Part shown: positions 1 to 64,000 of the stretch, one piece after another
How the letters are laid out: the number at the start of each line of letters is the position of its first letter
Numbering within the stretch: position 1 is the first letter of the stretch
Source: Olivibacter sp. XZL3
GTDB lineage: Bacteria; Bacteroidota; Bacteroidia; Sphingobacteriales; Sphingobacteriaceae
Assembly (NCBI RefSeq): GCF_004368405.1
Contig: NZ_SBJH01000067.1
Coordinates: 1-64,000 of the forward strand
Reading direction: 5' to 3'
DNA: 64,000 nt
Program-made: the position numbers and the translations under genes
The notes under the pieces: generated by a model
Databases searched by the model: none
What the model saw: only the letters and a program-made list of their open reading frames with translations
Told to the model about the DNA's origin: nothing

Positions 1-56
1 ATCTTTTTTCTTCTTTGCTCATACAGCAAAGCTAGAAACAACATAACACTATTCAT
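1..56 (-). other. Partial reading frame after the HmuY-like gene (next gene or frameshifted HmuY tail)
   Basis: An open frame starts with an ATG at 54-56 that overlaps the stop of the upstream lipoprotein gene (ATGA arrangement) and stays open for 18 codons to the window edge. It reads M-N-S-V-M-L-F-L-A-L-L-Y-E-Q followed by R-R-K-K. It could be a translationally coupled next gene with a hydrophobic start. It could also be the frameshifted continuation of the HmuY-like protein, which is clearly shorter than its family. The window ends too early to decide. Confidence 0.3.
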
Positions 57-505
57 AGACGTGGACCATAGGGTGGATACGTATTTCTTGCTGGCCCTCC
101 AAATCCTGGGCTAAATTCGTCTTCCGCATTATTTACATAAATCTCGCTATTATAAGGGCCAGTGAAAGCGATGTCCCATTCGGCTGTTTTCAAGAAGCGT
201 GCTGAATCCGCGGCATTACGTATCCAAATCTGACTTTTATTACGCAGGCTATATAAGAAAATATAAAATGGACGATTTTCTTTACCATCCACGCCGTCGG
301 ACATGGAAGCATTGGTGTCGCCGGCCAAATCGTATATGACCGTGCTCTTTCCGTCTTCATAACTTGGAGCAACTTCACTTTCTTGTTTACTGCAAGCGCA
401 AACAAAGGCTGAACAAAGTATAATTGACATAAACAGCCTTCGGTCTGCATCGAGTAGCCGATTTAAATATCGAAGCCACCCACATCTGGTTTTTGTTATT
501 TTCAT
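53..505 (-). CDS. HmuY-like heme-binding lipoprotein, apparently short at the C-terminus
   Basis: HmuY proteins are outer-membrane lipoproteins that capture heme and hand it to a TonB-dependent receptor; the receptor gene lies directly upstream in the same direction. Here a basic N-terminus and hydrophobic stretch lead to a Cys at about residue 39 (F-V-C-A-C, an imperfect lipobox). The body carries family hallmarks: V-I-Y-D-L-A-G-D-T, Q-I-W-I-R, W-D-I-A-F-T-G-P-Y-N-S-E-I-Y-V-N-N and F-G-G-P-A. Family members usually exceed 200 residues, but this frame stops at 150, soon after the G-G-P-A segment, so the distal half is missing. A later Met (codon 26, position 430) is an alternative start. The HmuY assignment is by motif recall; function is inferred from the neighbours. 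Confidence 0.75.
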   Translation of the reverse strand: MKITKTRCGWLRYLNRLLDADRRLFMSIILCSAFVCACSKQESEVAPSYEDGKSTVIYDLAGDTNASMSDGVDGKENRPFYIFLYSLRNKSQIWIRNAADSARFLKTAEWDIAFTGPYNSEIYVNNAEDEFSPGFGGPARNTYPPYGPRL

Positions 506-621
506 AGTCTATTAATTATTCGTTATCAATTATCAGTAGTTAGCGCTCGACAACGCCTATTAATTACTGCTTAATATCTCACACGTGACCTTAACATCTC
601 CCTTCAATACTTACCTTTACA

Positions 622-2964
622 CTAAAAAAACCGATAGGTTAATCCAGCTAATACCACGCGGCCTAACTGACCCGGCATTAGAAAATCTGTATAATTGGTA
701 ATATTCTCTGCAGTCACTTGTAAAGCCAAATGCTTTTTAAATATCTTTTTCTCTATCGAAGCATTGAACAGAAAGAAGCCGGCCACGAAGGTGTCATAAC
801 GATCGATATAAAAGTTTCCGTTAGTATCTTCAAACGGATATTTGCCACGATAATTTATTCTGAAAGTAAGTCCCATATCCCACGGCTGGTGATAATAGAA
901 AATCCGAAGGTTAGCCATATGCCTCGAGCGATTTTCTAATCCCCAATAGTCACTGGGTTGAGACCGAAACGTTTCGCCCGTTGCCGGATTACGAAGACTG
1001 CTGTAAGGCCAATTGCCGGCTATAATACTGTCTCTCACACTTTGATCTTTGGCCGCGAGGTATTGATAACCGATCGATATATCGAAGTTAGGCAGTGGTT
1101 TATGCGAAATAGAGGCTTCTATTCCTTTGTTATTGACTTTAGGCAGATTCAAATAGGAATAAATCATTTGTCCATCGGTCGCTGTAGCTACTTGAAAACT
1201 GTTTATCTGATTTTTTATTTGATGATAGAAAGCACTTAGTTCCGTTCGCCAACTACTTGAAGGATTAACCGTTACTGTCAGATTAAACGTATTGCTTTGT
1301 TCAGGCTGCAAACCGTCCTGTTGCAGCTTATTGAAAGTGTAATTTCGTAGCTCGCTTAGCTGACCATCCGCTTGCATATCAGACAATTGCTTTCTAGCGA
1401 TATCCGCTCCCAAGACGGTGTATCCAACCAGCGGATTAGTGAATACTTGGAACCGCTGACGAAAATCAGGCGTTTTAAAGCCCGCACCTAATGCAACTTT
1501 AATTGTTAGAAACCGCATAGGCATATAGGTAAGGCCGAGGTTGGGACTAACGCGTCCGCCATAATCAGCATGATAGTCATAACGACCACCTCCCAGGATT
1601 TGAAGCTTCTCATCCGCTCGCCATTCAGCCTGCCCATAGAAAAAGCCATTTTCCATGGAGGGAACGTCTCCGAGCGACCGGTCATCCATTGTTTCCAGGG
1701 TGCTGCCCAGTCCGCCCGTTAAGGATAAGTCAACGAACCGATTGTAAACGAACTGCTGCTCGAGCCGATAGATCGATTGTATAAAACGGCTTTGTTCACC
1801 ACGTCTTCCCTGTTGCCATTCAATGCCAGAATTCCAGCTATAATTTGTAAAATAGAAACGACTGAGGGCCTGCAGTCCATCTCGGCCAGTCGTGTTTAGA
1901 TAAGCCGACGCGTTGAAATCGCCTTCATCCATGTGATCCTCATATACCTCGTTACCATATCCTCGTGTCATCACCGATTTTCTTAACCCATAACGCCCAC
2001 TGACTCCTATCGTCGTATTCCTGGCCAGACGGTAACGCGAACGGCCCTGCAACGTATAGTTATTTGAAGGAGGAACTGTTGTACCCCTTGTTTGGTATCG
2101 ACTGTTTACATTAAATCCATCACTACGATAGAAATTGGCAGATAGGCTAGCTTCACCCCGATTAGCAACGAACGGCGTTTCTCCTTCCAACGTAGCATCC
2201 AACGTATTAAGCGATCCATAGCGGACAGAGGCCAAGCCTTGGGCTTGCAAGGCACCATGCCGTGTGACAATATTAATGGCACCCCCCATGGCTTCGCTTC
2301 CAAAAAGACAAGAGGCAGCCCCTTTGATAATTTCTACACGCTCGATATTCGTCACACTAATGCGCGACAAATCGAAGCTTCCTCCATCCCGACCAACCAT
2401 CGGTTGCCCGTCAATTAAGATCATTACATAAGCGGAGGAAAAGCCTTGCAACTGAACACCTACCGAGCGATTACCACCAGCAATATTGTTGACGACGGCA
2501 ATACCCGTTTGTTCTTTCAAAACCTCGTCTAATCGCCTACTTCCCATTAATTCAATCTGTCTACGTGTAATAACAGTTACCGGCATAGCTGAATTTGCTG
2601 CTGAAATGAGATTATCTGGTTGTACAAGCTTGTCGTCAACAGCAACTTCGTTCAAAGCGTGCGCATCTGCTGTCAGTTTTATGTTGACATAAGAGGTCTT
2701 CTCTGGAACAATTTCTACCGATTGTTCCAGATTTTTATAACCGATATGGCTTACCGTTATAGTGTAGATTCCTTCATATAAATCATTGATTTTAAATGAC
2801 CCATCACTTTTTACTTGGACGAAATAATTATCTGGACTAAGCCTTACACTAGCAAGGATCGGTCGCCCATCGTCATTATAAACCGTGCCCTGTAGGGCAC
2901 CCTTCATTTGACTGCATACAACTAGAGGAATAAAGTAAAGCATGAGTAAATAGAATTTAAGCAT
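622..2964 (-). CDS. TonB-dependent outer-membrane receptor, probably heme/hemoprotein
   Basis: This 780-residue protein is an energised outer-membrane gate. Residues 1-18 are a signal peptide. About 22-100 form a carboxypeptidase-D-like beta domain (G-T-V-Y-N-D-D-G-R-P-I) typical of Bacteroidota receptors. About 120-235 are the plug, with V-T-V-I-T-R-R-Q-I, G-I-A-V-V-N-N-I-A-G-G and I-E-R-V-E-I-I-K-G. The rest is a beta barrel ending in an aromatic residue (L-A-G-L-T-Y-R-F-F). The gene precedes the HmuY-like lipoprotein gene by 116 nt and is divergent from hmuTUV, which points to heme rather than a siderophore. An inverted-repeat box 11 nt before the start codon matches boxes in front of hmuT and the AraC gene. 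Receptor class is certain; the substrate is inferred from context. Confidence 0.9.
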   Translation of the reverse strand: MLKFYLLMLYFIPLVVCSQMKGALQGTVYNDDGRPILASVRLSPDNYFVQVKSDGSFKINDLYEGIYTITVSHIGYKNLEQSVEIVPEKTSYVNIKLTADAHALNEVAVDDKLVQPDNLISAANSAMPVTVITRRQIELMGSRRLDEVLKEQTGIAVVNNIAGGNRSVGVQLQGFSSAYVMILIDGQPMVGRDGGSFDLSRISVTNIERVEIIKGAASCLFGSEAMGGAINIVTRHGALQAQGLASVRYGSLNTLDATLEGETPFVANRGEASLSANFYRSDGFNVNSRYQTRGTTVPPSNNYTLQGRSRYRLARNTTIGVSGRYGLRKSVMTRGYGNEVYEDHMDEGDFNASAYLNTTGRDGLQALSRFYFTNYSWNSGIEWQQGRRGEQSRFIQSIYRLEQQFVYNRFVDLSLTGGLGSTLETMDDRSLGDVPSMENGFFYGQAEWRADEKLQILGGGRYDYHADYGGRVSPNLGLTYMPMRFLTIKVALGAGFKTPDFRQRFQVFTNPLVGYTVLGADIARKQLSDMQADGQLSELRNYTFNKLQQDGLQPEQSNTFNLTVTVNPSSSWRTELSAFYHQIKNQINSFQVATATDGQMIYSYLNLPKVNNKGIEASISHKPLPNFDISIGYQYLAAKDQSVRDSIIAGNWPYSSLRNPATGETFRSQPSDYWGLENRSRHMANLRIFYYHQPWDMGLTFRINYRGKYPFEDTNGNFYIDRYDTFVAGFFLFNASIEKKIFKKHLALQVTAENITNYTDFLMPGQLGRVVLAGLTYRFF

Positions 2965-2974
2965 CCATTCAATT

Positions 2975-2993
2975 ATTTTTAATCATTCTAAAT
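2975..2993. promoter_or_regulatory. Candidate iron/heme operator box 1 (receptor promoter)
   Basis: The 19-mer ATTTTTAATCATTCTAAAT lies 11 nt before the receptor start. It has near-palindromic ends (ATTTt-N9-TAAAT) and shares 16 of 19 positions with the box before the AraC gene. Its place suggests a repressor site of Fur or AraC type. The binding protein is not shown by sequence. Confidence 0.5.
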
Positions 2994-3102
2994 AGTAATA
3001 CAAATGTTGAGATAATCCGCCGAAAAGGTTGTATGAGAAGCGCCTTATTTTGTATGAATTCCGCCATAGTAAGCGTAAAGCACCTAATAGTAAGCTGATG
3101 TA

Positions 3103-3121
3103 TTTTGTAATTATTCTGAAT
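3103..3121. promoter_or_regulatory. Candidate iron/heme operator box 2 (hmuTUV promoter)
   Basis: The 19-mer TTTTGTAATTATTCTGAAT ends 43 nt before the hmuT start and matches the box at 6967-6985 at 15 of 19 positions. It contains a local palindrome TTATTC-T-GAATAA (3111-3123). It lies in the divergent region shared with the receptor gene, about 110 nt from box 1. Confidence 0.5.
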
Positions 3122-3164
3122 AAGCTTTGTTTTGTAAGAAAAGTTCTCTGGAATAAGAATATCT

Positions 3165-4001
3165 ATGAAGCACCTACTTTTTATAACATGGTTAATTTGG
3201 GCGAACATAAGCTATTGTCAATCTCGTCCAAAAAGAATAATAACACTGAGCGGAGCATTAACAGAAACAGTAGATGCTTTAGGCTTTGGACCGAACATTG
3301 TAGCAACAGACGTCACCAGCACTTACCCTGCCTATGTGAAGCAGTTACCGAAAGTAAGCCGCAATCGATCAATCTCTATCGAAGGTCTATTGTCATTTAC
3401 GCCAGATTTGATACTCGCGCCAACCGGACATGTCGCCAAAGAAATACAGCATCAATTAAAGGCTGCAGGAATACCTCTGATTATTTTGAACCAACACTAT
3501 AGTTCACAAGGCGCAACTGAATTTATTAAAGCCGTGGCAAATGCGCTCGGAGTACCCGACAAGGGAACGATATTAGCTAAAAAAACGGAGGAACGGCTTC
3601 AGCAGGCGATAGCACAAGTAAAAGCCTCTAAACAGGTAAAGAAAAAGGTGCTATTTATATATGCTAGAGGTACTGGTGCCATGAGTGTAGCCGGTAAAGC
3701 GAGCAGCATAGATGCCATTATTAAACTGGCGGGAGCTGAAAACGCTATTCAGGAATTTGCCGACTTCAAGCCCTATACAACTGAAGCCATGGTAAAAGCC
3801 AACCCCGATGTTATATTGATGTTTGATTTTGGTTTAAGCAGTCTCGGCGGAAAAGCCTCTGTGTTGAAATTGCCTGGCATAAAGCTAACCAAAGCGGGGA
3901 AAAACGAACGGATTGTTGATATGGACGGCCAACTTCTGACTAACTTTAGTGTCCGCCTACCGGAGGCCATTTTAGCGCTTCACAAGGAACTAATAAAGTG
4001 A
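3165..4001 (+). CDS. hmuT: Periplasmic heme-binding protein of the HmuTUV ABC importer
   Basis: The 278-residue protein has an N-terminal signal peptide (about residues 1-19, ending Y-C-Q) and the two-lobe helical-backbone fold of metal-chelate binding proteins. It opens with R-I-I-T-L-S-G-A-L-T-E-T-V-D-A-L-G and continues with P-D-L-I-L-A-P, L-F-I-Y-A-R-G-T-G-A-M-S-V-A-G and E-A-M-V-K-A-N-P-D-V-I-L. The last two are typical of HmuT/HutB heme binders, which bind heme in the periplasm and dock on the permease. It is the first gene of a three-gene operon, 73 nt before hmuU. No lipobox is evident, so it is probably soluble. Confidence 0.88.
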   Translation: MKHLLFITWLIWANISYCQSRPKRIITLSGALTETVDALGFGPNIVATDVTSTYPAYVKQLPKVSRNRSISIEGLLSFTPDLILAPTGHVAKEIQHQLKAAGIPLIILNQHYSSQGATEFIKAVANALGVPDKGTILAKKTEERLQQAIAQVKASKQVKKKVLFIYARGTGAMSVAGKASSIDAIIKLAGAENAIQEFADFKPYTTEAMVKANPDVILMFDFGLSSLGGKASVLKLPGIKLTKAGKNERIVDMDGQLLTNFSVRLPEAILALHKELIK

Positions 4002-4074
4002 TAACAACCTACATAAGAGGTCACCTGCTTACGGTACGAGGCGACATTGCATTTTAATAACAAAATCAATTCGA

Positions 4075-5112
4075 ATGAAGAAATTTTTTCTATACTGTTT
4101 AATGATAAGCGGCTTGGCGATCGTCATTTTCTTTTCGCTGACCTGGGGTGCAATCAAGATCCCATTGCACGACGTGATTTCCATTCTCGCAAAATCCATC
4201 GGTTGTTTCAACGGCGTGGTGGACAGCACTTATGAAGGGGTTATTTATATAATAAGATTTCCACGCCTACTGCTAGGATTACTTGTGGGAGCAGCATTAG
4301 GCATTTCGGGAGCTGCTATTCAAGGGATTTTTCGTAACCCGCTCGCCGAACCCAGTCTCATTGGTATCTCTGCAGGGGCTTCTTTAATGGCCGTTATTGT
4401 GATAACACTGGAAGCGAGTATACTTGTAGGTTTGAGCGACTTATTTGGCTATTATCTACTTGCATTTAGCGCCTTTGCTGGAGCAGGTTTTGTAGCGTTT
4501 ATAGTCTACAGCGTAGCGAGAATCAATGGCAGCGCTAATGTGGCCACTATGCTATTGGCAGGAATAGCAATAAACGCTTTTGCAGGCGCATTGACAGGGC
4601 TTATGACCTATTTAGCGAACGAACAGCAACTGCGTACTATTACTTTTTGGATGTTGGGCAGTTTAGGTGGCGCCACCTGGCAAACAGTATGGACCGTCGC
4701 TCCTTTTATTCTTGTCCCCTTAATGCTGTTACCCCTGTTAGCAAAGTCGCTGAATGCCTTCGCGTTGGGCGAAGCACAGGCGAGCATGCTTGGTATACAG
4801 CCTAATAAAGTGAAGCTGCAGGTAGTTGTATTGGCCACAATGGCTGTCGGCGCTTCCGTTGCCGTGTCTGGAATCATCGGTTTTGTCGGTTTGCTCGTGC
4901 CTCATATTATTCGGCTGATAGGCGGAGTAGATCACAAGTTTGTGTTACCTGCATCCGCATTGCTAGGCGCGCTTACCCTCGCATTGGCGGATATGCTCGC
5001 GCGTAACCTTGTCGCTCCTATCGAACTACCAATAGGTGTTATTACCGCGCTGTTGGGAGCCCCCGTTTTTTTGTACATCCTTCTTAAAGAAAAGAAAAAA
5101 GTTCTCCACTAA
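4075..5112 (+). CDS. hmuU: Heme ABC transporter permease (FecCD family)
   Basis: This 345-residue inner-membrane protein carries about nine to ten hydrophobic segments and the FecCD signatures R-F-P-R-L-L-L-G-L-L-V-G-A-A-L-G, G-I-F-R-N-P-L-A-E-P and G-F-V-G-L-L-V-P-H-I-I-R. The last includes the ATPase-coupling region. Length fits the family (about 330-350). It sits between the binding protein and ATPase genes; only 13 nt separate it from hmuV. Heme specificity follows from the flanking hmuT and receptor genes. Confidence 0.9.
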   Translation: MKKFFLYCLMISGLAIVIFFSLTWGAIKIPLHDVISILAKSIGCFNGVVDSTYEGVIYIIRFPRLLLGLLVGAALGISGAAIQGIFRNPLAEPSLIGISAGASLMAVIVITLEASILVGLSDLFGYYLLAFSAFAGAGFVAFIVYSVARINGSANVATMLLAGIAINAFAGALTGLMTYLANEQQLRTITFWMLGSLGGATWQTVWTVAPFILVPLMLLPLLAKSLNAFALGEAQASMLGIQPNKVKLQVVVLATMAVGASVAVSGIIGFVGLLVPHIIRLIGGVDHKFVLPASALLGALTLALADMLARNLVAPIELPIGVITALLGAPVFLYILLKEKKKVLH

Positions 5113-5125
5113 AATATAAATCAGT

Positions 5126-5971
5126 ATGCTTACCGCCATTGCTATTAATTACAAAATCGGAAAACACTGCTTGCTTCGCGACATAAGCTTTCAAATCCGA
5201 CCAGGAGAATTGTTGGCCGTTTTAGGGGCTAATGGTGCAGGTAAATCTACGTTGATCAATGTGCTGAGCGGAGAGAAACAACCGAGTTCTGGGGCCGTAT
5301 TGCTTTTTGATAGAGACTTGAAGAAATATACGTCACAGGAGCTATCAAAGAAAAGAAGCATTCTTCAGCAACATAATAGCCTACATATCAGCTTTTCCGT
5401 CAAAGAAATACTGCTAATGGGTAGATATCCTCATTTTAGATATCGCCCCAATAAAAGCGACTTAATCGCAATAGCGGAGGCAATGGAAATTTGTGATGTT
5501 GGGCACCTTGCCGAGCGCTCCTACCTGTCTCTTTCGGGAGGCGAGCAACAAAGGGTTCAGTATGCCCGAGTCTTATGCCAGATATGGGATCAACCACAAA
5601 GTCTATTGTTGTTGGACGAACCCGTTGCTGCGTTGGACCCTCAATACCAGCAACAGACAATTGCTATTGCGAAAGCTTTTAGTCAACGCGGCTTTATGGT
5701 AATCGCTGTATTGCATGAAATTAATTTAGCATCCCAATATGCAGATCGCATCCTCATGTTGAAAGGTGGCAGGAAATGGCTTGATGGCAGCCCGGCAGAA
5801 GTGCTGACCCCAGCTCATATATATTCAATTTATAATGCCGAGGTTGACGTAATTATCAATAAGCAAAATTTGAAACCGATCGTTATTCCGAAGCAGACAA
5901 ATCTTGATATCAGCAATTTTAATTCCTTATTACCCTCGGTCGCATTCAGCGGCGTGCAGGTGGCTACTTAA
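5126..5971 (+). CDS. hmuV: Heme ABC transporter ATP-binding protein
   Basis: This cytoplasmic ATPase powers heme import through HmuU. It shows Walker A G-A-N-G-A-G-K-S-T (near residue 34), the ABC signature L-S-G-G-E-Q-Q-R-V-Q-Y-A-R-V-L, and Walker B L-L-L-L-D-E-P-V-A-A-L-D. A His follows in the switch region (A-V-L-H-E-I-N-L-A). At 281 residues it is slightly longer than classical HmuV (about 260) owing to a C-terminal tail. Its 3' end overlaps the convergent AraC gene by 8 nt. It ends the hmuTUV operon. Confidence 0.92.
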   Translation: MLTAIAINYKIGKHCLLRDISFQIRPGELLAVLGANGAGKSTLINVLSGEKQPSSGAVLLFDRDLKKYTSQELSKKRSILQQHNSLHISFSVKEILLMGRYPHFRYRPNKSDLIAIAEAMEICDVGHLAERSYLSLSGGEQQRVQYARVLCQIWDQPQSLLLLDEPVAALDPQYQQQTIAIAKAFSQRGFMVIAVLHEINLASQYADRILMLKGGRKWLDGSPAEVLTPAHIYSIYNAEVDVIINKQNLKPIVIPKQTNLDISNFNSLLPSVAFSGVQVAT

Positions 5972-6935
5972 TATCACTTGGAGCGATTCCAAAATATTTT
6001 TTAAAGGCCGCGCTGAAATTCTGCTGATGGTTATAACCTGTTGCAGCGGCTACTTCAGCAATACTCCTGCCTTCTTCCAATAAAAGCAGTCGAGCTTTTT
6101 CCATCCGTACGCGTGTTAGATAGTCATATATAGTGATCGAAAAATAATCTTTGAAAGATTGGCGAAGTTTTGATTCACTCATACCAATCTCTTCCGCTAA
6201 GGTCTTTTGTGTTGGCGCGTTCGCATAACGTTCGTCGAGAATAGCTCGTGCTTTGAGCAAGCGAATTAGGTCGTTTCCCACTAAGGGCTCCCTTTCTTCG
6301 ATATAGGTATCGTTCAGCTGCTCCAGTTGATATACCAACAATTCCGAAATTTTAGATTCCGTATGGATGCGGCGTAATTCCCCGGTCCGCTTGTTGTCTT
6401 TGAGCTCCGAGATAACCTTTATCATTTCATGCGTCACGAACATGTCGTCATGCGCAAATGATGTGTATTCCCCTTTATTGATTTTTTGTACAAAGTTTTC
6501 ATGCAAAACGGACTCCGGGGCAATCAGTTTAAAATAGAAGTCCTTTGATAAAACCACTAAAAAATAGTCATACTCGGCGCCCGACTGCAATTCATAGTCT
6601 TCTGTAAAGGAAGGTATATACCGCACGTTGTGTCTTCCGCGCCCGTGAAATGAAGCTTTGATTTTACTGTTCTCATTATTACGATAAAACACAAACTGAC
6701 TCGTTACCGTTTCTCCCTCCACCTCCGTATGTATACGAACAGGCCCGGTAAAACTCATTTCAGAATAGAGGATAAAAAGGCCTCCCGTTGAAAGCTGGTA
6801 GTTAGCCATATGAATCGGATGGCGTTCTATAACCGTCTTTTTTTCGTTAAGCGGGCTATTCGGAAGGCAGCTGTCGGGTATATCTTCTATAAATAACCAA
6901 TCTTGCAAGCCTTCAATTCTACTTTTTACGATCAT
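5964..6935 (-). CDS. AraC-family transcriptional regulator of the heme/iron locus
   Basis: The 323-residue protein has an N-terminal sensing half (about 1-215) and two C-terminal helix-turn-helix units (about 225-323). The first HTH reads L-A-E-E-I-G-M-S-E-S-K-L-R-Q-S-F-K; the second is I-A-E-V-A-A-A-T-G-Y followed by N-F-S-A-A-F-K-K-Y-F-G. This layout resembles PchR-like iron-uptake regulators. It is convergent with hmuV (8-nt overlap). Its own promoter region carries a box like those before the receptor and hmuT genes, so autoregulation or shared Fur control is plausible. The effector is not visible. Confidence 0.88.
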   Translation of the reverse strand: MIVKSRIEGLQDWLFIEDIPDSCLPNSPLNEKKTVIERHPIHMANYQLSTGGLFILYSEMSFTGPVRIHTEVEGETVTSQFVFYRNNENSKIKASFHGRGRHNVRYIPSFTEDYELQSGAEYDYFLVVLSKDFYFKLIAPESVLHENFVQKINKGEYTSFAHDDMFVTHEMIKVISELKDNKRTGELRRIHTESKISELLVYQLEQLNDTYIEEREPLVGNDLIRLLKARAILDERYANAPTQKTLAEEIGMSESKLRQSFKDYFSITIYDYLTRVRMEKARLLLLEEGRSIAEVAAATGYNHQQNFSAAFKKYFGIAPSDIK

Positions 6936-6966
6936 GATTTGGCTATTGTTTTCACAAATATAAGCT

Positions 6967-6985
6967 ATTTATACTTATTCTAAAT
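6967..6985. promoter_or_regulatory. Candidate iron/heme operator box 3 (AraC gene promoter)
   Basis: The 19-mer ATTTATACTTATTCTAAAT is the most palindromic of three related sites, with perfect ATTTA and TAAAT ends around 9 nt. It begins 31 nt before the AraC gene start. It matches box 1 at 16 of 19 and box 2 at 15 of 19 positions. Confidence 0.5.
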
Positions 6986-7102
6986 AATGTTTTTACAGAC
7001 TTCTTTTCTACTCGTAGGGCGCTCTCATTATCTCCGCAGCTTCAGGAGCGGTTGCTTTTTATAAATCGGCGCAACAAAACGAGCTAAAAAATGTTTTTAA
7101 GA

Positions 7103-7110
7103 TAAATTTG
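7103..7110 (+). promoter_or_regulatory. Possible Bacteroidota -7 promoter element of the VOC gene
   Basis: TAAATTTG matches the Bacteroidota -7 consensus TAnnTTTG exactly and lies 30 nt before the start codon at 7140. I see no convincing -33 TTTG at the usual distance, so this is weak. Confidence 0.3.
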
Positions 7111-7139
7111 TTGCCTTGTACCACTAGTATAAAACGGTT

Positions 7140-7502
7140 ATGAAGACCTTAGGAATTGCCACCGTTATACATGTAAAGAACCTCGATCATTCGATTCCAT
7201 ATTATATCCATGTCTTGGGATTTTCATTAGATTTTCAATATGGAGAATACGTTGGAATAAAGCATGGTGATGTTTCTTTGCATCTCAGCAGCTCGTTAAG
7301 TCCTGGAAAAAAGAAAGAGCCTGGATCGGGTCACGTTTGTATAGAATGTGACGAAGTTGACACCTATTATGAGGACATCATGAAGAAAGGAGCCGCTATC
7401 ACGGTTCCTCTGGATAAAAGACCTTACGGCATGCGGGATTTTGCCGTGGACGACTTGGATGGCAACACCCTTGTATTTGGCAAAGCAATCACCTATATTT
7501 AA
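7140..7502 (+). CDS. Glyoxalase/bleomycin-resistance (VOC) family protein
   Basis: This 120-residue protein is one VOC module with paired beta-alpha-beta-beta-beta units. It starts T-V-I-H-V-K-N-L-D-H-S-I-P-Y-Y and contains G-S-G-H-V-C-I-E-C-D-E-V and D-L-D-G-N-T-L-V-F-G. VOC proteins bind a metal and act as isomerases, dioxygenases or drug-binding proteins, usually as dimers; the reaction cannot be read from sequence. It is a single-gene unit, divergent from the AraC gene and convergent with the next gene (12-nt gap). Confidence 0.8.
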   Translation: MKTLGIATVIHVKNLDHSIPYYIHVLGFSLDFQYGEYVGIKHGDVSLHLSSSLSPGKKKEPGSGHVCIECDEVDTYYEDIMKKGAAITVPLDKRPYGMRDFAVDDLDGNTLVFGKAITYI

Positions 7503-7514
7503 CGGGGTGACTGC

Positions 7515-8042
7515 TTATTGTTTTGTTATTACGTTATTCCACCAATTAGACAACTTTTCATCGTCGAGATCCTCTTTTTCAGATAAATCTATACTTTTAT
7601 TAACCATGTATAGATTCTTCTCATGGAGGGTATCCGGCTCCGGAAACGGCGACGGATAATTTTTGCTTATTTTTATTTTGCCCAACAGCGACTCGACGGA
7701 CTGCCCTTGATCACGATCATAAGCCGTCACCCTAAACGCTGATGGTTCCATTACTTCCAACTTCATTAGGCTTGTATAGATATAAACAGGAAACTGCTCG
7801 CGATCGATCTTAAAGAACATGTCACCGTTTGCTTTCCAATACTTTTCCCCGTCTATTACCGTGTCGGTCAGTGTACTCTCCCTATCAATAATAAAGAGGG
7901 TGTCGGTAGCATTTAGGCCTTTTACTTCAGCAGGCAATGGAATGCTGTTATTTATATCCGTAGCCGTATTTTTATAATCGTTGTTTTTTGATGTGCACCC
8001 GTTGAGCAAAAGGGCAAACAAAATAGCAGAAAAACCGCGCAT
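7515..8042 (-). CDS. Hypothetical lipoprotein
   Basis: The 175-residue product has a short lipoprotein signal: hydrophobic residues 2-14 and a lipobox L-N-G-C with Cys at 16, followed by an Asn/Thr-rich linker. The rest is soluble, with W-K-A-N-G-D-M-F-F and Y-I-Y-T-S-L-M-K-L-E-V segments. I recognise no family. The secretion signal suggests a membrane-anchored, periplasm-facing or surface protein. It follows the exported methyltransferase gene by 60 nt in the same direction. Confidence 0.65.
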   Translation of the reverse strand: MRGFSAILFALLLNGCTSKNNDYKNTATDINNSIPLPAEVKGLNATDTLFIIDRESTLTDTVIDGEKYWKANGDMFFKIDREQFPVYIYTSLMKLEVMEPSAFRVTAYDRDQGQSVESLLGKIKISKNYPSPFPEPDTLHEKNLYMVNKSIDLSEKEDLDDEKLSNWWNNVITKQ

Positions 8043-8102
8043 ACATGTTAATTAATTCAAACGCATGCAAAATAAGTAATCCTTGCAGCATTATCAATTA
8101 TA

Positions 8103-8642
8103 TCATTTATTATCCGGCACGGTCCACAAATAAATGGTTGAGTTACCAACACTCATTTGCTTATCTGGTTTCCAATCACCCATGTCGAAAGCATGAGAAA
8201 CAACGCGCGTTCCAGGCTTTAACTGCAATAATTTGGGACGAAGCTTAAGGTTCACGGACGGTAATAAATAGAGGGACACGACAGAGGCCTTACTAAAATC
8301 GGCGTCAAATAAGTTCTGTTGCAAAAAGGCAACCTTGTTTTCTACCGCGGCGCTCTTTGCGTTCGCACGTGCTTCTTGAATACGCTCTGGATCGATGTCA
8401 ATCCCAACCGCCTTTGCCCCGAATTTTTTTGCCGCCGTCACCACAATGCGGCCGTCTCCACATCCCAAATCATACAACATATCGTTTGGGCCGACATTCG
8501 CCAAGGTGAGCATCGCTTCCACTACTTCCTGCTTGGTGGGTACATAAGGAACGTCTTTTTCGATCATTTGCTGAGCTTGTCCGAAAGATGGAGCAAGGAA
8601 GGTCATTAGCAGCAGACCACAGAGAAAATTAAGTTTCTTCAT
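8103..8642 (-). CDS. Class I SAM-dependent methyltransferase with an export signal
   Basis: The protein (179 residues) starts with a clear signal peptide (M-K-K-L, hydrophobic core, cleavage near F-G-Q-A-Q at about 21-25). The mature part is a Rossmann-type methyltransferase: motif I is Y-D-L-G-C-G-D-G-R-I-V, then V-G-I-D-I-D-P with the ribose-binding acid, and L-L-P-S-V-N-L-K-L-R. A helix P-T-K-Q-E-V-V-E-A-M precedes motif I, as in small-molecule or lysine methyltransferase relatives. Export is odd because S-adenosylmethionine is cytoplasmic. The acceptor is unknown. Confidence 0.8.
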   Translation of the reverse strand: MKKLNFLCGLLLMTFLAPSFGQAQQMIEKDVPYVPTKQEVVEAMLTLANVGPNDMLYDLGCGDGRIVVTAAKKFGAKAVGIDIDPERIQEARANAKSAAVENKVAFLQQNLFDADFSKASVVSLYLLPSVNLKLRPKLLQLKPGTRVVSHAFDMGDWKPDKQMSVGNSTIYLWTVPDNK

Positions 8643-8719
8643 CGTGTTTTGATTTTGGTTAACAACTTGATTTTCTTAACGTTTTGTATATACGAATAGT
8701 TTTCGTTTTCTTGAAATTG

Positions 8720-10060
8720 TTACCTACGTAAAAAAACGAAAACAATAAACCCAAGCAATACCACAAGCACTCCCACCAATGCACCGATACCGGTATAAAC
8801 AAGGCTGCTATAGAGCAGAAGGAGACTGCTTATACAGAATAAAGCTGGAAGAACCGGGTAAAACGGTACTTTGAATGGTCGCGGCGTCTGTGGGTCTTTT
8901 TTTCTCAGAACAAACACCGCAATGCCGATTAGCAGGAAAAAAAACCAAAAAACCGGTGCTGTATAATCAACAATGGTTTCAAAGCCCTTTCTTGTCAATA
9001 ATCCCAGCACCACTAATACAACGGCTATCAATCCCTGTATCAACATCGCTCTTACAGGGGATGAAGTTCGATGATTCCACTGTCCTAAGCCTTTGAAAGA
9101 AGCAAAATCCTGTCCCAATGCATAATTTGAACGCGCTCCGGTAATGATGGTAGCATTCGCCGAGGTCAAGGCCGAAATGGCAACAAGCAAGCCTATCAGC
9201 TTTGCAGCCTGCTCGCCCCATACCAACCGCATCAGATCGGCTGCTACAGCCTCGGAAGAAGCCATGCGTTCATGGCCAAGCACGTGTATATAGGTATAGT
9301 TAACCAACACATAAACAAGGGTAATTATCAGGATGCTCCATATCAATGCCTTTGCAATGCCCGTAGCACCTGTCTTTAATTCAGCAGAGATGTAGGCCGC
9401 CTCATTCCAACCTCCGAATGTTAAGAGCACAAAAACCATTGCCATGCCCAACGAAGAAGAAAGAGAGGAGTTGGACTGTAGGGGAAGCGACGACGTCCCG
9501 GATGAAGGCGTAAAAAACAAACCCACGCAGATAATCAACAGAATACCGCCAACCTCAAGCAGCGTAAACAGCTTTTGTGCCGTGGCCCCAAAGGTTAATC
9601 CTAATACATTAATAAAAGTGAGTATAATGACAATAGCCAAAGCATAGATGCCCTGAGAATAGGGCCCGATTGCATAAAACTGCGTGGCATAGTCGCCGAA
9701 AATAAAAGCAAGCAACGCGATGGAGCCTGTTTGGATAACTACCATACGTGTCCAGGCAAAAAGAAAGGCCAATGGCCTACCGTACGCGCGGTATAGAAAA
9801 TGATAGTCGCCGCCGGTATGTGGATAGGCGGCGCAAAGTTCAGCGTAACTCAGGGCGCCAATAAGCGACACTGCACCGCCTAAAAGCCATGTCAGAAGAA
9901 ATATGATGTCGCTATTGGTATGGAGCGCAACAAGCGATGGTGTTTTGAATACGCCCGCGCCGATAACAATTCCCACGATGAGTGCTACCGCATCTAATGT
10001 TCCGAGCGTCTTTTTGGGTTCATAACTTTTATAAGAATTGTCGACTGATTTTTGAGGCAC
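8720..10060 (-). CDS. APC superfamily amino acid permease
   Basis: The 446-residue inner-membrane carrier has about twelve hydrophobic segments. Its N-terminal signature is V-A-L-I-V-G-I-V-I-G-A-G-V-F-K-T-P, the unwound TM1 substrate site of APC transporters, followed by G-A-L-S-Y-A-E-L-C-A-A-Y-P-H-T-G-G. Later segments include F-G-G-W-N-E-A-A-Y-I-S-A-E-L. It resembles the LAT-like branch (amino acid antiport or uptake). Substrate is not assignable. It stands alone, 178 nt from the DUF4202 gene. Confidence 0.88.
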   Translation of the reverse strand: MPQKSVDNSYKSYEPKKTLGTLDAVALIVGIVIGAGVFKTPSLVALHTNSDIIFLLTWLLGGAVSLIGALSYAELCAAYPHTGGDYHFLYRAYGRPLAFLFAWTRMVVIQTGSIALLAFIFGDYATQFYAIGPYSQGIYALAIVIILTFINVLGLTFGATAQKLFTLLEVGGILLIICVGLFFTPSSGTSSLPLQSNSSLSSSLGMAMVFVLLTFGGWNEAAYISAELKTGATGIAKALIWSILIITLVYVLVNYTYIHVLGHERMASSEAVAADLMRLVWGEQAAKLIGLLVAISALTSANATIITGARSNYALGQDFASFKGLGQWNHRTSSPVRAMLIQGLIAVVLVVLGLLTRKGFETIVDYTAPVFWFFFLLIGIAVFVLRKKDPQTPRPFKVPFYPVLPALFCISSLLLLYSSLVYTGIGALVGVLVVLLGFIVFVFLRR

Positions 10061-10238
10061 GGATTCAATAAGATTAGTAACTATTAACCATATGCTTTCT
10101 TTAATACAATTTTCGTCACTAATTGTTTTAACACCCCACTAAGTCACCGCTTTAACCCTTACCAAGCAATCGCCGTTAAAGGTACTCAATAGCCGTAATA
10201 TTTTACAAAATATGTTCTGAGCCGGTATACTTAGTTGG

Positions 10239-10835
10239 TTATTGAGCTTTACCAATCGATGCCAGCGCTTCTTTGACATAGGATAAAGCTTCGGGAGAAT
10301 AAGGCAAGGACAAAGCGAAGCTGTGGCCATGTTCATCCATTTTCAAAAGCGATTTTCTTAATATGTTGACAATTTTATCGCGATGTCGAGGATAAAATGC
10401 TTCATACTGATAAGCTAAAAACACGAGGCATAGCGCGTTCTCCATGGTTTGTACATCCGCATTGACTTTTATCCTTTTCTTCAGTATAATTTCTTGGACG
10501 TCGTTGATCAGTGTTGTAGAATAGCCGACTTCAACAAGAATGTCTTTGGCTTTTTCAGCATGAAATATAGCGAGTTGTTTCCTCCACTTTAGGTATCCTT
10601 CTCTATCTTGCGGAAATTCGTCCCGCGAAATTTCCCATCGGCCGATATGCTGGCACCTCGACGCAAGCAGCAACGCTTCACCGGCCTGAGGTGCTAATTT
10701 TTTAATCCAGTAATGTAGTTTAATGGCAAAAAAATACGCCTCGGGATAAGTTTGCCCCTCCCATTCGATCCGGTTTGGATCTCTCTTATTATAGGCATCA
10801 AACAAAGCAAAAGCGCTCTCCTGTTTATCGTTCAT
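10239..10835 (-). CDS. DUF4202 domain-containing protein
   Basis: I chose the Met at 10835 (M-N-D-K-Q-E-S-A-F) because the frame upstream to 10916 adds 27 residues unlike the family. The product, about 198 residues, matches my recall of DUF4202: F-A-L-F-D-A-Y-N-K-R-D-P-N near the start, A-S-R-C-Q-H-I-G-R-W-E-I-S-R and F-H-A-E-K-A-K-D-I-L. Conserved His/Arg residues suggest an HD-like helical enzyme, but the function is unknown. It is soluble, with no signal or membrane segment. Confidence 0.8.
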   Translation of the reverse strand: MNDKQESAFALFDAYNKRDPNRIEWEGQTYPEAYFFAIKLHYWIKKLAPQAGEALLLASRCQHIGRWEISRDEFPQDREGYLKWRKQLAIFHAEKAKDILVEVGYSTTLINDVQEIILKKRIKVNADVQTMENALCLVFLAYQYEAFYPRHRDKIVNILRKSLLKMDEHGHSFALSLPYSPEALSYVKEALASIGKAQ

Positions 10836-10952
10836 GTTGTTAAAGCTTATAAAATTCGGTTGAAGATAATACTTTTTACTATACCTGGACGGCTCACGGC
10901 AAATTTGACCGACCAACTAACACCTGTCTTCATCAAAAGTGTAAAAAGCATA

Positions 10953-12179
10953 CTATGTTCGATCCTTTTTAAAACTCTTTAAAGCCAGCAAAGCACTTAT
11001 AAACATTAAAACAGCCGCCACATAATAAGGGGCTTCCGGTAAGTAAACAGGAGCTTGGCTACTGGTAAAATAGTAGAAAATATACGTCATGAACCACGGA
11101 CCGAAAATAGAGCTCAAACTCATCAAGCTCGTAAGTCCGCCCTGCAGTTCACCTTGTTCATTCGGTAAAACCTCATTCGTCATGACACCTTGCAAAGCAG
11201 GCCCGGCAATACCACCTAATGAGTAGGGAATCATATATGCAAACATCATCCAACTTTTACTTGCAAGTCCAAAAAGAAGCATACCGAAAGCGTACAACAC
11301 CAAGCCTATCCAGATACTCCTTTCCTGCCCCAACTTCGGTATTGCAACCCGTATAAGGCCGCCCTGCACCAAGGCTACCATTAAGCCGATAAACCCCAAT
11401 GAATAACCAACGAGATCTTCATCCCATTTAAATTTCTCCATCGTGTAGAAGGTCCAAACGCTTTGTACTGCATGCCCGGCGAAATAGACGATAAACAGAC
11501 TGAGGGCTAAGCCAAGTACCGCGGGATATTTCTTTAGCTGAATAAGGGTACCTAAAGGATTGGAGCGCTTCCAGCTAAAGGGTCGGCGATGCTCTTTTGC
11601 AAGAGATTCAGGTAATATAAAAAAGCCGTAAAGTGCATTCAAAAATGCAAGCGCCGCTGCCGCGTAAAAGGGATAGTGAACGTTCATTTTACCCAGCACG
11701 CCTCCTATAACGGGACCTATGATAAAGCCTAAACCAAAGGCTACGCCGATCATTCCGAAGTTCTGCGAACGCTTGTCTGGGTGACTAACATCTGCTATGT
11801 AAGCAGAAGCAGTTGTGAAACTGGCTCCGGTAATACCTGCTATTAATCGACCAACAAATAACCAACCTATGGTGGGCGCAAAGGCTAAAAAAAGGTAATC
11901 AATCCCAAAGCCTAACAAAGAAAGCAAGAGCACAGGCCTTCGACCATGCCGATCGCTCAGATTCCCAATCAGCGGCGAAAAGATAAACTGCATAATGGAA
12001 TAAACCACGAGCAGCAGACCCGATATGCGTGACGCTTCGCTGATAGAACCCGAAATCAGCTTCTCAATAAGTTTGGGAAACACCGGTATGATAATCGCCA
12101 GTCCGATAACGTCTATTAACAACGTTATAAATATAAAGCTCAGCGCCGCACGTCCTGTTTTACTTTCTGTTGGATTCAT
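10953..12179 (-). CDS. TCR/Tet-family MFS efflux transporter
   Basis: This 408-residue carrier has twelve predicted membrane segments. It has motif [14 protein letters not shown] after TM2, motif C-like [10 protein letters not shown], and the N-terminal [13 protein letters not shown] of TetA-type exporters. Such proteins expel drugs by proton antiport. Chromosomal homologues are common in Bacteroidota and are not necessarily resistance genes. No TetR gene is adjacent. The gene following on the same strand encodes DUF4202. Confidence 0.87.
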
Positions 12180-12265
12180 ATTTCAAATGCAGAGAATCTG
12201 TTTGCAAAGAAAGCACATAGATTCCGAAAAACATTTGATTTTCTATATTTATCATCCCGTCGGAC

Positions 12266-12562
12266 TTAAGATTGTTTTTTAAATGGAATATTGCCCTCTG
12301 AAGACAAGAAAGCATTTACTTCTTCCTTATTGTAGACAATTTTACCTTTTTTTGTGCCGTAATTAATAGCTGCCGAAGTGACGTGAGACGGATCCACCTG
12401 ATTACCATCGTTCTTCGGATAGTGTTCCTCTATACCAATCCAAGGCTTGTCTTTATGGATATAGTACCTTATAACGATATAATCAAAGTTATCGCTTAAC
12501 ACCGGTCCCTCTGAATCTTCAAAGCCTAATTCCAAAAGATCATCGCGATTTATCGTTGCCAT
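12266..12562 (-). CDS. Hypothetical 98-residue cytoplasmic protein
   Basis: A small acidic soluble protein with no signal or membrane segment: M-A-T-I-N-R-D-D-L-L-E-L-G-F at the start and W-I-G-I-E-E-H-Y-P-K-N in the middle. I do not recognise a family. It lies 86 nt upstream of the TetA-like gene on the same strand. Coding status is supported by its sole occupation of this gap and plausible composition. Confidence 0.6.
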   Translation of the reverse strand: MATINRDDLLELGFEDSEGPVLSDNFDYIVIRYYIHKDKPWIGIEEHYPKNDGNQVDPSHVTSAAINYGTKKGKIVYNKEEVNAFLSSEGNIPFKKQS

Positions 12563-12742
12563 TACATAGAAATTAAATCTTTTTGCTGCACATTCCTACC
12601 TCGGAAGTGCGCCTATCAAACTAACAAATCATTTCAATTTTTGTTCGTTACGGCTGGCCTTATGGCACATACCGATACCTAGGGTCGCGTCCTGTTTACA
12701 TCCGCCATTTGGTTGGGGATAAACTTGTTTTGCCGGTTCTTT

Positions 12743-12916
12743 TTACTCTCTGAAATACAAAGCAAAAACCACCAAGGCCGCCGCCAACAATACGGTACTG
12801 AAAATAACCATCCATGTGCTAGCCTCATCCGGCATCATCGCCAGCGCCAGCCGGAATACCATAAGGGACGCCACAAACAGCGCAAGCGCAATCCACATTT
12901 TCTTTCGATTTCGCAT
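12743..12916 (-). CDS. Small two-helix membrane protein behind the histidine kinase
   Basis: This frame encodes 57 residues: M-R-N-R-K-K, a first hydrophobic helix (about residues 8-27), a short loop P-D-E-A-S-T, and a second helix (about 35-54) ending Y-F-R-E. Its ATG is 3 nt past the kinase stop codon, so the two are probably co-transcribed and translationally coupled. The basic N-terminus suggests it faces the cytoplasm with both ends. It may anchor or tune the soluble-looking kinase; that is inference. I know no family name. Confidence 0.6.
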   Translation of the reverse strand: MRNRKKMWIALALFVASLMVFRLALAMMPDEASTWMVIFSTVLLAAALVVFALYFRE

Positions 12917-12919
12917 ACA

Positions 12920-15343
12920 TCAAGTATTAGTTCGCTTCTTGTTAGGGAAGCGGATATCTATGATCGTTCCTCTCTGTTTTGCAGAATGTACCTCAAAGCT
13001 TCCATTTAAAAGCCTGATTTTATTTTGGATCGTATTGAGTCCTATGCCGCGTTTTGCGGAAGGCTTCCCAAAACCGATCCCGTCGTCGGCAACAGAGATA
13101 GTCACCCATGCCTGGCTGAGCGCAATGAGGATGGTACCCTTCGTAGCATTCGCGTGTCTAATAATATTGATAACCAGCTCCTGAACCATTCGAAATATCG
13201 CGATTTCAATATGCTTGTCAAGTTTTTCATGAAATCCCTGAAATTGACATTCGAATTTGACCGTCTTGCTAAATTGTTCACAAATATCTTCGATGGCCGC
13301 TTGTAAGCCAAAATCCTCTAAGATGCTAGGCATAAGCTCATGTGAAATACGCCTGCTTTCTCGTATGGCTTCTGACAATAAACGCTCCGCTTGTTTTAGG
13401 GGTAGCAACGGTAAGACAAGTCCGTCGTCCAATTTAGGCTTTAGATGCTCGAGGTGCAGCTTAACGCTGTATAAAAGCTGACCTAAGCCATTGTGTAAAT
13501 TCTCGGCAATACGTCGCCTTTCGTCTTCTTGCGCCTTCAATGTAGCCATAAAAATCTCACGTTGCTGCCTTTTCTCCAGTTCGCTTCGCTCCAGTCTCAA
13601 CTGGAGATTTTTTTGCTGAAGATAAACCTGTTCGGTAATATCTAAGGAAAGACCGATAATGTGTGTCGGATGTCCTTCAGCATCCCGTTTAAACACAGTT
13701 CTCCGTGTTTGGACCCAGTGAAGCTTGCCGTAGCCGTCTATTAGGCGATAAACAAGTTCTTTTACTTCATCATCTCCGGTTTGCCTAAGCATATTAATGT
13801 TATTGTCAAATTTGGCGCGGTCGTCGGGATAAACGATTTGATCAAAAAGTGCCGCTCCCATTTCTCTGATATCTTCCAATGATCGTTGAAGAAGCTTGGC
13901 TATCTTGTTATTCCCATACACCATCTGCATGGAGCGGATATCTATGACATACAACATATCCGGAGCAGCTTCCGCAATACCTCTCAAAAGCGCATCGTCT
14001 TCTTTTATTTTATCTTCCGCTAGCTTACGTTCGGTTATATCTAGGTTAGTCGCTACTAAACTATCGGCCATTCTTACAAACATACAAGAAAACCACTTAT
14101 GAAAACCGTTGTAAGTATAGAAGTACTCCATCTGCCCTGGCTGACCGCTCTTCATCACACGGAGCATCAGATCGAAAATGCCGGCTTCTTTAATGCCGGG
14201 ATATTCCTGTGAATACAGTTTTCCAACCAGGTCGCTGCGTTTGGTTTCTCGCTCATGTTGTTTGCTGACAATTTTTACACGGAAATCAATTATTTCGCCT
14301 ACTTCGTTACGTACGGCGTCCAATACCGACATACCGATCAAACTGGTATCAAAAACCGATTGAAGCAACTGATTACTTGTTCTCAACTGGATTTCAGCCT
14401 CTTTCCGTTCCGTAATATCCAAGCCTTTTACCACCACTCCATCATGCAATTTAACAAGGCTCATATCGTACCATCGCTCTTTTCCGTCGACTACAATAGC
14501 CTGCTCATAACTGACGCTCCGTCCTGTTTCGACAATTTGTAAATAATTCCTAAACGATTCTTCATGCCGGTGGTGCGATAGCAGCTCTGTTCCCAAGGCT
14601 TTTTCCAAGATCTCCGCTCCCAGCTTGTTTGTAAACACACATTTAAAATCGAGGACATGATTGGTGCTATCTCTTATAGCCTGCCATACTTGCGTGACAT
14701 TCTTCGAACTGTCCAACGTTGCCCGTAGCAAATCTTGACTTTCCTTTAGTGCCCTCGTTTGCTGCTTAACCTCTTCCTCCAAACGCAATGTAAATTCTCT
14801 GGTCAGCCGTTCCGCTCTCTTTCGTTCGGAAATATCATTAAACAAAATAGCAACTTTATGCGTGTTACGCCCAACCGGAAAGGCCTCTACCTCATACCAG
14901 CCATCGATAAGATACGCTGCCTCGGCCTCAAAACGTTTCGGCTGCCCGCTCTTTACAATTTCACCATAAATCTGAAACCAGTGTGTTTCGTGTGCCGGCT
15001 CTATCTCTTTCATCGTACGTCCCACAGCATCTTTAATGCCTGTCTGCCGTTCAAACGCTTTATTCACCTGTAAAAATCGGTAATCTAAAGCTCGTCCCTC
15101 TTCATCCCAAATCATTTCTATGATGCAAAAACCTTGGTTGATATTATCGAGTAAAAAAAGGTATTTCTCTTCGGTGAACTGTTTTTGTTGGCTTAGCAGC
15201 TCCAGTTTATCCTGATTTGCTTGGTGGTGGTTTTTATGCGCATTATAGCGAGCTTTCATGTCTGTTGTAAGGAATAGATGTTCTCCAATTAAGAACATAG
15301 GTTCGTAACTTTTGTTTAATCTTCTACCTTTAATGCCGACCAA
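12920..15343 (-). CDS. Multi-PAS sensor histidine kinase (HisKA_3/NarL-type)
   Basis: An 807-residue kinase with four PAS-like sensor modules (about 55-175, 195-315, 325-440, 450-585), each followed by a PAC-type D-I-T-E-R-K or similar, then a coiled coil. The dimerisation/phosphoacceptor motif is R-R-R-I-A-E-N-L-H-N-G-L-G-Q with His617. The HATPase domain shows N-box E-L-V-I-N-I-I-R-H-A-N-A and D-D-G-I-G-F-G. No membrane segment is seen, so it senses inside the cell. No regulator gene adjoins; the NarL-type regulator at 56384 is one possible partner. Start is uncertain: Met16 (15298) and Met29 (15259) are alternatives. Confidence 0.88.
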   Translation of the reverse strand: MVGIKGRRLNKSYEPMFLIGEHLFLTTDMKARYNAHKNHHQANQDKLELLSQQKQFTEEKYLFLLDNINQGFCIIEMIWDEEGRALDYRFLQVNKAFERQTGIKDAVGRTMKEIEPAHETHWFQIYGEIVKSGQPKRFEAEAAYLIDGWYEVEAFPVGRNTHKVAILFNDISERKRAERLTREFTLRLEEEVKQQTRALKESQDLLRATLDSSKNVTQVWQAIRDSTNHVLDFKCVFTNKLGAEILEKALGTELLSHHRHEESFRNYLQIVETGRSVSYEQAIVVDGKERWYDMSLVKLHDGVVVKGLDITERKEAEIQLRTSNQLLQSVFDTSLIGMSVLDAVRNEVGEIIDFRVKIVSKQHERETKRSDLVGKLYSQEYPGIKEAGIFDLMLRVMKSGQPGQMEYFYTYNGFHKWFSCMFVRMADSLVATNLDITERKLAEDKIKEDDALLRGIAEAAPDMLYVIDIRSMQMVYGNNKIAKLLQRSLEDIREMGAALFDQIVYPDDRAKFDNNINMLRQTGDDEVKELVYRLIDGYGKLHWVQTRRTVFKRDAEGHPTHIIGLSLDITEQVYLQQKNLQLRLERSELEKRQQREIFMATLKAQEDERRRIAENLHNGLGQLLYSVKLHLEHLKPKLDDGLVLPLLPLKQAERLLSEAIRESRRISHELMPSILEDFGLQAAIEDICEQFSKTVKFECQFQGFHEKLDKHIEIAIFRMVQELVINIIRHANATKGTILIALSQAWVTISVADDGIGFGKPSAKRGIGLNTIQNKIRLLNGSFEVHSAKQRGTIIDIRFPNKKRTNT

Positions 15344-15472
15344 TAGAATTTACTTCCTTTCGATAGCATCAGCTTACTTTTAAAGAAAAACTTTATAGCA
15401 AGGTAAGAAATTTTTACTCCACGTAAGCCGTTTAGGAATAGTAATTGAATTACAAACGAAAATTTGTAGTCT

Positions 15473-16942
15473 ATGAAATTAAAGCCACAAGAAGTATTAA
15501 CAGAGAATGAAATCCAGCGAGGGCTTAAAATGGTTATTTGGGACGGGCTTGCAGCAGAGATAATGACCTCGTTTACGAGCGGTGCATTTTTGGTCGCATT
15601 AGCGATCCTGATAGGTGCTAATAATGTGCAGATCGGTCTGCTTGCAGCCTTACCGATGATTACGAACCTTTCGCAACTCATATCGATATGGCTCGTGCGA
15701 AAATACAACAATCGGCGCGCAGTAGCCGTTTTTTGTGCCTTTCTCGCTCGGACACCTCTTGTGCTCATTGGACTTACTGTATGGTGGACGTCCGACATTT
15801 CCATCAATATACTAATATTCTTTCTATTCTTCTATTATTTTTTCGGATCGATTGCCGGCCCGAGTTGGAACTCTTGGATGAAGGATATGGTGCCGGAGAA
15901 CATGCTGGGGAGCTATTTTTCGAAACGAAGTCGGTATACACAAATATTAAACGTTATCCTGAGTATTTTATTGGCCCTTTTGCTCGACTTTATAAAAAGC
16001 CGTTACCCCGCCTATGAATTGTATACATACGCGGTTTTCTTTATAATCGCGGGCTTGGTGGGTGTTTTGGGTGGCTACTTATTATCGAAAGCACCTGAGC
16101 CACAGTCCTATTTAACAAGTGCCAATATCTTTTCATTATTTACACTGCCGTTAAAAGACCTGAATTTTCGTCGATTGTTGGTATTTAACTCGGCCTGGGT
16201 CTTTGCGCTGAACATTGCCACTCCCTTTTTTACGGTATTTCTCATCAGAAGTTTAGGCTTACCCTTGTCTTATATCATTGTGCTAGGTATTATTAGTCAG
16301 CTCGCCAGTATATTCACCCTACGGATATGGGGTATCTTTTCAGATCGATATAGCAATAAAAGCATTATCGGTTTAAGCGCGCCGCTGTACATTATTTGTA
16401 TTGTCGGTTGGTGCTTTGTTGGCATTTATTCCACTTTATACGCAAACCTCGCCCTGTTGGTTGCCATCTATGTACTGAGCGGCATTGCCACGGCCGGAAT
16501 CAATCTTTCCTTGACAAATGTCGGTTTAAAATTGGCACCAAAAGGCGACGCCATTGTATATTTATCCGTTAAAAACATCGTTACATCCGTGTTCTCATCG
16601 TTAGCACCTTTAATAGGTGGTTTACTGGCCGATTACTTTACGGATGTCAAAATTCTTATCACGGCACAGGTCAACAGTCCGTATTACAACAAGCTAGTTA
16701 AGCTGCTATCACTGCATGAATGGAACTTTTTGTTTCTTATCGGCGCATTACTCGCTTTAATATCTCTAGAGTTTCTCGGTCGGGTTAAGGAGGTCGGCGA
16801 AGTGGAAAAAGACGTGGTTAAGCGTATTATGCGTACAAGCATCAAAAACAACCTCCGTGAGTACTTCTTAATAGGTAATATCATCGGTTGGCATGAGCAG
16901 CTGGTAGCCATCCTGAAAGGAAGAACAAAAAAATCATCCTAG
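15473..16942 (+). CDS. MFS transporter
   Basis: The 489-residue inner-membrane protein has about twelve hydrophobic segments. It has features such as L-A-A-L-P-M-I-T-N-L-S-Q-L, G-S-I-A-G-P-S-W-N-S-W-M-K-D-M-V-P and R-I-W-G-I-F-S-D-R-Y-S-N-K-S. The W-N-S-W-M-x-D region is shared by a group of uncharacterised MFS carriers. It is divergent from the kinase gene (129-nt gap), so both could share regulation. Substrate unknown. A basic cytosolic tail follows the last helix. Confidence 0.85.
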   Translation: MKLKPQEVLTENEIQRGLKMVIWDGLAAEIMTSFTSGAFLVALAILIGANNVQIGLLAALPMITNLSQLISIWLVRKYNNRRAVAVFCAFLARTPLVLIGLTVWWTSDISINILIFFLFFYYFFGSIAGPSWNSWMKDMVPENMLGSYFSKRSRYTQILNVILSILLALLLDFIKSRYPAYELYTYAVFFIIAGLVGVLGGYLLSKAPEPQSYLTSANIFSLFTLPLKDLNFRRLLVFNSAWVFALNIATPFFTVFLIRSLGLPLSYIIVLGIISQLASIFTLRIWGIFSDRYSNKSIIGLSAPLYIICIVGWCFVGIYSTLYANLALLVAIYVLSGIATAGINLSLTNVGLKLAPKGDAIVYLSVKNIVTSVFSSLAPLIGGLLADYFTDVKILITAQVNSPYYNKLVKLLSLHEWNFLFLIGALLALISLEFLGRVKEVGEVEKDVVKRIMRTSIKNNLREYFLIGNIIGWHEQLVAILKGRTKKSS

Positions 16943-17287
16943 TGCGGAGCCGTCCACTTGCGGTTTGGCAGTATTTTAACAGTGTCCTAAAAAAAGAATA
17001 TGAGTGTGTTGAATTTTATCTCATACAGAATGCCCCGCGTACCTAAATTTTTCATAAATGACGTTTGTTCGCGGTAGGCTATTGTCTTGCCCTTCTGCAA
17101 AGATAGGCATGAATTTAGAAATAGCATATATAGCGACCGGAAGAATCCGCCACTGAGATAGCTTGATTAGTCCATAACCGAACTGTAAGCTGTATTGGTC
17201 GACCACGCTACATAGAGAGAGAGGTCGGATTTATCGCGGAATCTTCGTGGCGCTGCGAATTTTTAACATAAATTAAATAAATAGATT
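16943..17287. other. Gene-free stretch before the DUF2383 gene
   Basis: I see no credible coding frame, RNA or strong hairpin in these 345 nt. The last 30 nt before the next gene are very AT-rich, as usual for Bacteroidota leaders. A promoter probably lies here but I cannot place it. Confidence 0.5.
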
Positions 17288-17743
17288 ATGGCAAATGTAA
17301 CAGCGAAATCAGATGTATTAAATGACCTGATCCAAATTAATAACGACAGGATTGCAGGCTATGAGAAAGCGATAGAAGAGCTGGACGGAACAAATACGGA
17401 CTTGGCTGCCTTATTTCAAGATATGATTGCAGAAAGCAGGCAATGCGTTGTGGAGTTAGCCGACCAGGTTCGAATGGAGGGAGAGCCGGTGGAGACCGAC
17501 ACGACCGCGAGTGGAAAGATCTATCGCGCTTGGATGGATGTAAAAGCATTTTTTGGCGGCAACGACAGAAAAACGATTCTATCGAACTGCGAAGGAGGCG
17601 AAGATGCTGCCCAACGTGCATACGAGAGTGCAGAAGCAATGGACGATCTGCCGCCGGCTACCAAGATTTTAATATCGAAACAGCGCCAGCAGTTAAAAGT
17701 ATCGCATGATAGGATTAAAGCCTTAAGAGACGCGGAAGTCTAA
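17288..17743 (+). CDS. PA2169-type four-helix-bundle protein (DUF2383)
   Basis: A 151-residue helical protein with the ferritin-like layout of DUF2383: L-N-D-L-I-Q-I-N-N-D-R-I-A-G-Y-E-K-A, L-F-Q-D-M-I-A-E-S-R-Q, and C-E-G-G-E-D-A-A-Q-R-A-Y-E-S-A. The family is stress-associated, often next to general stress genes, with unknown biochemistry. The protein is cytoplasmic. It forms a single-gene unit closed by a strong hairpin terminator at 17803. Two DUF892 proteins elsewhere in the window share the ferritin-like theme. Confidence 0.85.
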   Translation: MANVTAKSDVLNDLIQINNDRIAGYEKAIEELDGTNTDLAALFQDMIAESRQCVVELADQVRMEGEPVETDTTASGKIYRAWMDVKAFFGGNDRKTILSNCEGGEDAAQRAYESAEAMDDLPPATKILISKQRQQLKVSHDRIKALRDAEV

Positions 17744-17802
17744 TGGCAGTCAGTGTAACCGGATATCGATAGCGCACCTATGGCGCTACATAAGAACTGG
17801 TT

Positions 17803-17847
17803 GAGAACGCTTTATTATACACTATAAAGCGTTCTCTCTCTTTTTTA
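17803..17847. terminator. Strong bidirectional hairpin terminator
   Basis: A 13-bp perfect stem (GAGAACGCTTTAT pairing with the arm ending at 17836) around a short loop is followed by TCTCTTTTTT. It lies between the convergent DUF2383 gene and the small minus-strand gene at 17867, so it can serve both. Confidence 0.85.
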
Positions 17848-17866
17848 CAAAGTAGGTTTTATTAAG

Positions 17867-18127
17867 TTACTCCAAATTACCGGTATTTAACAAGCCGTCC
17901 GAACCGAAGTGTGAGGTAAGAGCATCTCCGATATTGTCAACACTTTGCTGGTCCGCTACGCCGTTAACCAAGCGCCATCCGCCTTTACCGTCACTAATGA
18001 TTGATAATTGATCACCACCGCCTCTATTGACCACAAAGATATCCCCCTGTCGTAACACATCCACCGTTTCAATATCACCGGTCCCATTTATGTCTATATT
18101 AATTTTGCTGTTCGTATTCGCTACCAT
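17867..18127 (-). CDS. Hypothetical 86-residue protein
   Basis: A small protein without signal peptide or membrane helix. It begins M-V-A-N-T-N-S-K-I-N-I-D-I-N-G-T-G-D-I-E, and contains a Gly-rich beta-like centre (V-V-N-R-G-G-G-D-Q-L-S-I-I-S-D-G-K-G-G-W). It ends with a helix-like acidic tail. I do not recognise a family. Its end abuts the shared terminator at 17803-17847, which supports it being transcribed. Confidence 0.55.
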   Translation of the reverse strand: MVANTNSKINIDINGTGDIETVDVLRQGDIFVVNRGGGDQLSIISDGKGGWRLVNGVADQQSVDNIGDALTSHFGSDGLLNTGNLE

Positions 18128-18459
18128 AGTTTTATAGATTTATAGAAATAACACCAATATTCTTGCCATACTTACTATAGCTGTAAGCTTTAAGCAATAA
18201 GTCCTAAGGCAATAGGCTACTGGCAATTATATACAAATGCTTCGACTCCGCTGAGCACGACCTTATGGAAAAGGTTAAAACCGCCAACTAACAACTCGCA
18301 GCTATCTACCTCCTACTCCCTACTAACCGATAACTGCTAACTGCTAGCTACTCCCTCTCTCTTATACCCTATTCCGCCCTGCATCCAAACTTTATTAACA
18401 GATTGACTGTTTCATTATAGTGGAATAAAAATTGGAAAACTCTACAGAAACGAACACCT
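18128..18459. repeat. Degenerate intergenic repeat-like stretch
   Basis: This 332-nt gap lacks a gene but holds short degenerate repeats. Near 18180-18225 there are AAG/AGGCAATA-like units. At 18239-18262 there is a TTCGACTCCGCTGAGCACGA segment of the kind scattered between Bacteroidota genes. At 18285-18356 there is an array of CTAAC/CTACTCCCT-like units (ACTCCCT occurs twice, GATAACTGCTAACTGCTAGC between). It looks like a decayed intergenic element rather than regulatory DNA of one gene. Confidence 0.4.
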
Positions 18460-18666
18460 ATGAAAAATTTAAAATTTCTATTATTAATTAGCATTGTTGC
18501 ATTTCTCAACGGGTGCGGCTGCGACAGCCAATCACCAGATGATGTAGAAGAGCAATTCGATCCGGATACAATCAGAAGTGATAAGCCTGCCGATTCTACC
18601 TTAAGCGAAAAGATGTATCCGATGAATACGGATAGTATCGCAGGAACAACAGATTCGGCAAAGTAA
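18460..18666 (+). CDS. Small hypothetical lipoprotein
   Basis: The 68-residue product starts with M-K-N-L-K, a hydrophobic core and a lipobox L-N-G-C with Cys at residue 19. A second Cys is at 21. The rest is acidic, Asp/Ser/Thr-rich and probably disordered. No family recognised. Bacteroidota genomes carry many such tiny lipoproteins; the sharp lipobox is the main evidence that the frame is real. Confidence 0.6.
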   Translation: MKNLKFLLLISIVAFLNGCGCDSQSPDDVEEQFDPDTIRSDKPADSTLSEKMYPMNTDSIAGTTDSAK

Positions 18667-18689
18667 GGTTAATGCATGCGCGTGAAGGG

Positions 18690-19691
18690 CTACTGCCTCT
18701 TCCTTAGGGAAGGAAGCCTCCGTAGAAACAGGGCCGTTAATCCCAAGCCGGTGCCTAAGGCCACCGCAAGGAAAGGAATGAGCGCTTTGCCCTTCATTCG
18801 ATCATGCCAACCGCCAAATATTCCAGATCCGTAAGCTACCGGAAGAAAGACGTTGCCATCTGTTTTCTCGGAAGGTTCGGCATGCTTTAAGTAAGAGGAA
18901 ATTAGCACATAAGAAGCATAAGCGGTTAACTTTGGAAAAAGCATATAGGCATAAGCTAAGCCAGCCGCTACAGGATGTATCCAACGGAAGTCCGCCGGCC
19001 GTTCTGCCAGTTTCACTATTTTCCTCGCTAAGGTCACCGGATTATGGACGGGAGGCATTGGTCGAATAGCCTTTCCCGTATAGTTAGCGGCGTGCGACAT
19101 ACCTGGGGTGTCCAAAAATGCCGGATAGACATCGCAGATATGAATCCGCGGCCATTGGACCAGTTCTGCCCTTAGGGCGCTTGAAAAACCTCTTATTCCG
19201 AACTTGCTGGCCGTATAACCGACGCCATATGGCACGGGAAGAAAGCCTCCTACAGAAATGTTATTAATCAAAACGCCTTTACCTTGTTGCTTGAAATAGG
19301 GTAAAACGGCGTGTGCACCATGAAGGTAACCCATCAAATTTGTTCGAATGACCTGATCGTGAACTTCTACCGACAAATCTTCAAAAGTACCTAAAGCCAA
19401 GACACCGGCATTGTTTATCCATATATCAATCCGATTTGCCACCGCCGCCGCGGCATTGGCCAGACGAATCACTTCCAACGGGTTTGAAACATCCGTCTCC
19501 TGTATAAAAACGGGGGCACCCAGCGATCGACAGTCAGCCGCCAGCTCTTCTAATGTTTCTCTATCTCTAGAGGCCAATACCAGAGTTGCGCCTGCTAAGG
19601 CGAATTGTTCGGCCAATGCCTTGCCCACTCCGCTGGATGCCCCCGTTATAACGACGGTTTGGTCTTTAAACTTCCTATAGTTTCTGTTCAT
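18690..19691 (-). CDS. SDR-family oxidoreductase with a C-terminal membrane anchor
   Basis: A 333-residue short-chain dehydrogenase. The N-terminal 250 residues show T-G-A-S-S-G-V-G (cofactor loop), N-N-A-G, an S-V-G-G region and the catalytic Y-T-A-S-K. A C-terminal extension of about 80 residues ends in a hydrophobic helix (about 300-320) followed by basic residues. Such membrane-tagged SDRs are frequent but their substrate is unknown. It is 102 nt from the alpha/beta hydrolase gene upstream on the same strand, so the two may be co-expressed. Confidence 0.88.
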   Translation of the reverse strand: MNRNYRKFKDQTVVITGASSGVGKALAEQFALAGATLVLASRDRETLEELAADCRSLGAPVFIQETDVSNPLEVIRLANAAAAVANRIDIWINNAGVLALGTFEDLSVEVHDQVIRTNLMGYLHGAHAVLPYFKQQGKGVLINNISVGGFLPVPYGVGYTASKFGIRGFSSALRAELVQWPRIHICDVYPAFLDTPGMSHAANYTGKAIRPMPPVHNPVTLARKIVKLAERPADFRWIHPVAAGLAYAYMLFPKLTAYASYVLISSYLKHAEPSEKTDGNVFLPVAYGSGIFGGWHDRMKGKALIPFLAVALGTGLGLTALFLRRLPSLRKRQ

Positions 19692-19793
19692 TTCTAAGCA
19701 CTTTTATTATGGTTCCTCGCGTAAAAGGCGTGGGACGGCGTGCTCAGGGCACTGCCTACGATTTACCTTGGTTTCCAGGATAGGTCCATATAA

Positions 19794-20579
19794 TCATATC
19801 ACGGTGGTAGCCGGCTCTGTTTGTTGGCCCTTCATCCACGTGTATACATAATCCGCCACTTCCTCCCATCCAGGTTCTCCACATATAAAATGGCTTCTTT
19901 GCGGAAAAATCTTAAGGCCTACGAGGCTCTTTTTATCTGTATACGCTTCCGTATTCTGTTTTACCAACGAAGCAGGTATAATCTTGTCCTCTTCTCCCGT
20001 AACGAATAATAGCGGAACATGTGGTTTATCAAGATCAACGTGCCCGGCTGGTCCCATACAATCCCGCAGAATGTTACGGCTGTCATGCGTAGCATATTCC
20101 CGCCAGGCCAAGTCGGCAGCTTCTTCATCCAAAGTGTTGGCAAAAGATTGATGAAAAGAGGTTTTGTCCATGATAAAAGGCTGGTTTCCTTTTAACGGAT
20201 TCGTAATCAACGCGCTGTTTTTAATGAAATTCCAATCGAAGTCAAGCATACTATTTGGGGCGACGGAACTTATTAGCACGGCGAGGCTAACCAACTTTTT
20301 ATTCGCTAATAGCTGCGCGATCAGACCTCCCACCGAATGACCTATAACGATCGGCTTCTCTATTTTTAAGATTTCATGGGTAATAGCCGCAACTACCTCG
20401 TCCAAATGCAAATCCCCTAAACCTTCTGGAGGATCAGACTTCAGATTGGCTGGATCGCCTTCATGTAAAGGCCAAGAAAGCGTATGGCAATTATAGCCGC
20501 GCGCTCCAAAAAACCGTTCCCAGTGCGTCCAACTTTTGGCATTCTGGAACATGCCATGAATAAAAACAATATCCTTCAT
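19794..20579 (-). CDS. Alpha/beta hydrolase
   Basis: This 261-residue enzyme has the alpha/beta hydrolase order: oxyanion region D-I-V-F-I-H-G-M-F-Q, nucleophile elbow V-I-G-H-S-V-G-G (Ser near residue 97), an acid in L-F-V-T-G-E-E-D-K-I-I-P, and a C-terminal His in R-S-H-F-I-C. No signal peptide is present, so it is cytoplasmic. Substrate unknown (esterase, lipase or C-C hydrolase). Neighbouring genes on both sides look stress related. Confidence 0.86.
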   Translation of the reverse strand: MKDIVFIHGMFQNAKSWTHWERFFGARGYNCHTLSWPLHEGDPANLKSDPPEGLGDLHLDEVVAAITHEILKIEKPIVIGHSVGGLIAQLLANKKLVSLAVLISSVAPNSMLDFDWNFIKNSALITNPLKGNQPFIMDKTSFHQSFANTLDEEAADLAWREYATHDSRNILRDCMGPAGHVDLDKPHVPLLFVTGEEDKIIPASLVKQNTEAYTDKKSLVGLKIFPQRSHFICGEPGWEEVADYVYTWMKGQQTEPATTVI

Positions 20580-20631
20580 CCGTCGCTCCTTAGTATAAAC
20601 AAAACGCTCCTATTAACAACCACTATTCTGA

Positions 20632-20877
20632 CTATAGCACACCATTTCTGCCGGCATGATTTGCCGTATATTGCATGCCCTTCACAATCGCTTCCAATAT
20701 CTCTGGATTAAAGTCGTCCTCATCAACAACCTGCCAGTCTTCACCATTTTTCACAATTACAAACGACTCTTTATCCGGATAGAGAATCCGCCATCCCTGC
20801 TGTCCATTATAGTCCTCGGGTTCAGCGCTCAAACGTACCAGCGTGTCTGTAACAGGTTCTTTTATCGTAAACTCCAT
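20632..20877 (-). CDS. Hypothetical 81-residue protein
   Basis: A small acidic protein: M-E-F-T-I-K-E-P-V-T-D-T-L-V at the start, G-W-R-I-L-Y-P-D-K-E-S-F-V-I-V-K-N-G-E-D-W-Q in the centre, then a helix-like tail. The W/K pattern resembles small beta-sheet proteins, but no family is recognised. It starts 18 nt after the DUF892 gene on the same strand, so it is likely part of that transcript. Confidence 0.6.
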   Translation of the reverse strand: MEFTIKEPVTDTLVRLSAEPEDYNGQQGWRILYPDKESFVIVKNGEDWQVVDEDDFNPEILEAIVKGMQYTANHAGRNGVL

Positions 20878-20895
20878 AATAACGCAATATTCTTT

Positions 20896-21663
20896 TTACT
20901 TTTTTCCCTTTGATTCTTCTTTGGCTTTGGTCCCTTTACTCCTTCCGCTTGTTCCAGCGGCAGTCGTTTTACGCGGCTTGGCCTCCTTCGGGCTAGCCGA
21001 GCTTTCGCGCTCTTCTTTCGAGGAGGCTTTTACTGATTTTTTCTTACCGCCTGCATTTGCGGGCGGCTCGTCCGCCGGTTCATTTTTAGCGCCCTTATTT
21101 AACTGCTTCTCCGCTAATTGTGTTAACTTCACATCCGTTTCTTTTTCCTCTTTTAAAGACTGCTTAAGTAATTCCACAATGGGTTTGTAGCCCAACAGTG
21201 AAGCGAGGTTTACAAGGCTACCATAGCAGGCAATTTCATAATGCTCTACCTTCTGAGCGGCGATAACCAGGGCAACATCCCGTTGGAAAGACCCCTCATC
21301 TGTTTCGTCAATTACGTGCCAGCCCTCGTCAAACAGACCTTGCATACCGATGCTATTTGTCTCGGTAACAGGCAAACCTAGTTGGTCAAAGATTTGCTCG
21401 ATCCGCTGCAATTGCTCACGGGTCTCTTCCATGTGCGCCTCAAAAGCATTTTTCAAATCATCGGTCGTCGCCGTGCTTTTCATCGTTTCTAACACATTCA
21501 CTAAATGTTTTTCCGACCAGTACATTTCGCTGATCATTGTTTGGAAAAAAGTGTCCAGTTTGGAATTTTCGTTGTTCGATACTTGATTGTTATCCATATT
21601 CGCTAATGTAAATCGTTCTTTCTGATAAGTTTCTTTTACGTCTTCATGCAATATCCTTTCCAT
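20896..21663 (-). CDS. DUF892 (YciE/YciF-type) ferritin-like protein with a Lys/Ala-rich tail
   Basis: Residues 35-190 form the DUF892 four-helix bundle: S-E-M-Y-W-S-E-K-H-L, H-M-E-E-T-R-E-Q-L-Q-R-I, A-A-Q-K-V-E-H-Y-E-I-A-C-Y-G-S-L and L-K-E-E-K-E-T-D-V-K-L. The Glu/His pairs match the family's di-iron site; E. coli YciE/F are stress proteins. Residues from about 197 are a disordered tail rich in Lys, Ala, Ser, Pro and Gly, absent from the paralogue at 61395, and similar in style to histone H1 tails. Met23 (21597) is an alternative start that fits the paralogue better. Confidence 0.83.
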   Translation of the reverse strand: MERILHEDVKETYQKERFTLANMDNNQVSNNENSKLDTFFQTMISEMYWSEKHLVNVLETMKSTATTDDLKNAFEAHMEETREQLQRIEQIFDQLGLPVTETNSIGMQGLFDEGWHVIDETDEGSFQRDVALVIAAQKVEHYEIACYGSLVNLASLLGYKPIVELLKQSLKEEKETDVKLTQLAEKQLNKGAKNEPADEPPANAGGKKKSVKASSKEERESSASPKEAKPRKTTAAGTSGRSKGTKAKEESKGKK

Positions 21664-22099
21664 TTTGTTTAAAAAAGCAGATTCCGGGAAAAAGAGCGGT
21701 TAGGGTTTTAAAAAGCGGTCTCTATCTAAGCATAAAACGGGAATTCTACGTTTATCTTTTTTGGCCTTGTTTTGATAGTGTACTAAAATCTATAACACGC
21801 TGTCTAACTTCGTAGATAAAAACGAACAGACGACATAATTTAGGAGCAGCAGCCGCCTTTTTGTTAGACCGTGAAACCAACAGTAAAACGCACGGAGTCT
21901 CTTCTTTCTGTAGCACTCTGATAGCCTTTACGTGAGAGCGTTCCGTACAAAAAAGGACGCTTAACCTAATGGCACTTTAATTGAAAATAACTCCGCTGTT
22001 GACAGCCGATAGATATAGACTGCCCAACATCGATTTGGATGGCTGCGAAATAACGGCCATGATCACATAGGGACGAAGAGAAACAATTAATCCAGCACC
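21664..22099. other. Gene-free divergent region between the DUF892 and OBAP genes
   Basis: These 436 nt hold no frame I trust. They must contain the promoters of both divergent genes. An imperfect hairpin lies at about 21930-21962 (AGCGTTCC paired with GGACGCT). It is too weak to name. Confidence 0.45.
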
Positions 22100-22873
22100 A
22101 TGAAAATAAACACGATTACTATTATTCCGCTCCTGCTTTTAACGGCCTGTGGCGGAAACAACACCAAGTCGTACATTAATGAGCCGGGGCAGGACAAAAC
22201 TGCAAAGGACAAAATATTAAATACAGGTGCAGATTTACTTCAGGATAAAAGCCCATTAGCTGCCTTCAACGTTTATTTGGACGGATTTCACTTTTATAAT
22301 GGAAACATGCAGGCGCAAATGGAAGCGCACCACTATGTGAGTCAGCTAAACGAAGATATCTATCAGGCGATCATTTTCGATGGAAACGCTAAAGATTCAA
22401 AAATTATGGGGGTGGAGTATATCATTACCCCTCGGCTTTTTAAGACCTTATCCCAAGAAGAAAAGAAATTATGGCATTCACACCATTACGAAGTTAAATC
22501 AGGCAGCTTAATTGCCCCTGGACTGCCAGCGGTGGCCGAAAAGGAACTAATGGAGAAGTTGGTTTCGACTTATGGTAAAACAATACATACTTGGCATACC
22601 GATCAACAAAGGGAGTTACCGCTTGGCGCCCCCATGCTAATGATGGGGTTCACAAAAGATGGGCAATTGAAAGACAGCCTTTTGAAAGATCGGGACGAAC
22701 GTCTCAAGATATCGTCTGAAAAACGGAAACAGCAGCGGAACGATATTCCAATGCCTAAAGTGGATCCAATGGCTAATTCCTGGGAAAAGGGTCAAGTACG
22801 CCAGTTTACGGTATCCGACAATGTCGACAGTGCGAAACATAAACATCAAGGCCCGCTGCCCATCGACCAATAG
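22100..22873 (+). CDS. OBAP-family (DUF1264) lipoprotein
   Basis: A 257-residue lipoprotein (hydrophobic residues 5-14, lipobox L-T-A-C with Cys17). The body matches the oil-body-associated protein family: F-N-V-Y-L-D-G-F-H-F-Y, M-E-A-H-H-Y-V-S-Q-L-N-E-D, I-M-G-V-E-Y-I-I-T and L-W-H-S-H-H-Y-E-V-K-S-G. In plants these proteins sit on seed oil bodies; bacterial members are uncharacterised. The tail is charged and may be disordered. It is a single gene, 72 nt before the CinA-type gene in the same direction. Confidence 0.83.
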   Translation: MKINTITIIPLLLLTACGGNNTKSYINEPGQDKTAKDKILNTGADLLQDKSPLAAFNVYLDGFHFYNGNMQAQMEAHHYVSQLNEDIYQAIIFDGNAKDSKIMGVEYIITPRLFKTLSQEEKKLWHSHHYEVKSGSLIAPGLPAVAEKELMEKLVSTYGKTIHTWHTDQQRELPLGAPMLMMGFTKDGQLKDSLLKDRDERLKISSEKRKQQRNDIPMPKVDPMANSWEKGQVRQFTVSDNVDSAKHKHQGPLPIDQ

Positions 22874-22945
22874 CCTTTTTTCATTGTTCAGGCGGGTAAA
22901 ACAAAACCAAGGAAACGATGGTTAATCAGTTATAATGGCGTAATT

Positions 22946-23479
22946 ATGATAGAAACAGATTCAGTAGCAATTGAACAGTGTGCCAAATTGCTGAAAGACC
23001 ACCAGTTGACCATAGCTTTTGCTGAAAGTGCTACGGGTGGCAGTTTAACATCCACGTATGCTAAACTTCCGAATGCAGGAATTTTTCTTAGAGGTGGCAT
23101 CATATGTTATGACGCCAAACTGAAAGAAGCTCTTTTAGGCGTTCCAAAAAGTTTGGTGGATCAATACTCAGCCGAATCAACGGAGGTGACGCAGGAAATG
23201 GCGGTTCGCTTAAAAGGCTTAATCAATGCGGATGTGCACGTCGCTGTTACCGGATTACCGAGTGCAGGCGGTAGTGAAAGTCCGGAGAAGCCCGTCGGTA
23301 CGATGTTTTATAGCATCGCTTTCCAAGACAAAGTCACCAACTGCAAAGAGCTGTTCACTGGAACATCCGACGCCATCATTAGCCAAACTATTGAGCAAAT
23401 AGGACGGACAATAACTAAAGCGCTCATCAATCGTAATAATTTACAGAACACGACAGGTAAATTGGCCGTTGGGGATTAA
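22946..23479 (+). CDS. CinA-family nicotinamide-nucleotide amidohydrolase (stand-alone)
   Basis: The 177-residue protein corresponds to the C-terminal amidase domain of CinA (PncC), which converts nicotinamide mononucleotide to nicotinate mononucleotide in NAD recycling. Diagnostic parts are I-A-F-A-E-S-A-T-G-G (catalytic Ser/Thr region), F-L-R-G-G-I-I-C-Y-D and V-T-G-L-P-S-A-G-G. Classical motifs read A-E-S-C-T-G-G and T-G-I-A-G-P, so the A-T-G-G and S-A-G-G variants suggest a divergent member whose activity may differ. Confidence 0.8.
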   Translation: MIETDSVAIEQCAKLLKDHQLTIAFAESATGGSLTSTYAKLPNAGIFLRGGIICYDAKLKEALLGVPKSLVDQYSAESTEVTQEMAVRLKGLINADVHVAVTGLPSAGGSESPEKPVGTMFYSIAFQDKVTNCKELFTGTSDAIISQTIEQIGRTITKALINRNNLQNTTGKLAVGD

Positions 23480-23607
23480 CCTTTATACCTTCCTACAAAA
23501 AACGATGGTAGGCGCTTAGTAATAAACAGAGGAACCTCGGAGCCGCTTAAATAGTTTATACATCGACTTTAATCGTGTGCTGAATTATCTGAAAAAAATA
23601 GCATCTA

Positions 23608-24663
23608 ATGCCAGACAAAAAATCCGATCCTTCCGAAAAGGCCGAATTAAGACAATTTTCAAAGAAGCTATGGATAACAGTAGGAACAATCGCACTACTG
23701 GTTATTGTTATTTTTATTTTGAAAGCAGCTTTTAATGTCCTGTTAATGGTGTTTGCTGGATCTCTCATCGCCGTCTATTTTCATGGGCTCGCCAATTTGT
23801 TAAAGCGAAACACGCGCCTGCCACGAGGCTGGTGCCTATTGATAGGTATCCTGTTAACGGTCACTTTATTGGGCTTATTATTTTGGTTTTTGGGAGCGAA
23901 AATTTCACTGCAAGTCGGCGAAATGACACAGGATCTACCAAAAATTTGGCAAAACGTTAAAGGTCACTTAAATAACTCCGATATTGGACGTAAGCTGCTT
24001 TATTACCTATCAGATGGAAATGGCGAAAAAATGATCGGTTCGTTTCAAGAAGTTTTTCGAACCAGTTTTGGGGTAGTCGGCGACATATACATCATTTTAT
24101 TTATTGGTGTTTTCTTTACCGTGAATCCGCGCCTCTATCGCGACGGAATAATTAAGCTCGTGCCTGCTGAAGGTAAAAAGCAAGCGAGGGATGTGATCAG
24201 GCGATTGGATTTTACCCTAAAAGGTTGGTTAAAAGGTATGCTGATCGCCATGCTTTTTATCGCTTCGCTATCTTTTATAGGACTGTCTATCATAGGCGTC
24301 CCGATGAGCCTTGCCTTAGCTTTCTTAGCCGGCCTGTTAAACTTCATTCCCAACTTCGGTCCCCTCATCGCTATGATACCAGCGGTACTAATCGGATTTA
24401 CCGTCAGTACAAATACTGCGCTATTTATCGCTTTGCTTTACATCGTAATCCAAACGGTAGAAAGTAACGTAATTACACCGATGATCCAGAATGTGATGAT
24501 CAAAATCCCACCCGCGCTTATCATCATTAGTCAGGTGTTATTCGGAACCTTAACTGGTGGCCTCGGTATCATCTTAGCGACGCCTTTACTGGTTGTGATC
24601 ATCGTGTTGGTTGATGAATTGTATGTTAAAAGGCAACACAACTCTAAGGAACCAATAGATTAA
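23608..24663 (+). CDS. AI-2E family transporter (PerM/TqsA-like)
   Basis: The 351-residue inner-membrane protein has about eight hydrophobic segments. These include the pair at 25-60, the mid segments after L-K-G-W-L-K-G-M-L-I, and family motifs N-F-I-P-N-F-G-P-L-I-A-M-I-P-A and E-S-N-V-I-T-P-M-I-Q. The name comes from TqsA, but substrates vary, including sodium/lithium-proton exchange in some members. It ends 1 nt before the convergent moaCB stop. Confidence 0.88.
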   Translation: MPDKKSDPSEKAELRQFSKKLWITVGTIALLVIVIFILKAAFNVLLMVFAGSLIAVYFHGLANLLKRNTRLPRGWCLLIGILLTVTLLGLLFWFLGAKISLQVGEMTQDLPKIWQNVKGHLNNSDIGRKLLYYLSDGNGEKMIGSFQEVFRTSFGVVGDIYIILFIGVFFTVNPRLYRDGIIKLVPAEGKKQARDVIRRLDFTLKGWLKGMLIAMLFIASLSFIGLSIIGVPMSLALAFLAGLLNFIPNFGPLIAMIPAVLIGFTVSTNTALFIALLYIVIQTVESNVITPMIQNVMIKIPPALIIISQVLFGTLTGGLGIILATPLLVVIIVLVDELYVKRQHNSKEPID

Positions 24664-24664
24664 T

Positions 24665-25576
24665 TTACCCGTGGTTGAATCCTCTTCTTATTTTAAAAAC
24701 ATGCAGAATGGCAGGAAATAAGGCTTGCATACTTTCTTCCACTCCTTTGGTAGATCCCGGTAATGTAATGATCAGCGTATCTCCCATAAATCCGGCGACT
24801 CCTCTGGATAACATGGACAAGGGCGTGCGCTGCTGTCCATACGACCGCGCAGCTTCCATCACGCCGGGTATTTCCTGATCTAATAAAGGCGTTAAAGCAT
24901 CGGGCGTTACATCGCGCGGGGAGAGCCCTGTCCCCCCGGTGTATAGCACCAACTGATAGGCATTTTCTTTGAAATAGAGCGCCTTCTCCCGAATTGTTTC
25001 CTTTTCGTCAGGTATTAAAACATACTCGTTAACCTGAATATTGAGCTTCTTAAGCCTTTCTATTATGATCTTTCCGGAACGATCTTCTTTGAGGCCTTGC
25101 GCAATACTATCTGAACAAACGACCACCGCACATTTGAACGGTTCGACAACCTTTTCGCGTAAATCGGTTTTACCTCCTTTCTTGCTGGCCAATTTCACGC
25201 CTGTTATTTCGATTGCTTTGTCAATAGGCTTTAACATATCATACATGGTAAGTGCTACGTTCATAGCCCCGTGCATTGCTTCTACTTCTACGCCGGTTTT
25301 ATAGATAGTATGCACTTCTACGTAAATGGTAATAGACAAAGCGGCTACCTCAAACGTTATATTGGCATACTCTATGGGGATAGGGTGGCAATCTGGCACT
25401 AGATCTGATGTCTTTTTTATAGCTAACAAACCAGACGCGCGCGAAAATTCGAATACATCGCCTTTAGGGACTTCTTTATTCTGTATGGCCTCAATGGTCT
25501 TCACAGACGAAACCTTCAATGTCGCAATTGCCACTGCCTGCCGCAATGTGTTAAATTTATGAGTAATATCAACCAT
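24665..25576 (-). CDS. moaCB: Fused MoaC-MoaB molybdenum cofactor protein
   Basis: A 303-residue fusion. Residues 1-150 are MoaC (cyclic pyranopterin monophosphate synthase): S-D-L-V-P-D-C-H-P-I-P, V-H-T-I-Y-K-T-G-V-E-V-E-A-M and L-T-M-Y-D-M-L-K. Residues 155-303 are MoaB/MogA-like (molybdopterin adenylylation): S-D-S-I-A-Q-G, Y-T-G-G-T-G-L-S-P-R-D-V-T and T-L-P-G-S-T-K-G. It is the last gene of the Mo island, 12 nt after moeB. The fusion joins step two with the adenylylation step. MoaC-MoaB fusions are known in Bacteroidota. Confidence 0.92.
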   Translation of the reverse strand: MVDITHKFNTLRQAVAIATLKVSSVKTIEAIQNKEVPKGDVFEFSRASGLLAIKKTSDLVPDCHPIPIEYANITFEVAALSITIYVEVHTIYKTGVEVEAMHGAMNVALTMYDMLKPIDKAIEITGVKLASKKGGKTDLREKVVEPFKCAVVVCSDSIAQGLKEDRSGKIIIERLKKLNIQVNEYVLIPDEKETIREKALYFKENAYQLVLYTGGTGLSPRDVTPDALTPLLDQEIPGVMEAARSYGQQRTPLSMLSRGVAGFMGDTLIITLPGSTKGVEESMQALFPAILHVFKIRRGFNHG

Positions 25577-25588
25577 ATTATTTTTTTA

Positions 25589-26707
25589 TCACCGTTTAAT
25601 GCCAGCTTCCAACGAAGCAATTCCTCCTTTTAAGCTGAAAACCGCCTTGCTTTGCGGCGATATCAGCTCCCGATATCGCTGGGCTGCCAACAAGCTTCGT
25701 TTCCCACTTTGACAGACAAACACCACTGTATCTTTTTTGATCACAGAAATCTCCTTGTGAAGTGAAGACAAGGGAATTCGTATATGAGTGTAATGGCTTA
25801 TTTTGGGCAATTCAAAATCCTCCCGCACATCTACCACATCAACTTCCCGATTACTATACAAAGAATTCAGCTCGTCGGCACTAATTTCGTCCTGACGAGG
25901 AGCTTCTATACCGCACAACGAAGGGTAGTCGACCTGCTCAAAATCAGCTTTACTTAAGGGACGCACTTGGGCACTCCGTTCAGTGGGACTTATTTCGATG
26001 GTATATATATAACTACTTAATATATTATAAACCAATAATTTACCAATAAGAACCTCACCAATTCCTGTAATTAATTTAATGCACTCATTTGCCAACAGAT
26101 TGCCAATGAAACCCGGTAGGACATTTAATACTCCGGCTTCACTACAGTTCAACACCTCCCCGTCTTTTGGCGGATAAGGAAAAATATCGCGATAATTGAT
26201 ACCGCTTGTAAAAACGGACACTTGTCCTTCGTACCTCGAAATAGCTCCATAGACGAGTGGTTTATTCAGAATAGCACAGGCATCGTTTATTAGATAGCGA
26301 CTTTGGAAATTGTCGGTCCCATCGATTATTATATCATAAGCAGCAATTATTTCGAACGCATTAAAAGAGGTTACACGGGCAGCAAAAACTTCTATTTCAA
26401 TGTCATCATTCATTCTTTGAAGTACTTCTTTTGCACACGTCACCTTCTTCTTTCCGATATCTTGCGTGCCATATAAGACTTGCCGATGAAGGTTACTCAT
26501 TTCAACCAGACCATCGTCTACAATGCCGATCTTACCTACTCCGGCTGCGGCGAGGTAAAGTAAAGCCGGACAACCCAGTCCCCCGGCGCCCACAACAAGT
26601 ACCGACGCTTGTGATAGCTTCAGCTGTCCTGCCACCCCAAATTCCTTTAGTTGAATCTGCCGCTGATAGCGTTCCGTTAAACCTTTGTGTTCCATTTTCA
26701 AGTTCAT
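25589..26707 (-). CDS. moeB: MoeB-type adenylyltransferase fused to a rhodanese domain
   Basis: The 372-residue enzyme activates the MoaD C-terminus as acyl-adenylate. Residues 1-250 are the ThiF/MoeB fold: V-V-G-A-G-G-L-G-C-P (nucleotide loop), N-L-H-R-Q-V-L-Y and I-I-D-G-T-D-N-F. Residues 275-372 are a rhodanese domain with active Cys in F-V-C-Q-S-G-K-R-S, which could supply sulfur to MoaD. No C-x-x-C pair is present, so the structural zinc site of E. coli MoeB appears absent. It lies 14 nt after moaD. Met5 (26695) is an alternative start. Confidence 0.9.
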   Translation of the reverse strand: MNLKMEHKGLTERYQRQIQLKEFGVAGQLKLSQASVLVVGAGGLGCPALLYLAAAGVGKIGIVDDGLVEMSNLHRQVLYGTQDIGKKKVTCAKEVLQRMNDDIEIEVFAARVTSFNAFEIIAAYDIIIDGTDNFQSRYLINDACAILNKPLVYGAISRYEGQVSVFTSGINYRDIFPYPPKDGEVLNCSEAGVLNVLPGFIGNLLANECIKLITGIGEVLIGKLLVYNILSSYIYTIEISPTERSAQVRPLSKADFEQVDYPSLCGIEAPRQDEISADELNSLYSNREVDVVDVREDFELPKISHYTHIRIPLSSLHKEISVIKKDTVVFVCQSGKRSLLAAQRYRELISPQSKAVFSLKGGIASLEAGIKR

Positions 26708-26721
26708 TTGTTCACTTAATT

Positions 26722-26952
26722 TTAACCTCCGGAAAAAGGAGGTAACAAAGCGATTTCCATACCTGCAGCGATCTTTGTCTTGGTCCGGACGATTTTTCTA
26801 TCGACCGTGATCACGTATTTGGCCTGCGCCAATGACGGATATTGGGTTCGGAGAACATTCTCCAAGCTGTCTGTATCTCCTACCGTGCCGAGTTCCAATT
26901 GCGTACAACCTGTGATATCGGTCAGTTGACCAAAAAATAATACCCGAAGCAT
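26722..26952 (-). CDS. moaD: MoaD, small subunit of molybdopterin synthase
   Basis: I start at the Met at 26952 (M-L-R-V-L-F-F-G-Q-L-T), giving 76 residues, rather than the longer frame from 26991 with a hydrophobic leader that overlaps the transporter gene. The beta-grasp protein ends in P-P-F-S-G-G, the double-Gly tail that MoeB adenylylates and that carries the thiocarboxylate for molybdopterin synthesis. The start follows the TauE stop by 1 nt. The partner subunit MoaE is not found in the window. Confidence 0.9.
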   Translation of the reverse strand: MLRVLFFGQLTDITGCTQLELGTVGDTDSLENVLRTQYPSLAQAKYVITVDRKIVRTKTKIAAGMEIALLPPFSGG

Positions 26953-26953
26953 G

Positions 26954-27694
26954 TTATAATAAATTAGGTAAAAACAATTTAAAAGAAGCAACCATCAACA
27001 CCAATGCCAGCAATAATTTGATGGCCGATTGTGGAAAGCGCAGGGCACCGCAGTACGAGCCCAATAGCCCGCCCGCGAAGGCAATGGCTACATAACTGAC
27101 CATATCAGGACTAAACGTTATGCCTTTTGTTATTTGACCTAATAGGCCGGAAAGCGAGTTTACGAAGATGAATAAAGCACTGATAGCAGCCGTTTGCTTT
27201 TGATTAGTCCATGCTAATAACAACAAAATAGGTGAAAGTATGACGCCGCCGCCAATTCCTAAAAGCCCCGACAGAAAACCAATTCCACCTCCAAGTAGTA
27301 TTAACCATCCCATATGCGGCTTTTTCGTCTCGTCCACATCGATGTCACGAAAAAACAAAAAGCGAACGATTGGAATCAGTAGGAACACGCCCAAAAGCTT
27401 TTTATAAAGATCAGCATGAACTACCATACTGCCGCCTAAAAAGGCCATCGGTACTGAAGCGAGCGCCAATGGCCAAAACAGTCTCCCATTAAAATATTTT
27501 CCTTTGTAGTAATAGGTAAAAGAGGTAAGCGCTACGAAGAGATTGAGCATCAGCGCTGTAGGCTTCATTACAGCGGGTGTTATTCCAAATAAAGCCATCA
27601 AAGCAAGATAGCCGCTAGCCCCACCATGCCCGACCGAGGAATATAAAAAAGCGACGGCAAATAACAATACGTAAAACAGCAATAGATTATCCAT
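26954..27694 (-). CDS. TauE/SafE (sulfite exporter) family membrane protein
   Basis: Starting at the Met at 27694 (M-D-N-L-L-L-F-Y-V-L), the protein has about 246 residues and eight hydrophobic segments. It carries the family pattern S-S-V-G-H-G-G-A-S-G-Y and, in the second half, G-I-G-F-L-S-G-L-L-G-I-G-G-G. Members move sulfite, sulfoacetate or other organosulfur anions. It is embedded in the Mo island, overlapping moeA by 8 nt and ending 1 nt before moaD. A role in sulfur or oxyanion balance for cofactor synthesis is inference. Confidence 0.85.
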   Translation of the reverse strand: MDNLLLFYVLLFAVAFLYSSVGHGGASGYLALMALFGITPAVMKPTALMLNLFVALTSFTYYYKGKYFNGRLFWPLALASVPMAFLGGSMVVHADLYKKLLGVFLLIPIVRFLFFRDIDVDETKKPHMGWLILLGGGIGFLSGLLGIGGGVILSPILLLLAWTNQKQTAAISALFIFVNSLSGLLGQITKGITFSPDMVSYVAIAFAGGLLGSYCGALRFPQSAIKLLLALVLMVASFKLFLPNLL

Positions 27695-28886
27695 ATGTTG
27701 GCAATAAGTGTATTTCAACTAATTCGTTTTCCGAATAGGTTTTCACTTCCTCGCTGAGCACAACAAGACAGTTGGCCATAGCAAAAGAACGCAGTCTATA
27801 AGACTCCTGTGCAGAAAGTATTTCTACTTTCCCTTGACGATAAAAACCTTTCAGAAAATGAGTTAACTGATTATTTTTTATATAAGAAGTAAGTAAGGGC
27901 ACCTCTATTTTTTTTAATTGAATATTTTTTCCGGCCAACCTACACAAAACCGACCATACATATTCGTAAAAACAGGTCAGCACAGAGGAAGGGTTGCCCG
28001 GCAATCCAAAGACAACTTGTTCGCCTTTTCTACCAAAAAACAAAGGTTTTCCGGGGCGCTGTTTGATCTTATGAAAAAACTTATCAACGCCACAAGCCTC
28101 TGCCGCACGTAGCACAAAATCGTAATCGCCCACGCTTACACCACCGGTTAGCAGAACGACGTCGGCAGCATCCAAGGCCTTTTCCATGGCATGGATGGTA
28201 TCGTTTAGCTCGTCCTTTGCGAAAAACACCTCAACCCCCTCTATACCCATTTGCCGAAGGGCCGCCATCAGCATACGGGATGATGCCTCATAAACCTGGC
28301 CATGCAACAGCGGCGTCCCCGGCTGCTGAAGTTCATCGCCCGTAATAACGAGGGCTACAGTAGGCGCGGCATAGACCGCTATTTCGTTGAGGCCAATTCC
28401 CGACAAAAAGCCAATGGTAGCCGGGTTTAAGACCGTGCCAGCAGCCAAAGCAAGTTCTCCACTTTTAATTTCGGAACCTTTTTTTCTCACATAATTACCT
28501 AACGCAACATTCGGATCGTTCACCTCCGCCCGATTGTCTTTCACTGTTACCAGCTCTTGCATAACAACCGTGTCGGCACCCAGCGGAAGCGCGGCACCTG
28601 TAAATATACGCGCTGTAGTCCCTTTCTGAAGAGACAACGACCCTTGCTTTCCTGCTGGGATTTCCCCGCTGATAGGGAGTGACCGATCTTTTCCCCAATC
28701 GCTGAAAGCAAAGGCATAACCGTCCATGGACGACTGATCAAATGCCGGAATATCCATAGGCGCATATAAATCCGTCGCCAATACTTTTCCGTCTGCGTCC
28801 TCTACGGCAGTCTTCAATCGCCTTTTTACAAATACTTGTCTGTTGATAATACCTTTCGCTTCTTCTACGCTAATTAACCGATCCAT
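27687..28886 (-). CDS. moeA: MoeA, molybdopterin molybdenumtransferase
   Basis: This 399-residue enzyme inserts molybdenum into adenylylated molybdopterin. Visible are Q-S-S-M-D-G-Y-A-F-A, the gephyrin-like barrel region I-F-T-G-A-A-L-P-L-G-A-D-T-V-V-M-Q-E, V-A-L-V-I-T-G-D-E-L, L-T-G-G-V-S-V-G-D-Y-D and V-F-G-L-P-G-N-P-S-S. Length fits the family (about 400). It is 23 nt after moaA and overlaps the transporter gene by 8 nt. Confidence 0.93.
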   Translation of the reverse strand: MDRLISVEEAKGIINRQVFVKRRLKTAVEDADGKVLATDLYAPMDIPAFDQSSMDGYAFAFSDWGKDRSLPISGEIPAGKQGSLSLQKGTTARIFTGAALPLGADTVVMQELVTVKDNRAEVNDPNVALGNYVRKKGSEIKSGELALAAGTVLNPATIGFLSGIGLNEIAVYAAPTVALVITGDELQQPGTPLLHGQVYEASSRMLMAALRQMGIEGVEVFFAKDELNDTIHAMEKALDAADVVLLTGGVSVGDYDFVLRAAEACGVDKFFHKIKQRPGKPLFFGRKGEQVVFGLPGNPSSVLTCFYEYVWSVLCRLAGKNIQLKKIEVPLLTSYIKNNQLTHFLKGFYRQGKVEILSAQESYRLRSFAMANCLVVLSEEVKTYSENELVEIHLLPTYG

Positions 28887-28909
28887 ATTCTATATCATCT
28901 GTAAATTGC

Positions 28910-29890
28910 CTAACCTCCAATACTGATCATGCTTCTGTTTTCGAGGGTTTCCTGCTTGAGCTCATTAAAATTTGAATGAAATTGGCCGCCTAACTTCGCT
29001 GCTTTTGTTAAAATATTTTGTTGAATCAAGGGTTCAACGGGCAACCCTTTTCGCAGCGCTCCCAGCAAATCACTTTCGTCTTTGGAAAACAAGCAATTCT
29101 TCATCTTCCCGTCTGCGGTTAATCGCAAGCGGTTACAGCCATCACAAAAAGGCGCGCTCATGGTACTGATAATAGAAAAACTTCCCTTGTGACCAGCAAT
29201 CTGATAATGTTTTGCCGTATCGTGCAACGATCCGGCCACGGCCTGTACCTCATATCTCCCAGATATCGTGCTTAATATCTCTTCCAAACTAAACACTTGG
29301 TTACTCGTCCACTTATTACCTTCAAAAGGCATGAACTCGATAAAGCGGACCTCCAGGTCTTCGTTTTTTGTCCATTCCACAAAATCTAATAGCTCGTCTT
29401 CGTTGAAGTCTCGCATTACTACCATATTGATCTTGATGCGAAAACCTTGCTTTAAAGAAGAGCGAATATTCTGTATCGTTACATCGAACTTGTCCCTACG
29501 GGTTAGCCGTATGAATTTTTCGCGCGATAAGGTATCCAGGCTAATATTCAGCGTATCAATACGAGCTTCCTTCAAAACGTCAAAGTAACGATCTAATAAA
29601 ATAGCATTCGTGGTAATATGTAGGCTCACAGGAAGCTTCGCTAAGCGCAAAATGATTTCCCCGAAGTCGCTTCTAACCATGGGTTCTCCACCGGTAAGTC
29701 TTATTTTGTTTACGCCCAGGTCTACAAAACTTCGAGCAATGCTTTCCACTTCCCCTGCTTGCATCAGGTGCTTCATGGGTGCAAAATCGTAACTCTCTTC
29801 GGGCATACAATAAAAGCAACGAAGGTTACACCGATCGGTTAACGATATCCGTAAATAATCGTGCACTCTATTATACGTATCAACTATCAT
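28910..29890 (-). CDS. moaA: MoaA, GTP 3',8-cyclase (radical SAM)
   Basis: MoaA starts cofactor synthesis by rearranging GTP. The N-terminal cluster motif is C-N-L-R-C-F-Y-C (Cys21, 25, 28). The C-terminal cluster is F-C-D-G-C-N-R-L-R-L with a third Cys in K-N-C-L-F-S. G-G-E-P (SAM binding) lies in R-L-T-G-G-E-P, and the protein ends in I-G-G, the conserved double-Gly tail. Length 326 is typical. It overlaps the preceding mocA gene by 4 nt. Confidence 0.95.
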   Translation of the reverse strand: MIVDTYNRVHDYLRISLTDRCNLRCFYCMPEESYDFAPMKHLMQAGEVESIARSFVDLGVNKIRLTGGEPMVRSDFGEIILRLAKLPVSLHITTNAILLDRYFDVLKEARIDTLNISLDTLSREKFIRLTRRDKFDVTIQNIRSSLKQGFRIKINMVVMRDFNEDELLDFVEWTKNEDLEVRFIEFMPFEGNKWTSNQVFSLEEILSTISGRYEVQAVAGSLHDTAKHYQIAGHKGSFSIISTMSAPFCDGCNRLRLTADGKMKNCLFSKDESDLLGALRKGLPVEPLIQQNILTKAAKLGGQFHSNFNELKQETLENRSMISIGG

Positions 29891-30513
29891 GATCTCGCTG
29901 TTTTATCGTCTTCAACAGATGTCGAAGCAATTAACGTTAAATAAGCGGCTTCATCGTCGATATCTATCCCACCGGATGGCAGTGGAAGCGCCACCGCTTC
30001 GGCTCGATATCGCTGAATGATATTTTTCGCTCCGCTGTCTCCTTTTAAGGCGATTAGCTCATCAAAAAGAGCCCTATTAAATAAAGCCGGCACTCCCATC
30101 TGATTATTATATAAACTGGCCGCGACCCTTACTTTTGATTTTTGACCTTCTGCTATCAACTTAAGCAGATGGGCTGCGTCCACATGGGGCTGATCGCAAA
30201 CCATAATGACTATATTTTCGATCTCAGGCGCGTTGTGCAACAGATAGTTGAGTCCACACCTTATAGAAGAAGCAATCCCCTCCTGAAACGCTGCGTTAAA
30301 GACCACAGTAACATCCTTATCCGCTATTTCCTGCACCACAAGCTCCGCTGCGGCGCCCACAACAATGACAACCACCGACGGCTTTGCGGCTTTAGCAGCA
30401 GCTATACTCCGACGAATCAGCGTAGTCCCTTGATAATGGAGGAGTTGCTTCGGACGCCCCAAGCGCCGAGAGGAGCCGGCAGCGAGTATAATAATTCCAG
30501 TATCGGTAACCAT
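29887..30513 (-). CDS. mocA: MocA-type molybdenum cofactor cytidylyltransferase
   Basis: A 208-residue nucleotidyltransferase with I-I-L-A-A-G-S-S-R-R-L-G-R-P-K-Q-L-L at the start (pyrophosphorylase loop), A-S-S-I-R-C-G-L and V-M-V-C-D-Q-P-H (metal-binding Asp). The R-L-G-R-P-K-Q pattern fits MocA, which makes molybdopterin cytosine dinucleotide, better than MobA. MCD is the cofactor form of XdhA-like enzymes, in agreement with the 710-residue Mo subunit upstream. Overlaps moaA by 4 nt and follows xdhC by 12 nt. Confidence 0.85.
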   Translation of the reverse strand: MVTDTGIIILAAGSSRRLGRPKQLLHYQGTTLIRRSIAAAKAAKPSVVVIVVGAAAELVVQEIADKDVTVVFNAAFQEGIASSIRCGLNYLLHNAPEIENIVIMVCDQPHVDAAHLLKLIAEGQKSKVRVAASLYNNQMGVPALFNRALFDELIALKGDSGAKNIIQRYRAEAVALPLPSGGIDIDDEAAYLTLIASTSVEDDKTARS

Positions 30514-30525
30514 TTCTTTTTACCT

Positions 30526-31710
30526 TTATTGTTCAAGAAACGCCTTGGTAGCCGCGTTAATAATCCGTTCATTTCTGTCATGAATTTTTCCCGAATAACT
30601 ACGTAAAGACGCTCCCTGTCTCCGCGCGAAAACGGTTTTTATTTCAGCGATTACAGACAAGGCTATTTCTTCGGATGTCTCTGCACCGATATCCAAGCCA
30701 ACAGGACTGTAGAGACGATCCAGAGCATGCTCATCCCAAAAACAGTCCACTTCCTGTAGTGCTGTCAACATGCTTTCCTTTTTCTTTTTGGGCCCTAACA
30801 TCCCAATATACGGAAGCTGATCTTTCTTTAATAAAATTCCCAATAAATCCTTGTCATAATTATAATTATGCGTTATTAACACAACTGCAGTCCGATCGTC
30901 TAGCGTCAGGTTATCTAGCGCCTGTCCCGCATCCGACACAACGATGCGGCAGCTTGGGAAGCGAGACTCATTTGCGTGACTCGGTCGCCCGTCAATTAAG
31001 GTCACTTCCCAGCCTAAAATATCAGCCATCGTTACCAAGGGAAAAATATCGTTGCCTGCTCCCGCGATGACGAGTGAAATCGCTGGTTGCAGATATTCGT
31101 AAATGGCCGTAAGTGAGGTGTTGGGCGCGGTGCTGTCAGCGGTACCGTAATTTACAAAACGCGTACTTCCGTATTCAAAACTCCGCTCGAAATCGTGCTG
31201 CAAAACTTCCATCGAAACGGGCAATTTTCCTGATTCGAAACGTGTCTTGTCTGGTCTAATCAGTAAATGCGTCCCCTGTAAAGGATTCCATTTATCATGC
31301 AAAGAAAAAAATGTTGCTATAAGGCACGCCTTTCTTATTCGGGTAGCTTCTTTCAAAAGCTCAATGGCATTGTCGGAGTCTGCTGGATCGATCGGCTCTA
31401 TCAATACCCGGATAATTCCATTGCAGCCAAGGCCGATTCCGAATATTGCATCCCCCTCATCGCTTGTGTCATATGTTGCCAGTAAAGGCCTTTTTTCCAC
31501 GATAGCCATCAAAGCCTTACGTAGCGCATCGCCTTCCAGACAGCCCCCACTAATCGCACCGGTTAGCGTGCCGTCTTCGTTTACCAACATCCTCGCTCCG
31601 GGTCCCCGATAAGAGGCCCCTTCGACATGCACAACGGTTGCTAAAGCTGTCTGCTGTCCGTTTACACATGCAGTATCGTAAGCTTTTATAATTTGTTTTA
31701 TTTCCTTCAT
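30526..31710 (-). CDS. XdhC/CoxI-family molybdoenzyme maturation protein
   Basis: The 394-residue protein has an N-terminal XdhC domain (G-A-S-Y-R-G-P-G-A-R-M-L-V, G-A-I-S-G-G-C-L-E-G-D) and a C-terminal Rossmann domain (V-I-A-G-A-G-N-D-I, V-V-L-I-T-H-N-Y, Y-I-G-M-L-G-P-K-K-K). XdhC binds finished cofactor, takes part in its sulfuration and hands it to the apoenzyme. It sits between the cysteine desulfurase and MocA genes, as expected for a dedicated maturation unit. Confidence 0.9.
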   Translation of the reverse strand: MKEIKQIIKAYDTACVNGQQTALATVVHVEGASYRGPGARMLVNEDGTLTGAISGGCLEGDALRKALMAIVEKRPLLATYDTSDEGDAIFGIGLGCNGIIRVLIEPIDPADSDNAIELLKEATRIRKACLIATFFSLHDKWNPLQGTHLLIRPDKTRFESGKLPVSMEVLQHDFERSFEYGSTRFVNYGTADSTAPNTSLTAIYEYLQPAISLVIAGAGNDIFPLVTMADILGWEVTLIDGRPSHANESRFPSCRIVVSDAGQALDNLTLDDRTAVVLITHNYNYDKDLLGILLKKDQLPYIGMLGPKKKKESMLTALQEVDCFWDEHALDRLYSPVGLDIGAETSEEIALSVIAEIKTVFARRQGASLRSYSGKIHDRNERIINAATKAFLEQ

Positions 31711-31732
31711 CCGTACTTAATCATAGCTATGC

Positions 31733-32875
31733 CTATTCTATTATGGCTCGGCTCAACGCATTAATGGCGTAGGTTACGTCGTCCGCTCTTGTAAATCTTC
31801 CTAAACTTATTCGAATAACCTGACTGGCCTCAGTCTTAGTCATTCCCATCGCCGTTAGGACATGTGAAGCTTGCTGCGTTAAACCAGCACAAGCACTGCC
31901 TCTACTCATCGCCAAATGCTTGGAAAGCTTCAATAATAAATTTTCGGCATCTATCCCATGCAGGCGAACGCTGCTAATATGTGGAAGCCGATTCGCGCCG
32001 CCATTGATTGTCATTCCGCTCACTTCTTTTAACAAACCATCTTCCAGACGGTTTCGAAGCGTCTGCAATCGTTTATGTTCGTTAGGCATTTCCTGTAAAC
32101 AAAGTGCGGCTGCTTTTCCGAAGCCCACAATACCAGGGGTATTTAAGGTTCCGCTCCGGACGCCTCGCTCATGATGCCCGCCGTGCTGTTGCTTAAAGAC
32201 CGGCAGCTTAGCGTGTTTATTGTTGAGAAACAGGGCACCAACGCCTTTAGGACCATATATTTTATGCGCAGAAAAACACAACAAATCAACTCCGTCGGCA
32301 TATACATCGATCGGAATTTTTCCCACCGCTTGTGTGGCATCGCACATAAAATATACGCCGTGCTTTTTTGCCAGGGTTCCTATCTCTTTTATCGGGTTGA
32401 CAACGCCTGTTTCATTATTGGCATACATGATGGCAATACAAAGTGTTTCAGGCCGAATGGCCCGCTCTAAAGCTTCAAGAGATAGATTTCCTTCCTTATC
32501 CACCTCTAAGTAAGTTACTAGATATCCGCGCTGTTCTAAATACCGGCAGGTATCCAATACTGCTTGGTGTTCCACTTGGGTGGTAATAATATGCTTGGTC
32601 TGGGAAACATTGGCTTCCGCCAATCCCTTTAAGGCCAAATTGATCGCTTCGGTAGCACCGGATGTAAAAATCACTTGCTTTGGCCCAGCTCCGATCAATG
32701 CTGCAATTTCTTCTCTCGCCGATTCTGTCGCTTCCTTTGCTACCCAACCGTAATGATGGTCTTTGCTGGTCGCATTACCGAAATGGGTACTAAAATAAGG
32801 CAACATCGCTTCTACCACTCGCGGATCACAGGGTGTGGTAGCGCAATAATCCAGATATATGGGCGATTTCATCAT
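31733..32875 (-). CDS. Cysteine desulfurase (NifS/IscS-like)
   Basis: A 380-residue PLP enzyme that removes sulfur from cysteine. It shows Y-L-D-Y-C-A-T-T-P, F-T-S-G-A-T-E-A-I-N, H-Q-A-V-L-D-T-C, the PLP lysine in S-A-H-K-I-Y-G-P-K-G, and the active-site Cys in S-R-G-S-A-C-A-G. It overlaps the Mo-subunit gene by 4 nt and precedes xdhC, not Fe-S assembly genes. A role in sulfurating the Mo cofactor, as shown for Rhodobacter NifS4 with XdhC, is therefore likely. Confidence 0.9.
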   Translation of the reverse strand: MMKSPIYLDYCATTPCDPRVVEAMLPYFSTHFGNATSKDHHYGWVAKEATESAREEIAALIGAGPKQVIFTSGATEAINLALKGLAEANVSQTKHIITTQVEHQAVLDTCRYLEQRGYLVTYLEVDKEGNLSLEALERAIRPETLCIAIMYANNETGVVNPIKEIGTLAKKHGVYFMCDATQAVGKIPIDVYADGVDLLCFSAHKIYGPKGVGALFLNNKHAKLPVFKQQHGGHHERGVRSGTLNTPGIVGFGKAAALCLQEMPNEHKRLQTLRNRLEDGLLKEVSGMTINGGANRLPHISSVRLHGIDAENLLLKLSKHLAMSRGSACAGLTQQASHVLTAMGMTKTEASQVIRISLGRFTRADDVTYAINALSRAIIE

Positions 32876-35004
32876 GCAAAAAGTCCACTTTTTATAAAGG
32901 GTTGACTGGTGAGCCGGATCCCAGTAGCCGCATACACCGCGTTGGCCAGCGCAGGAGCCGCTGGTGGTAAACCGGGCTCGCCTAACCCCGTAGGCTTCTC
33001 CCCGTTTTGGATAAAGTGGATCTCGACCTCAGGCGCTTCTGACATACGAATCATCCGATAGTTGTTAAAATTGGTTTGATCGGCTTTTCCCTTGGTAAGC
33101 GTCAGCTCAGCATACATCGCATGTCCGATACCATCGATTATGCCTCCCTCCAACTGCGTTTCAGCGCCACTGAGGTTGACGACCGTTCCGCAATCGGCAA
33201 CGCAATAAATCTTTTTAAGTTTCAATTTCCCATCTTCTTGTTTCACTAATTCAGCCACTTCAGCCACATAAGTTTCGAAGGAAAAATGAGCGGCAAAACC
33301 TTGGAAGACGCTGTCGCCCTTTGACTTGCCCCAGCCTGAGACCTCCGCAGCTTTTTTGATAACGATCGCGAAGCGGTCGGGATTATAGCTCACTTTGCCC
33401 ACGGGATTGGCTTTTGCTTGTTCAAGCAGCTCCAAACGAAAAGCTACAGGGTCTTGCTTTGTTTTATGTGCGATTTCATCGATAAAAGATTGTTCACTAA
33501 AGGCTATAAAATTATGTGTAGGCGCCCTCCAAGGTGCTGTCGGTATAGGCGTTTCGTAAACCTCTGTATCCACTTGGAAATGAGGCACAGCACCCGCCGG
33601 GAAACTATCTGCACTAGCGGCAGCAGCCCCCACGCCTACCGAACGGTGATGCCAGGCTACTAATTTCCGCTGCCCGTCTACTCCCGCCCGATAACGGTAG
33701 CTGTACATTGGACGATAAAAACCGCCCGTTATATCGCTTTCTCTAGACCAGATGACATTGACCGGTATACCGCCTGCTAACTTTGATACTAAAGCCGCCT
33801 CTTCTACAAAGTCGGACATTAATCTTCTTCCAAAGCCACCTCCCATGCGCGTCATCATAATGGAAATCTTCTCTTCCGGCAGTCCGAGTAAAGCAGCTAT
33901 GCGTGTCCGAGTACGTTCGGGGGTCTGTATTGGGCCATGCAGCTCGGCGCGATCCTGCTGAACATGCGCAAAGAAATTCATGGGCTCCATTGTATTATGC
34001 GCCAGAAAGGGCGCATCGAAGCTTAATTCAACAAGTTGAGAGGCCCCGGAAAGTGCCTGCTTTACATTCCCGTCTTTACGCTTAGCATCGGCTGTCGGGC
34101 TTTTTGACAAGGCCAACTTCAGTTTTTCCTGGTAACCAGTTGTATCTTCCAAAACACCTTCATCCTTCCATTCCGCTTTCACCTTTTTTGCCGCCTGAAA
34201 TACTTCCCAGGTCGAACGACCGATGATAGCTATTTTATTGTCAAATTGAATGACCTGCGTGATTCCATCCGCATTTTTTGTGTCGCGGTCATCCATCGAC
34301 TGCAGCACCTGCCCAAAGGCCGGAGCCCTGATGATGGTAGCATAGTGCATACCTTCCCTTTTAGTATCGATACCGTATTTATGTTGACCGGTCACGATGG
34401 CCTGGTTGTCGATATTGGCAACGCGCTTTCCGATCAATTTGAAAGATTCCGGCGATTTTACAGTAACATCGGTGGGAACTTCCAGACTTGCTGCCGACAC
34501 TACCAGCTCGCCGTAAGGGATATGTTTACCGTTCTGTGTGTTTATTACAGCACCCTTCTCGGTGCCGCAAACCTCCTCGGAAACGGCCCACTTCGCCGCA
34601 GCCGCACGAATCAACATCGCTCTAGCAGTGGCACCCGCTAAGCGGAAAGAATCCCAGCTTTCCCGTATAGATCCGCTACCGCCAGCTATCTGACGGGTAT
34701 ACTGTTGGGTATCCAAACCCGCCTGTTCCACCTTGACGTCCGTCCAATCTACGTCCAATTCTTCCGCCACCAACATAGGTAAGGACGTTTTCACTCCTTG
34801 ACCGATTTCGGGGTTCGGATTCATGATAATCACTTGGCCATCGGTATCTATTTTGATGAAAGCGTTCAAGTTAATTACCTTGCCTTCGTCCGCTTGCGTA
34901 GAACAAGACAAAAGGGCGTTAAACCCTAACACCAGTCCCCCTCCGGCTAAAGCAGTCACACGAATAAAATCCCTCCTATTTAACGTTTTTACCGATTTCT
35001 TCAT
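32872..35004 (-). CDS. Molybdopterin-binding subunit of an exported IorB-like oxidoreductase
   Basis: The 710-residue catalytic subunit belongs to the xanthine dehydrogenase superfamily (isoquinoline 1-oxidoreductase beta type). A Tat signal N-R-R-D-F-I-R-V-T is followed by a hydrophobic stretch and a possible lipobox L-L-S-C (Cys34), so it may be a periplasm-facing lipoprotein. Cofactor regions include N-P-N-P-E-I-G-Q-G, G-G-G-F-G-R-R-L and, near the end, G-L-G-E-P-G-L-P-P with the catalytic Glu. It pairs with the 2Fe-2S protein upstream. Substrate (aldehyde or N-heterocycle) is unknown. Confidence 0.9.
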   Translation of the reverse strand: MKKSVKTLNRRDFIRVTALAGGGLVLGFNALLSCSTQADEGKVINLNAFIKIDTDGQVIIMNPNPEIGQGVKTSLPMLVAEELDVDWTDVKVEQAGLDTQQYTRQIAGGSGSIRESWDSFRLAGATARAMLIRAAAAKWAVSEEVCGTEKGAVINTQNGKHIPYGELVVSAASLEVPTDVTVKSPESFKLIGKRVANIDNQAIVTGQHKYGIDTKREGMHYATIIRAPAFGQVLQSMDDRDTKNADGITQVIQFDNKIAIIGRSTWEVFQAAKKVKAEWKDEGVLEDTTGYQEKLKLALSKSPTADAKRKDGNVKQALSGASQLVELSFDAPFLAHNTMEPMNFFAHVQQDRAELHGPIQTPERTRTRIAALLGLPEEKISIMMTRMGGGFGRRLMSDFVEEAALVSKLAGGIPVNVIWSRESDITGGFYRPMYSYRYRAGVDGQRKLVAWHHRSVGVGAAAASADSFPAGAVPHFQVDTEVYETPIPTAPWRAPTHNFIAFSEQSFIDEIAHKTKQDPVAFRLELLEQAKANPVGKVSYNPDRFAIVIKKAAEVSGWGKSKGDSVFQGFAAHFSFETYVAEVAELVKQEDGKLKLKKIYCVADCGTVVNLSGAETQLEGGIIDGIGHAMYAELTLTKGKADQTNFNNYRMIRMSEAPEVEIHFIQNGEKPTGLGEPGLPPAAPALANAVYAATGIRLTSQPFIKSGLFA

Positions 35005-35050
35005 GATTGTAGGTATTCTTGAATAAAGACAAATTTCGTAGAATGGATTT

Positions 35051-35506
35051 CTAAACCCTGGTTGATGCTTGTTTTATAGCCTTCTTTATCCGGTTATACG
35101 TTCCGCAACGGCATATATTGGTCATTGTCCGTTCAATTTCTTCGTCCGACGGATCAGGATGTTCTCTCAGTAAAGCTACGGCGGCCATAATCTGACCACT
35201 TTGGCAGTAGCCGCACTGTGGCACATCGATCTCCTTCCAAGCTTCCTGAACGGGATGGTCACCTTCTTTAGACAGACCTTCTATCGTTGTTATCTTTTCT
35301 TCGCCTACGCTTTGTACAGGAAACATGCACGAACGGACCGCCGTGTTCCCTACATGTACCGTACATGCGCCACATTGCGCAATGCCGCAGCCATACTTTG
35401 TGCCTGTTAATCCCACCACGTCCCGTATCACCCAAAGTAAGGGCATTTGCGGATCAACGTTCACCTCATGTTTTTCATCATTTACTTCAATACTAAATGT
35501 AGCCAT
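35051..35506 (-). CDS. 2Fe-2S subunit of the molybdenum oxidoreductase (IorA-like)
   Basis: A 151-residue electron-transfer protein. The N-terminal plant-ferredoxin-like cluster is C-G-I-A-Q-C-G-A-C with a later Cys in V-R-S-C. The C-terminal helical cluster is C-G-Y-C-Q-S-G-Q and C-R-C-G-T-Y. No signal peptide is present, so it probably crosses the membrane with the Tat-signalled Mo subunit. It is the first gene of the island, 46 nt before the Mo subunit. No cytochrome gene is adjacent, so the electron acceptor is unclear. Confidence 0.93.
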   Translation of the reverse strand: MATFSIEVNDEKHEVNVDPQMPLLWVIRDVVGLTGTKYGCGIAQCGACTVHVGNTAVRSCMFPVQSVGEEKITTIEGLSKEGDHPVQEAWKEIDVPQCGYCQSGQIMAAVALLREHPDPSDEEIERTMTNICRCGTYNRIKKAIKQASTRV

Positions 35507-35840
35507 AATTGTGTGTTTTAGTGAACCGAAGCAATCAGTCTATCTGCACATGTCAGTAGAAAGCCTTTGGTTGCAGGATCAATGTGAAGAACGCTCTACC
35601 AAAAATATTTTTTTTTGGCCTAAAATCCTATTAGCGGTCAATAATGTTACATAACAGCGACTCTGAGGCCCTGTCAATAAAGTCGAAAATATATACTTTA
35701 GGAGGAAAGATGAGATAAAGGTGTAAAGTGGGCGGTACAGTCCTAACCGAAGCAAAAAGACGAAATCTGTAGATCGTCATCGCCGGCAAGAACCTAGTGA
35801 AGCGCCTGCCTTTGGCAGACACTTCGCTCAAGCTCAAGGC
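35507..35840. other. Gene-free stretch upstream of the Mo island, with a hairpin at 35797-35829
   Basis: The 334 nt should contain the Mo island promoter at the low end. At the high end, just past the stop of the histone-like gene, an imperfect hairpin (GTGAAG..CCTGCC, loop TTT, GGCAG..CTTC) could end that transcript, though no clear T-run follows. I see no gene and no recognisable molybdenum-sensing RNA. Confidence 0.4.
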
Positions 35841-36020
35841 TTATTTACCTTCGTTTTTCTTAGCCGTCACTTCGTTACGAATATCTTGTGCTAAGTTTTT
35901 TGTTTCTTGTAAAGCGCCTCGTAGTCTAGTGCCTGCGGCCTTGTTCCCTTTTTCGTAGAACGCTAGGGCGTCTTGCTCAGCTGCAGCAATCAGCTCTTTT
36001 AATTCATTAAATTTTTGCAT
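35841..36020 (-). CDS. Histone H1-like (Hc1-type) small protein
   Basis: A 59-residue basic helical protein: M-Q-K-F-N-E-L-K-E-L-I at the start, F-Y-E-K-G-N-K-A-A-G-T-R-L-R in the middle and A-K-K-N-E-G-K at the end. The G-N-K-A-A-G-T-R-x-R block is typical of the short Bacteroidota histone H1-like family named after chlamydial Hc1. A nucleoid role is the usual assumption. It is monocistronic. A 98-nt gap separates its start from the TetR gene end. Confidence 0.82.
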   Translation of the reverse strand: MQKFNELKELIAAAEQDALAFYEKGNKAAGTRLRGALQETKNLAQDIRNEVTAKKNEGK

Positions 36021-36118
36021 TTTTCTTTTCAGTTAAACCAGAGAAACAACCATTGTTCCTACAAGGCTGCGAAAGTAGGCAAAAAAAGCAGATTCTCTAA
36101 ATCTTATGCAAAAGAAAC

Positions 36119-36778
36119 TTAACCAAACGGGGAAGCAATTAACTCTTTATTAAGATCGGCAGTGACTGGCGTTATCGGATGTCGTAAGCCGTTAATAAGA
36201 ATTTTACTGATTTCTTTTTGTTTCTCTACAATTTCTTCTGAGCTATAGCAGTCACTTAGCGTGATCCGACAAATTCTGGCATTTGCACCGAGGTTCAATC
36301 CGTATAGCAGTTCAGCATACAAGGCGGCAACACGCTGTAGGGGAAATTCCTTCAACTCACCACTTTTAAGTCCCCTGCGCAAGATGAGCGTCAATTGCTT
36401 CACGTCAGCCGATTTGATAACCGCCAAAACCGATTCTGGCAAGCCGGAGTAAACACCGTCATAGCCATAAACCAACTGTGTTTGATGATATTTTCCCCGT
36501 GTTCTTTCCCGTATCTCCAATAGCTTATAAATGGACGGCAGAACACGCATTCCCTTCGGGATTAGTCGACTAATCAAGTCGCGCTCCGTTTGTAAGGTAT
36601 GCTTTACTATTTCGGTAATAAGTTCTATCTTGTTTGAAAAATAAAGCATCATGGTGGCACTTGAAATGCCGACACTCTGTATAATCTCGGCCATTGTAGT
36701 CTTTTCTACTCCATAGTGGTTAAAACGTTCAATGGCGGTTTCGATAATCCTTTCGCGAATGTCCTTATTATAAGTCAT
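36119..36778 (-). CDS. TetR/AcrR-family transcriptional regulator
   Basis: A 219-residue repressor-type protein. The N-terminal HTH (about 9-55) reads I-I-E-T-A-I-E-R-F-N-H-Y-G-V-E-K-T-T, then I-I-Q-S-V-G-I-S-S-A-T-M-M-L-Y-F. The C-terminal helical domain would bind a ligand. A cluster of inverted repeats lies between this gene and the divergent membrane protein gene at 37148, a typical TetR operator layout. Ligand and full regulon are unknown. Confidence 0.88.
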   Translation of the reverse strand: MTYNKDIRERIIETAIERFNHYGVEKTTMAEIIQSVGISSATMMLYFSNKIELITEIVKHTLQTERDLISRLIPKGMRVLPSIYKLLEIRERTRGKYHQTQLVYGYDGVYSGLPESVLAVIKSADVKQLTLILRRGLKSGELKEFPLQRVAALYAELLYGLNLGANARICRITLSDCYSSEEIVEKQKEISKILINGLRHPITPVTADLNKELIASPFG

Positions 36779-36946
36779 ATCCTAACTTTTTTAATCTTGC
36801 TTACCAATCGCCCGTTGACGACACAAACGCATTATTTACTTTATCGCTTTGCTAAATGTACTCCCAGTCCAACTCAAATCCTTATGCCCCCCTACACGGT
36901 GATAAAATAACCAGTCAACGCAGCTAAAAAACTTTCGCAAGTTAAC

Positions 36947-36977
36947 TATTTGACTTTTCAAATAAAGTAGTCAAATA
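36947..36977. promoter_or_regulatory. Candidate TetR operator: three TATTTGA half-sites
   Basis: TATTTGACT (36947-36955) pairs with AGTCAAATA (36969-36977), 9-bp perfect arms. Inside, TATTTGA and TCAAATA (36947-36953 and 36958-36964) form an 18-bp palindrome. So three half-sites occur in 31 nt, two of them direct repeats 13 nt apart. The place between a tetR gene and a divergent gene suggests an operator. Confidence 0.5.
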
Positions 36978-37002
36978 AAAAATTACATTTCTATTAATAT
37001 AC

Positions 37003-37015
37003 GTTGACCGTCAAC
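37003..37015. promoter_or_regulatory. Second palindrome in the TetR-facing region
   Basis: GTTGACCGTCAAC is a 13-mer with perfect 6-bp arms around one base. It lies 26 nt past the half-site cluster and 132 nt before the divergent gene. It may be a second operator or a site for another regulator. Confidence 0.35.
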
Positions 37016-37147
37016 CGTTCCGGGTGTTCGGCCCCAAAGTTTGGCCTAAGTCACCTTAGTGTCAGACCTAGGCAGCAAAAAAGGTTTTCTTACTTATATA
37101 AAGAGCAGTTGAGTAATATTGCAGATGCCAATAAATAACGTAGTGTT

Positions 37148-37741
37148 ATGGAAGCAATCACCCACTATTATAAAGCGGCTTTCGATACCGGAAACATGCT
37201 ATTTCTATTGAATTTAATAATTTTAGTACTTGGTATCTTTTTCCTGAGTATCAAAAAAACACCCTTTTCTTTTGGGTTTATACTCGTAATCGTTTTTTGT
37301 TCTCTCTCGTTTATGGTGATAGCGATGCGATTTTATCAAGATGCACTGAAGGGCATCGATAAGGACCAAAAGGATGTTGCGCTTTACGAAACGGAAATAA
37401 AAAAGTCATACCAATTCAGAAAAGAGAGTCGTACGAGAGTTGCCGTCGAAATGAGTGTCGTACTTGTTGCCTTATTCCTTTTGTTAAGAGCAAAACCCGA
37501 GTCGAAAAAACAAGGTGTTTCCATCGCGCTGATTATCTGTGGAACACTGATGTTTATTTTCGACATCTATATATCTTCCCATTTAAGTGATCATATCGCC
37601 GACCTGAAAATACGCAAACATAATGCGGAGATGAAAGAAAACCTTAATACATCGCTGATCCAAAGGCAAATTCAACCTTATGGACGTGGCGCTTCCGATA
37701 GCCATACACTTCGTATAAACGACGCTTTACTGTCGGCCTGA
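37148..37741 (+). CDS. Hypothetical multi-pass membrane protein
   Basis: The 197-residue protein has about four hydrophobic helices (about 18-35, 40-62, 98-112, 123-142). A charged loop between helices 2 and 3 is rich in Lys, Glu and Asp, and a polar C-terminal tail follows. No family recognised. It is divergent from the TetR gene across an operator-like region, so it may be its target. Its last 64 nt overlap the 3' end of the convergent peptidase gene. Confidence 0.65.
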   Translation: MEAITHYYKAAFDTGNMLFLLNLIILVLGIFFLSIKKTPFSFGFILVIVFCSLSFMVIAMRFYQDALKGIDKDQKDVALYETEIKKSYQFRKESRTRVAVEMSVVLVALFLLLRAKPESKKQGVSIALIICGTLMFIFDIYISSHLSDHIADLKIRKHNAEMKENLNTSLIQRQIQPYGRGASDSHTLRINDALLSA

Positions 37742-39252
37742 TCGTCGATAACTAGGCGGCTTGTTTCATTCGGTTGATAGCGAATACCTGCCAATTCGAA
37801 ATAATATTCATAGGGAATAGGGGCGGTGCCCTGAACATAGTCGATAAGAAACTGCTTGATCTCCGGATAGCTTAACTTTTCAATTTCGTCAAAGAGCGCT
37901 TCGTCATTGAAATAGTGATCTTTGCCGAAACGTATTCCCAGATCATGCGTCAGGTTCTTAAAGCCATAACCGCCATCCGACAAGTGTAAAAGATAGATGT
38001 CCAGACAGGCCGCAATTAATGCGCCTTTCTGATAAACATTTCCGTATTGATCGGCATAGGTGCTTGCCGCCTGCTCACTCAATTCCGTAAATGACAGTGT
38101 ATCGTTGTAATGGGTGCGCGAATCGATAATCTTTTTAGACAGTTTATCTAAAAACTCTTCCGCGGAATTTAGTCCGTATTTAACCTGCACATGATGTGCT
38201 GTATATTCAGTGGATCCTTCATACAACCAGAGATGTTTTGAAAGTACCGCTTTATCGTAATTAAATTCTTTTACCTCCTTTGAAGCAATTGTTAAGGGCG
38301 TAATGATGTGAAAGAATTCATGAGAGGAAACATCAACGACGAAATTTTTAAGTCGATCGACCGGCAACTCGGGCAAATAATAAAAGGATGACGTGGTGTG
38401 TTCTAATGCTCCGGCCAGCCCTGGTTGAAACGAATGTTTTAGGTTGGAGTCTTTGAAGTAGTATAAAAAAGCATAGCGATTAGCCGGTAATTTACCGCCT
38501 AAATAGCCTTTTGCCGCGTACAATAAATCGGACAGCCATGAGATGATCTGTTTCGCCTGTACCATTTGATTAGGCGAATACACCGACACCAACACTTCAC
38601 AATTTCCGACTTTCAGCGAAGCTGTATCCGCTATTCCGTACATAATCGGTGTATCATAAAGTTCGTCTATATGCTTCATGTTGAAGACATCTCTTTCCGC
38701 TGTTTCGGAGAGCGGTATACTGCTGGTAGAAGCGTAAAAATTGCTTGGCTTTTCAATCGTCAACTGAACGGGCAATTTTGTCTGATGTTCAATATAGCCG
38801 AAAAAACCAGGCGCATTAATCACCACATTCTTTCCTTCCTCTATATTTGTTGCCGCCATCGGATAAATACCATGGGTTTTTTCCGTATCAAAAATATCTT
38901 CTACCACGTAGCTTATCGTATGTAGGCGTTTGCCTTTTGATATCTTCCACTGATTATCATTCATACGTTCGACAGGCAACTTCCTCCCTTTCTTATCAAA
39001 TGCAGCGACCTCCGAAATGAAAGTGCCATAGTCGCTTATTGCATAGGTTCCTGGGATAATCTTAGGAAAAGAGAAAACAACCTCTTTGTTTTGCGACTCA
39101 GGGGCAATCAGTGAAACCTTCACTTTATCGTTTTGAATTCGATTAAGATCGATTAAGTACTGATAGTTCTGTGCAAATGAAAAGGCGGTGCAGGAAAAAA
39201 GTAAAAAGCAAGTCGACAAAAATGTCTTTAGTATGAAATTTGTTTTGATCAT
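37678..39252 (-). CDS. M61-family metallopeptidase, exported, lacking a clear PDZ domain
   Basis: A 524-residue zinc peptidase (glycyl aminopeptidase family). It has a signal peptide ending near A-F-S-F-A-Q (residue 28), a beta-rich N-terminal domain, and a thermolysin-like core with H-E-F-F-H and the third ligand in W-L-Y-E-G-S-T-E-Y. M61 proteins are usually near 600 residues with a PDZ domain after the E-Y-Y-F-E-L-A-G-I-R-Y region; here the protein ends about 35 residues later. The end overlaps the convergent membrane protein gene by 64 nt. Confidence 0.87.
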   Translation of the reverse strand: MIKTNFILKTFLSTCFLLFSCTAFSFAQNYQYLIDLNRIQNDKVKVSLIAPESQNKEVVFSFPKIIPGTYAISDYGTFISEVAAFDKKGRKLPVERMNDNQWKISKGKRLHTISYVVEDIFDTEKTHGIYPMAATNIEEGKNVVINAPGFFGYIEHQTKLPVQLTIEKPSNFYASTSSIPLSETAERDVFNMKHIDELYDTPIMYGIADTASLKVGNCEVLVSVYSPNQMVQAKQIISWLSDLLYAAKGYLGGKLPANRYAFLYYFKDSNLKHSFQPGLAGALEHTTSSFYYLPELPVDRLKNFVVDVSSHEFFHIITPLTIASKEVKEFNYDKAVLSKHLWLYEGSTEYTAHHVQVKYGLNSAEEFLDKLSKKIIDSRTHYNDTLSFTELSEQAASTYADQYGNVYQKGALIAACLDIYLLHLSDGGYGFKNLTHDLGIRFGKDHYFNDEALFDEIEKLSYPEIKQFLIDYVQGTAPIPYEYYFELAGIRYQPNETSRLVIDDQADSKASFIRSVWLSEAPRP

Positions 39253-39340
39253 GTGATTGATACATTAAGTGTATTGGAGAAAAATCGTGCGAATATGTTA
39301 CAAATTATTTTTCGGAACCGCATTTCTATTAAAGGGCTGT

Positions 39341-40567
39341 TTATGCTTTATCGGCAGACAAATCGATTATTAGTTTGGCTTCTTCCCTCGCCTTTTCTTT
39401 TAATATAAAACAAACGATTAAACCGACAATAACCATCGACATACTGAACGGGAAAATATAATTCATTCCGAGTCCTTTGGCCACCAAGCCCACTAACGGG
39501 CCCGTTATGCCCAGCGAAATATCAATAAACAGGCCATATGCTCCTAGCGCGGCTCCTTTATTGGAAGCCGAGGCCCTGCTTACAGCCACTACACCCAGCG
39601 CCGGGAATACAAGCGAAAACCCGAGTCCGGTGAATGAGGCGCCCAATACTGCCATATGGGGGTCACTCGCTAGCCACAGCAACAATAAACCCAAACTCTC
39701 AACAGCCATACAAACAATCGCTACCTGAATTCCACCGAAACGATGTATGCTTCGCGCAAACAATAGTCTACCCAACACAAAGAACAAGCTGAACGCTGTA
39801 ATGCAGATCGCGGCTTGGTTCCACTTATTAAAGGCATAATATAAGGTAATAAAGGTAGACAGCGTCCCGAATCCGATACCGGCTAAAGCGAGTCCGCTTC
39901 CGTAGGGACTCACAGCACTCAAAACTTTTAGAAATGGTTTTCGTGGAGCGTCTTGACCACTTTTGAGCGCGGGCTTTTTTAGCGCCGAAAAAAGACCGAT
40001 TAGTCCCGCGACAATCGTCAAAACACCTAAGCTCCAATTTCCAAGATCGCCTGCCATCCAAACCCCTAATGGAGCCCCGATGGCCATCGAACTATAGTTC
40101 GCAATACCATTATAAGATATCGCGGTGGCCGTATGTTCCTCCCCCATCCGAAGCATCGCCCAGTTTACAGGACTGGCTCCCACCATTCCCTCTCCGCAGC
40201 CAGTCGTTAACCGCGATACGACGAGCATGGATAGGCTTAAAATGGGATTATCTGCCAGCGAAAAGGAAGCGATTAGAAGAATTCCTGTTAATAAGAAGCA
40301 GCTCATGCTTGCAATCACCGCCGGTTTGGGGCCCTTACTATCTACAACGTGCCCTGCGTAAGCCCGCATGATAAAGGTCATCACGTACTGTATGCTAATG
40401 ACGGCTCCTGCGATGATGGTATTAAATCCAAGTTGCTGATGAATAAAAATCGGTAGTACGGCTAAGGTCAAGCCAATTGAAAAATATCCATAAAAAGTCA
40501 GCAAGACATAATTTGCAATAACGACAGATGGCCTTTGGGATAAACGGGTAAAAGAGGAGTTCTTCAT
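39341..40567 (-). CDS. MFS transporter of the YfcJ/YhhS (UPF0226) type
   Basis: I prefer the Met at 40567 (M-K-N-S-S-F-T-R-L), giving 408 residues; the frame opens at 40591. There are about twelve membrane segments. G-Y-F-S-I-G-L-T-L-A-V-L-P-I-F-I-H, Y-A-G-H-V-V-D-S-K-G-P-K-P and G-C-G-E-G-M-V-G-A-S resemble YfcJ/YhhS exporters. The substrate is unknown. It lies 88 nt from the M61 gene on the same strand and is divergent from the ion channel gene. Confidence 0.83.
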   Translation of the reverse strand: MKNSSFTRLSQRPSVVIANYVLLTFYGYFSIGLTLAVLPIFIHQQLGFNTIIAGAVISIQYVMTFIMRAYAGHVVDSKGPKPAVIASMSCFLLTGILLIASFSLADNPILSLSMLVVSRLTTGCGEGMVGASPVNWAMLRMGEEHTATAISYNGIANYSSMAIGAPLGVWMAGDLGNWSLGVLTIVAGLIGLFSALKKPALKSGQDAPRKPFLKVLSAVSPYGSGLALAGIGFGTLSTFITLYYAFNKWNQAAICITAFSLFFVLGRLLFARSIHRFGGIQVAIVCMAVESLGLLLLWLASDPHMAVLGASFTGLGFSLVFPALGVVAVSRASASNKGAALGAYGLFIDISLGITGPLVGLVAKGLGMNYIFPFSMSMVIVGLIVCFILKEKAREEAKLIIDLSADKA

Positions 40568-40728
40568 AACAAAAAGTAGTCGATCGCTCAAACTAGTGCA
40601 AAAGTAATAGTTTTTTAAATAAGCCCTATTTTCAGTGCAAAACTTGTCGCCATCAAACGCTTATTTTTATCTTCTATCTGTATTTTTATGAAAAAAGTTT
40701 ATATTGAGTCTGACAATCTATTCAGCAT

Positions 40729-41577
40729 ATGAAAAGAAACGAGCACACCAACTTAAAGCAGAAAATCTATACAGTTATTTTTAAAGCAAATACACCTGCA
40801 GGCAAATGGTTCGATTTAGCACTACTGGTATTGATTCTACTGAGTGTTTTTTCGGTTTGTCTGGAAAGCGTTTTGACACTTCGCCTTCGCTATCATGACT
40901 ATATCCTCATTGCCGAATGGACATTTACCGTGTTGTTCACCCTCGAATACGCCCTGCGCGTTTATAGCAGTCCGAAGCCCATCAAGTACATATTCAGCTT
41001 CTACGGATTGGTCGATCTGATTTCCTTTATACCCACCTATCTAAGTTTGTTATTAGCAGGTGCGCAATACCTCATCGTTATTAGGTCGATCCGACTTCTG
41101 CGGATATTCCGCATATTAAAACTGAGCCGTTTTATGTATGAAGGAAACATTCTTAGAAACGCGCTAAAAGCAAGTATGTATAAGATTGTCGTTTTTCTGA
41201 CCAGCGTCGTCACATTGGTTACCATTATCGGAGCGCTTATGTATATCGTCGAAGGAGAAAAGACCGGCTTCAGCAGCATCCCTACTTCGATCTACTGGGC
41301 AATCGTTACAATTACCACGGTAGGCTATGGCGATATTTCACCACAAACTGCTTTAGGACAAGCTTTGGCGGCCATTCTTATGGTAATCGGTTATGGTATC
41401 ATCGCCGTTCCCACCGGTATTGTTTCCGTTGAAATGGCGCGCGCTACGGACGCCGCGAGAAAGAAATGTCCGTCTTGTCATTGTTCTGTACTGTCCGATA
41501 CCGCAAAATATTGCCAAGAATGTGGTTTAAGCCTCCAAACGCCGCACCAAAACACCGAAGAAACAAGCGCAAGGTGA
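40729..41577 (+). CDS. Voltage-gated-type potassium channel with a C-terminal zinc ribbon
   Basis: The 282-residue ion transporter has a six-helix layout. S1 starts near L-A-L-L-V-L-I-L-L-S-V-F and the Arg-rich S4 reads I-R-S-I-R-L-L-R-I-F-R-I-L-K. The selectivity filter is T-T-V-G-Y-G-D, indicating potassium. After S6 (G-I-I-A-V-P-T-G-I-V) the cytosolic tail carries C-P-S-C-H-C and C-Q-E-C-G-L, a zinc-ribbon-like four-Cys unit. The ribbon may serve as a gating or redox/metal-sensing part. It is a single-gene unit. Confidence 0.88.
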   Translation: MKRNEHTNLKQKIYTVIFKANTPAGKWFDLALLVLILLSVFSVCLESVLTLRLRYHDYILIAEWTFTVLFTLEYALRVYSSPKPIKYIFSFYGLVDLISFIPTYLSLLLAGAQYLIVIRSIRLLRIFRILKLSRFMYEGNILRNALKASMYKIVVFLTSVVTLVTIIGALMYIVEGEKTGFSSIPTSIYWAIVTITTVGYGDISPQTALGQALAAILMVIGYGIIAVPTGIVSVEMARATDAARKKCPSCHCSVLSDTAKYCQECGLSLQTPHQNTEETSAR

Positions 41578-41585
41578 GAGAAAGG

Positions 41586-41612
41586 CCCTCCTCCCACGGT
41601 GGGGAGGAAGGT
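41586..41612. terminator. GC-rich hairpin after the channel gene
   Basis: CCCTCCTCCCA and TGGGGAGGAAGG arms around CGG form an imperfect GC-rich stem 10 nt after the stop codon. No T-run follows, so terminator function is uncertain. Confidence 0.35.
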
Positions 41613-41793
41613 CGCTGTTAGGTTGGATACCATTATTCTAATGAATTAAAACAAAGGATCATCAACCTCAGCTATTTATCAACAGTTCAAGGAAACAAAA
41701 GTTTTAAGGCTGGCTCAAATAATTTAGACAAATCGAAACCTTGCGTTAACTTATGCGTTATTCTTTAAAAAGATTTAGCAAAAGGAGCTGATT

Positions 41794-42333
41794 ATGGATA
41801 GTATCAATAAGCAACAGGAAGAAAAGAACAAAAAGGATTTACAAGGGAAAGAAGCCATCGAAAAGGTTAAAGAATTGGTCAATATATCAGAGGCTTGCTT
41901 TTTCTGTACAGATCTCAATAAAGTAGGGGTTCCCTTGTCGATCAGACCGATGGCAGTACAAAAGGTCGATGACGACGGCAACCTTTGGTTCTTAAGTGCA
42001 AGCGACAGTCATAAAAACGAAGAAATTCAAAGAGACCCCTTTGTTCACTTGCTTTTTCAAGGTTCAAGATATGCCGATTTTCTGAACATCTACGGCTTGG
42101 CATCTATTGTTGATGATAAAGAGAAGATTGATGAGCTTTGGAACCCGCTGTTGAAAACGTGGTTTACCGACGGCAAGGAGGATGTACGTATTACGGTCAT
42201 CAAAGTAGAGCCCACAGAAGCCTATTATTGGGACAACAAGCATGGAAGTGCTATCGCTTTCGTAAAGCAATCAATCGGGTCGATATTGGGAAAAACACTT
42301 GACGATTCTGTGGAAGGAAAATTAGAACTGTAA
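41794..42333 (+). CDS. Pyridoxamine 5'-phosphate oxidase-like general stress protein
   Basis: A 179-residue split-barrel flavin-binding protein of the general-stress-protein-26 type: C-F-F-C-T-D, R-P-M-A-V-Q-K-V-D-D-D-G-N-L-W-F-L and V-H-L-L-F-Q. The barrel is followed by L-K-T-W-F-T-D-G-K-E-D-V-R-I-T-V-I-K. Such proteins bind FMN or F420-like cofactors; the reaction is mostly unknown. It is cytoplasmic, and a strong hairpin terminator follows 42 nt after the stop codon. Confidence 0.85.
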   Translation: MDSINKQQEEKNKKDLQGKEAIEKVKELVNISEACFFCTDLNKVGVPLSIRPMAVQKVDDDGNLWFLSASDSHKNEEIQRDPFVHLLFQGSRYADFLNIYGLASIVDDKEKIDELWNPLLKTWFTDGKEDVRITVIKVEPTEAYYWDNKHGSAIAFVKQSIGSILGKTLDDSVEGKLEL

Positions 42334-42375
42334 GAAGCTTGTATCACCGAGCTTCAGTTCAAACCAAGTAAAAGA

Positions 42376-42413
42376 TATAGCGTCAAAGGGATTTAATCTT
42401 TCTTGACGCTATA
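42376..42413. terminator. Bidirectional hairpin terminator
   Basis: TATAGCGTCAA (42376-42386) pairs perfectly with TTGACGCTATA (42403-42413). AATCTTTTATTTG follows on the plus strand. It lies between convergent genes, and the stem includes the last codons of the minus-strand LolA-like gene, whose stop is in the loop. Confidence 0.8.
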
Positions 42414-43049
42414 ATCTTTTATTTGCATCTTTATTTTACCCGTTTTTGTCTCTGTCTCCTTCATTTTCTTTCTGTCAATTTGAGTATCCTTCCCCATAAA
42501 ATTAAAGGGGATTTTTAGCCGTTCTATCGCAAAAGTTGTTTCCACATAATTGGGTAATATGTCTCGTTCCGATGCATACTGCATTGACAGCACATACGAG
42601 CCGTCTTTTCGTGTATTTATCTCGGATTCTACGATTCGATTCGCCTTTGTATCCATATAAAGCGTGGCCATCGCCAAGTCTGAACGCGTATCCGTAGGAA
42701 TCACGTTGAGCACCTTTAACAGCAAGCCATCCTTTTTCTTTATACCCCGTTCAACCGTTATAAAAGGATATTCAAAAATCTCCGACATCGAAAAATCTAA
42801 GCCGCGTTTAGGCAACATAACGAAGTCTGAGGAAGAAAACTGCATCTTCTCCCCTCTCGCATAGCTTATTTTTGCAGACTTAGTAGGCATGCGGATAAAT
42901 GGAACCTCCAAATCGAATATAACCGTTGCCGAAAACTGTTGAACAGCGTCTATCTTTTTTTTAACGGCCAGCAGATCTGCATCTATCTCTTGTGTAAACG
43001 CTGCTTTCGCAGACCACAGAAAAAACAACACGAAAACAAACCGATTCAT
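42393..43049 (-). CDS. LolA-like periplasmic protein of an ABC operon
   Basis: A 218-residue exported protein (signal peptide ending about residue 19, A-F-T-Q). The body has the beta-rich pattern of LolA/outer-membrane lipoprotein carrier relatives: F-S-A-T-V-I-F-D-L, A-K-I-S-Y-A-R-G-E-K-M-Q-F, L-L-L-K-V-L-N-V and A-T-L-Y-M-D. It is the last gene of a four-gene operon with the ABC permease and ATPase (4-nt overlap with the permease), so it probably binds the hydrophobic cargo or monitors it. Family assignment is moderate. Confidence 0.65.
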   Translation of the reverse strand: MNRFVFVLFFLWSAKAAFTQEIDADLLAVKKKIDAVQQFSATVIFDLEVPFIRMPTKSAKISYARGEKMQFSSSDFVMLPKRGLDFSMSEIFEYPFITVERGIKKKDGLLLKVLNVIPTDTRSDLAMATLYMDTKANRIVESEINTRKDGSYVLSMQYASERDILPNYVETTFAIERLKIPFNFMGKDTQIDRKKMKETETKTGKIKMQIKDYSVKKD

Positions 43050-43876
43050 CCTATATCTTTTTTATCGAACACGTATGTACCTAATATGATCATAAACATA
43101 CTGTACAATACCAGTAACACATTATTGCTTAGGATACGGATCCAGTCCACCTCATAAACAAAAAGTTGTTGCCAGGTATCAACCAATTTTGGAAAAAACA
43201 GCGTATTCAGTTTACTGCTTCCTAAATCGACTTTCAACAGCAGATTGGTAACTACTAAAAATAAGGCAGCTACGATCCAGGTCTTGGAAGACTCTTTGAT
43301 AAAGATAGCAAAGGTTATACCTGCTATATTGTAAAAAACCATCGCAATCGCTCCCGAAATAAAGGACAAGCAAATCCGCCGAAAGGCTTCATCTGATTCA
43401 AAAAAGTTCAAGGTACCGATGTAAACGATCAAATCGCCCTTTCCAAAGATAGCATATGCCAATGCGAAGGTTGTCAACATCATGAACGCCATCACAGCAA
43501 CCGTAAACAATATTGCGACGACGTATTTAGCTAAAATAAACTGCTTCTTCTTGACCGCCTGCAACATAACCGTTTGCAGGGTGCCATCTTTATACTCGTC
43601 AGTAAGGAAGCCTGAAGTAATAATCATTAAAATAAGCGGAACATTAAACCAAAGGGAGTTCAGCACGATGTACATAATCAGGTTGCCATTCAACAAAGTC
43701 CCTTCGAAGTAAAAAGACTGCTTGAGGCTGTCCAACAATAAATCTAAGATAGTACTTCCTTGGTAATAAGCAATCAGCAGGATGAGCAACTCGATCAATA
43801 CAATCGCCCCCAAAGCATAGTAGGTCTTACTTTGCTTAATGATCTTTACCAGTTCGGCATACAATAGCGGCATCAT
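43046..43876 (-). CDS. ABC-2 type transporter permease
   Basis: A 276-residue membrane protein with six helices, a cytosolic N-terminus (L-L-Y-A-E-L-V-K-I-I-K-Q-S-K-T), and the conserved block G-F-L-T-D-E-Y-K-D-G-T-L-Q-T-V typical of ABC-2 permeases such as those with BcrA-like ATPases. It overlaps the ATPase gene by 4 nt and the LolA-like gene by 4 nt. Export of a lipid, peptide or lipoprotein-like cargo is inferred. Confidence 0.83.
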   Translation of the reverse strand: MMPLLYAELVKIIKQSKTYYALGAIVLIELLILLIAYYQGSTILDLLLDSLKQSFYFEGTLLNGNLIMYIVLNSLWFNVPLILMIITSGFLTDEYKDGTLQTVMLQAVKKKQFILAKYVVAILFTVAVMAFMMLTTFALAYAIFGKGDLIVYIGTLNFFESDEAFRRICLSFISGAIAMVFYNIAGITFAIFIKESSKTWIVAALFLVVTNLLLKVDLGSSKLNTLFFPKLVDTWQQLFVYEVDWIRILSNNVLLVLYSMFMIILGTYVFDKKDIG

Positions 43877-44727
43877 GATACCGTTCCCTTCATTAACTCC
43901 TCCAGTGTTAGGTCCGGAATGCAGGCGGTAACCCGGATTCCTTCTTTTAAGAGCGCGTTCAATAAAATTGAAATCTCTTCGCTATTACAAATTACTTTCA
44001 CTTCGTTTATTCCAATGGTAAACGCATACCTCTTGATCACAGTGGACGATTCTATATTGTCCGCTATAATCGAGTAACTATGGATATGCTGACTGATCAA
44101 TTGTTTGGTAGGGCCCGCATTGACAATCTTTCCGTCATCGATTACATATAAGGAATGGCAGCATCTGCCTAATTCGCTCAGAAGGTGCGACGACAAAAGA
44201 ATGGCGATGTGCTCGTGCTCGGCAAGAGCTGAAATGAGTTTGATCAAAGACGCTACTCCGATCGGATCTAAGCCAGAAAATGGCTCGTCAAGAATTAGAC
44301 AACTGGGATTATTTAGCAAAGCAATAGCAATACCCAGTCGCTGTTTCATTCCCAAAGAAAAATTACCTACGGGATCTTTCCGGTCAAGAGGCAATCCAAC
44401 TTTCAAGAGATAAGCTTGAACGCTATCGGCGTCTGTTTTAGCGCCCTGTATGCCAGCGAATATTCTAAGATTGTCAAAAGCGTTTAAATAGTTGTATAAG
44501 CCGGGCCTCTCGATAATGGCTCCAACCGGTTTTGGCCTCGAAGATTGAACAATAACCTCACCGCTATCGGCTTTAATTAAGCCGCTTAATATCTTAAAAA
44601 GTGTGGTTTTGCCAGCTCCGTTGCGACCTAAAAGTCCAGAAACCTCTCCAGCTTCAATCCGGACGCTGACATCGTCCAAGGCTTTTTTGGCAGGGTATGT
44701 TTTAGACAGATTCTTCGCTATAAGCAT
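43873..44727 (-). CDS. ABC transporter ATP-binding protein
   Basis: A 284-residue ATPase: Walker A G-L-L-G-R-N-G-A-G-K-T-T-L, signature F-S-L-G-M-K-Q-R-L-G-I-A, Walker B C-L-I-L-D-E-P-F-S-G-L-D-P and switch His in L-L-S-S-H-L-L-S-E-L. The Q-loop region reads I-I-E-R-P-G-L-Y, as in BcrA/CcmA-type exporters. A C-terminal domain of about 70 residues follows. It overlaps the unknown membrane protein gene upstream by 26 nt. Confidence 0.92.
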   Translation of the reverse strand: MLIAKNLSKTYPAKKALDDVSVRIEAGEVSGLLGRNGAGKTTLFKILSGLIKADSGEVIVQSSRPKPVGAIIERPGLYNYLNAFDNLRIFAGIQGAKTDADSVQAYLLKVGLPLDRKDPVGNFSLGMKQRLGIAIALLNNPSCLILDEPFSGLDPIGVASLIKLISALAEHEHIAILLSSHLLSELGRCCHSLYVIDDGKIVNAGPTKQLISQHIHSYSIIADNIESSTVIKRYAFTIGINEVKVICNSEEISILLNALLKEGIRVTACIPDLTLEELMKGTVS

Positions 44728-45283
44728 TGCAGACGACGTTTTTGGGTAGGGTATTATTCAGCTCACGGAAGTTGAAGCGCGACTCATAATGCTTCTCCAT
44801 AAAGGTTCTCGACCAGAAATACCGCTTGAACAAGAATAGCGGATCCCGAACCATAAATTGAGGTATAAAATGGAACCACTTTATGCCTAACTTTTTATAA
44901 TAGTGTTCAACTTGCGGTCTAAGTCCTAATTCATCGGCTGCAACCAGCACCGCACTGCGCTGACATTTTGATCCACTATAATGGCGGGCTAACTTGGGCG
45001 TGAAGCCGTGTATATAAAAATGATCTTTTATTCGTTTGTAATTTTGAAACCTAGACCAAGCGTCCATGACTACTAAAAAGATGTGGCTAAAGGCAAATAA
45101 CAGACAGCCGAACCAAAATAAGGTAAGTATAAGCTGCTCTTGCATATAGGCACTCTTTAACCTTAGCCAATAGAAATAAGATTCAAGTACGAAAAGTAAA
45201 ACCGAACAATGCAGCAAAATACCCACATTCCAATAAGAAAGCAGCAAGCTTGGTTGTTTAGGTAATAAATTTCGATCTAACAT
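44702..45283 (-). CDS. Unknown two-helix membrane protein leading the ABC operon
   Basis: A 193-residue protein: an N-terminal hydrophobic hairpin (about 22-40 and 52-74), then a basic, aromatic cytosolic domain with K-C-Q-R-S-A-V-L-V-A-A-D-E-L-G and F-H-F-I-P-Q-F-M-V-R-D-P-L-F-L-F-K-R-Y. I recognise no family. A 26-nt overlap with the ATPase gene implies translational coupling and a role in the same exporter. Confidence 0.7.
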   Translation of the reverse strand: MLDRNLLPKQPSLLLSYWNVGILLHCSVLLFVLESYFYWLRLKSAYMQEQLILTLFWFGCLLFAFSHIFLVVMDAWSRFQNYKRIKDHFYIHGFTPKLARHYSGSKCQRSAVLVAADELGLRPQVEHYYKKLGIKWFHFIPQFMVRDPLFLFKRYFWSRTFMEKHYESRFNFRELNNTLPKNVVCNAYSEESV

Positions 45284-45468
45284 CTTATACTAATTAAAGC
45301 GCTGCTTAATGAATATGCCCTTGCCACCACGGGGAACCAAAAATAAGCATCCCTCGTTGAGACAGAGGAATATCGACCAAGGAACCTTTTTGCACTTTCA
45401 GTTAAGCTTTTCAAACATAGACAAAATTGCGTTTTTTCACAAACGCTTGCGGAAAAGTGACAACAACA

Positions 45469-46659
45469 TTAACTTGGAAAGCTAATTTTTCCCATTGACA
45501 CAGCAGGCGAATTTATTGCTGCTTTAAAATCAGTCCGTCCGCCAACAATTGCCTCATTAGCCAATAATGCAAATAACACGGCTTCTTTTGCATCGGGATT
45601 AATTCCCAGTTCATCTGTCGTTCGCAATTTATTCCCGAGAAGATTTTCGACATACCTCATTAATAAGGGATTATATACGCCTCCACCGCTCACATATAGC
45701 TCGTAAGGCGCTCCACTTAAACATCGTACAATCGCATTGGCAATACAGCTAGCTGAAAACCGAACGAGGGTTGCCATTACATCGTAATCGTTGATACCCT
45801 GCTGGCCGGAACGCGCTATAGCTTCGTCGATATAGGACAGGCTGAAAAGTTCTGGCCCGGTGGTTTTTGGAAAAGGCGCTTCAAAAAAGCGGTGATCTAA
45901 CAACGCTTTTAACAGCAACTCGTTCACTGTGCCGGCAGACGCGATCGTTGCATCTTTATCGTAATAATTACCCGGAAACTTAAGTTGAATATACTGGTCC
46001 ATTAAAGTATTGCCAGGCCCGACGTCAGTAGAAAATCCGCCCTTAAGGGAACCGGCGGGCAAATAGGTGAAATTGGCAATTCCGCCTATATTAAGCAGAA
46101 TCCTATTTTCCTTAAAATTTGAAAAGAGCAGGTAGTCGCCATATACGGCTAAGGGCGCGCCTTCACCTCCTACAGCGACATGCTTTTGCCGAAAATCGCT
46201 TAGTGTAATAATCCCTGTCTTAACCGCCAGATGATCTGCATCGCCGATTTGAAAAGTCGCATTGCCGTATTTTTCAATCCCATGCAGGTGTTTGGGGGCA
46301 TGAAAAACCGTTTGCCCATGACTGGCGATCAGGTCGACGTCTTTCTTTTCCATCCCCCACTCCGCTAAACTGGCTAAAATAAGCGAAGCATAGTAGTCGC
46401 CTATATAGGCATTTAATAACGCGATTCGCTCTAAGTCTACGGTCCGTTTGGCAAAAATCGATTTTAATTCCTCCTTAAATTCCGCATCGTATTCTTTTGT
46501 CACAAAGTGTAATAGGGTAAAATGTGTTTGCTCTCCACTGCCTTTGAATTGGCACATCGCGATGTCCAGGCCATCGAAAGAGGTTCCAGACATAAGTCCG
46601 ATAACATTTCTTTGTCGCTTCTTAGCGATTCTATAGAGGTTTTCAATATTAGGGTTCAT
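45469..46659 (-). CDS. anmK: Anhydro-N-acetylmuramic acid kinase
   Basis: I start at the Met at 46659 (M-N-P-N-I-E-N-L-Y), giving 396 residues; the frame extends to 46725. AnmK phosphorylates anhydroMurNAc to recycle cell-wall fragments in the cytoplasm. Visible are G-L-M-S-G-T-S-F-D-G-L-D (phosphate loop), A-S-H-G-Q-T-V-F-H-A-P, N-I-G-G-I-A-N-F-T-Y, T-D-V-G-P-G-N-T-L-M-D and V-S-G-G-G-V-Y-N-P. No murQ is adjacent. Confidence 0.92.
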   Translation of the reverse strand: MNPNIENLYRIAKKRQRNVIGLMSGTSFDGLDIAMCQFKGSGEQTHFTLLHFVTKEYDAEFKEELKSIFAKRTVDLERIALLNAYIGDYYASLILASLAEWGMEKKDVDLIASHGQTVFHAPKHLHGIEKYGNATFQIGDADHLAVKTGIITLSDFRQKHVAVGGEGAPLAVYGDYLLFSNFKENRILLNIGGIANFTYLPAGSLKGGFSTDVGPGNTLMDQYIQLKFPGNYYDKDATIASAGTVNELLLKALLDHRFFEAPFPKTTGPELFSLSYIDEAIARSGQQGINDYDVMATLVRFSASCIANAIVRCLSGAPYELYVSGGGVYNPLLMRYVENLLGNKLRTTDELGINPDAKEAVLFALLANEAIVGGRTDFKAAINSPAVSMGKISFPS

Positions 46660-46740
46660 GATGGCGTAACTTGATCCATGAGTGCGAATATAGGTTTTTA
46701 CCGATAATATTCCAGTCGTTATCAATGCATGGTTAAGTGC

Positions 46741-47457
46741 TTAACATTCGATCTTAAGGGTAATACCTTGAACAAATTTCCCTTTTGATTCTTTTATAGT
46801 CAATTTTCGGTTTCGAGATAAACCGAGGGTTTCACCGCTTTTCAGTTGGACATTCGATGCCAAAACATAATGTACCACATTATACATGACTGCGTTTAGT
46901 TCTGCAAATGTCTTATTAGAATGCACGATTTCCATCTCTTTCATACCGAAATCCGTTAGACCAAAGGTATAAATAGACTGCCTCTTCCGCCTTTGCCTTA
47001 GACCAAAATACACCCAGTTGTATATCGGTAAGCGACCCTTCGACATTTCGTTGACATTGTTGATGTAAAAGTTCTTTTCCAATACGAGCGTTCTTCCCGC
47101 CATATAAAATCCAAACGACTCCCGGTCTGTTAGTAGCGAACCCACAACTTTACTGAATAACACATTTTCTTTAAGGGGATTTTTCCCCGCATTTACTATG
47201 GATACAATAATATGTCCTTTGTGCTTAGCAGTTTCTTCCATTGCATTAAACCAAAAATAGTTATATCCCGCCATTGCCCTCACCTCATCCCCCGGCACCT
47301 TGTCCGACACAGGAGCAATAAGCACTTGATAGCCGTCAATGCGCAATACAGTTAACCCCCGCAGCTTTTCATCTTCTATCATCTCAGCATGCAGATCATT
47401 TTCAAGTGCTTTTATTATTGCTTCTAATGAGGCGGCAACCGATTCTTTTAATAACAC
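46741..47457 (-). CDS. DUF4261 domain-containing protein
   Basis: A 238-residue soluble protein. The stretch G-H-I-I-V-S-I-V, V-L-F-S-K-V-V-G-S-L-L, Y-N-W-V-Y-F-G-L and F-G-L-T-D-F-G-M-K-E-M-E-I matches my recall of DUF4261, a family of unknown function found in many bacteria. The 435-nt upstream gap holds repeated TGTCGTTT-like elements. It lies 81 nt before anmK on the same strand. Confidence 0.72.
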   Translation of the reverse strand: MLLKESVAASLEAIIKALENDLHAEMIEDEKLRGLTVLRIDGYQVLIAPVSDKVPGDEVRAMAGYNYFWFNAMEETAKHKGHIIVSIVNAGKNPLKENVLFSKVVGSLLTDRESFGFYMAGRTLVLEKNFYINNVNEMSKGRLPIYNWVYFGLRQRRKRQSIYTFGLTDFGMKEMEIVHSNKTFAELNAVMYNVVHYVLASNVQLKSGETLGLSRNRKLTIKESKGKFVQGITLKIEC

Positions 47458-47892
47458 AATTCCTAAAATAATGCTGGCTGTAGCACTTTCTATTTTTTTT
47501 CCTGTTTAAAAAAGTTAAAAATCCCCATAGTTACTCAGAAAAGAAACGCTGTAAATTACCAACGACGAACCTTGCGCCACTATCGGACGCCATTTGCGAG
47601 ACCCAATAACAAAAAACAGGTTACTGTGGTGCTGAAGGAATAAAAATCGTATAGCTATTGAATTACAGATTCTTATTTATTATGTTAATGATGTTTAGTT
47701 GACACCACTAACATAACAAATATTATACTACATCACAAACAAAGTGTGAATTTATGTGAAGAAATGAGAAATTATGTGTATTATAAGGATTTTTAAAGAA
47801 CAAAATCATGTCGTTTTATCGAAAACCGTGTCGTTTCTATCGGAATCTCTTGCCGTTTAGCTTTTTCGAACGTTTGCCTATGCCGTCGCCAA
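47458..47892. other. Gene-free 435-nt region with direct repeats
   Basis: No gene seen. The region is AT-rich. It contains TTATGTG twice (47753-47777 area) and three copies of TGYCGTTT at 47809, 47829 and 47851, spaced 20 and 22 nt, that is about two helical turns apart. The repeats lie about 350 nt upstream of the DUF4261 start. Confidence 0.45.
47809..47858. repeat. Three phased TGYCGTTT direct repeats
   Basis: TGTCGTTT at 47809-47816 and 47829-47836 and TGCCGTTT at 47851-47858 recur on one face of the helix. The first two share the extension TGTCGTTTyTATCG with one difference. This may be a binding site array for an activator. Confidence 0.4.
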
Positions 47893-48543
47893 TCAACTAA
47901 AAGCTTGCACATAAGGGAGTTGAATAATCTCCTCATCTAAGTGCCTCAACTTTTTATCACTTCCCTGTACCTCTATTATTGCGAACAATTTTTCATTTCG
48001 CTTACGTAACGAAATCCGCGTATATTTTATACGTTTCTCACGCAAAAAATCCTCAATCTGATACAAATGTTGAATATTGCCATCGCAAAAATCAATATTT
48101 AACAACTTGCGATTATGGTAAATACTGATCAACGTTTCTATTTTGGTAAAAAGCGATAGAACGACGATGGTAGCCAAGGTTAAAGTCAATGCCAAGGCAT
48201 AATATCCAATGCCCGCGGCCATACCGATGCCTGCGGTGGTCCAAATAACGGCAGCTGTTGTCAAACCGAGAACAGACAAGCGATCTTTAAATATCACTCC
48301 CGCGCCTATAAAACCAATACCCGTTATAATATTTGCCGAAATCCGATCGTCGCTTCCCGCGCCGTATTTGGAAACGATCGTAAAAATAGTTGACCCGAGA
48401 CAAATCAGAATAATGGTACGAAAGCCGGCCGACTTATTGTTATATTCGCGTTCAAGACCAATGATACATCCGCAAAGGATGGATATCAAGAAACTCATCA
48501 TATCCCGCGGTTCAAGTAACCATTCTATTTCACTTACATTCAT
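47893..48543 (-). CDS. MgtC/SapB-family membrane protein
   Basis: A 216-residue protein: an N-terminal membrane domain with about four helices containing G-C-I-I-G-L-E-R-E-Y-N-N-K-S-A-G-F-R-T and G-I-G-F-I-G-A-G-V-I-F-K. A cytosolic C-terminal ACT-like domain starts near residue 145. MgtC relatives affect Mg limitation survival and the F-ATPase in Salmonella; the role here is unknown. It is 35 nt after the DUF2490 gene. Confidence 0.88.
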   Translation of the reverse strand: MNVSEIEWLLEPRDMMSFLISILCGCIIGLEREYNNKSAGFRTIILICLGSTIFTIVSKYGAGSDDRISANIITGIGFIGAGVIFKDRLSVLGLTTAAVIWTTAGIGMAAGIGYYALALTLTLATIVVLSLFTKIETLISIYHNRKLLNIDFCDGNIQHLYQIEDFLREKRIKYTRISLRKRNEKLFAIIEVQGSDKKLRHLDEEIIQLPYVQAFS

Positions 48544-48578
48544 ATCGGATATTTAAACAACCTAAATAGAAGAATAGT

Positions 48579-49259
48579 TTAAAAGCTGTGGAACCATCCT
48601 AAATTAAGCCAGCATTGGTGCTCTGTATTTTTCGCTACAATATTTTCGGCCCGATAGTCCAGCCCACTTTCTAACCGCATTTTCTCAGAGAAATTATAGC
48701 CTAATGAAACCAGCAGTCTGATTTCTATATCCAATTGCTTCTCCGCATACGTAGGCAGATATTCATTGTTGATTTTTAAATAAAATTCATGGGGATCTAT
48801 CTGCAAACCACTTAACGGCTTTTCAAAGCTAAGTCTATATCGAAGTCGAAACGACCATGCGCCGTCTTCCAGTGTTTCGTCTCCGCGAAAGCGATGGGCC
48901 AACCTAAATCCCACCTTGTTTTGGACGTGGGCAAATTGTTGGATGAAACGGTGGATGATCTGTCCTTCTTCAATCCGCAACAGATACCCCAGTCCTATTC
49001 CATCGAGCGAGCTAAGTTTTCTGTTCAGTATGGTCTCGAAGTCGCTCCGCTCAAAATGGAACCCTTTTTGCGCCGAAATATCCGAAGGGCCATCTTTTAA
49101 CAACTGTCGCATCTCTATTTTAGAGTTGAGTTCATAACGGTCGCCCAAACTGAACTCATTATTAATTTGAGGAATAATGCCTAATTGATAGCGATCTTGT
49201 CCGCTTATATGGAGGAAAACAAACAAGAGGCATCCTAATAATAGGCCTTTTTTTTTCAT
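48579..49259 (-). CDS. DUF2490 family outer-membrane beta-barrel-like protein
   Basis: A 226-residue exported protein: signal peptide ending about residue 20 (H-I-S-G-Q-D). Alternating beta-strand pattern follows throughout, with L-S-S-L-D-G-I-G-L-G-Y, F-A-H-V-Q-N and L-A-H-R-F-R-G-D-E, then a C-terminal aromatic residue (W-L-N-L-G-W-F-H-S-F). This fits DUF2490 proteins, which are predicted outer-membrane barrels. Function unknown. It shares an operon-like order with the next gene (10-nt gap). Confidence 0.78.
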   Translation of the reverse strand: MKKKGLLLGCLLFVFLHISGQDRYQLGIIPQINNEFSLGDRYELNSKIEMRQLLKDGPSDISAQKGFHFERSDFETILNRKLSSLDGIGLGYLLRIEEGQIIHRFIQQFAHVQNKVGFRLAHRFRGDETLEDGAWSFRLRYRLSFEKPLSGLQIDPHEFYLKINNEYLPTYAEKQLDIEIRLLVSLGYNFSEKMRLESGLDYRAENIVAKNTEHQCWLNLGWFHSF

Positions 49260-49269
49260 TCTCGTAAAA

Positions 49270-49896
49270 TCAAAATATTAAATGATTAACAGCGCGCTCC
49301 ACAATCTTAGACCGATTAATTACCGCTCCCTTTCTGTCGACTAAAAGTTCGTAGAAATGAACGATGTTATCTTCATGATGCCTTCCTTTGACGACAAGTT
49401 CATAATTTATAGCGAACTTTTCCAACTGCGCTTGGTTTTCATTTGTAATGATTCGTTGCAGCTGAGCAGGTGGCCCTTTCAACTGTAGTTGAGTTTTACT
49501 GATTTTATAATGCTGAAAGTTCGCTTTCAAATATGCGTGAACTCGCTCTTGGTTAGCTTTTGAAATGTCATTAAAGTCAATCGCGACTTCTACATCCTGT
49601 AGATTCCCTAACGTATCAAACTCTACGCTATGTAATTGCCCTTTCCATTTCATTTTGGCTTCCACCGAAAAACCGCTGAAACTTTCTTCTTTATACCATT
49701 TCACTTTCGTGTTTGAATAGGTGTTTTTAACAAAATCTTTTGCTTTTTCCGGCACCTTGTCAACAGAAATCCGGTATTCCCTTTCCAATTTTTCTTGCCC
49801 TTTCGTTTCCACATAAGGCAAACAAAATAGAAGAAAGAACAGAAGCGTGCTAACGAAACGCGTACTTCTGTCATTCAAATAGCTTATTAGAATCAT
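49270..49896 (-). CDS. Exported PepSY-like protein
   Basis: A 208-residue protein with an N-terminal signal (hydrophobic about 16-28). Two repeats resemble PepSY-like modules: V-P-E-K-A-K-D-F-V-K-N-T-Y-S-N-T-K-V-K-W-Y-K-E and later Q-E-R-V-H-A-Y-L-K-A-N-F-Q-H-Y-K-I. These domains are common in Bacteroidota periplasmic proteins of unknown role. It is probably co-transcribed with the DUF2490 gene. Confidence 0.65.
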   Translation of the reverse strand: MILISYLNDRSTRFVSTLLFFLLFCLPYVETKGQEKLEREYRISVDKVPEKAKDFVKNTYSNTKVKWYKEESFSGFSVEAKMKWKGQLHSVEFDTLGNLQDVEVAIDFNDISKANQERVHAYLKANFQHYKISKTQLQLKGPPAQLQRIITNENQAQLEKFAINYELVVKGRHHEDNIVHFYELLVDRKGAVINRSKIVERAVNHLIF

Positions 49897-49934
49897 GCAC
49901 TTTAAGCTGTTTATGCTATTAACGCTTTAAATAA

Positions 49935-51377
49935 TCACATGTTTTTGACCTTGGTATTTCTTTTTACCAACAAATAACTAACATATAGGAGTACTAGCCA
50001 AACCGGAATTAATTCAACGGGCGTTTTCATTCCCGTCAGCCACATAACGACTAATACGCCGACTAAAAATAACAAGCATATATAATTTGTGACTGGATAT
50101 AGGAAGGTGGGGAATTTTGTGACAATCTGTTCTGCTCTTTTTGCTTTACGAAAAAACAAATGCGTAATACTGATCATAATCCAATTGATGATCAACGAGG
50201 AAACTACCAGCGACATAAGAATTCCCAAGGCCTCCTCCGGTATCAGTTTATTGACAACAATACAGATTGCCGCAAAAATAGCTGACACTAAGATCGCCAT
50301 AACGGGGACGTGATTTTTGTTTAACTGTGACAAGACCTTCGGCGCATTTCCCTGCTTGGCTAAACCATAAAGCATCCGACTATTGCTGTAAACACTGCTG
50401 TTATAAACCGATAGTGCTGCTGTGAGCACGATCATATTCAATACGTTTGCAATAATACTGGTAAAGTAGAATGTGGTTCCAAAAAGCGAGAACTCAAAAC
50501 CTTTCAGGGTATCGAAAACAGCCACAAAAGGACTACTTCCTGTCGTGATTTCTCTCCAGGGTGACAATGAAAACAATATAATTAAAGCACCAACATAGAA
50601 AATGAGAATCCGATAAATCACCTGGTTGGTTGCTTTAGGGATATTCTTCTCGGGATTTTCAGCTTCGGCCGCGGTAATACCGATCAGCTCCAGGCCACCA
50701 AAAGAAAACATAATTAGTGCCATTGCCGTTAGTAGGCCTTGATATCGTCCCTCCTCATCGACGCCGAACAGCCCTTTTGGAAAAAAACCACCATCGTTCC
50801 AGAGATTGTTTATACTTGCTTCTTCTCCCCCGCTTCCGCTGATCAACAAATAAGCACCGAAAAGAATCATAGCAATAATAGCAACCACTTTGACGATAGA
50901 AAACCAAAATTCGGCTTCACCATATATTTTTACAGAAGCCAAATTGATGGCGTTTATAACAAGGAAGAAAAACAAACTGGAAACCCAGAGCGGAATTTCA
51001 GGCCACCAAAATTGCACATAAATACCGATAGCCGTCAGCTCTGACATGCTTACCAATATGTATAAAATCCAGTAGTTCCATCCGGAAGCGTAACCCGGAA
51101 ATGCGCCCCAGTACTTGTATGCAAAGTGACTAAAACTTCCTGACACCGGCTCTTCCACCACCATTTCTCCTAACTGACGCATAATGAGAAAAGCAATGAG
51201 ACCTGCTACGGCATATCCTAAAACCACCGCGGGACCCGCCATTACGGCTGCCGGACCAATACCTAGAAACAATCCGGTGCCGATCGCCCCGCCTAAAGCA
51301 ATTAACTGAATATGTCTATTTAATAATCCCCGTTTAAGTTCTTTGCGATTTGAAGTGCTTTCTTGTAGGTTTTCCAA
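49935..51377 (-). CDS. AAT-type amino acid permease (APC superfamily)
   Basis: A 480-residue carrier with twelve helices. The N-terminal K-R-G-L-L-N-R-H-I-Q-L-I-A-L-G-G-A-I-G-T-G leads into L-F-L-G-I-G, the hallmark of the AroP/PheP/CycA/ProY branch. E-M-V-V-E-E-P-V-S-G-S-F-S-H-F-A follows. Members import neutral or aromatic amino acids or D-alanine/glycine by proton symport. Exact substrate cannot be read. Confidence 0.92.
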   Translation of the reverse strand: MENLQESTSNRKELKRGLLNRHIQLIALGGAIGTGLFLGIGPAAVMAGPAVVLGYAVAGLIAFLIMRQLGEMVVEEPVSGSFSHFAYKYWGAFPGYASGWNYWILYILVSMSELTAIGIYVQFWWPEIPLWVSSLFFFLVINAINLASVKIYGEAEFWFSIVKVVAIIAMILFGAYLLISGSGGEEASINNLWNDGGFFPKGLFGVDEEGRYQGLLTAMALIMFSFGGLELIGITAAEAENPEKNIPKATNQVIYRILIFYVGALIILFSLSPWREITTGSSPFVAVFDTLKGFEFSLFGTTFYFTSIIANVLNMIVLTAALSVYNSSVYSNSRMLYGLAKQGNAPKVLSQLNKNHVPVMAILVSAIFAAICIVVNKLIPEEALGILMSLVVSSLIINWIMISITHLFFRKAKRAEQIVTKFPTFLYPVTNYICLLFLVGVLVVMWLTGMKTPVELIPVWLVLLYVSYLLVKRNTKVKNM

Positions 51378-51494
51378 AATCTATTCTTTTATCGTGTAAA
51401 AAGCAAAGGTAAAAGATATATACATTTTGTAATGATTATTTTCAAATAATAGGCGGTAAAGGCAAGTTTTAAGTAGAAATATAGCAAATAATGC

Positions 51495-51534
51495 AAAAGC
51501 GGTACCCTGCTTCTCAGCAAGCGGTGCCGCTTTT
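51495..51534. terminator. Hairpin terminator between two minus-strand genes
   Basis: AAAAGCGGTACC and GGTGCCGCTTTT arms (one G-T pair) enclose an inner TGC/GCA stem. On the minus strand the stem ends in CTTTT. It closes the gene at 51570 and isolates the permease gene. Confidence 0.7.
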
Positions 51535-51569
51535 CTCAAATCTAAATAGCCGGATGGAACAAAGCGAGA

Positions 51570-51854
51570 TTAAGAAAGTATAATTCTCTTCAGATCGATA
51601 ATATTCTTGGTACTTGAGTACGTTACCCGGTAACTATGTAATTTATTGGGATGTTTCTCACCATCAATAAATACGACATCCATGTATCGGGTATATTCAT
51701 AATCCGCACTTAAACGAACGTCCGTCCATGCCATCTGAAAAGGCTTAACTTGAAAGCGGTCGGTATTTACCTCACTTGGCAGTTCTTCAGGGTGCTCAAG
51801 CAGGTATTTTTGCAAATGATCAGGGAAGGCCGATAAAGCTTTAAAATTTTCCAT
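51570..51854 (-). CDS. Hypothetical 94-residue protein
   Basis: A soluble protein with M-E-N-F-K-A-L-S-A-F-P-D-H-L-Q-K-Y-L and a beta-rich centre V-R-L-S-A-D-Y-E-Y-T-R-Y-M-D-V-V-F. It ends I-I-D-L-K-R-I-I-L-S. I do not recognise a family. A terminator hairpin lies 36 nt past its stop, which supports it as a transcribed unit. Confidence 0.6.
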   Translation of the reverse strand: MENFKALSAFPDHLQKYLLEHPEELPSEVNTDRFQVKPFQMAWTDVRLSADYEYTRYMDVVFIDGEKHPNKLHSYRVTYSSTKNIIDLKRIILS

Positions 51855-52264
51855 AACAAGTTTGTTTTAGCGATATAAAATTAAATTAAAATATGATTGT
51901 ATGATTATACATCTTTTACACAGATGAAATGAGAAAAAGAGCGTTGAAGATTCCATAGATGCTACGCACATCTGAACCGACAACGTCGCCAGATTGTGTC
52001 AGTCGTTACAGCGCGATCCACTGTCCTAAAAAAGGGGCTGTACTGTTCACTTCTTGGTATAACCCCCCGCTTTTTAATGGCTTGGGCACCCACGCTCGCC
52101 AGTACGCTTAACCGAAAACAAATAGAAGTTTTCACGATAAAGCACTTCTCGTTAAGTCTTTGCTAGGCTTTCCCCTTCGCTAATGCGTTTAAACACAAAT
52201 GTCGATGGACTTTGGAAAGGAGTTTGCGTTTCGTTTATCTAGTTTTTTACCATTAACCACAACG
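51855..52264. other. Gene-free divergent region
   Basis: About 410 nt lie between the divergent hypothetical gene and the PEBP gene. The first 60 nt are strongly AT-rich and probably hold the promoter of the minus-strand gene. I see no RNA or repeat that I trust. Confidence 0.45.
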
Positions 52265-52735
52265 ATGAAAATAAGAAGCACTTTTGAACCGTTTACCGAA
52301 ATACCGCAAAAATATACATGTCTAGGTCTTAACGTGAGTCCACCTCTAACATTTGAAGAAATCCCCCCGGAAACGGTCAGCTTAGTACTGTTGTTGGAAG
52401 ATATGGACGCCACGCCAACGGTATGGACGCACTGGCACGTATTCAATATCCCACCAACCACACACAGCGTGGAAGAAGGACAGATACCGAAGGGCGGGAT
52501 CGAAGGCTTATGCAACAACCACACTTTTGGCTATGAAGGCCCTTGCCCTAAATACTTTAGTGGCACGCATCAATATGCATTCAAGCTCTATGCGTTGAGC
52601 AAGCTATTGGCCTTACCGCCGACCACCGAACCTGAGCAAATTAAAGAAGAGATGAAGGGATACATCGTTTCCACTGCCGAATTAGTGGTACGCTGCACAA
52701 GTGATCAACACAAAAGTGAGGCACAGCAAGTATAA
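52265..52735 (+). CDS. YbhB/YbcL-type PEBP (Raf-kinase-inhibitor-like) protein
   Basis: I start at the Met at 52265 (M-K-I-R-S-T-F-E-P-F), giving 156 residues, since the 22 residues upstream are not family-like. PEBP features are C-L-G-L-N-V-S-P-P-L, L-L-L-E-D-M-D-A-T-P, T-H-W-H-V-F-N-I-P and Y-E-G-P-C-P. The usual E-D-P-D reads E-D-M-D. Bacterial PEBPs bind anionic ligands; the role is unknown. It is 15 nt before the GT9 gene. Confidence 0.87.
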   Translation: MKIRSTFEPFTEIPQKYTCLGLNVSPPLTFEEIPPETVSLVLLLEDMDATPTVWTHWHVFNIPPTTHSVEEGQIPKGGIEGLCNNHTFGYEGPCPKYFSGTHQYAFKLYALSKLLALPPTTEPEQIKEEMKGYIVSTAELVVRCTSDQHKSEAQQV

Positions 52736-52750
52736 GCGAGATCCCTTACG

Positions 52751-53869
52751 ATGAACAGGATTATAAGAGATGTAAAGAAAATAGCCATTCTAAGAGCGAA
52801 TGCACTCGGCGATCTTTTGGTCGTTCTTCCCGCGGTCAATGCGCTTAGACGCACCTATGTGGATGCCGAAATTGTGTTGCTAGGAAGCCCATGGCACGCT
52901 ACTTTTCTAGCGAACAAGCGAACGGATATCGATCGTGTGATTGTGATACCGATTTACAAGTATATCCGGGAAGAAAACCAGCAAGCAGAAGATAAGCAGG
53001 AAATCGAAAGTTTTTTTCAGCGCATGCAGGACGAGCGATTCGACATAGCAATTCACTTTCAAGGCCGGGGTGTCGCTGCCAATCCATTCATAAAACGGTT
53101 GAAAGCACGTATAACAGTAGGGCACACTTGTGAAGAGGCTGTTCCGCTCGACTACTCGATCCCTTACGTCCATTATCAGCACGAAGTGCTTCGATACTTG
53201 GAACTAGTAGAACAAATAGGGGCAGTTCGGAGTACTTTGGATCCCGTGGTCGACCTTTTTCCGGCAGAATTGAAAGAAGCAGATCGCATTCTCCAAAGCT
53301 TGGCAATAGACAGGCCATACGTCGTTCTTCACCCCGGAGCGAAGGATCTTCGCCGACGCTGGCTTCCGGACAAGTTTGCACAATTGGCCGATGAACTGGC
53401 AAAAGAAGGACATACAGTGCTGTTTACGGGTGACGATGAGGACGAAAGCTATATTCAACAGTTAATGAGCAATATGAGAAGCTCCGCTGCTTACGCTTGC
53501 CGTCAAATGCCGTTAACAACGTTAGCCGCATTGCTTGCCAAAAGCCAGTTGGTCATTTCGAACGATACAGGCCCACTCCATTTAGCCCGTGCGGTTGGAG
53601 CGAAGACCCTTGGCCTCTATTGGGCACCCAATTTTATCAAATGGGGGCCGCTCAATATGCGGAAGCACCGACATGTTACGTCGTGGGATATGCAATGTCC
53701 GAGATGTGGTATGGTTCCGAACACACCCTACCCTTTTGAGCCCAAGCATCCCGATTGCGAACATCTCTTTTCTTTCGTAAGAGGCCTCGAAGTACGCGAA
53801 GTGTTAATAGAAGCCAAGCGCTTGCTCTCGGACGAGCTGCACGAAAATGAAGGTTACTACAAAGAATAA
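52751..53869 (+). CDS. GT9-family (heptosyltransferase-like) glycosyltransferase
   Basis: A 372-residue cytoplasmic enzyme with I-L-R-A-N-A-L-G-D-L-L-V-V-L-P-A at the start (acceptor site with Asp), V-V-L-H-P-G-A-K-D-L-R-R-R-W-L (donor site start) and S-N-D-T-G-P-L-H-L-A-R-A-V-G. GT9 enzymes add heptose in lipopolysaccharide cores. It opens a group with a GT4-like enzyme and an SDR, spaced 13 and 39 nt. A C-terminal C-P-R-C and a later Cys are unusual. Confidence 0.9.
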   Translation: MNRIIRDVKKIAILRANALGDLLVVLPAVNALRRTYVDAEIVLLGSPWHATFLANKRTDIDRVIVIPIYKYIREENQQAEDKQEIESFFQRMQDERFDIAIHFQGRGVAANPFIKRLKARITVGHTCEEAVPLDYSIPYVHYQHEVLRYLELVEQIGAVRSTLDPVVDLFPAELKEADRILQSLAIDRPYVVLHPGAKDLRRRWLPDKFAQLADELAKEGHTVLFTGDDEDESYIQQLMSNMRSSAAYACRQMPLTTLAALLAKSQLVISNDTGPLHLARAVGAKTLGLYWAPNFIKWGPLNMRKHRHVTSWDMQCPRCGMVPNTPYPFEPKHPDCEHLFSFVRGLEVREVLIEAKRLLSDELHENEGYYKE

Positions 53870-53882
53870 TAAATAGATCAAT

Positions 53883-54860
53883 ATGGAAATAATATCGCAA
53901 AAGCCGTTAAAAGTGTTAACGTGGCATGTGCACGGTAGCTACCTTTATTATTTGACCCAAGTGCCCTGTCAATTTTATTTGCCGGTAATGCCTGGCCGGC
54001 CAGAGGGCTATGGTGGCCGCTCTGGAACCTTTAAGTGGGGCGATAACGTGCATGAAATATCAATAGACGAGGTGAAGAAAACGGATTTTGATTGCATTTT
54101 ATTTCAATCGAGAAAAAACTACCTGGAAGACCAATTTGAAATTTTGGATGAACATCAAAGAAGCCTTCCTAAGATATACCTGGAGCACGATCCCCCAAGG
54201 GAAGTACCTACCGATACCCGACATATTGTCGATGATCCGGATGTACTACTGGTACATGTAACCCATTTTAACAAGCTCATGTGGAATAATAACCGAACAC
54301 CTACGAGAGTGATCGAGCACGGTGTGTTAATTCCGGAAGACGTTCAATACACCGGTATTCTCGACAAGGGCATCGTAGTAATTAATGGAATAGCTAAGCG
54401 CGGAAGGCGCTTGGGGTTTGATATTTTCAAAGAGGTACAACAACACATTCCTTTAGATCTTGTAGGAATGGAATCGGAACAGGCCGGCGGGCTTGGTGAA
54501 ATACCGCCTCCGGAATTACCCTCTTTTATTTCTCAGTATCGATTTTTCTTTAACCCAATTAGATATACCAGCCTGGGCTTAGCGGTTTGCGAGGCGATGA
54601 TGATCGGCTTACCAATCGTAGGTCTGGCTACCACGGAAATGGCTGTAACCATCGACAGCGGAAAATCAGGATATATTCATACGGATATTACAAGCCTGAT
54701 AGATAAGATGCATTTACTGCTCGACGACCCTGTACATGCCAAACAGTTAAGCAATACCGCTAAAGAAACCGCTAAACAAAAATTCGGTATTGATCGATTC
54801 ATCCAAGATTGGCTACGAACATTTCAGCAGGTAAGTGAACGAGCCACCCAGTTAAGATAA
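53883..54860 (+). CDS. GT4-like glycosyltransferase
   Basis: The 325-residue protein has two Rossmann-like halves. V-L-T-W-H-V-H-G-S-Y-L-Y-Y is at the start and the donor-site pattern G-L-A-V-C-E-A-M-M-I-G-L-P-I-V-G-L with E-M-A-V is near residues 235-260. It is short for GT4 (commonly 350-400). It follows the GT9 gene by 13 nt, so both probably build one surface glycan. Acceptor and donor sugars are unknown. Confidence 0.82.
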   Translation: MEIISQKPLKVLTWHVHGSYLYYLTQVPCQFYLPVMPGRPEGYGGRSGTFKWGDNVHEISIDEVKKTDFDCILFQSRKNYLEDQFEILDEHQRSLPKIYLEHDPPREVPTDTRHIVDDPDVLLVHVTHFNKLMWNNNRTPTRVIEHGVLIPEDVQYTGILDKGIVVINGIAKRGRRLGFDIFKEVQQHIPLDLVGMESEQAGGLGEIPPPELPSFISQYRFFFNPIRYTSLGLAVCEAMMIGLPIVGLATTEMAVTIDSGKSGYIHTDITSLIDKMHLLLDDPVHAKQLSNTAKETAKQKFGIDRFIQDWLRTFQQVSERATQLR

Positions 54861-54899
54861 GATATCAAAGTCCATTAAATCATTAAATCAAATAACATT

Positions 54900-55628
54900 A
54901 TGAGCAACACGTTAAAAGACAAAGTAATATTAGTTACCGGAGCCGGTCGCGGCTTAGGTGCCGCCATTTGCAAGAGACTTTCTCAAGAAGGTGCCCAGAT
55001 CGTACTGACAGACATAAGAGAAGACGATTTAACGCGTACCGCGAGCGAAATAACCGATGCAGGCTGTAACGCCCGTAGCTACGTAATGGATGTAGGTCAA
55101 GAAAGTAGTGTACAGGAAGTAATGGAAAGAGTTGTAAACGAGTTGGGCAAACTGGACGTAGTAATCAATAATGCGGGGGTCGACTATACGAAATCGGTAG
55201 AAGAGTTGAGTCTGGACGAATGGGATAAAGTGATGAGTGTCAACCTGCGTGGACCATTCGTCGTTTCAAAAACGGCCTTCCCGATTTTGAGGAAAAATGG
55301 GCAAGGGCATATTGTAAACATCGTGTCGACTGCAAGCAAGCGCGCTTGGGCAAATGCCTCACCGTATCATGCCAGCAAATGGGGATTACTCGGATTTAGT
55401 CACGCCCTACATGTTGAAGGACGTAAAGAGAATATAAAAGTAACCGCAGTGATTGCAGGCGGAATGAAAACGCCTTTTCTTTTAGATCGCTTTCCCGACA
55501 TAGATGTCAATTTACTGCAAGATCCGGAGAATGTGGCAGACACCATCCGATATGTACTGTCGCAACCAGCAGAGACCGTTATTCCAGAGGTGATGGTGCT
55601 TCCAATGACTGAAACTTCCTGGCCATAG
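54900..55628 (+). CDS. SDR-family oxidoreductase
   Basis: A classical 242-residue short-chain dehydrogenase: V-T-G-A-G-R-G-L-G (cofactor loop), N-N-A-G-V-D-Y, I-V-S-T-A-S, catalytic Y-H-A-S-K, and I-A-G-G-M-K-T-P. The D-I-R-E after strand 2 favours NAD(H). It may modify a sugar nucleotide or polyol for the adjacent glycosyltransferases. A terminator hairpin follows 7 nt after the stop. Confidence 0.9.
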   Translation: MSNTLKDKVILVTGAGRGLGAAICKRLSQEGAQIVLTDIREDDLTRTASEITDAGCNARSYVMDVGQESSVQEVMERVVNELGKLDVVINNAGVDYTKSVEELSLDEWDKVMSVNLRGPFVVSKTAFPILRKNGQGHIVNIVSTASKRAWANASPYHASKWGLLGFSHALHVEGRKENIKVTAVIAGGMKTPFLLDRFPDIDVNLLQDPENVADTIRYVLSQPAETVIPEVMVLPMTETSWP

Positions 55629-55635
55629 GCTTTAA

Positions 55636-55671
55636 GAAATCTCTTATCTTTAAAAATAGGTAAGAGATTTC
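55636..55671. terminator. Hairpin terminator after the glycosyltransferase group
   Basis: GAAATCTCTTA pairs with TAAGAGATTTC (11 bp) around a 14-nt A-rich loop, followed by ATTCTATTC. It ends the PEBP-GT9-GT4-SDR transcript. Confidence 0.75.
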
Positions 55672-55725
55672 ATTCTATTCCCCGTCCGTGCCAATAGCCA
55701 ATGCTTCAGCTCGCAAAAACCTGTT

Positions 55726-56088
55726 TCATGAAGCATCTAACAATTCGACAACCTTCCGTTCCATCAAACTTAAATCAAACGGTTTCGAAATGAAGGCACT
55801 GATCTCCTTCCTTTGTTGCAGATCATCGTTCCGCATATGAGCAGACATGATCACGATCGGTTTATTTTTAGCTAATAGGTTATTTGAAATATCCATAGCA
55901 AGTTCCAATCCGTTTCCGTCCGGAAGATTAATGTCGAGCAAGAATAAATGTGGTATAACCGTCAGCATAGCCTCTTTAAAGCTTTTTATGTTTGCGAAAG
56001 TTTTTACTTCTGCATGTTCCGATAGAAAAATAGATAATATGTCCCGTATATCCTCTTCATCTTCAAGAATATAAACTAACTTTCTCAT
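55726..56088 (-). CDS. Single-domain response regulator (CheY-like)
   Basis: A 120-residue receiver domain: V-Y-I-L-E-D-E-E-D (acidic pocket), phosphoacceptor Asp in L-L-D-I-N-L-P-D-G-N-G (about residue 53), I-V-I-M-S-A-H and I-S-K-P-F-D. No output domain. It likely acts in a phosphorelay or by protein contact. It is divergent from the NarL-type regulator gene across a 295-nt region with operator-like repeats. Confidence 0.9.
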   Translation of the reverse strand: MRKLVYILEDEEDIRDILSIFLSEHAEVKTFANIKSFKEAMLTVIPHLFLLDINLPDGNGLELAMDISNNLLAKNKPIVIMSAHMRNDDLQQRKEISAFISKPFDLSLMERKVVELLDAS

Positions 56089-56138
56089 TAGTGTTCGATT
56101 GTTTGGTAGTCAGCATACACATGCAATTCTCAGGCCAT

Positions 56139-56161
56139 ATTCATTCCAAAACGGAATGAAT
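56139..56161. promoter_or_regulatory. Perfect 9-bp inverted repeat between two regulator genes
   Basis: ATTCATTCC and GGAATGAAT flank AAAAC. It lies 51 nt before the receiver gene start and 223 nt before the NarL-type gene. It may be an operator or a small hairpin. Confidence 0.5.
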
Positions 56162-56167
56162 TTATCA

Positions 56168-56195
56168 ATATGTGTATATTCAGTGCATATGTGTA
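56168..56195. repeat. Tandem ATATGTGTA sites 19 nt apart
   Basis: ATATGTGTA at 56168-56176 and 56187-56195 repeat exactly. A related inverted element ACACATGC lies at about 56117. With the adjacent inverted repeat this looks like a regulator binding region. Confidence 0.4.
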
Positions 56196-56383
56196 AACTT
56201 ACCCTGAGCAATCGGCTCAATTAATCAGCAACGCTGTGTAGGATTCAACTCTCCTAATGCGAAAATATCTACTTAAAGATCACGCACATAGCGTATCACT
56301 AAGACTCGCCATGGTCATAATATCATATTAATTCTTATTTTTACCAATTAGTTAAAAAATAAAAACAATGCACCCGGATTATT

Positions 56384-57010
56384 ATGGAATGTAATATTGG
56401 AATTCTAGACGATCAGCGCCTATTTCTTCACGCAATTTCCCTACTTATTCAGCAGTTTGAAGATTTTAACGTTGTAATCGCCGTAGAAAACAGTTTCGAC
56501 TTATATAGTAAGCTAAAGTCGTCGCCTTCACTTCCCGACATTCTTTTGATCGATGTGGTACAGCCGACAATAGACGTTGCTTCACTGGTGAAAGAAGTCA
56601 AAAACAGCTACCCTGACATCAAGCTCGTTGCATTATCCGCACATGAAGATAGCGACAAAGTGATCAAAATGGTGAAGGCCGGATGCTGTGCCTATCTTTC
56701 TAAAATGATGGCCGCAAACGAGCTGAAAGAAGCATTAGAATCTATAAATTCGCTCGGATACTATAATAACCATTTAACCAGTTTATCCTATCACCATATG
56801 TCAACTGCTGAAATCGTATTAACCGACCGGGAAAGAGAATTTTTAAATCTTGCTGCAAGCGATTTTAATTATCAGGAGATCGCCGGTAAAATGTTCCTTT
56901 CTGTCAAAACGATTGATGGCTATCGCGCCAGCCTTTTTGAAAAATTTAATGTAAAGAGCAGAGTCGGACTTATTTTAGAGGCTATCAGACGGAACTACCT
57001 AGAAGTGTGA
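56384..57010 (+). CDS. NarL/LuxR-type response regulator
   Basis: A 208-residue regulator. Receiver (1-120): I-G-I-L-D-D-Q-R-L, phosphoacceptor Asp in L-L-I-D-V-V, and Y-L-S-K near residue 104. C-terminal LuxR HTH (about 145-205): L-T-D-R-E-R-E-F-L-N-L, Y-Q-E-I-A-G-K-M-F-L-S-V-K-T-I-D-G-Y-R. It could be the partner of the nearby kinase or of the HisKA_3-type kinase at 12920, which belongs to the class that usually pairs with NarL regulators. Confidence 0.92.
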   Translation: MECNIGILDDQRLFLHAISLLIQQFEDFNVVIAVENSFDLYSKLKSSPSLPDILLIDVVQPTIDVASLVKEVKNSYPDIKLVALSAHEDSDKVIKMVKAGCCAYLSKMMAANELKEALESINSLGYYNNHLTSLSYHHMSTAEIVLTDREREFLNLAASDFNYQEIAGKMFLSVKTIDGYRASLFEKFNVKSRVGLILEAIRRNYLEV

Positions 57011-57028
57011 AACGCGGTTCACCTAATT

Positions 57029-57451
57029 TTATTTGCTTTTCTTTCGCACGAAGCCATCCAAATAATAGGCTTCTTCGGCCTCACCACAAAAACAATTTTG
57101 TTGATAATAAAAGAGTTTACTAAATCCGTTTACGATGTTGGACGTATAGATCGCTTTGATATGCTTAGCGACGATCTCTTCCTCCGAAGACTTATACAGG
57201 TCCCTTGCCGCCTGTTTGGGAAAATCAGCATATGTTTCATCGTCAAAAAACACATAGGTTACCTGTACTGCGCCAAACATATACAGGTCTTTCTTTCTCC
57301 GACAATATCGAACGATTTCCGCCTTTTTTAAAGCCTGAACAACTTTAAATAAAAGCACGACGTACACTTTAAAATCTAAGGTCTCAATCCTTTTCCTAAG
57401 AAAGATAATCGGTTCCTCGCTTTCCTTGTTTGTTTGAACGACCGTTTCCAA
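57029..57451 (-). CDS. Hypothetical 140-residue protein
   Basis: A soluble protein with no signal. Parts include F-L-R-K-R-I-E-T-L-D-F-K-V-Y, V-R-Y-C-R-R-K-K-D-L-Y-M-F-G and N-C-F-C-G-E-A-E-E-A-Y-Y-L-D-G-F at the end. I recognise no family. It lies between the NarL regulator and the kinase on the opposite strand, so it may be part of the signalling patch only by position. Confidence 0.55.
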   Translation of the reverse strand: METVVQTNKESEEPIIFLRKRIETLDFKVYVVLLFKVVQALKKAEIVRYCRRKKDLYMFGAVQVTYVFFDDETYADFPKQAARDLYKSSEEEIVAKHIKAIYTSNIVNGFSKLFYYQQNCFCGEAEEAYYLDGFVRKKSK

Positions 57452-57673
57452 TAGGGTACGCTGAAAATTTATAATTACGTTATATTACAACCACTGCAAA
57501 GCTACAAATTTCGGAACGCAAAAAACCACAGCAGACTTATAAACAATAGAAACGCACTTAAGCGGTCTTATCGCTTGATCACTTAATAAATAGCTGGTTT
57601 TCCGGGCTACTGTGAATAAATTTAACTACCTTTAGTATTCTCTACCAAGAGACTAATTTCCAAAAAAATCCTT

Positions 57674-58702
57674 ATGGAACACGCTGCAGAACTACTTTTA
57701 TCGCTTGTCAGGGAAGACAATCGTTATTATTTCATATTCGATATAGCCCAAAAACGTTTTTTGTTTGTCAATCCTGCGTTCGAATCTTTTTTCCATGTGC
57801 GTTCCGGCGAAACAGAAGGCGATTCGCTTATTAAAATGATCCATCCGGACGATGTGGACTATCTCAAAAGTCATGTTCAGTCTGCACAGCCTGGACTTTT
57901 CCTAACTGATATCGAGTTTAGAATCATACATTTCGACAAAAAAGAATATATCTTTTCCATGAGCGCACGTCTCGAAAAGAAGCACGACAAAAAGTTGATT
58001 TCAGGATACTTGAGTGACATCACAAGGCAAAAAGAAAATGCCCTCTATTTGAATGAATTCAACAACAGGAAAAATTCAATTCTGAATATATTAGCTCATG
58101 ATTTAGGTGGCCCACTCGGAAACATTAAAAACCTTTCGCACCTTTTAAAACAACGGTTTAAATCGCTGGATGAGGAAAATCTGCAAAAAATCATTACGTC
58201 TATCGAAAGAAATACGAATATGGGCATTCAGATCATAAACGATTTTCTCAACCGTGAGTTTATTGAAGCAGTAGGTGTTCAGCTTCTAAAAACCCGTGTC
58301 AACCTGATCGAAAAGATGGAAAGCATCATCATGGAGTACCAGCAATCGCAAAGTCAGACGGGTAAAGCCTTCTTTTTGGAAACAAACAGCACTAAAATAT
58401 ATGTAGAGATTGATGAAAACAAGTTTTTTCAGGCCTTGACTAATCTCATCTCGAACGCTTTGAAATTCACGCCCGACGGCGGTAGTATACGTGTCGAGGT
58501 ATTGGAATTGGCAGAAACGGTGTTGATTGCTATTAAAGACGACGGCATTGGCATTCCTCAAAAGTTCCAAAAGCAATTATTCGACAAATTCTCCGGAGCC
58601 GGTAGACCCGGATTGAAGGGAGAGCGCTCTACAGGACTCGGAATGTCTATTATCAAAACCATTATAGATTGGCACCAAGGAAAAATTTGGTTTGATAGCT
58701 AA
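57674..58702 (+). CDS. PAS sensor histidine kinase, 3' end cut by an in-frame stop
   Basis: A 342-residue cytoplasmic kinase: PAS domain (about 15-120), HisKA with His142 in L-A-H-D-L-G-G-P-L-G, HATPase with N-L-I-S-N-A-L-K-F-T-P, D-D-G-I-G-I-P and G-L-G-M-S-I-I-K. The frame stops at TAA (58700-58702) right after G-K-I-W-F-D-S. In the same frame 15 more family-like codons follow, E-N-E-G-T-S-F-Y-I-E-L-A-K-S-N, to a second TAA at 58748-58750. So the last beta strand with the G-T-S-F motif is lost. Either a nonsense mutation or a sequencing error is likely. Confidence 0.88.
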   Translation: MEHAAELLLSLVREDNRYYFIFDIAQKRFLFVNPAFESFFHVRSGETEGDSLIKMIHPDDVDYLKSHVQSAQPGLFLTDIEFRIIHFDKKEYIFSMSARLEKKHDKKLISGYLSDITRQKENALYLNEFNNRKNSILNILAHDLGGPLGNIKNLSHLLKQRFKSLDEENLQKIITSIERNTNMGIQIINDFLNREFIEAVGVQLLKTRVNLIEKMESIIMEYQQSQSQTGKAFFLETNSTKIYVEIDENKFFQALTNLISNALKFTPDGGSIRVEVLELAETVLIAIKDDGIGIPQKFQKQLFDKFSGAGRPGLKGERSTGLGMSIIKTIIDWHQGKIWFDS

Positions 58703-58758
58703 GAAAATGAGGGCACCAGCTTTTATATCGAACTGGCAAAAAGTAACTAAGGAGCGCC

Positions 58759-60564
58759 TCAACTCCTAGATTCCTCAGCTTCTCCCTTCAATACCCAGAC
58801 CGCCCATGGCGGCAGATTCACTTCCGTTTCTTGCGGATAAATTGGCAAGGGCGGATCATGGTAAACGACCTCTTTGAAATTCGTAAAACCAGCAGGTAAT
58901 TTATAACTAACTCCCTCATCAGAAAAGTTAAAAAGGCACCACACACAGTTCTTTCCGGCCTCGTCAGCCCGTTGCAGCGCGAGAAGCTTTCCAAATACGC
59001 TCGTTTGGAGGTCTTTTTTATTGAAATTGCAAAAAACAGGATCAGAAAAACGGAGTTTAATTATCTTTTTATACCAGTTCAATATCAATCGATTCCTTCC
59101 AACTTGCCGTGTATTCCAGTTCAATTTGGACCTTTCGAAGACCTTCGGGTCTTTCGGATCCGGAATATCCTCATCGTCCATAAATGCACTGAACTCCTTC
59201 TTTCTCCCAGTCCTAACAGCTTCTATAAGTTCAGGATCACTGTGGTCAATAAAATAAGAAAAGGGATTCTCCTCGGCGTACTCCTCTCCCATAAACAACA
59301 TCGGAATATAAGGTGATAACAGAATAGCAGAAGCCGCCATTTTTAGCTTCTCCGTATCCAGAACAGTTGAAAGACGGTCGCCCTGCCCCTTATTTCCGAC
59401 CTGATCGTGGTTTTGATTAAACACAACGAATCTATTACCCGGTATACCGGCAGACGAGGCACCGTATTTTTTCTTTCTCGCCACTACGTATTCACCTGTG
59501 TGCACAAAACCCTCTTTATATGCCTTGGCCAGCTGCTCTATTTTGCCAAAATCTTCATAAAACTTTTTCCCTGCTGGAAAGATCAGTGTATACAAGGCGT
59601 GATGAAAATCGTCTAGCCATTGCCCATCGAAACCAAAGCCGCCTGCGTCTTTGCTGACGACCCGTGGGTGATTATAGTCGCTCTCAGCAATCATGTAGAG
59701 CCGACGCCCTAATGTGCGCTCCAAGTCCCTCACCCGATTACAAGCTACTTCCCAAAAAGGAATCGACCCATTATCAAACATGGCATGGACGGCGTCAACG
59801 CGTAATCCGTCTACATGATAGTGAATAAACCATTCTGCAATATTTTCCAGAAAATAATCACGTACGCCATCGCTCCACTCGCCATCTAAATTCATAGCTT
59901 GTCCCCAGGGCGTTTTGTACTGATCGGTAAAATACGGACCATACTCTTTGAAATAGTTTCCTTCAGGGCCAAGATGATTGTACACGACATCCACAAAAAC
60001 GGCCAAACCTTTTCTATGGCAATTATTTACCAACTCCTTCAGTGCATCCGGATCACCGTATGAATTCTGGACGGCAAAGGGGTAAACACCATCATAACCC
60101 CAATTGCGGACACCAGGAAATTGGCATATAGGCATAAGCTGAATCGCTGTGACACCTAGCGCTTTTAGGTCATCCAGCTTTGATAAGATGCCTTGGAACG
60201 TCCCTTCCTTTGAGAAGGTTCCCACATGCAGTTCATATAAAAGCATTTGATCGAAGGCTATTCCACGCCAGTTTAGATCATCCCATACGAACCTCTGGTG
60301 ATCGATCACTTGAGACGGCCCGTGAACGCCCTCTGGCTGATAACGAGATGCTGGATCGGGATAGTCCTTCTCGCCGTCTGGTTGATAGTAATAGCGGAGG
60401 TTATCCCATATGCTATTAAGCTCAAAAATAAAATAGCCGTCATGATTTCGCCTCATGTCGTACTTGATATCTTTGGGTGACACAATATGCAGCACCATTC
60501 TCTCTTTGGTTGGTGCCCATACTTTAAAAATGGTATGATTATCCTTATAAATTGCTCCAATCAT
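58759..60564 (-). CDS. treZ: Malto-oligosyltrehalose trehalohydrolase
   Basis: A 601-residue GH13 enzyme that releases trehalose from maltooligosyltrehalose. An N-terminal beta domain (1-95, F-K-V-W-A-P-T-K-E-R) is followed by the barrel with D-V-V-Y-N-H-L-G-P-E-G-N-Y, nucleophile Asp in G-L-R-V-D-A-V-H, acid Glu in M-I-A-E-S-D-Y-N and N-H-D-Q-V-G-N-K-G-Q-G. G-E-E-Y-A-E-E-N-P-F fits TreZ rather than GlgB. The partner treY is not in the window. Overlaps the phosphoesterase gene by 4 nt. Confidence 0.92.
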   Translation of the reverse strand: MIGAIYKDNHTIFKVWAPTKERMVLHIVSPKDIKYDMRRNHDGYFIFELNSIWDNLRYYYQPDGEKDYPDPASRYQPEGVHGPSQVIDHQRFVWDDLNWRGIAFDQMLLYELHVGTFSKEGTFQGILSKLDDLKALGVTAIQLMPICQFPGVRNWGYDGVYPFAVQNSYGDPDALKELVNNCHRKGLAVFVDVVYNHLGPEGNYFKEYGPYFTDQYKTPWGQAMNLDGEWSDGVRDYFLENIAEWFIHYHVDGLRVDAVHAMFDNGSIPFWEVACNRVRDLERTLGRRLYMIAESDYNHPRVVSKDAGGFGFDGQWLDDFHHALYTLIFPAGKKFYEDFGKIEQLAKAYKEGFVHTGEYVVARKKKYGASSAGIPGNRFVVFNQNHDQVGNKGQGDRLSTVLDTEKLKMAASAILLSPYIPMLFMGEEYAEENPFSYFIDHSDPELIEAVRTGRKKEFSAFMDDEDIPDPKDPKVFERSKLNWNTRQVGRNRLILNWYKKIIKLRFSDPVFCNFNKKDLQTSVFGKLLALQRADEAGKNCVWCLFNFSDEGVSYKLPAGFTNFKEVVYHDPPLPIYPQETEVNLPPWAVWVLKGEAEESRS

Positions 60565-61283
60565 GTTCGATAAAGGTTTTCGATGGGGTCACTTTGCCAA
60601 AACTCCTTGGTACCGATGTCCATCACCGTTATTCTGCCATTATAGCTGGCCCCTGTATCCATATCCCAAAGGTTACCCGCATGGATGGGCGTATCTATTC
60701 CATATTTAGTGGATGGAGTATGACCGATAAATATTTCTTTAAATAGGCTCAAGCGTTTGGGGTAAAATTTGGAGGTGGACGGCATGTCGCCGTTCATAGC
60801 TAATGCTGTTTCCAGCAGCGTCCTGTCGTTATGTAAATTGTAAATAAATGGTTCATGCTCCGGTCCTTTTTGTGAAGTAAATCCCGCGTGTACAAATAGA
60901 CGTTGTTCCTCGTCAATGTAATAGTCCAGTAACCCGTCAAAGAAGGCCTGATGCCGCGTGCGCTCCTCTGCATTGATGAGGGAATAACTCAACACGGTGC
61001 GGTCGCCCTTGTTGGCTAACCACTCCTCATTGGTAAGTCCGTTTGTAAGCCACGAGCAACACCATATATCGTGGTTCCCACGTAAAAATGTGCAGGAATT
61101 ACTTTTGGATAAGGCTATCAGTTGACTCACAACTTGAGCGGAGTCGGGCCAACCGTCAACGTAATCGCCCAAAAAAATTAAAACATCGTTATGCGTCAGC
61201 GTCACTCTTCCCAGCACCTGTTTAAGCCCCTCCCACGCACCATGAATATCGCCAACGACCAATGTTCTGCCATGTTTAGTCAT
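60561..61283 (-). CDS. Metallophosphoesterase (PrpA/PPP-like)
   Basis: A 240-residue calcineurin-like phosphatase: V-V-G-D-I-H-G-A-W, L-G-D-Y-V-D-G-W-P, F-L-R-G-N-H-D and later V-H-A-G-F and G-H-T-P-S. This is the bacterial serine/threonine phosphatase type, cytoplasmic, dimetal. Substrate unknown. The 4-nt overlap with treZ suggests translational coupling, which is odd for a sugar gene and may reflect shared stress control. Confidence 0.9.
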   Translation of the reverse strand: MTKHGRTLVVGDIHGAWEGLKQVLGRVTLTHNDVLIFLGDYVDGWPDSAQVVSQLIALSKSNSCTFLRGNHDIWCCSWLTNGLTNEEWLANKGDRTVLSYSLINAEERTRHQAFFDGLLDYYIDEEQRLFVHAGFTSQKGPEHEPFIYNLHNDRTLLETALAMNGDMPSTSKFYPKRLSLFKEIFIGHTPSTKYGIDTPIHAGNLWDMDTGASYNGRITVMDIGTKEFWQSDPIENLYRT

Positions 61284-61342
61284 ATCGGTTTAACGTTTTC
61301 TTTACCCGGCCGGTGCGAACGCAATTCCTCGACCGTAAAGTA

Positions 61343-61371
61343 AAGCCCCAACCTGCAACAGATTGGGGCTT
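61343..61371. terminator. Hairpin terminator
   Basis: AAGCCCCAA pairs with TTGGGGCTT (9 bp) around 11 nt, just past the stop of the DUF892 gene on the minus strand, where it runs into TTTACTTTA. Confidence 0.7.
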
Positions 61372-61394
61372 CGCACTTAAATAAAACTAATGAA

Positions 61395-61910
61395 CTATTG
61401 GGCGACGTTGGCTTCAGACATAGCGATGTCTGTTAACTTTACATCGGTTTCCTTTTCCTCGTTAAGTGTTGTACTCAACAGTTCTTCGGCTTCCGTATGC
61501 TCCATTAGTTTTGCATACGTTACCAAACATCCATAACTGGCTATTTCGTAATGTTCTACCTTCTGTGCAGCGGAAATTAAGGCTGCGTCCAGCACTTCTC
61601 CGTTATCGAACTCTTCCATTATTTCTTCGGCTTCGTTCAACAGTCCCTCCATTGCTTTACATTTTTTACCCCTTGCGGTCGTGCCGATCGATTCAAAAAC
61701 ACTCTTTAAACGCTCTATGTGCTCTTCGGTTTGCGATAAATGTTCTTGAAATGCATTTTTCAAGCTCTCACCGTTTGCTTTTGATGCCATCTTCTTCAAG
61801 CCTTTTAACAGCTGTTTTTCTGCGCCAAGTATATCTCGCAACTCATCTACGAACAGTTCATGTAGATGGGCGTTAGGCATTCCTTCTGTACTCTTTTTTG
61901 AATTTGCCAT
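61395..61910 (-). CDS. DUF892 (YciE/YciF-type) ferritin-like protein
   Basis: A 171-residue four-helix bundle protein without a tail: H-E-L-F-V-D-E-L-R-D-I-L-G-A-E-K-Q-L, H-L-S-Q-T-E-E-H-I-E-R-L, A-A-Q-K-V-E-H-Y-E-I-A-S-Y-G-C-L and E-E-K-E-T-D-V-K-L. The Glu/His positions fit the di-iron site. It is a paralogue of the protein at 20896 (which has a basic tail). A stress or iron role is typical for the family. It lies 42 nt after the small gene at 61953. Confidence 0.9.
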   Translation of the reverse strand: MANSKKSTEGMPNAHLHELFVDELRDILGAEKQLLKGLKKMASKANGESLKNAFQEHLSQTEEHIERLKSVFESIGTTARGKKCKAMEGLLNEAEEIMEEFDNGEVLDAALISAAQKVEHYEIASYGCLVTYAKLMEHTEAEELLSTTLNEEKETDVKLTDIAMSEANVAQ

Positions 61911-61952
61911 AATGATTATTGTTATGTATTTACTTGTTGTTTTTAATGATTA

Positions 61953-62174
61953 TTACTCCTCTTCCCGGTCCCGTCCTTTATCAACATTCCGATTTTGATG
62001 TCTCATCGTTATGCCTGCTGGTTTATCCGGACCGTCTGTGTATTTTTCGGCGATTTCATTATCCTCATCCAAATCGGTAATCGCAAAAGCATTCCGTAAT
62101 CCGCTACTCTCCCTGCCCGACCCTGACGGCCGCCCTTTGGGAGGCACAAAACTTCCATTTTTATCTTTTCCCAT
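61953..62174 (-). CDS. Small hydrophilic, probably disordered protein
   Basis: A 73-residue polypeptide rich in Gly, Asp, Arg and Lys: M-G-K-D-K-N-G-S-F-V-P-P-K-G-R-P-S-G, then A-I-T-D-L-D-E-D-N-E-I-A, and an Arg/Glu tail. No hydrophobic core, which suggests a hydrophilin-like stress protein. It is upstream of the DUF892 gene on the same strand. No family recognised. Confidence 0.6.
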   Translation of the reverse strand: MGKDKNGSFVPPKGRPSGSGRESSGLRNAFAITDLDEDNEIAEKYTDGPDKPAGITMRHQNRNVDKGRDREEE

Positions 62175-62450
62175 AATCTTTAGTTATTTTGATGTTTAAT
62201 ACTATTACAGGATTTGTGCCTAAACAATTAACGGATTTACTCAAAAAATGAGCAGTGATTAAACCGAATAAAAAGTTGCCTATAATGCATTTTTAACCGA
62301 ATAGCGCAAGCCAAAAATCTAAAATTTAGTAGTTCAATATATTTTTCGACCATCTTTGGCAAGATTTTTTCTATGTCCTAATTTCTGATATGACAGGTAA
62401 GAAAAAAGCACTGCGAAAGTAGCTAACGCATAGTTCGAGGAATCTCGGAG

Positions 62451-62921
62451 TTATGAAGTGCTTTTTTGCTTATCGTCTTGAAATGGTGTTACAAAGCGGC
62501 TGGCAAGAGCTACGCCGGTACTAAAGACGATATGGGCCAACAATAAGTGGCCATAATAACGCTTGAACGGAATTTTCGGATTTTTCTTGCTGACTTTAAA
62601 GAGCGTTTTCCATATAAGGATACCCGCTACCCCGCTCACTATCCCGGCGTAAGCTCCCTTTTTAGCATTAGGTATCGTGTCTGTTTGTTTCCAAAACTCC
62701 TGAAAAACGGCCGTCATTAAAAATCCCATTGTATAATGCATGACCCAACCGCTGGGCTTTGCCAGCGACTTATATTCATCGGCGAAAATTTTCTCGACAA
62801 GTTCTGCCAAGAGCTTCGGTTCTTTGAAATTCTCATCTTTTGACTCGGAAACGGAGTAACTTAACATGGTCATCGCTGTGGTACCAATTAGACTCGGAAA
62901 AAGGGCGCTCTTTATTTTCAT
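62451..62921 (-). CDS. Hypothetical membrane protein
   Basis: A 156-residue protein with about four hydrophobic segments (about 7-24, 62-78, 91-108, 122-140). Segments include T-T-A-M-T-M-L-S-Y-S-V-S, H-Y-T-M-G-F-L-M-T-A and H-L-L-L-A-H-I-V-F-S-T-G. It loosely resembles YagU/DUF1440-type membrane proteins, but I would not name it. Single-gene unit. Confidence 0.65.
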   Translation of the reverse strand: MKIKSALFPSLIGTTAMTMLSYSVSESKDENFKEPKLLAELVEKIFADEYKSLAKPSGWVMHYTMGFLMTAVFQEFWKQTDTIPNAKKGAYAGIVSGVAGILIWKTLFKVSKKNPKIPFKRYYGHLLLAHIVFSTGVALASRFVTPFQDDKQKSTS

Positions 62922-63041
62922 GTTTACTAAAATTTATTTCCTAACAAAAAGCGATATACATGCCAATTATTCAATCGGAAAACCGCCCTCTATCGTTCGT
63001 CGGTAAATATTTTTGGTAAATGATTTGCAAACGTTCTGTAT

Positions 63042-63764
63042 ATGGAAACAGAAATCACGTCGGTAAGAGCTTATTTAGATACAATAAGCGAGTTCAAGGA
63101 AAAGAACCTAAAAGAAGGCAAAACGCCTGAATTTTTATTTAGAGGACAGGCTGCCGACCATCCCTTGGTTCCAAAACTCTTAAGACTAAAGGCAAAAGGT
63201 GATTTGTTAGCGATTGAACAACAATTGTTAGAAGAATTTAAACGGGCAAATTTCCTGTTGGTAGAGGAAAATCAGGCAATGAACGATTGGGACTATCTAA
63301 CACTAGGTCAACATTATGGATTGCCGACACGCCTCTTAGACTGGTCGAACAACGCGCTTACCGCGCTCTGGTTCGCCACCGAACAATATCAAATCGAAAA
63401 ACCGGAACCTTCTTCAGCAATTATCTGGATATTAATGGTTACAGAAGCCGATTACTTAAACACGCAAGAAAACCGTAATCCCTTTGAGGTAGAAGAAACA
63501 AAGCTATTTAGACCACGGATCATCAAGCAGCGAATCAACAACCAGTCGGGCGTATTCACCGTTCAAGGAACGACGTCTGTTAAAAAGGCCTTATCCCTAC
63601 ATGAGGAGGACGGCTTCGCCTCCAGCTTATTAAAAATAAAAATACCGGAAAAATGCCAAGAGGCTGTGCGCGATGAACTTAATACATTAGGGGTAAACGC
63701 CTTCAGCATTTTCCCGGAACTGGAAGGTCTTTGTTCTTATTTACAATGGAAGTTCTTTCACTAA
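63042..63764 (+). CDS. FRG domain-containing protein
   Basis: A 240-residue soluble protein with the FRG signature: L-F-R-G-Q-A-A-D-H-P-L at the start and L-G-Q-H-Y-G-L-P-T-R-L-L-D-W-S near residues 88-102, followed by L-T-A-L-W-F-A-T. FRG proteins are of unknown biochemistry; some lie in defence or toxin contexts. Here it stands alone, and overlaps the convergent SRPBCC gene by 3 nt. No toxin or phage gene is nearby. Confidence 0.87.
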   Translation: METEITSVRAYLDTISEFKEKNLKEGKTPEFLFRGQAADHPLVPKLLRLKAKGDLLAIEQQLLEEFKRANFLLVEENQAMNDWDYLTLGQHYGLPTRLLDWSNNALTALWFATEQYQIEKPEPSSAIIWILMVTEADYLNTQENRNPFEVEETKLFRPRIIKQRINNQSGVFTVQGTTSVKKALSLHEEDGFASSLLKIKIPEKCQEAVRDELNTLGVNAFSIFPELEGLCSYLQWKFFH

Positions 63765-64000
63765 CCCTCGCCTGTTTCCATCATCTGTCTAAACCTGCGC
63801 ACTTCATTTCTTATCATATGCGCGAAGGACCTATTTAAAAGTTTCGCCATACCTTCACCCACGATTCCGGAAGGAGGCCGATAACTAAAAACAACCGTTA
63901 GTTCGGTGCCCTGATTCTTGGGCGCGTCTTTAAATACTACTTTACCCGCACTGGAAATGAAGGGATTTGTCAGCGACTGCCAGCCGATAAGTTTGTTGGG
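63761..64000 (-). CDS. SRPBCC (cyclase/dehydrase-like) protein, 3' part only
   Basis: The frame runs from the window edge to TAG at 63761-63763 and encodes the last 79 residues. L-I-G-W-Q-S-L-T-N-P, G-T-E-L-T-V-V-F-S-Y-R-P-P, G-E-G-M-A-K-L-L-N and R-R-F-R-Q-M-M-E-T-G-E-G match the C-terminal half of the polyketide cyclase/dehydrase family (START-like fold) that binds hydrophobic ligands. The N-terminal part lies outside the window. Confidence 0.8.
   Translation of the reverse strand, partial: PNKLIGWQSLTNPFISSAGKVVFKDAPKNQGTELTVVFSYRPPSGIVGEGMAKLLNRSFAHMIRNEVRRFRQMMETGEG

Follow-up and report, generated by a model that had tools for sequence, protein, structure and literature searches.

A probable recent nonsense mutation removing the end of a PAS histidine kinase in Olivibacter sp. 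XZL3, within a kinase family broken repeatedly in Sphingobacteriaceae

A histidine kinase gene located in the 64,000-nucleotide stretch of Olivibacter sp. XZL3 DNA analysed here (contig NZ_SBJH01000067.1, below referred to as the window) terminates at a stop codon behind which the same frame continues with what resembles the end of a kinase, thus raising the question whether the protein naturally ends at this point, was recently cut by mutation, is switched between two states or appears interrupted by virtue of an erroneous base call. The open reading frame encodes 342 aa (57674..58702, plus strand) and comprises PAS, HisKA and HATPase_c domains. HisKA matches PF00512 with 30.7 bits, above the cut-off, and carries the H-box HDLGGP with His142, while the N, G1, F and G2 boxes of HATPase_c are represented by NLISNALKF, DDGIGIP, LFDKF and GLGM. 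Translation from the ATG at 57674 proceeds through DWHQGKIWFDS to the premature TAA at 58700..58702, then through a preserved but untranslated tail of 15 codons, ENEGTSFYIELAKSN (58703..58747), to the ancestral TAA at 58748..58750, all on the plus strand, exactly as the earlier reading of the sequence had placed them. The loss to the kinase amounts to 16 residues if the stop position itself is counted with the 15 codons beyond it. As the gene stands, the PF02518 match scores 74.3 bits and ends at model position 94 of 111, and if the stop is read through, the score rises to 89.5 bits and the match extends to position 108. A complete HATPase_c fold including the last beta-strand, GTxFxIxLP, is not found in the kinase, this strand being encoded beyond the stop.

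Matches to the kinase at E <= 1e-50 are present in 98 of 401 sampled Sphingobacteriaceae genomes, and 66 distinct intact relatives were aligned for comparison of the stop column and the tail. None of them ends at this column, which is occupied by Glu in 28 and by Lys in 24, much as the sequence-only reading had expected, and a natural C-terminus at 58700-58702, which the same reading had named as the finding that would speak against it, is thereby rejected. The last strand is kept in all 66. Scored against the profile of these relatives, residues 344-356 of the tail obtain 34.3 bits, a value that ranks 26 of 66 and falls in the middle of the 4-45 bits spanned by the relatives themselves when each is left out in turn; among 10,886 random stop-free 39-mers taken from the window, one reached 34.3 bits, a score equal to that of the tail itself. 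Since the sequence behind the stop scores like the tails of intact relatives, the stop, as judged from the alignment, is recent on the scale of family divergence or is an error. Its absence from intact relatives together with conservation of the sequence past it is what is expected of a recent nonsense pseudogene. Of the origins proposed beforehand, a recent nonsense mutation and a sequencing error both agree with the state of the tail, which is better preserved than an old lesion would allow, and phase variation is considered and set aside below. Those flags of "1 TAA/TAG" in the genome search that were inspected turned out to be the regular stop codons of the relatives, situated where these kinases usually end, and no premature stop was found in any other HATPase_c match of the same genome, where a second apparently stop-bearing HATPase gene was rejected, its TAG being the natural terminator.

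The explanation we regard as likely is that a recent nonsense mutation ended the gene 16 residues early and left the kinase inactive or nearly so. A single such mutation would have cut off the protein before its ancestral end. The PAS sensor is retained, as are the histidine that accepts the phosphate and all four boxes (N, G1, F, G2), and the part lost would be GTSFYIEL, the final beta-strand of the ATP-binding Bergerat fold, which is expected to pair with the strand GKIWFDS and to supply core hydrophobic residues (FYIEL). The Bergerat fold is expected to be destabilised when its last strand is gone, and the truncated domain would probably fold poorly or aggregate. Solved kinases align through the last strand, and AlphaFold predicts a strand at residues 347-355 with low confidence (mean pLDDT 46, only two sequences), the model having been used for the order of strands only. 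Given the loss of this strand, the previously suggested impairment of the kinase is probable, and we infer both the loss of autokinase activity and the correctness of the TAA base call.

Should that call be a sequencing or assembly error, the real gene would have a sense codon and the kinase would be intact. This we consider unlikely, even though the lesion is confined to a single site, the tail is well preserved and the assembly is a draft of 122 contigs, because the site lies inside a 310-kb contig, homopolymers at the stop do not exceed five, tandem repeats are absent from it and the neighbouring genes are free of lesions. These are a gene for a 140-aa protein of a small family, diverging from the kinase gene (57029..57451, minus strand), and a convergent gene of the GH13 (alpha-amylase) family (58759..60564, minus strand) with a syntenic copy 72-73% identical in Olivibacter jilunii. 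Genes around the kinase are full length and collinear with those of O. jilunii, so that the assembly is not of generally poor quality here. Against an error also stand the defect of the syntenic O. jilunii kinase and the published observation that errors account for a low proportion of candidate pseudogenes (PMC522871).

The locus of O. jilunii is inverted but otherwise syntenic, with the GH13 gene, the kinase and the 140-aa gene in this order and with a receiver-only regulator, a short-chain dehydrogenase and a glycosyltransferase further out. Between the GH13 gene and the 140-aa gene, which is again the divergent neighbour, lies a PAS-HisKA remnant (L134:8630-9223, minus strand), an ortholog 56% identical to the window kinase over residues 1-195, which stops after residue 197 and leaves about 75 bases between its stop and the GH13 gene. 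Thus the two copies share the locus and differ in the extent of the loss, the entire ATPase domain being absent from the remnant and the last strand only from the window kinase. The PAS-HisKA part is constrained (pN 0.26 vs pS 0.75, quoted in this form with synonymous sites saturated), and in a relative-rate test the remnant is not accelerated, evolving no faster than the window copy, so some function of this part may remain. Three other genomes of the genus lack a kinase match at E <= 1e-30 and contain GH13 genes that are only distantly related. Putative genes for an EamA-type transporter and two ATP-grasp-like proteins, named by eye, occupy L134:10009-14044 of O. jilunii between the 140-aa gene and the receiver-only regulator and are absent from the window locus.

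The sequence-only reading further held that the regulator genes of the kinase remain. Two response regulators near the kinase are indeed intact, one of LuxR type with Response_reg and GerE domains (56384..57010, plus strand) and one consisting of a receiver only (55726..56088, minus strand; 87% identical in O. jilunii), and both are candidate partners only. The LuxR-type regulator belongs to a paralogous set of the genus and has no counterpart at the O. jilunii locus, where about 5 kb of other genes separate the receiver-only regulator from the kinase remnant, so the pairing of either with the kinase is hypothetical and the possessive in that claim is weakly founded. A similar regulator within 1.5 kb accompanies few of the relatives' kinases. 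The 140-aa protein has no Pfam match, and its family is confined among 301 family genomes to two copies each in the window genome and O. jilunii. Three of these four lie beside a kinase gene or remnant, and the fourth (L131) has none listed within 1.5 kb; besides the window gene, the four include one at L132:1444-1890.

Elsewhere in Sphingobacteriaceae the kinase is broken as well, frameshifted copies being found in three genomes (G291, G061 and G179). The frameshift in G291 (L094:2174-3240, minus strand) splits the PAS-HisKA part from the ATPase part, and the sister copy in G336 (L053), sharing 91% nucleotide identity over 2.8 kb, is intact, so that recent loss is more clearly documented by this pair than by the window kinase. 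The tree places the G291 and G061 copies each beside a different intact relative, and those of G179 and O. jilunii in other clades, so these breakages are, from their placement, best read as independent events. Together with the loss of the ATPase domain in O. jilunii, the three frameshifts indicate that loss of the kinase is tolerated, and a family broken so repeatedly would be dispensable in many lineages, in line with an ordinary loss in the window. A G030 copy with TAG was not counted as a lesion, because the copy reaches the end of its contig and a second contig that overlaps it reads a sense codon in place of the TAG; this gene is split over two overlapping contig ends (L041:1-40 and L042:1-72) that differ by the stop codon, probably as an assembly-end artefact.

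Truncation need not abolish every activity, and the shortened protein may retain weak kinase or phosphatase activity, or may act as a PAS-HisKA pseudokinase capable of dimerising, a role that the O. jilunii form lacking the ATPase domain might also have. Every catalytic box is present with the last strand alone missing, O. jilunii retains an intact PAS-HisKA frame at an unaccelerated rate, and a 198-aa relative with PAS and an H-D motif exists in G075. Nevertheless, we give this explanation little credence, since the last strand is invariably kept by the relatives, the codons beyond the stop show no drift as yet, leaving little time for a new function, and a late truncation of RocA leads to aggregation (PMC6635533). 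Still more speculative is the proposal that loss of the ATPase end is tolerated, or perhaps selected, in the Olivibacter lineage, an enzyme being converted to a PAS-HisKA module for dimerisation or phosphotransfer, with the conversion complete in O. jilunii and just begun here; we think it improbable. The G075 protein (L141:2355-2951, plus strand), related to the PAS-HisKA half of the kinase, contains an HDIAG motif, is devoid of an ATPase domain and is possibly a stand-alone phosphotransfer or dimerisation module; its gene lies directly upstream of those for heme oxygenase (2995-3567) and a phytochrome kinase (3587-5500).

A programmed event, either phase variation or stop-codon readthrough supplying some full-length kinase, would agree with a tail conserved as if still translated, but it is very improbable, given that no tandem repeat able to switch the lesion was found at the kinase stop, no other relative has a stop at the same position and the only inverted repeat is a coincidence of coding. 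The arms of this 12-nt repeat (58612-58623 and 58781-58792) both encode Leu-Lys-Gly-Glu in two different genes, the segment between them is at present oriented as in relatives, and the G2 box would be lost on inversion. Such repeats are rare, occurring in 2 of 318 stretches of the window, and an invertible segment was rejected on the coding coincidence, not on frequency. The phase-variable state envisaged by the earlier reading is therefore abandoned.

With the nonsense mutation as the preferred explanation, the locus presents an ordinary recent truncation, and the modest addition made by it is the repeated loss of a kinase family in Sphingobacteriaceae. It offers a clean illustration of a kinase shortly after its inactivation, in a family broken several times independently, and a small test case for the shrinkage of histidine-kinase repertoires; no general view is changed, and in annotation the gene should be called truncated. 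Repeated loss of this kind fits the gene decay long described for proteins with PF02518, which is among the top prokaryotic pseudogene families (PMC522871). The window kinase resembles those HATPase_c pseudogenes in that one member of a large family of paralogs is disabled in frame and relatives elsewhere are intact, but the survey required more than one disablement, whereas here there is a single lesion near the C-terminus (PMC522871). Another parallel is RocA of group A Streptococcus serotype M3, a HATPase-containing protein cut at residue 416 of 451; the truncated form aggregates and, when expressed at its normal level, has no function (PMC6635533). Both are late C-terminal truncations inside a HATPase-like domain, that of RocA being fixed in natural isolates, yet RocA is a membrane accessory protein which lost about 35 residues by a frameshift (PMC6635533), whereas the window kinase is a PAS kinase without a listed transmembrane part that lost 16 residues to a nonsense stop.
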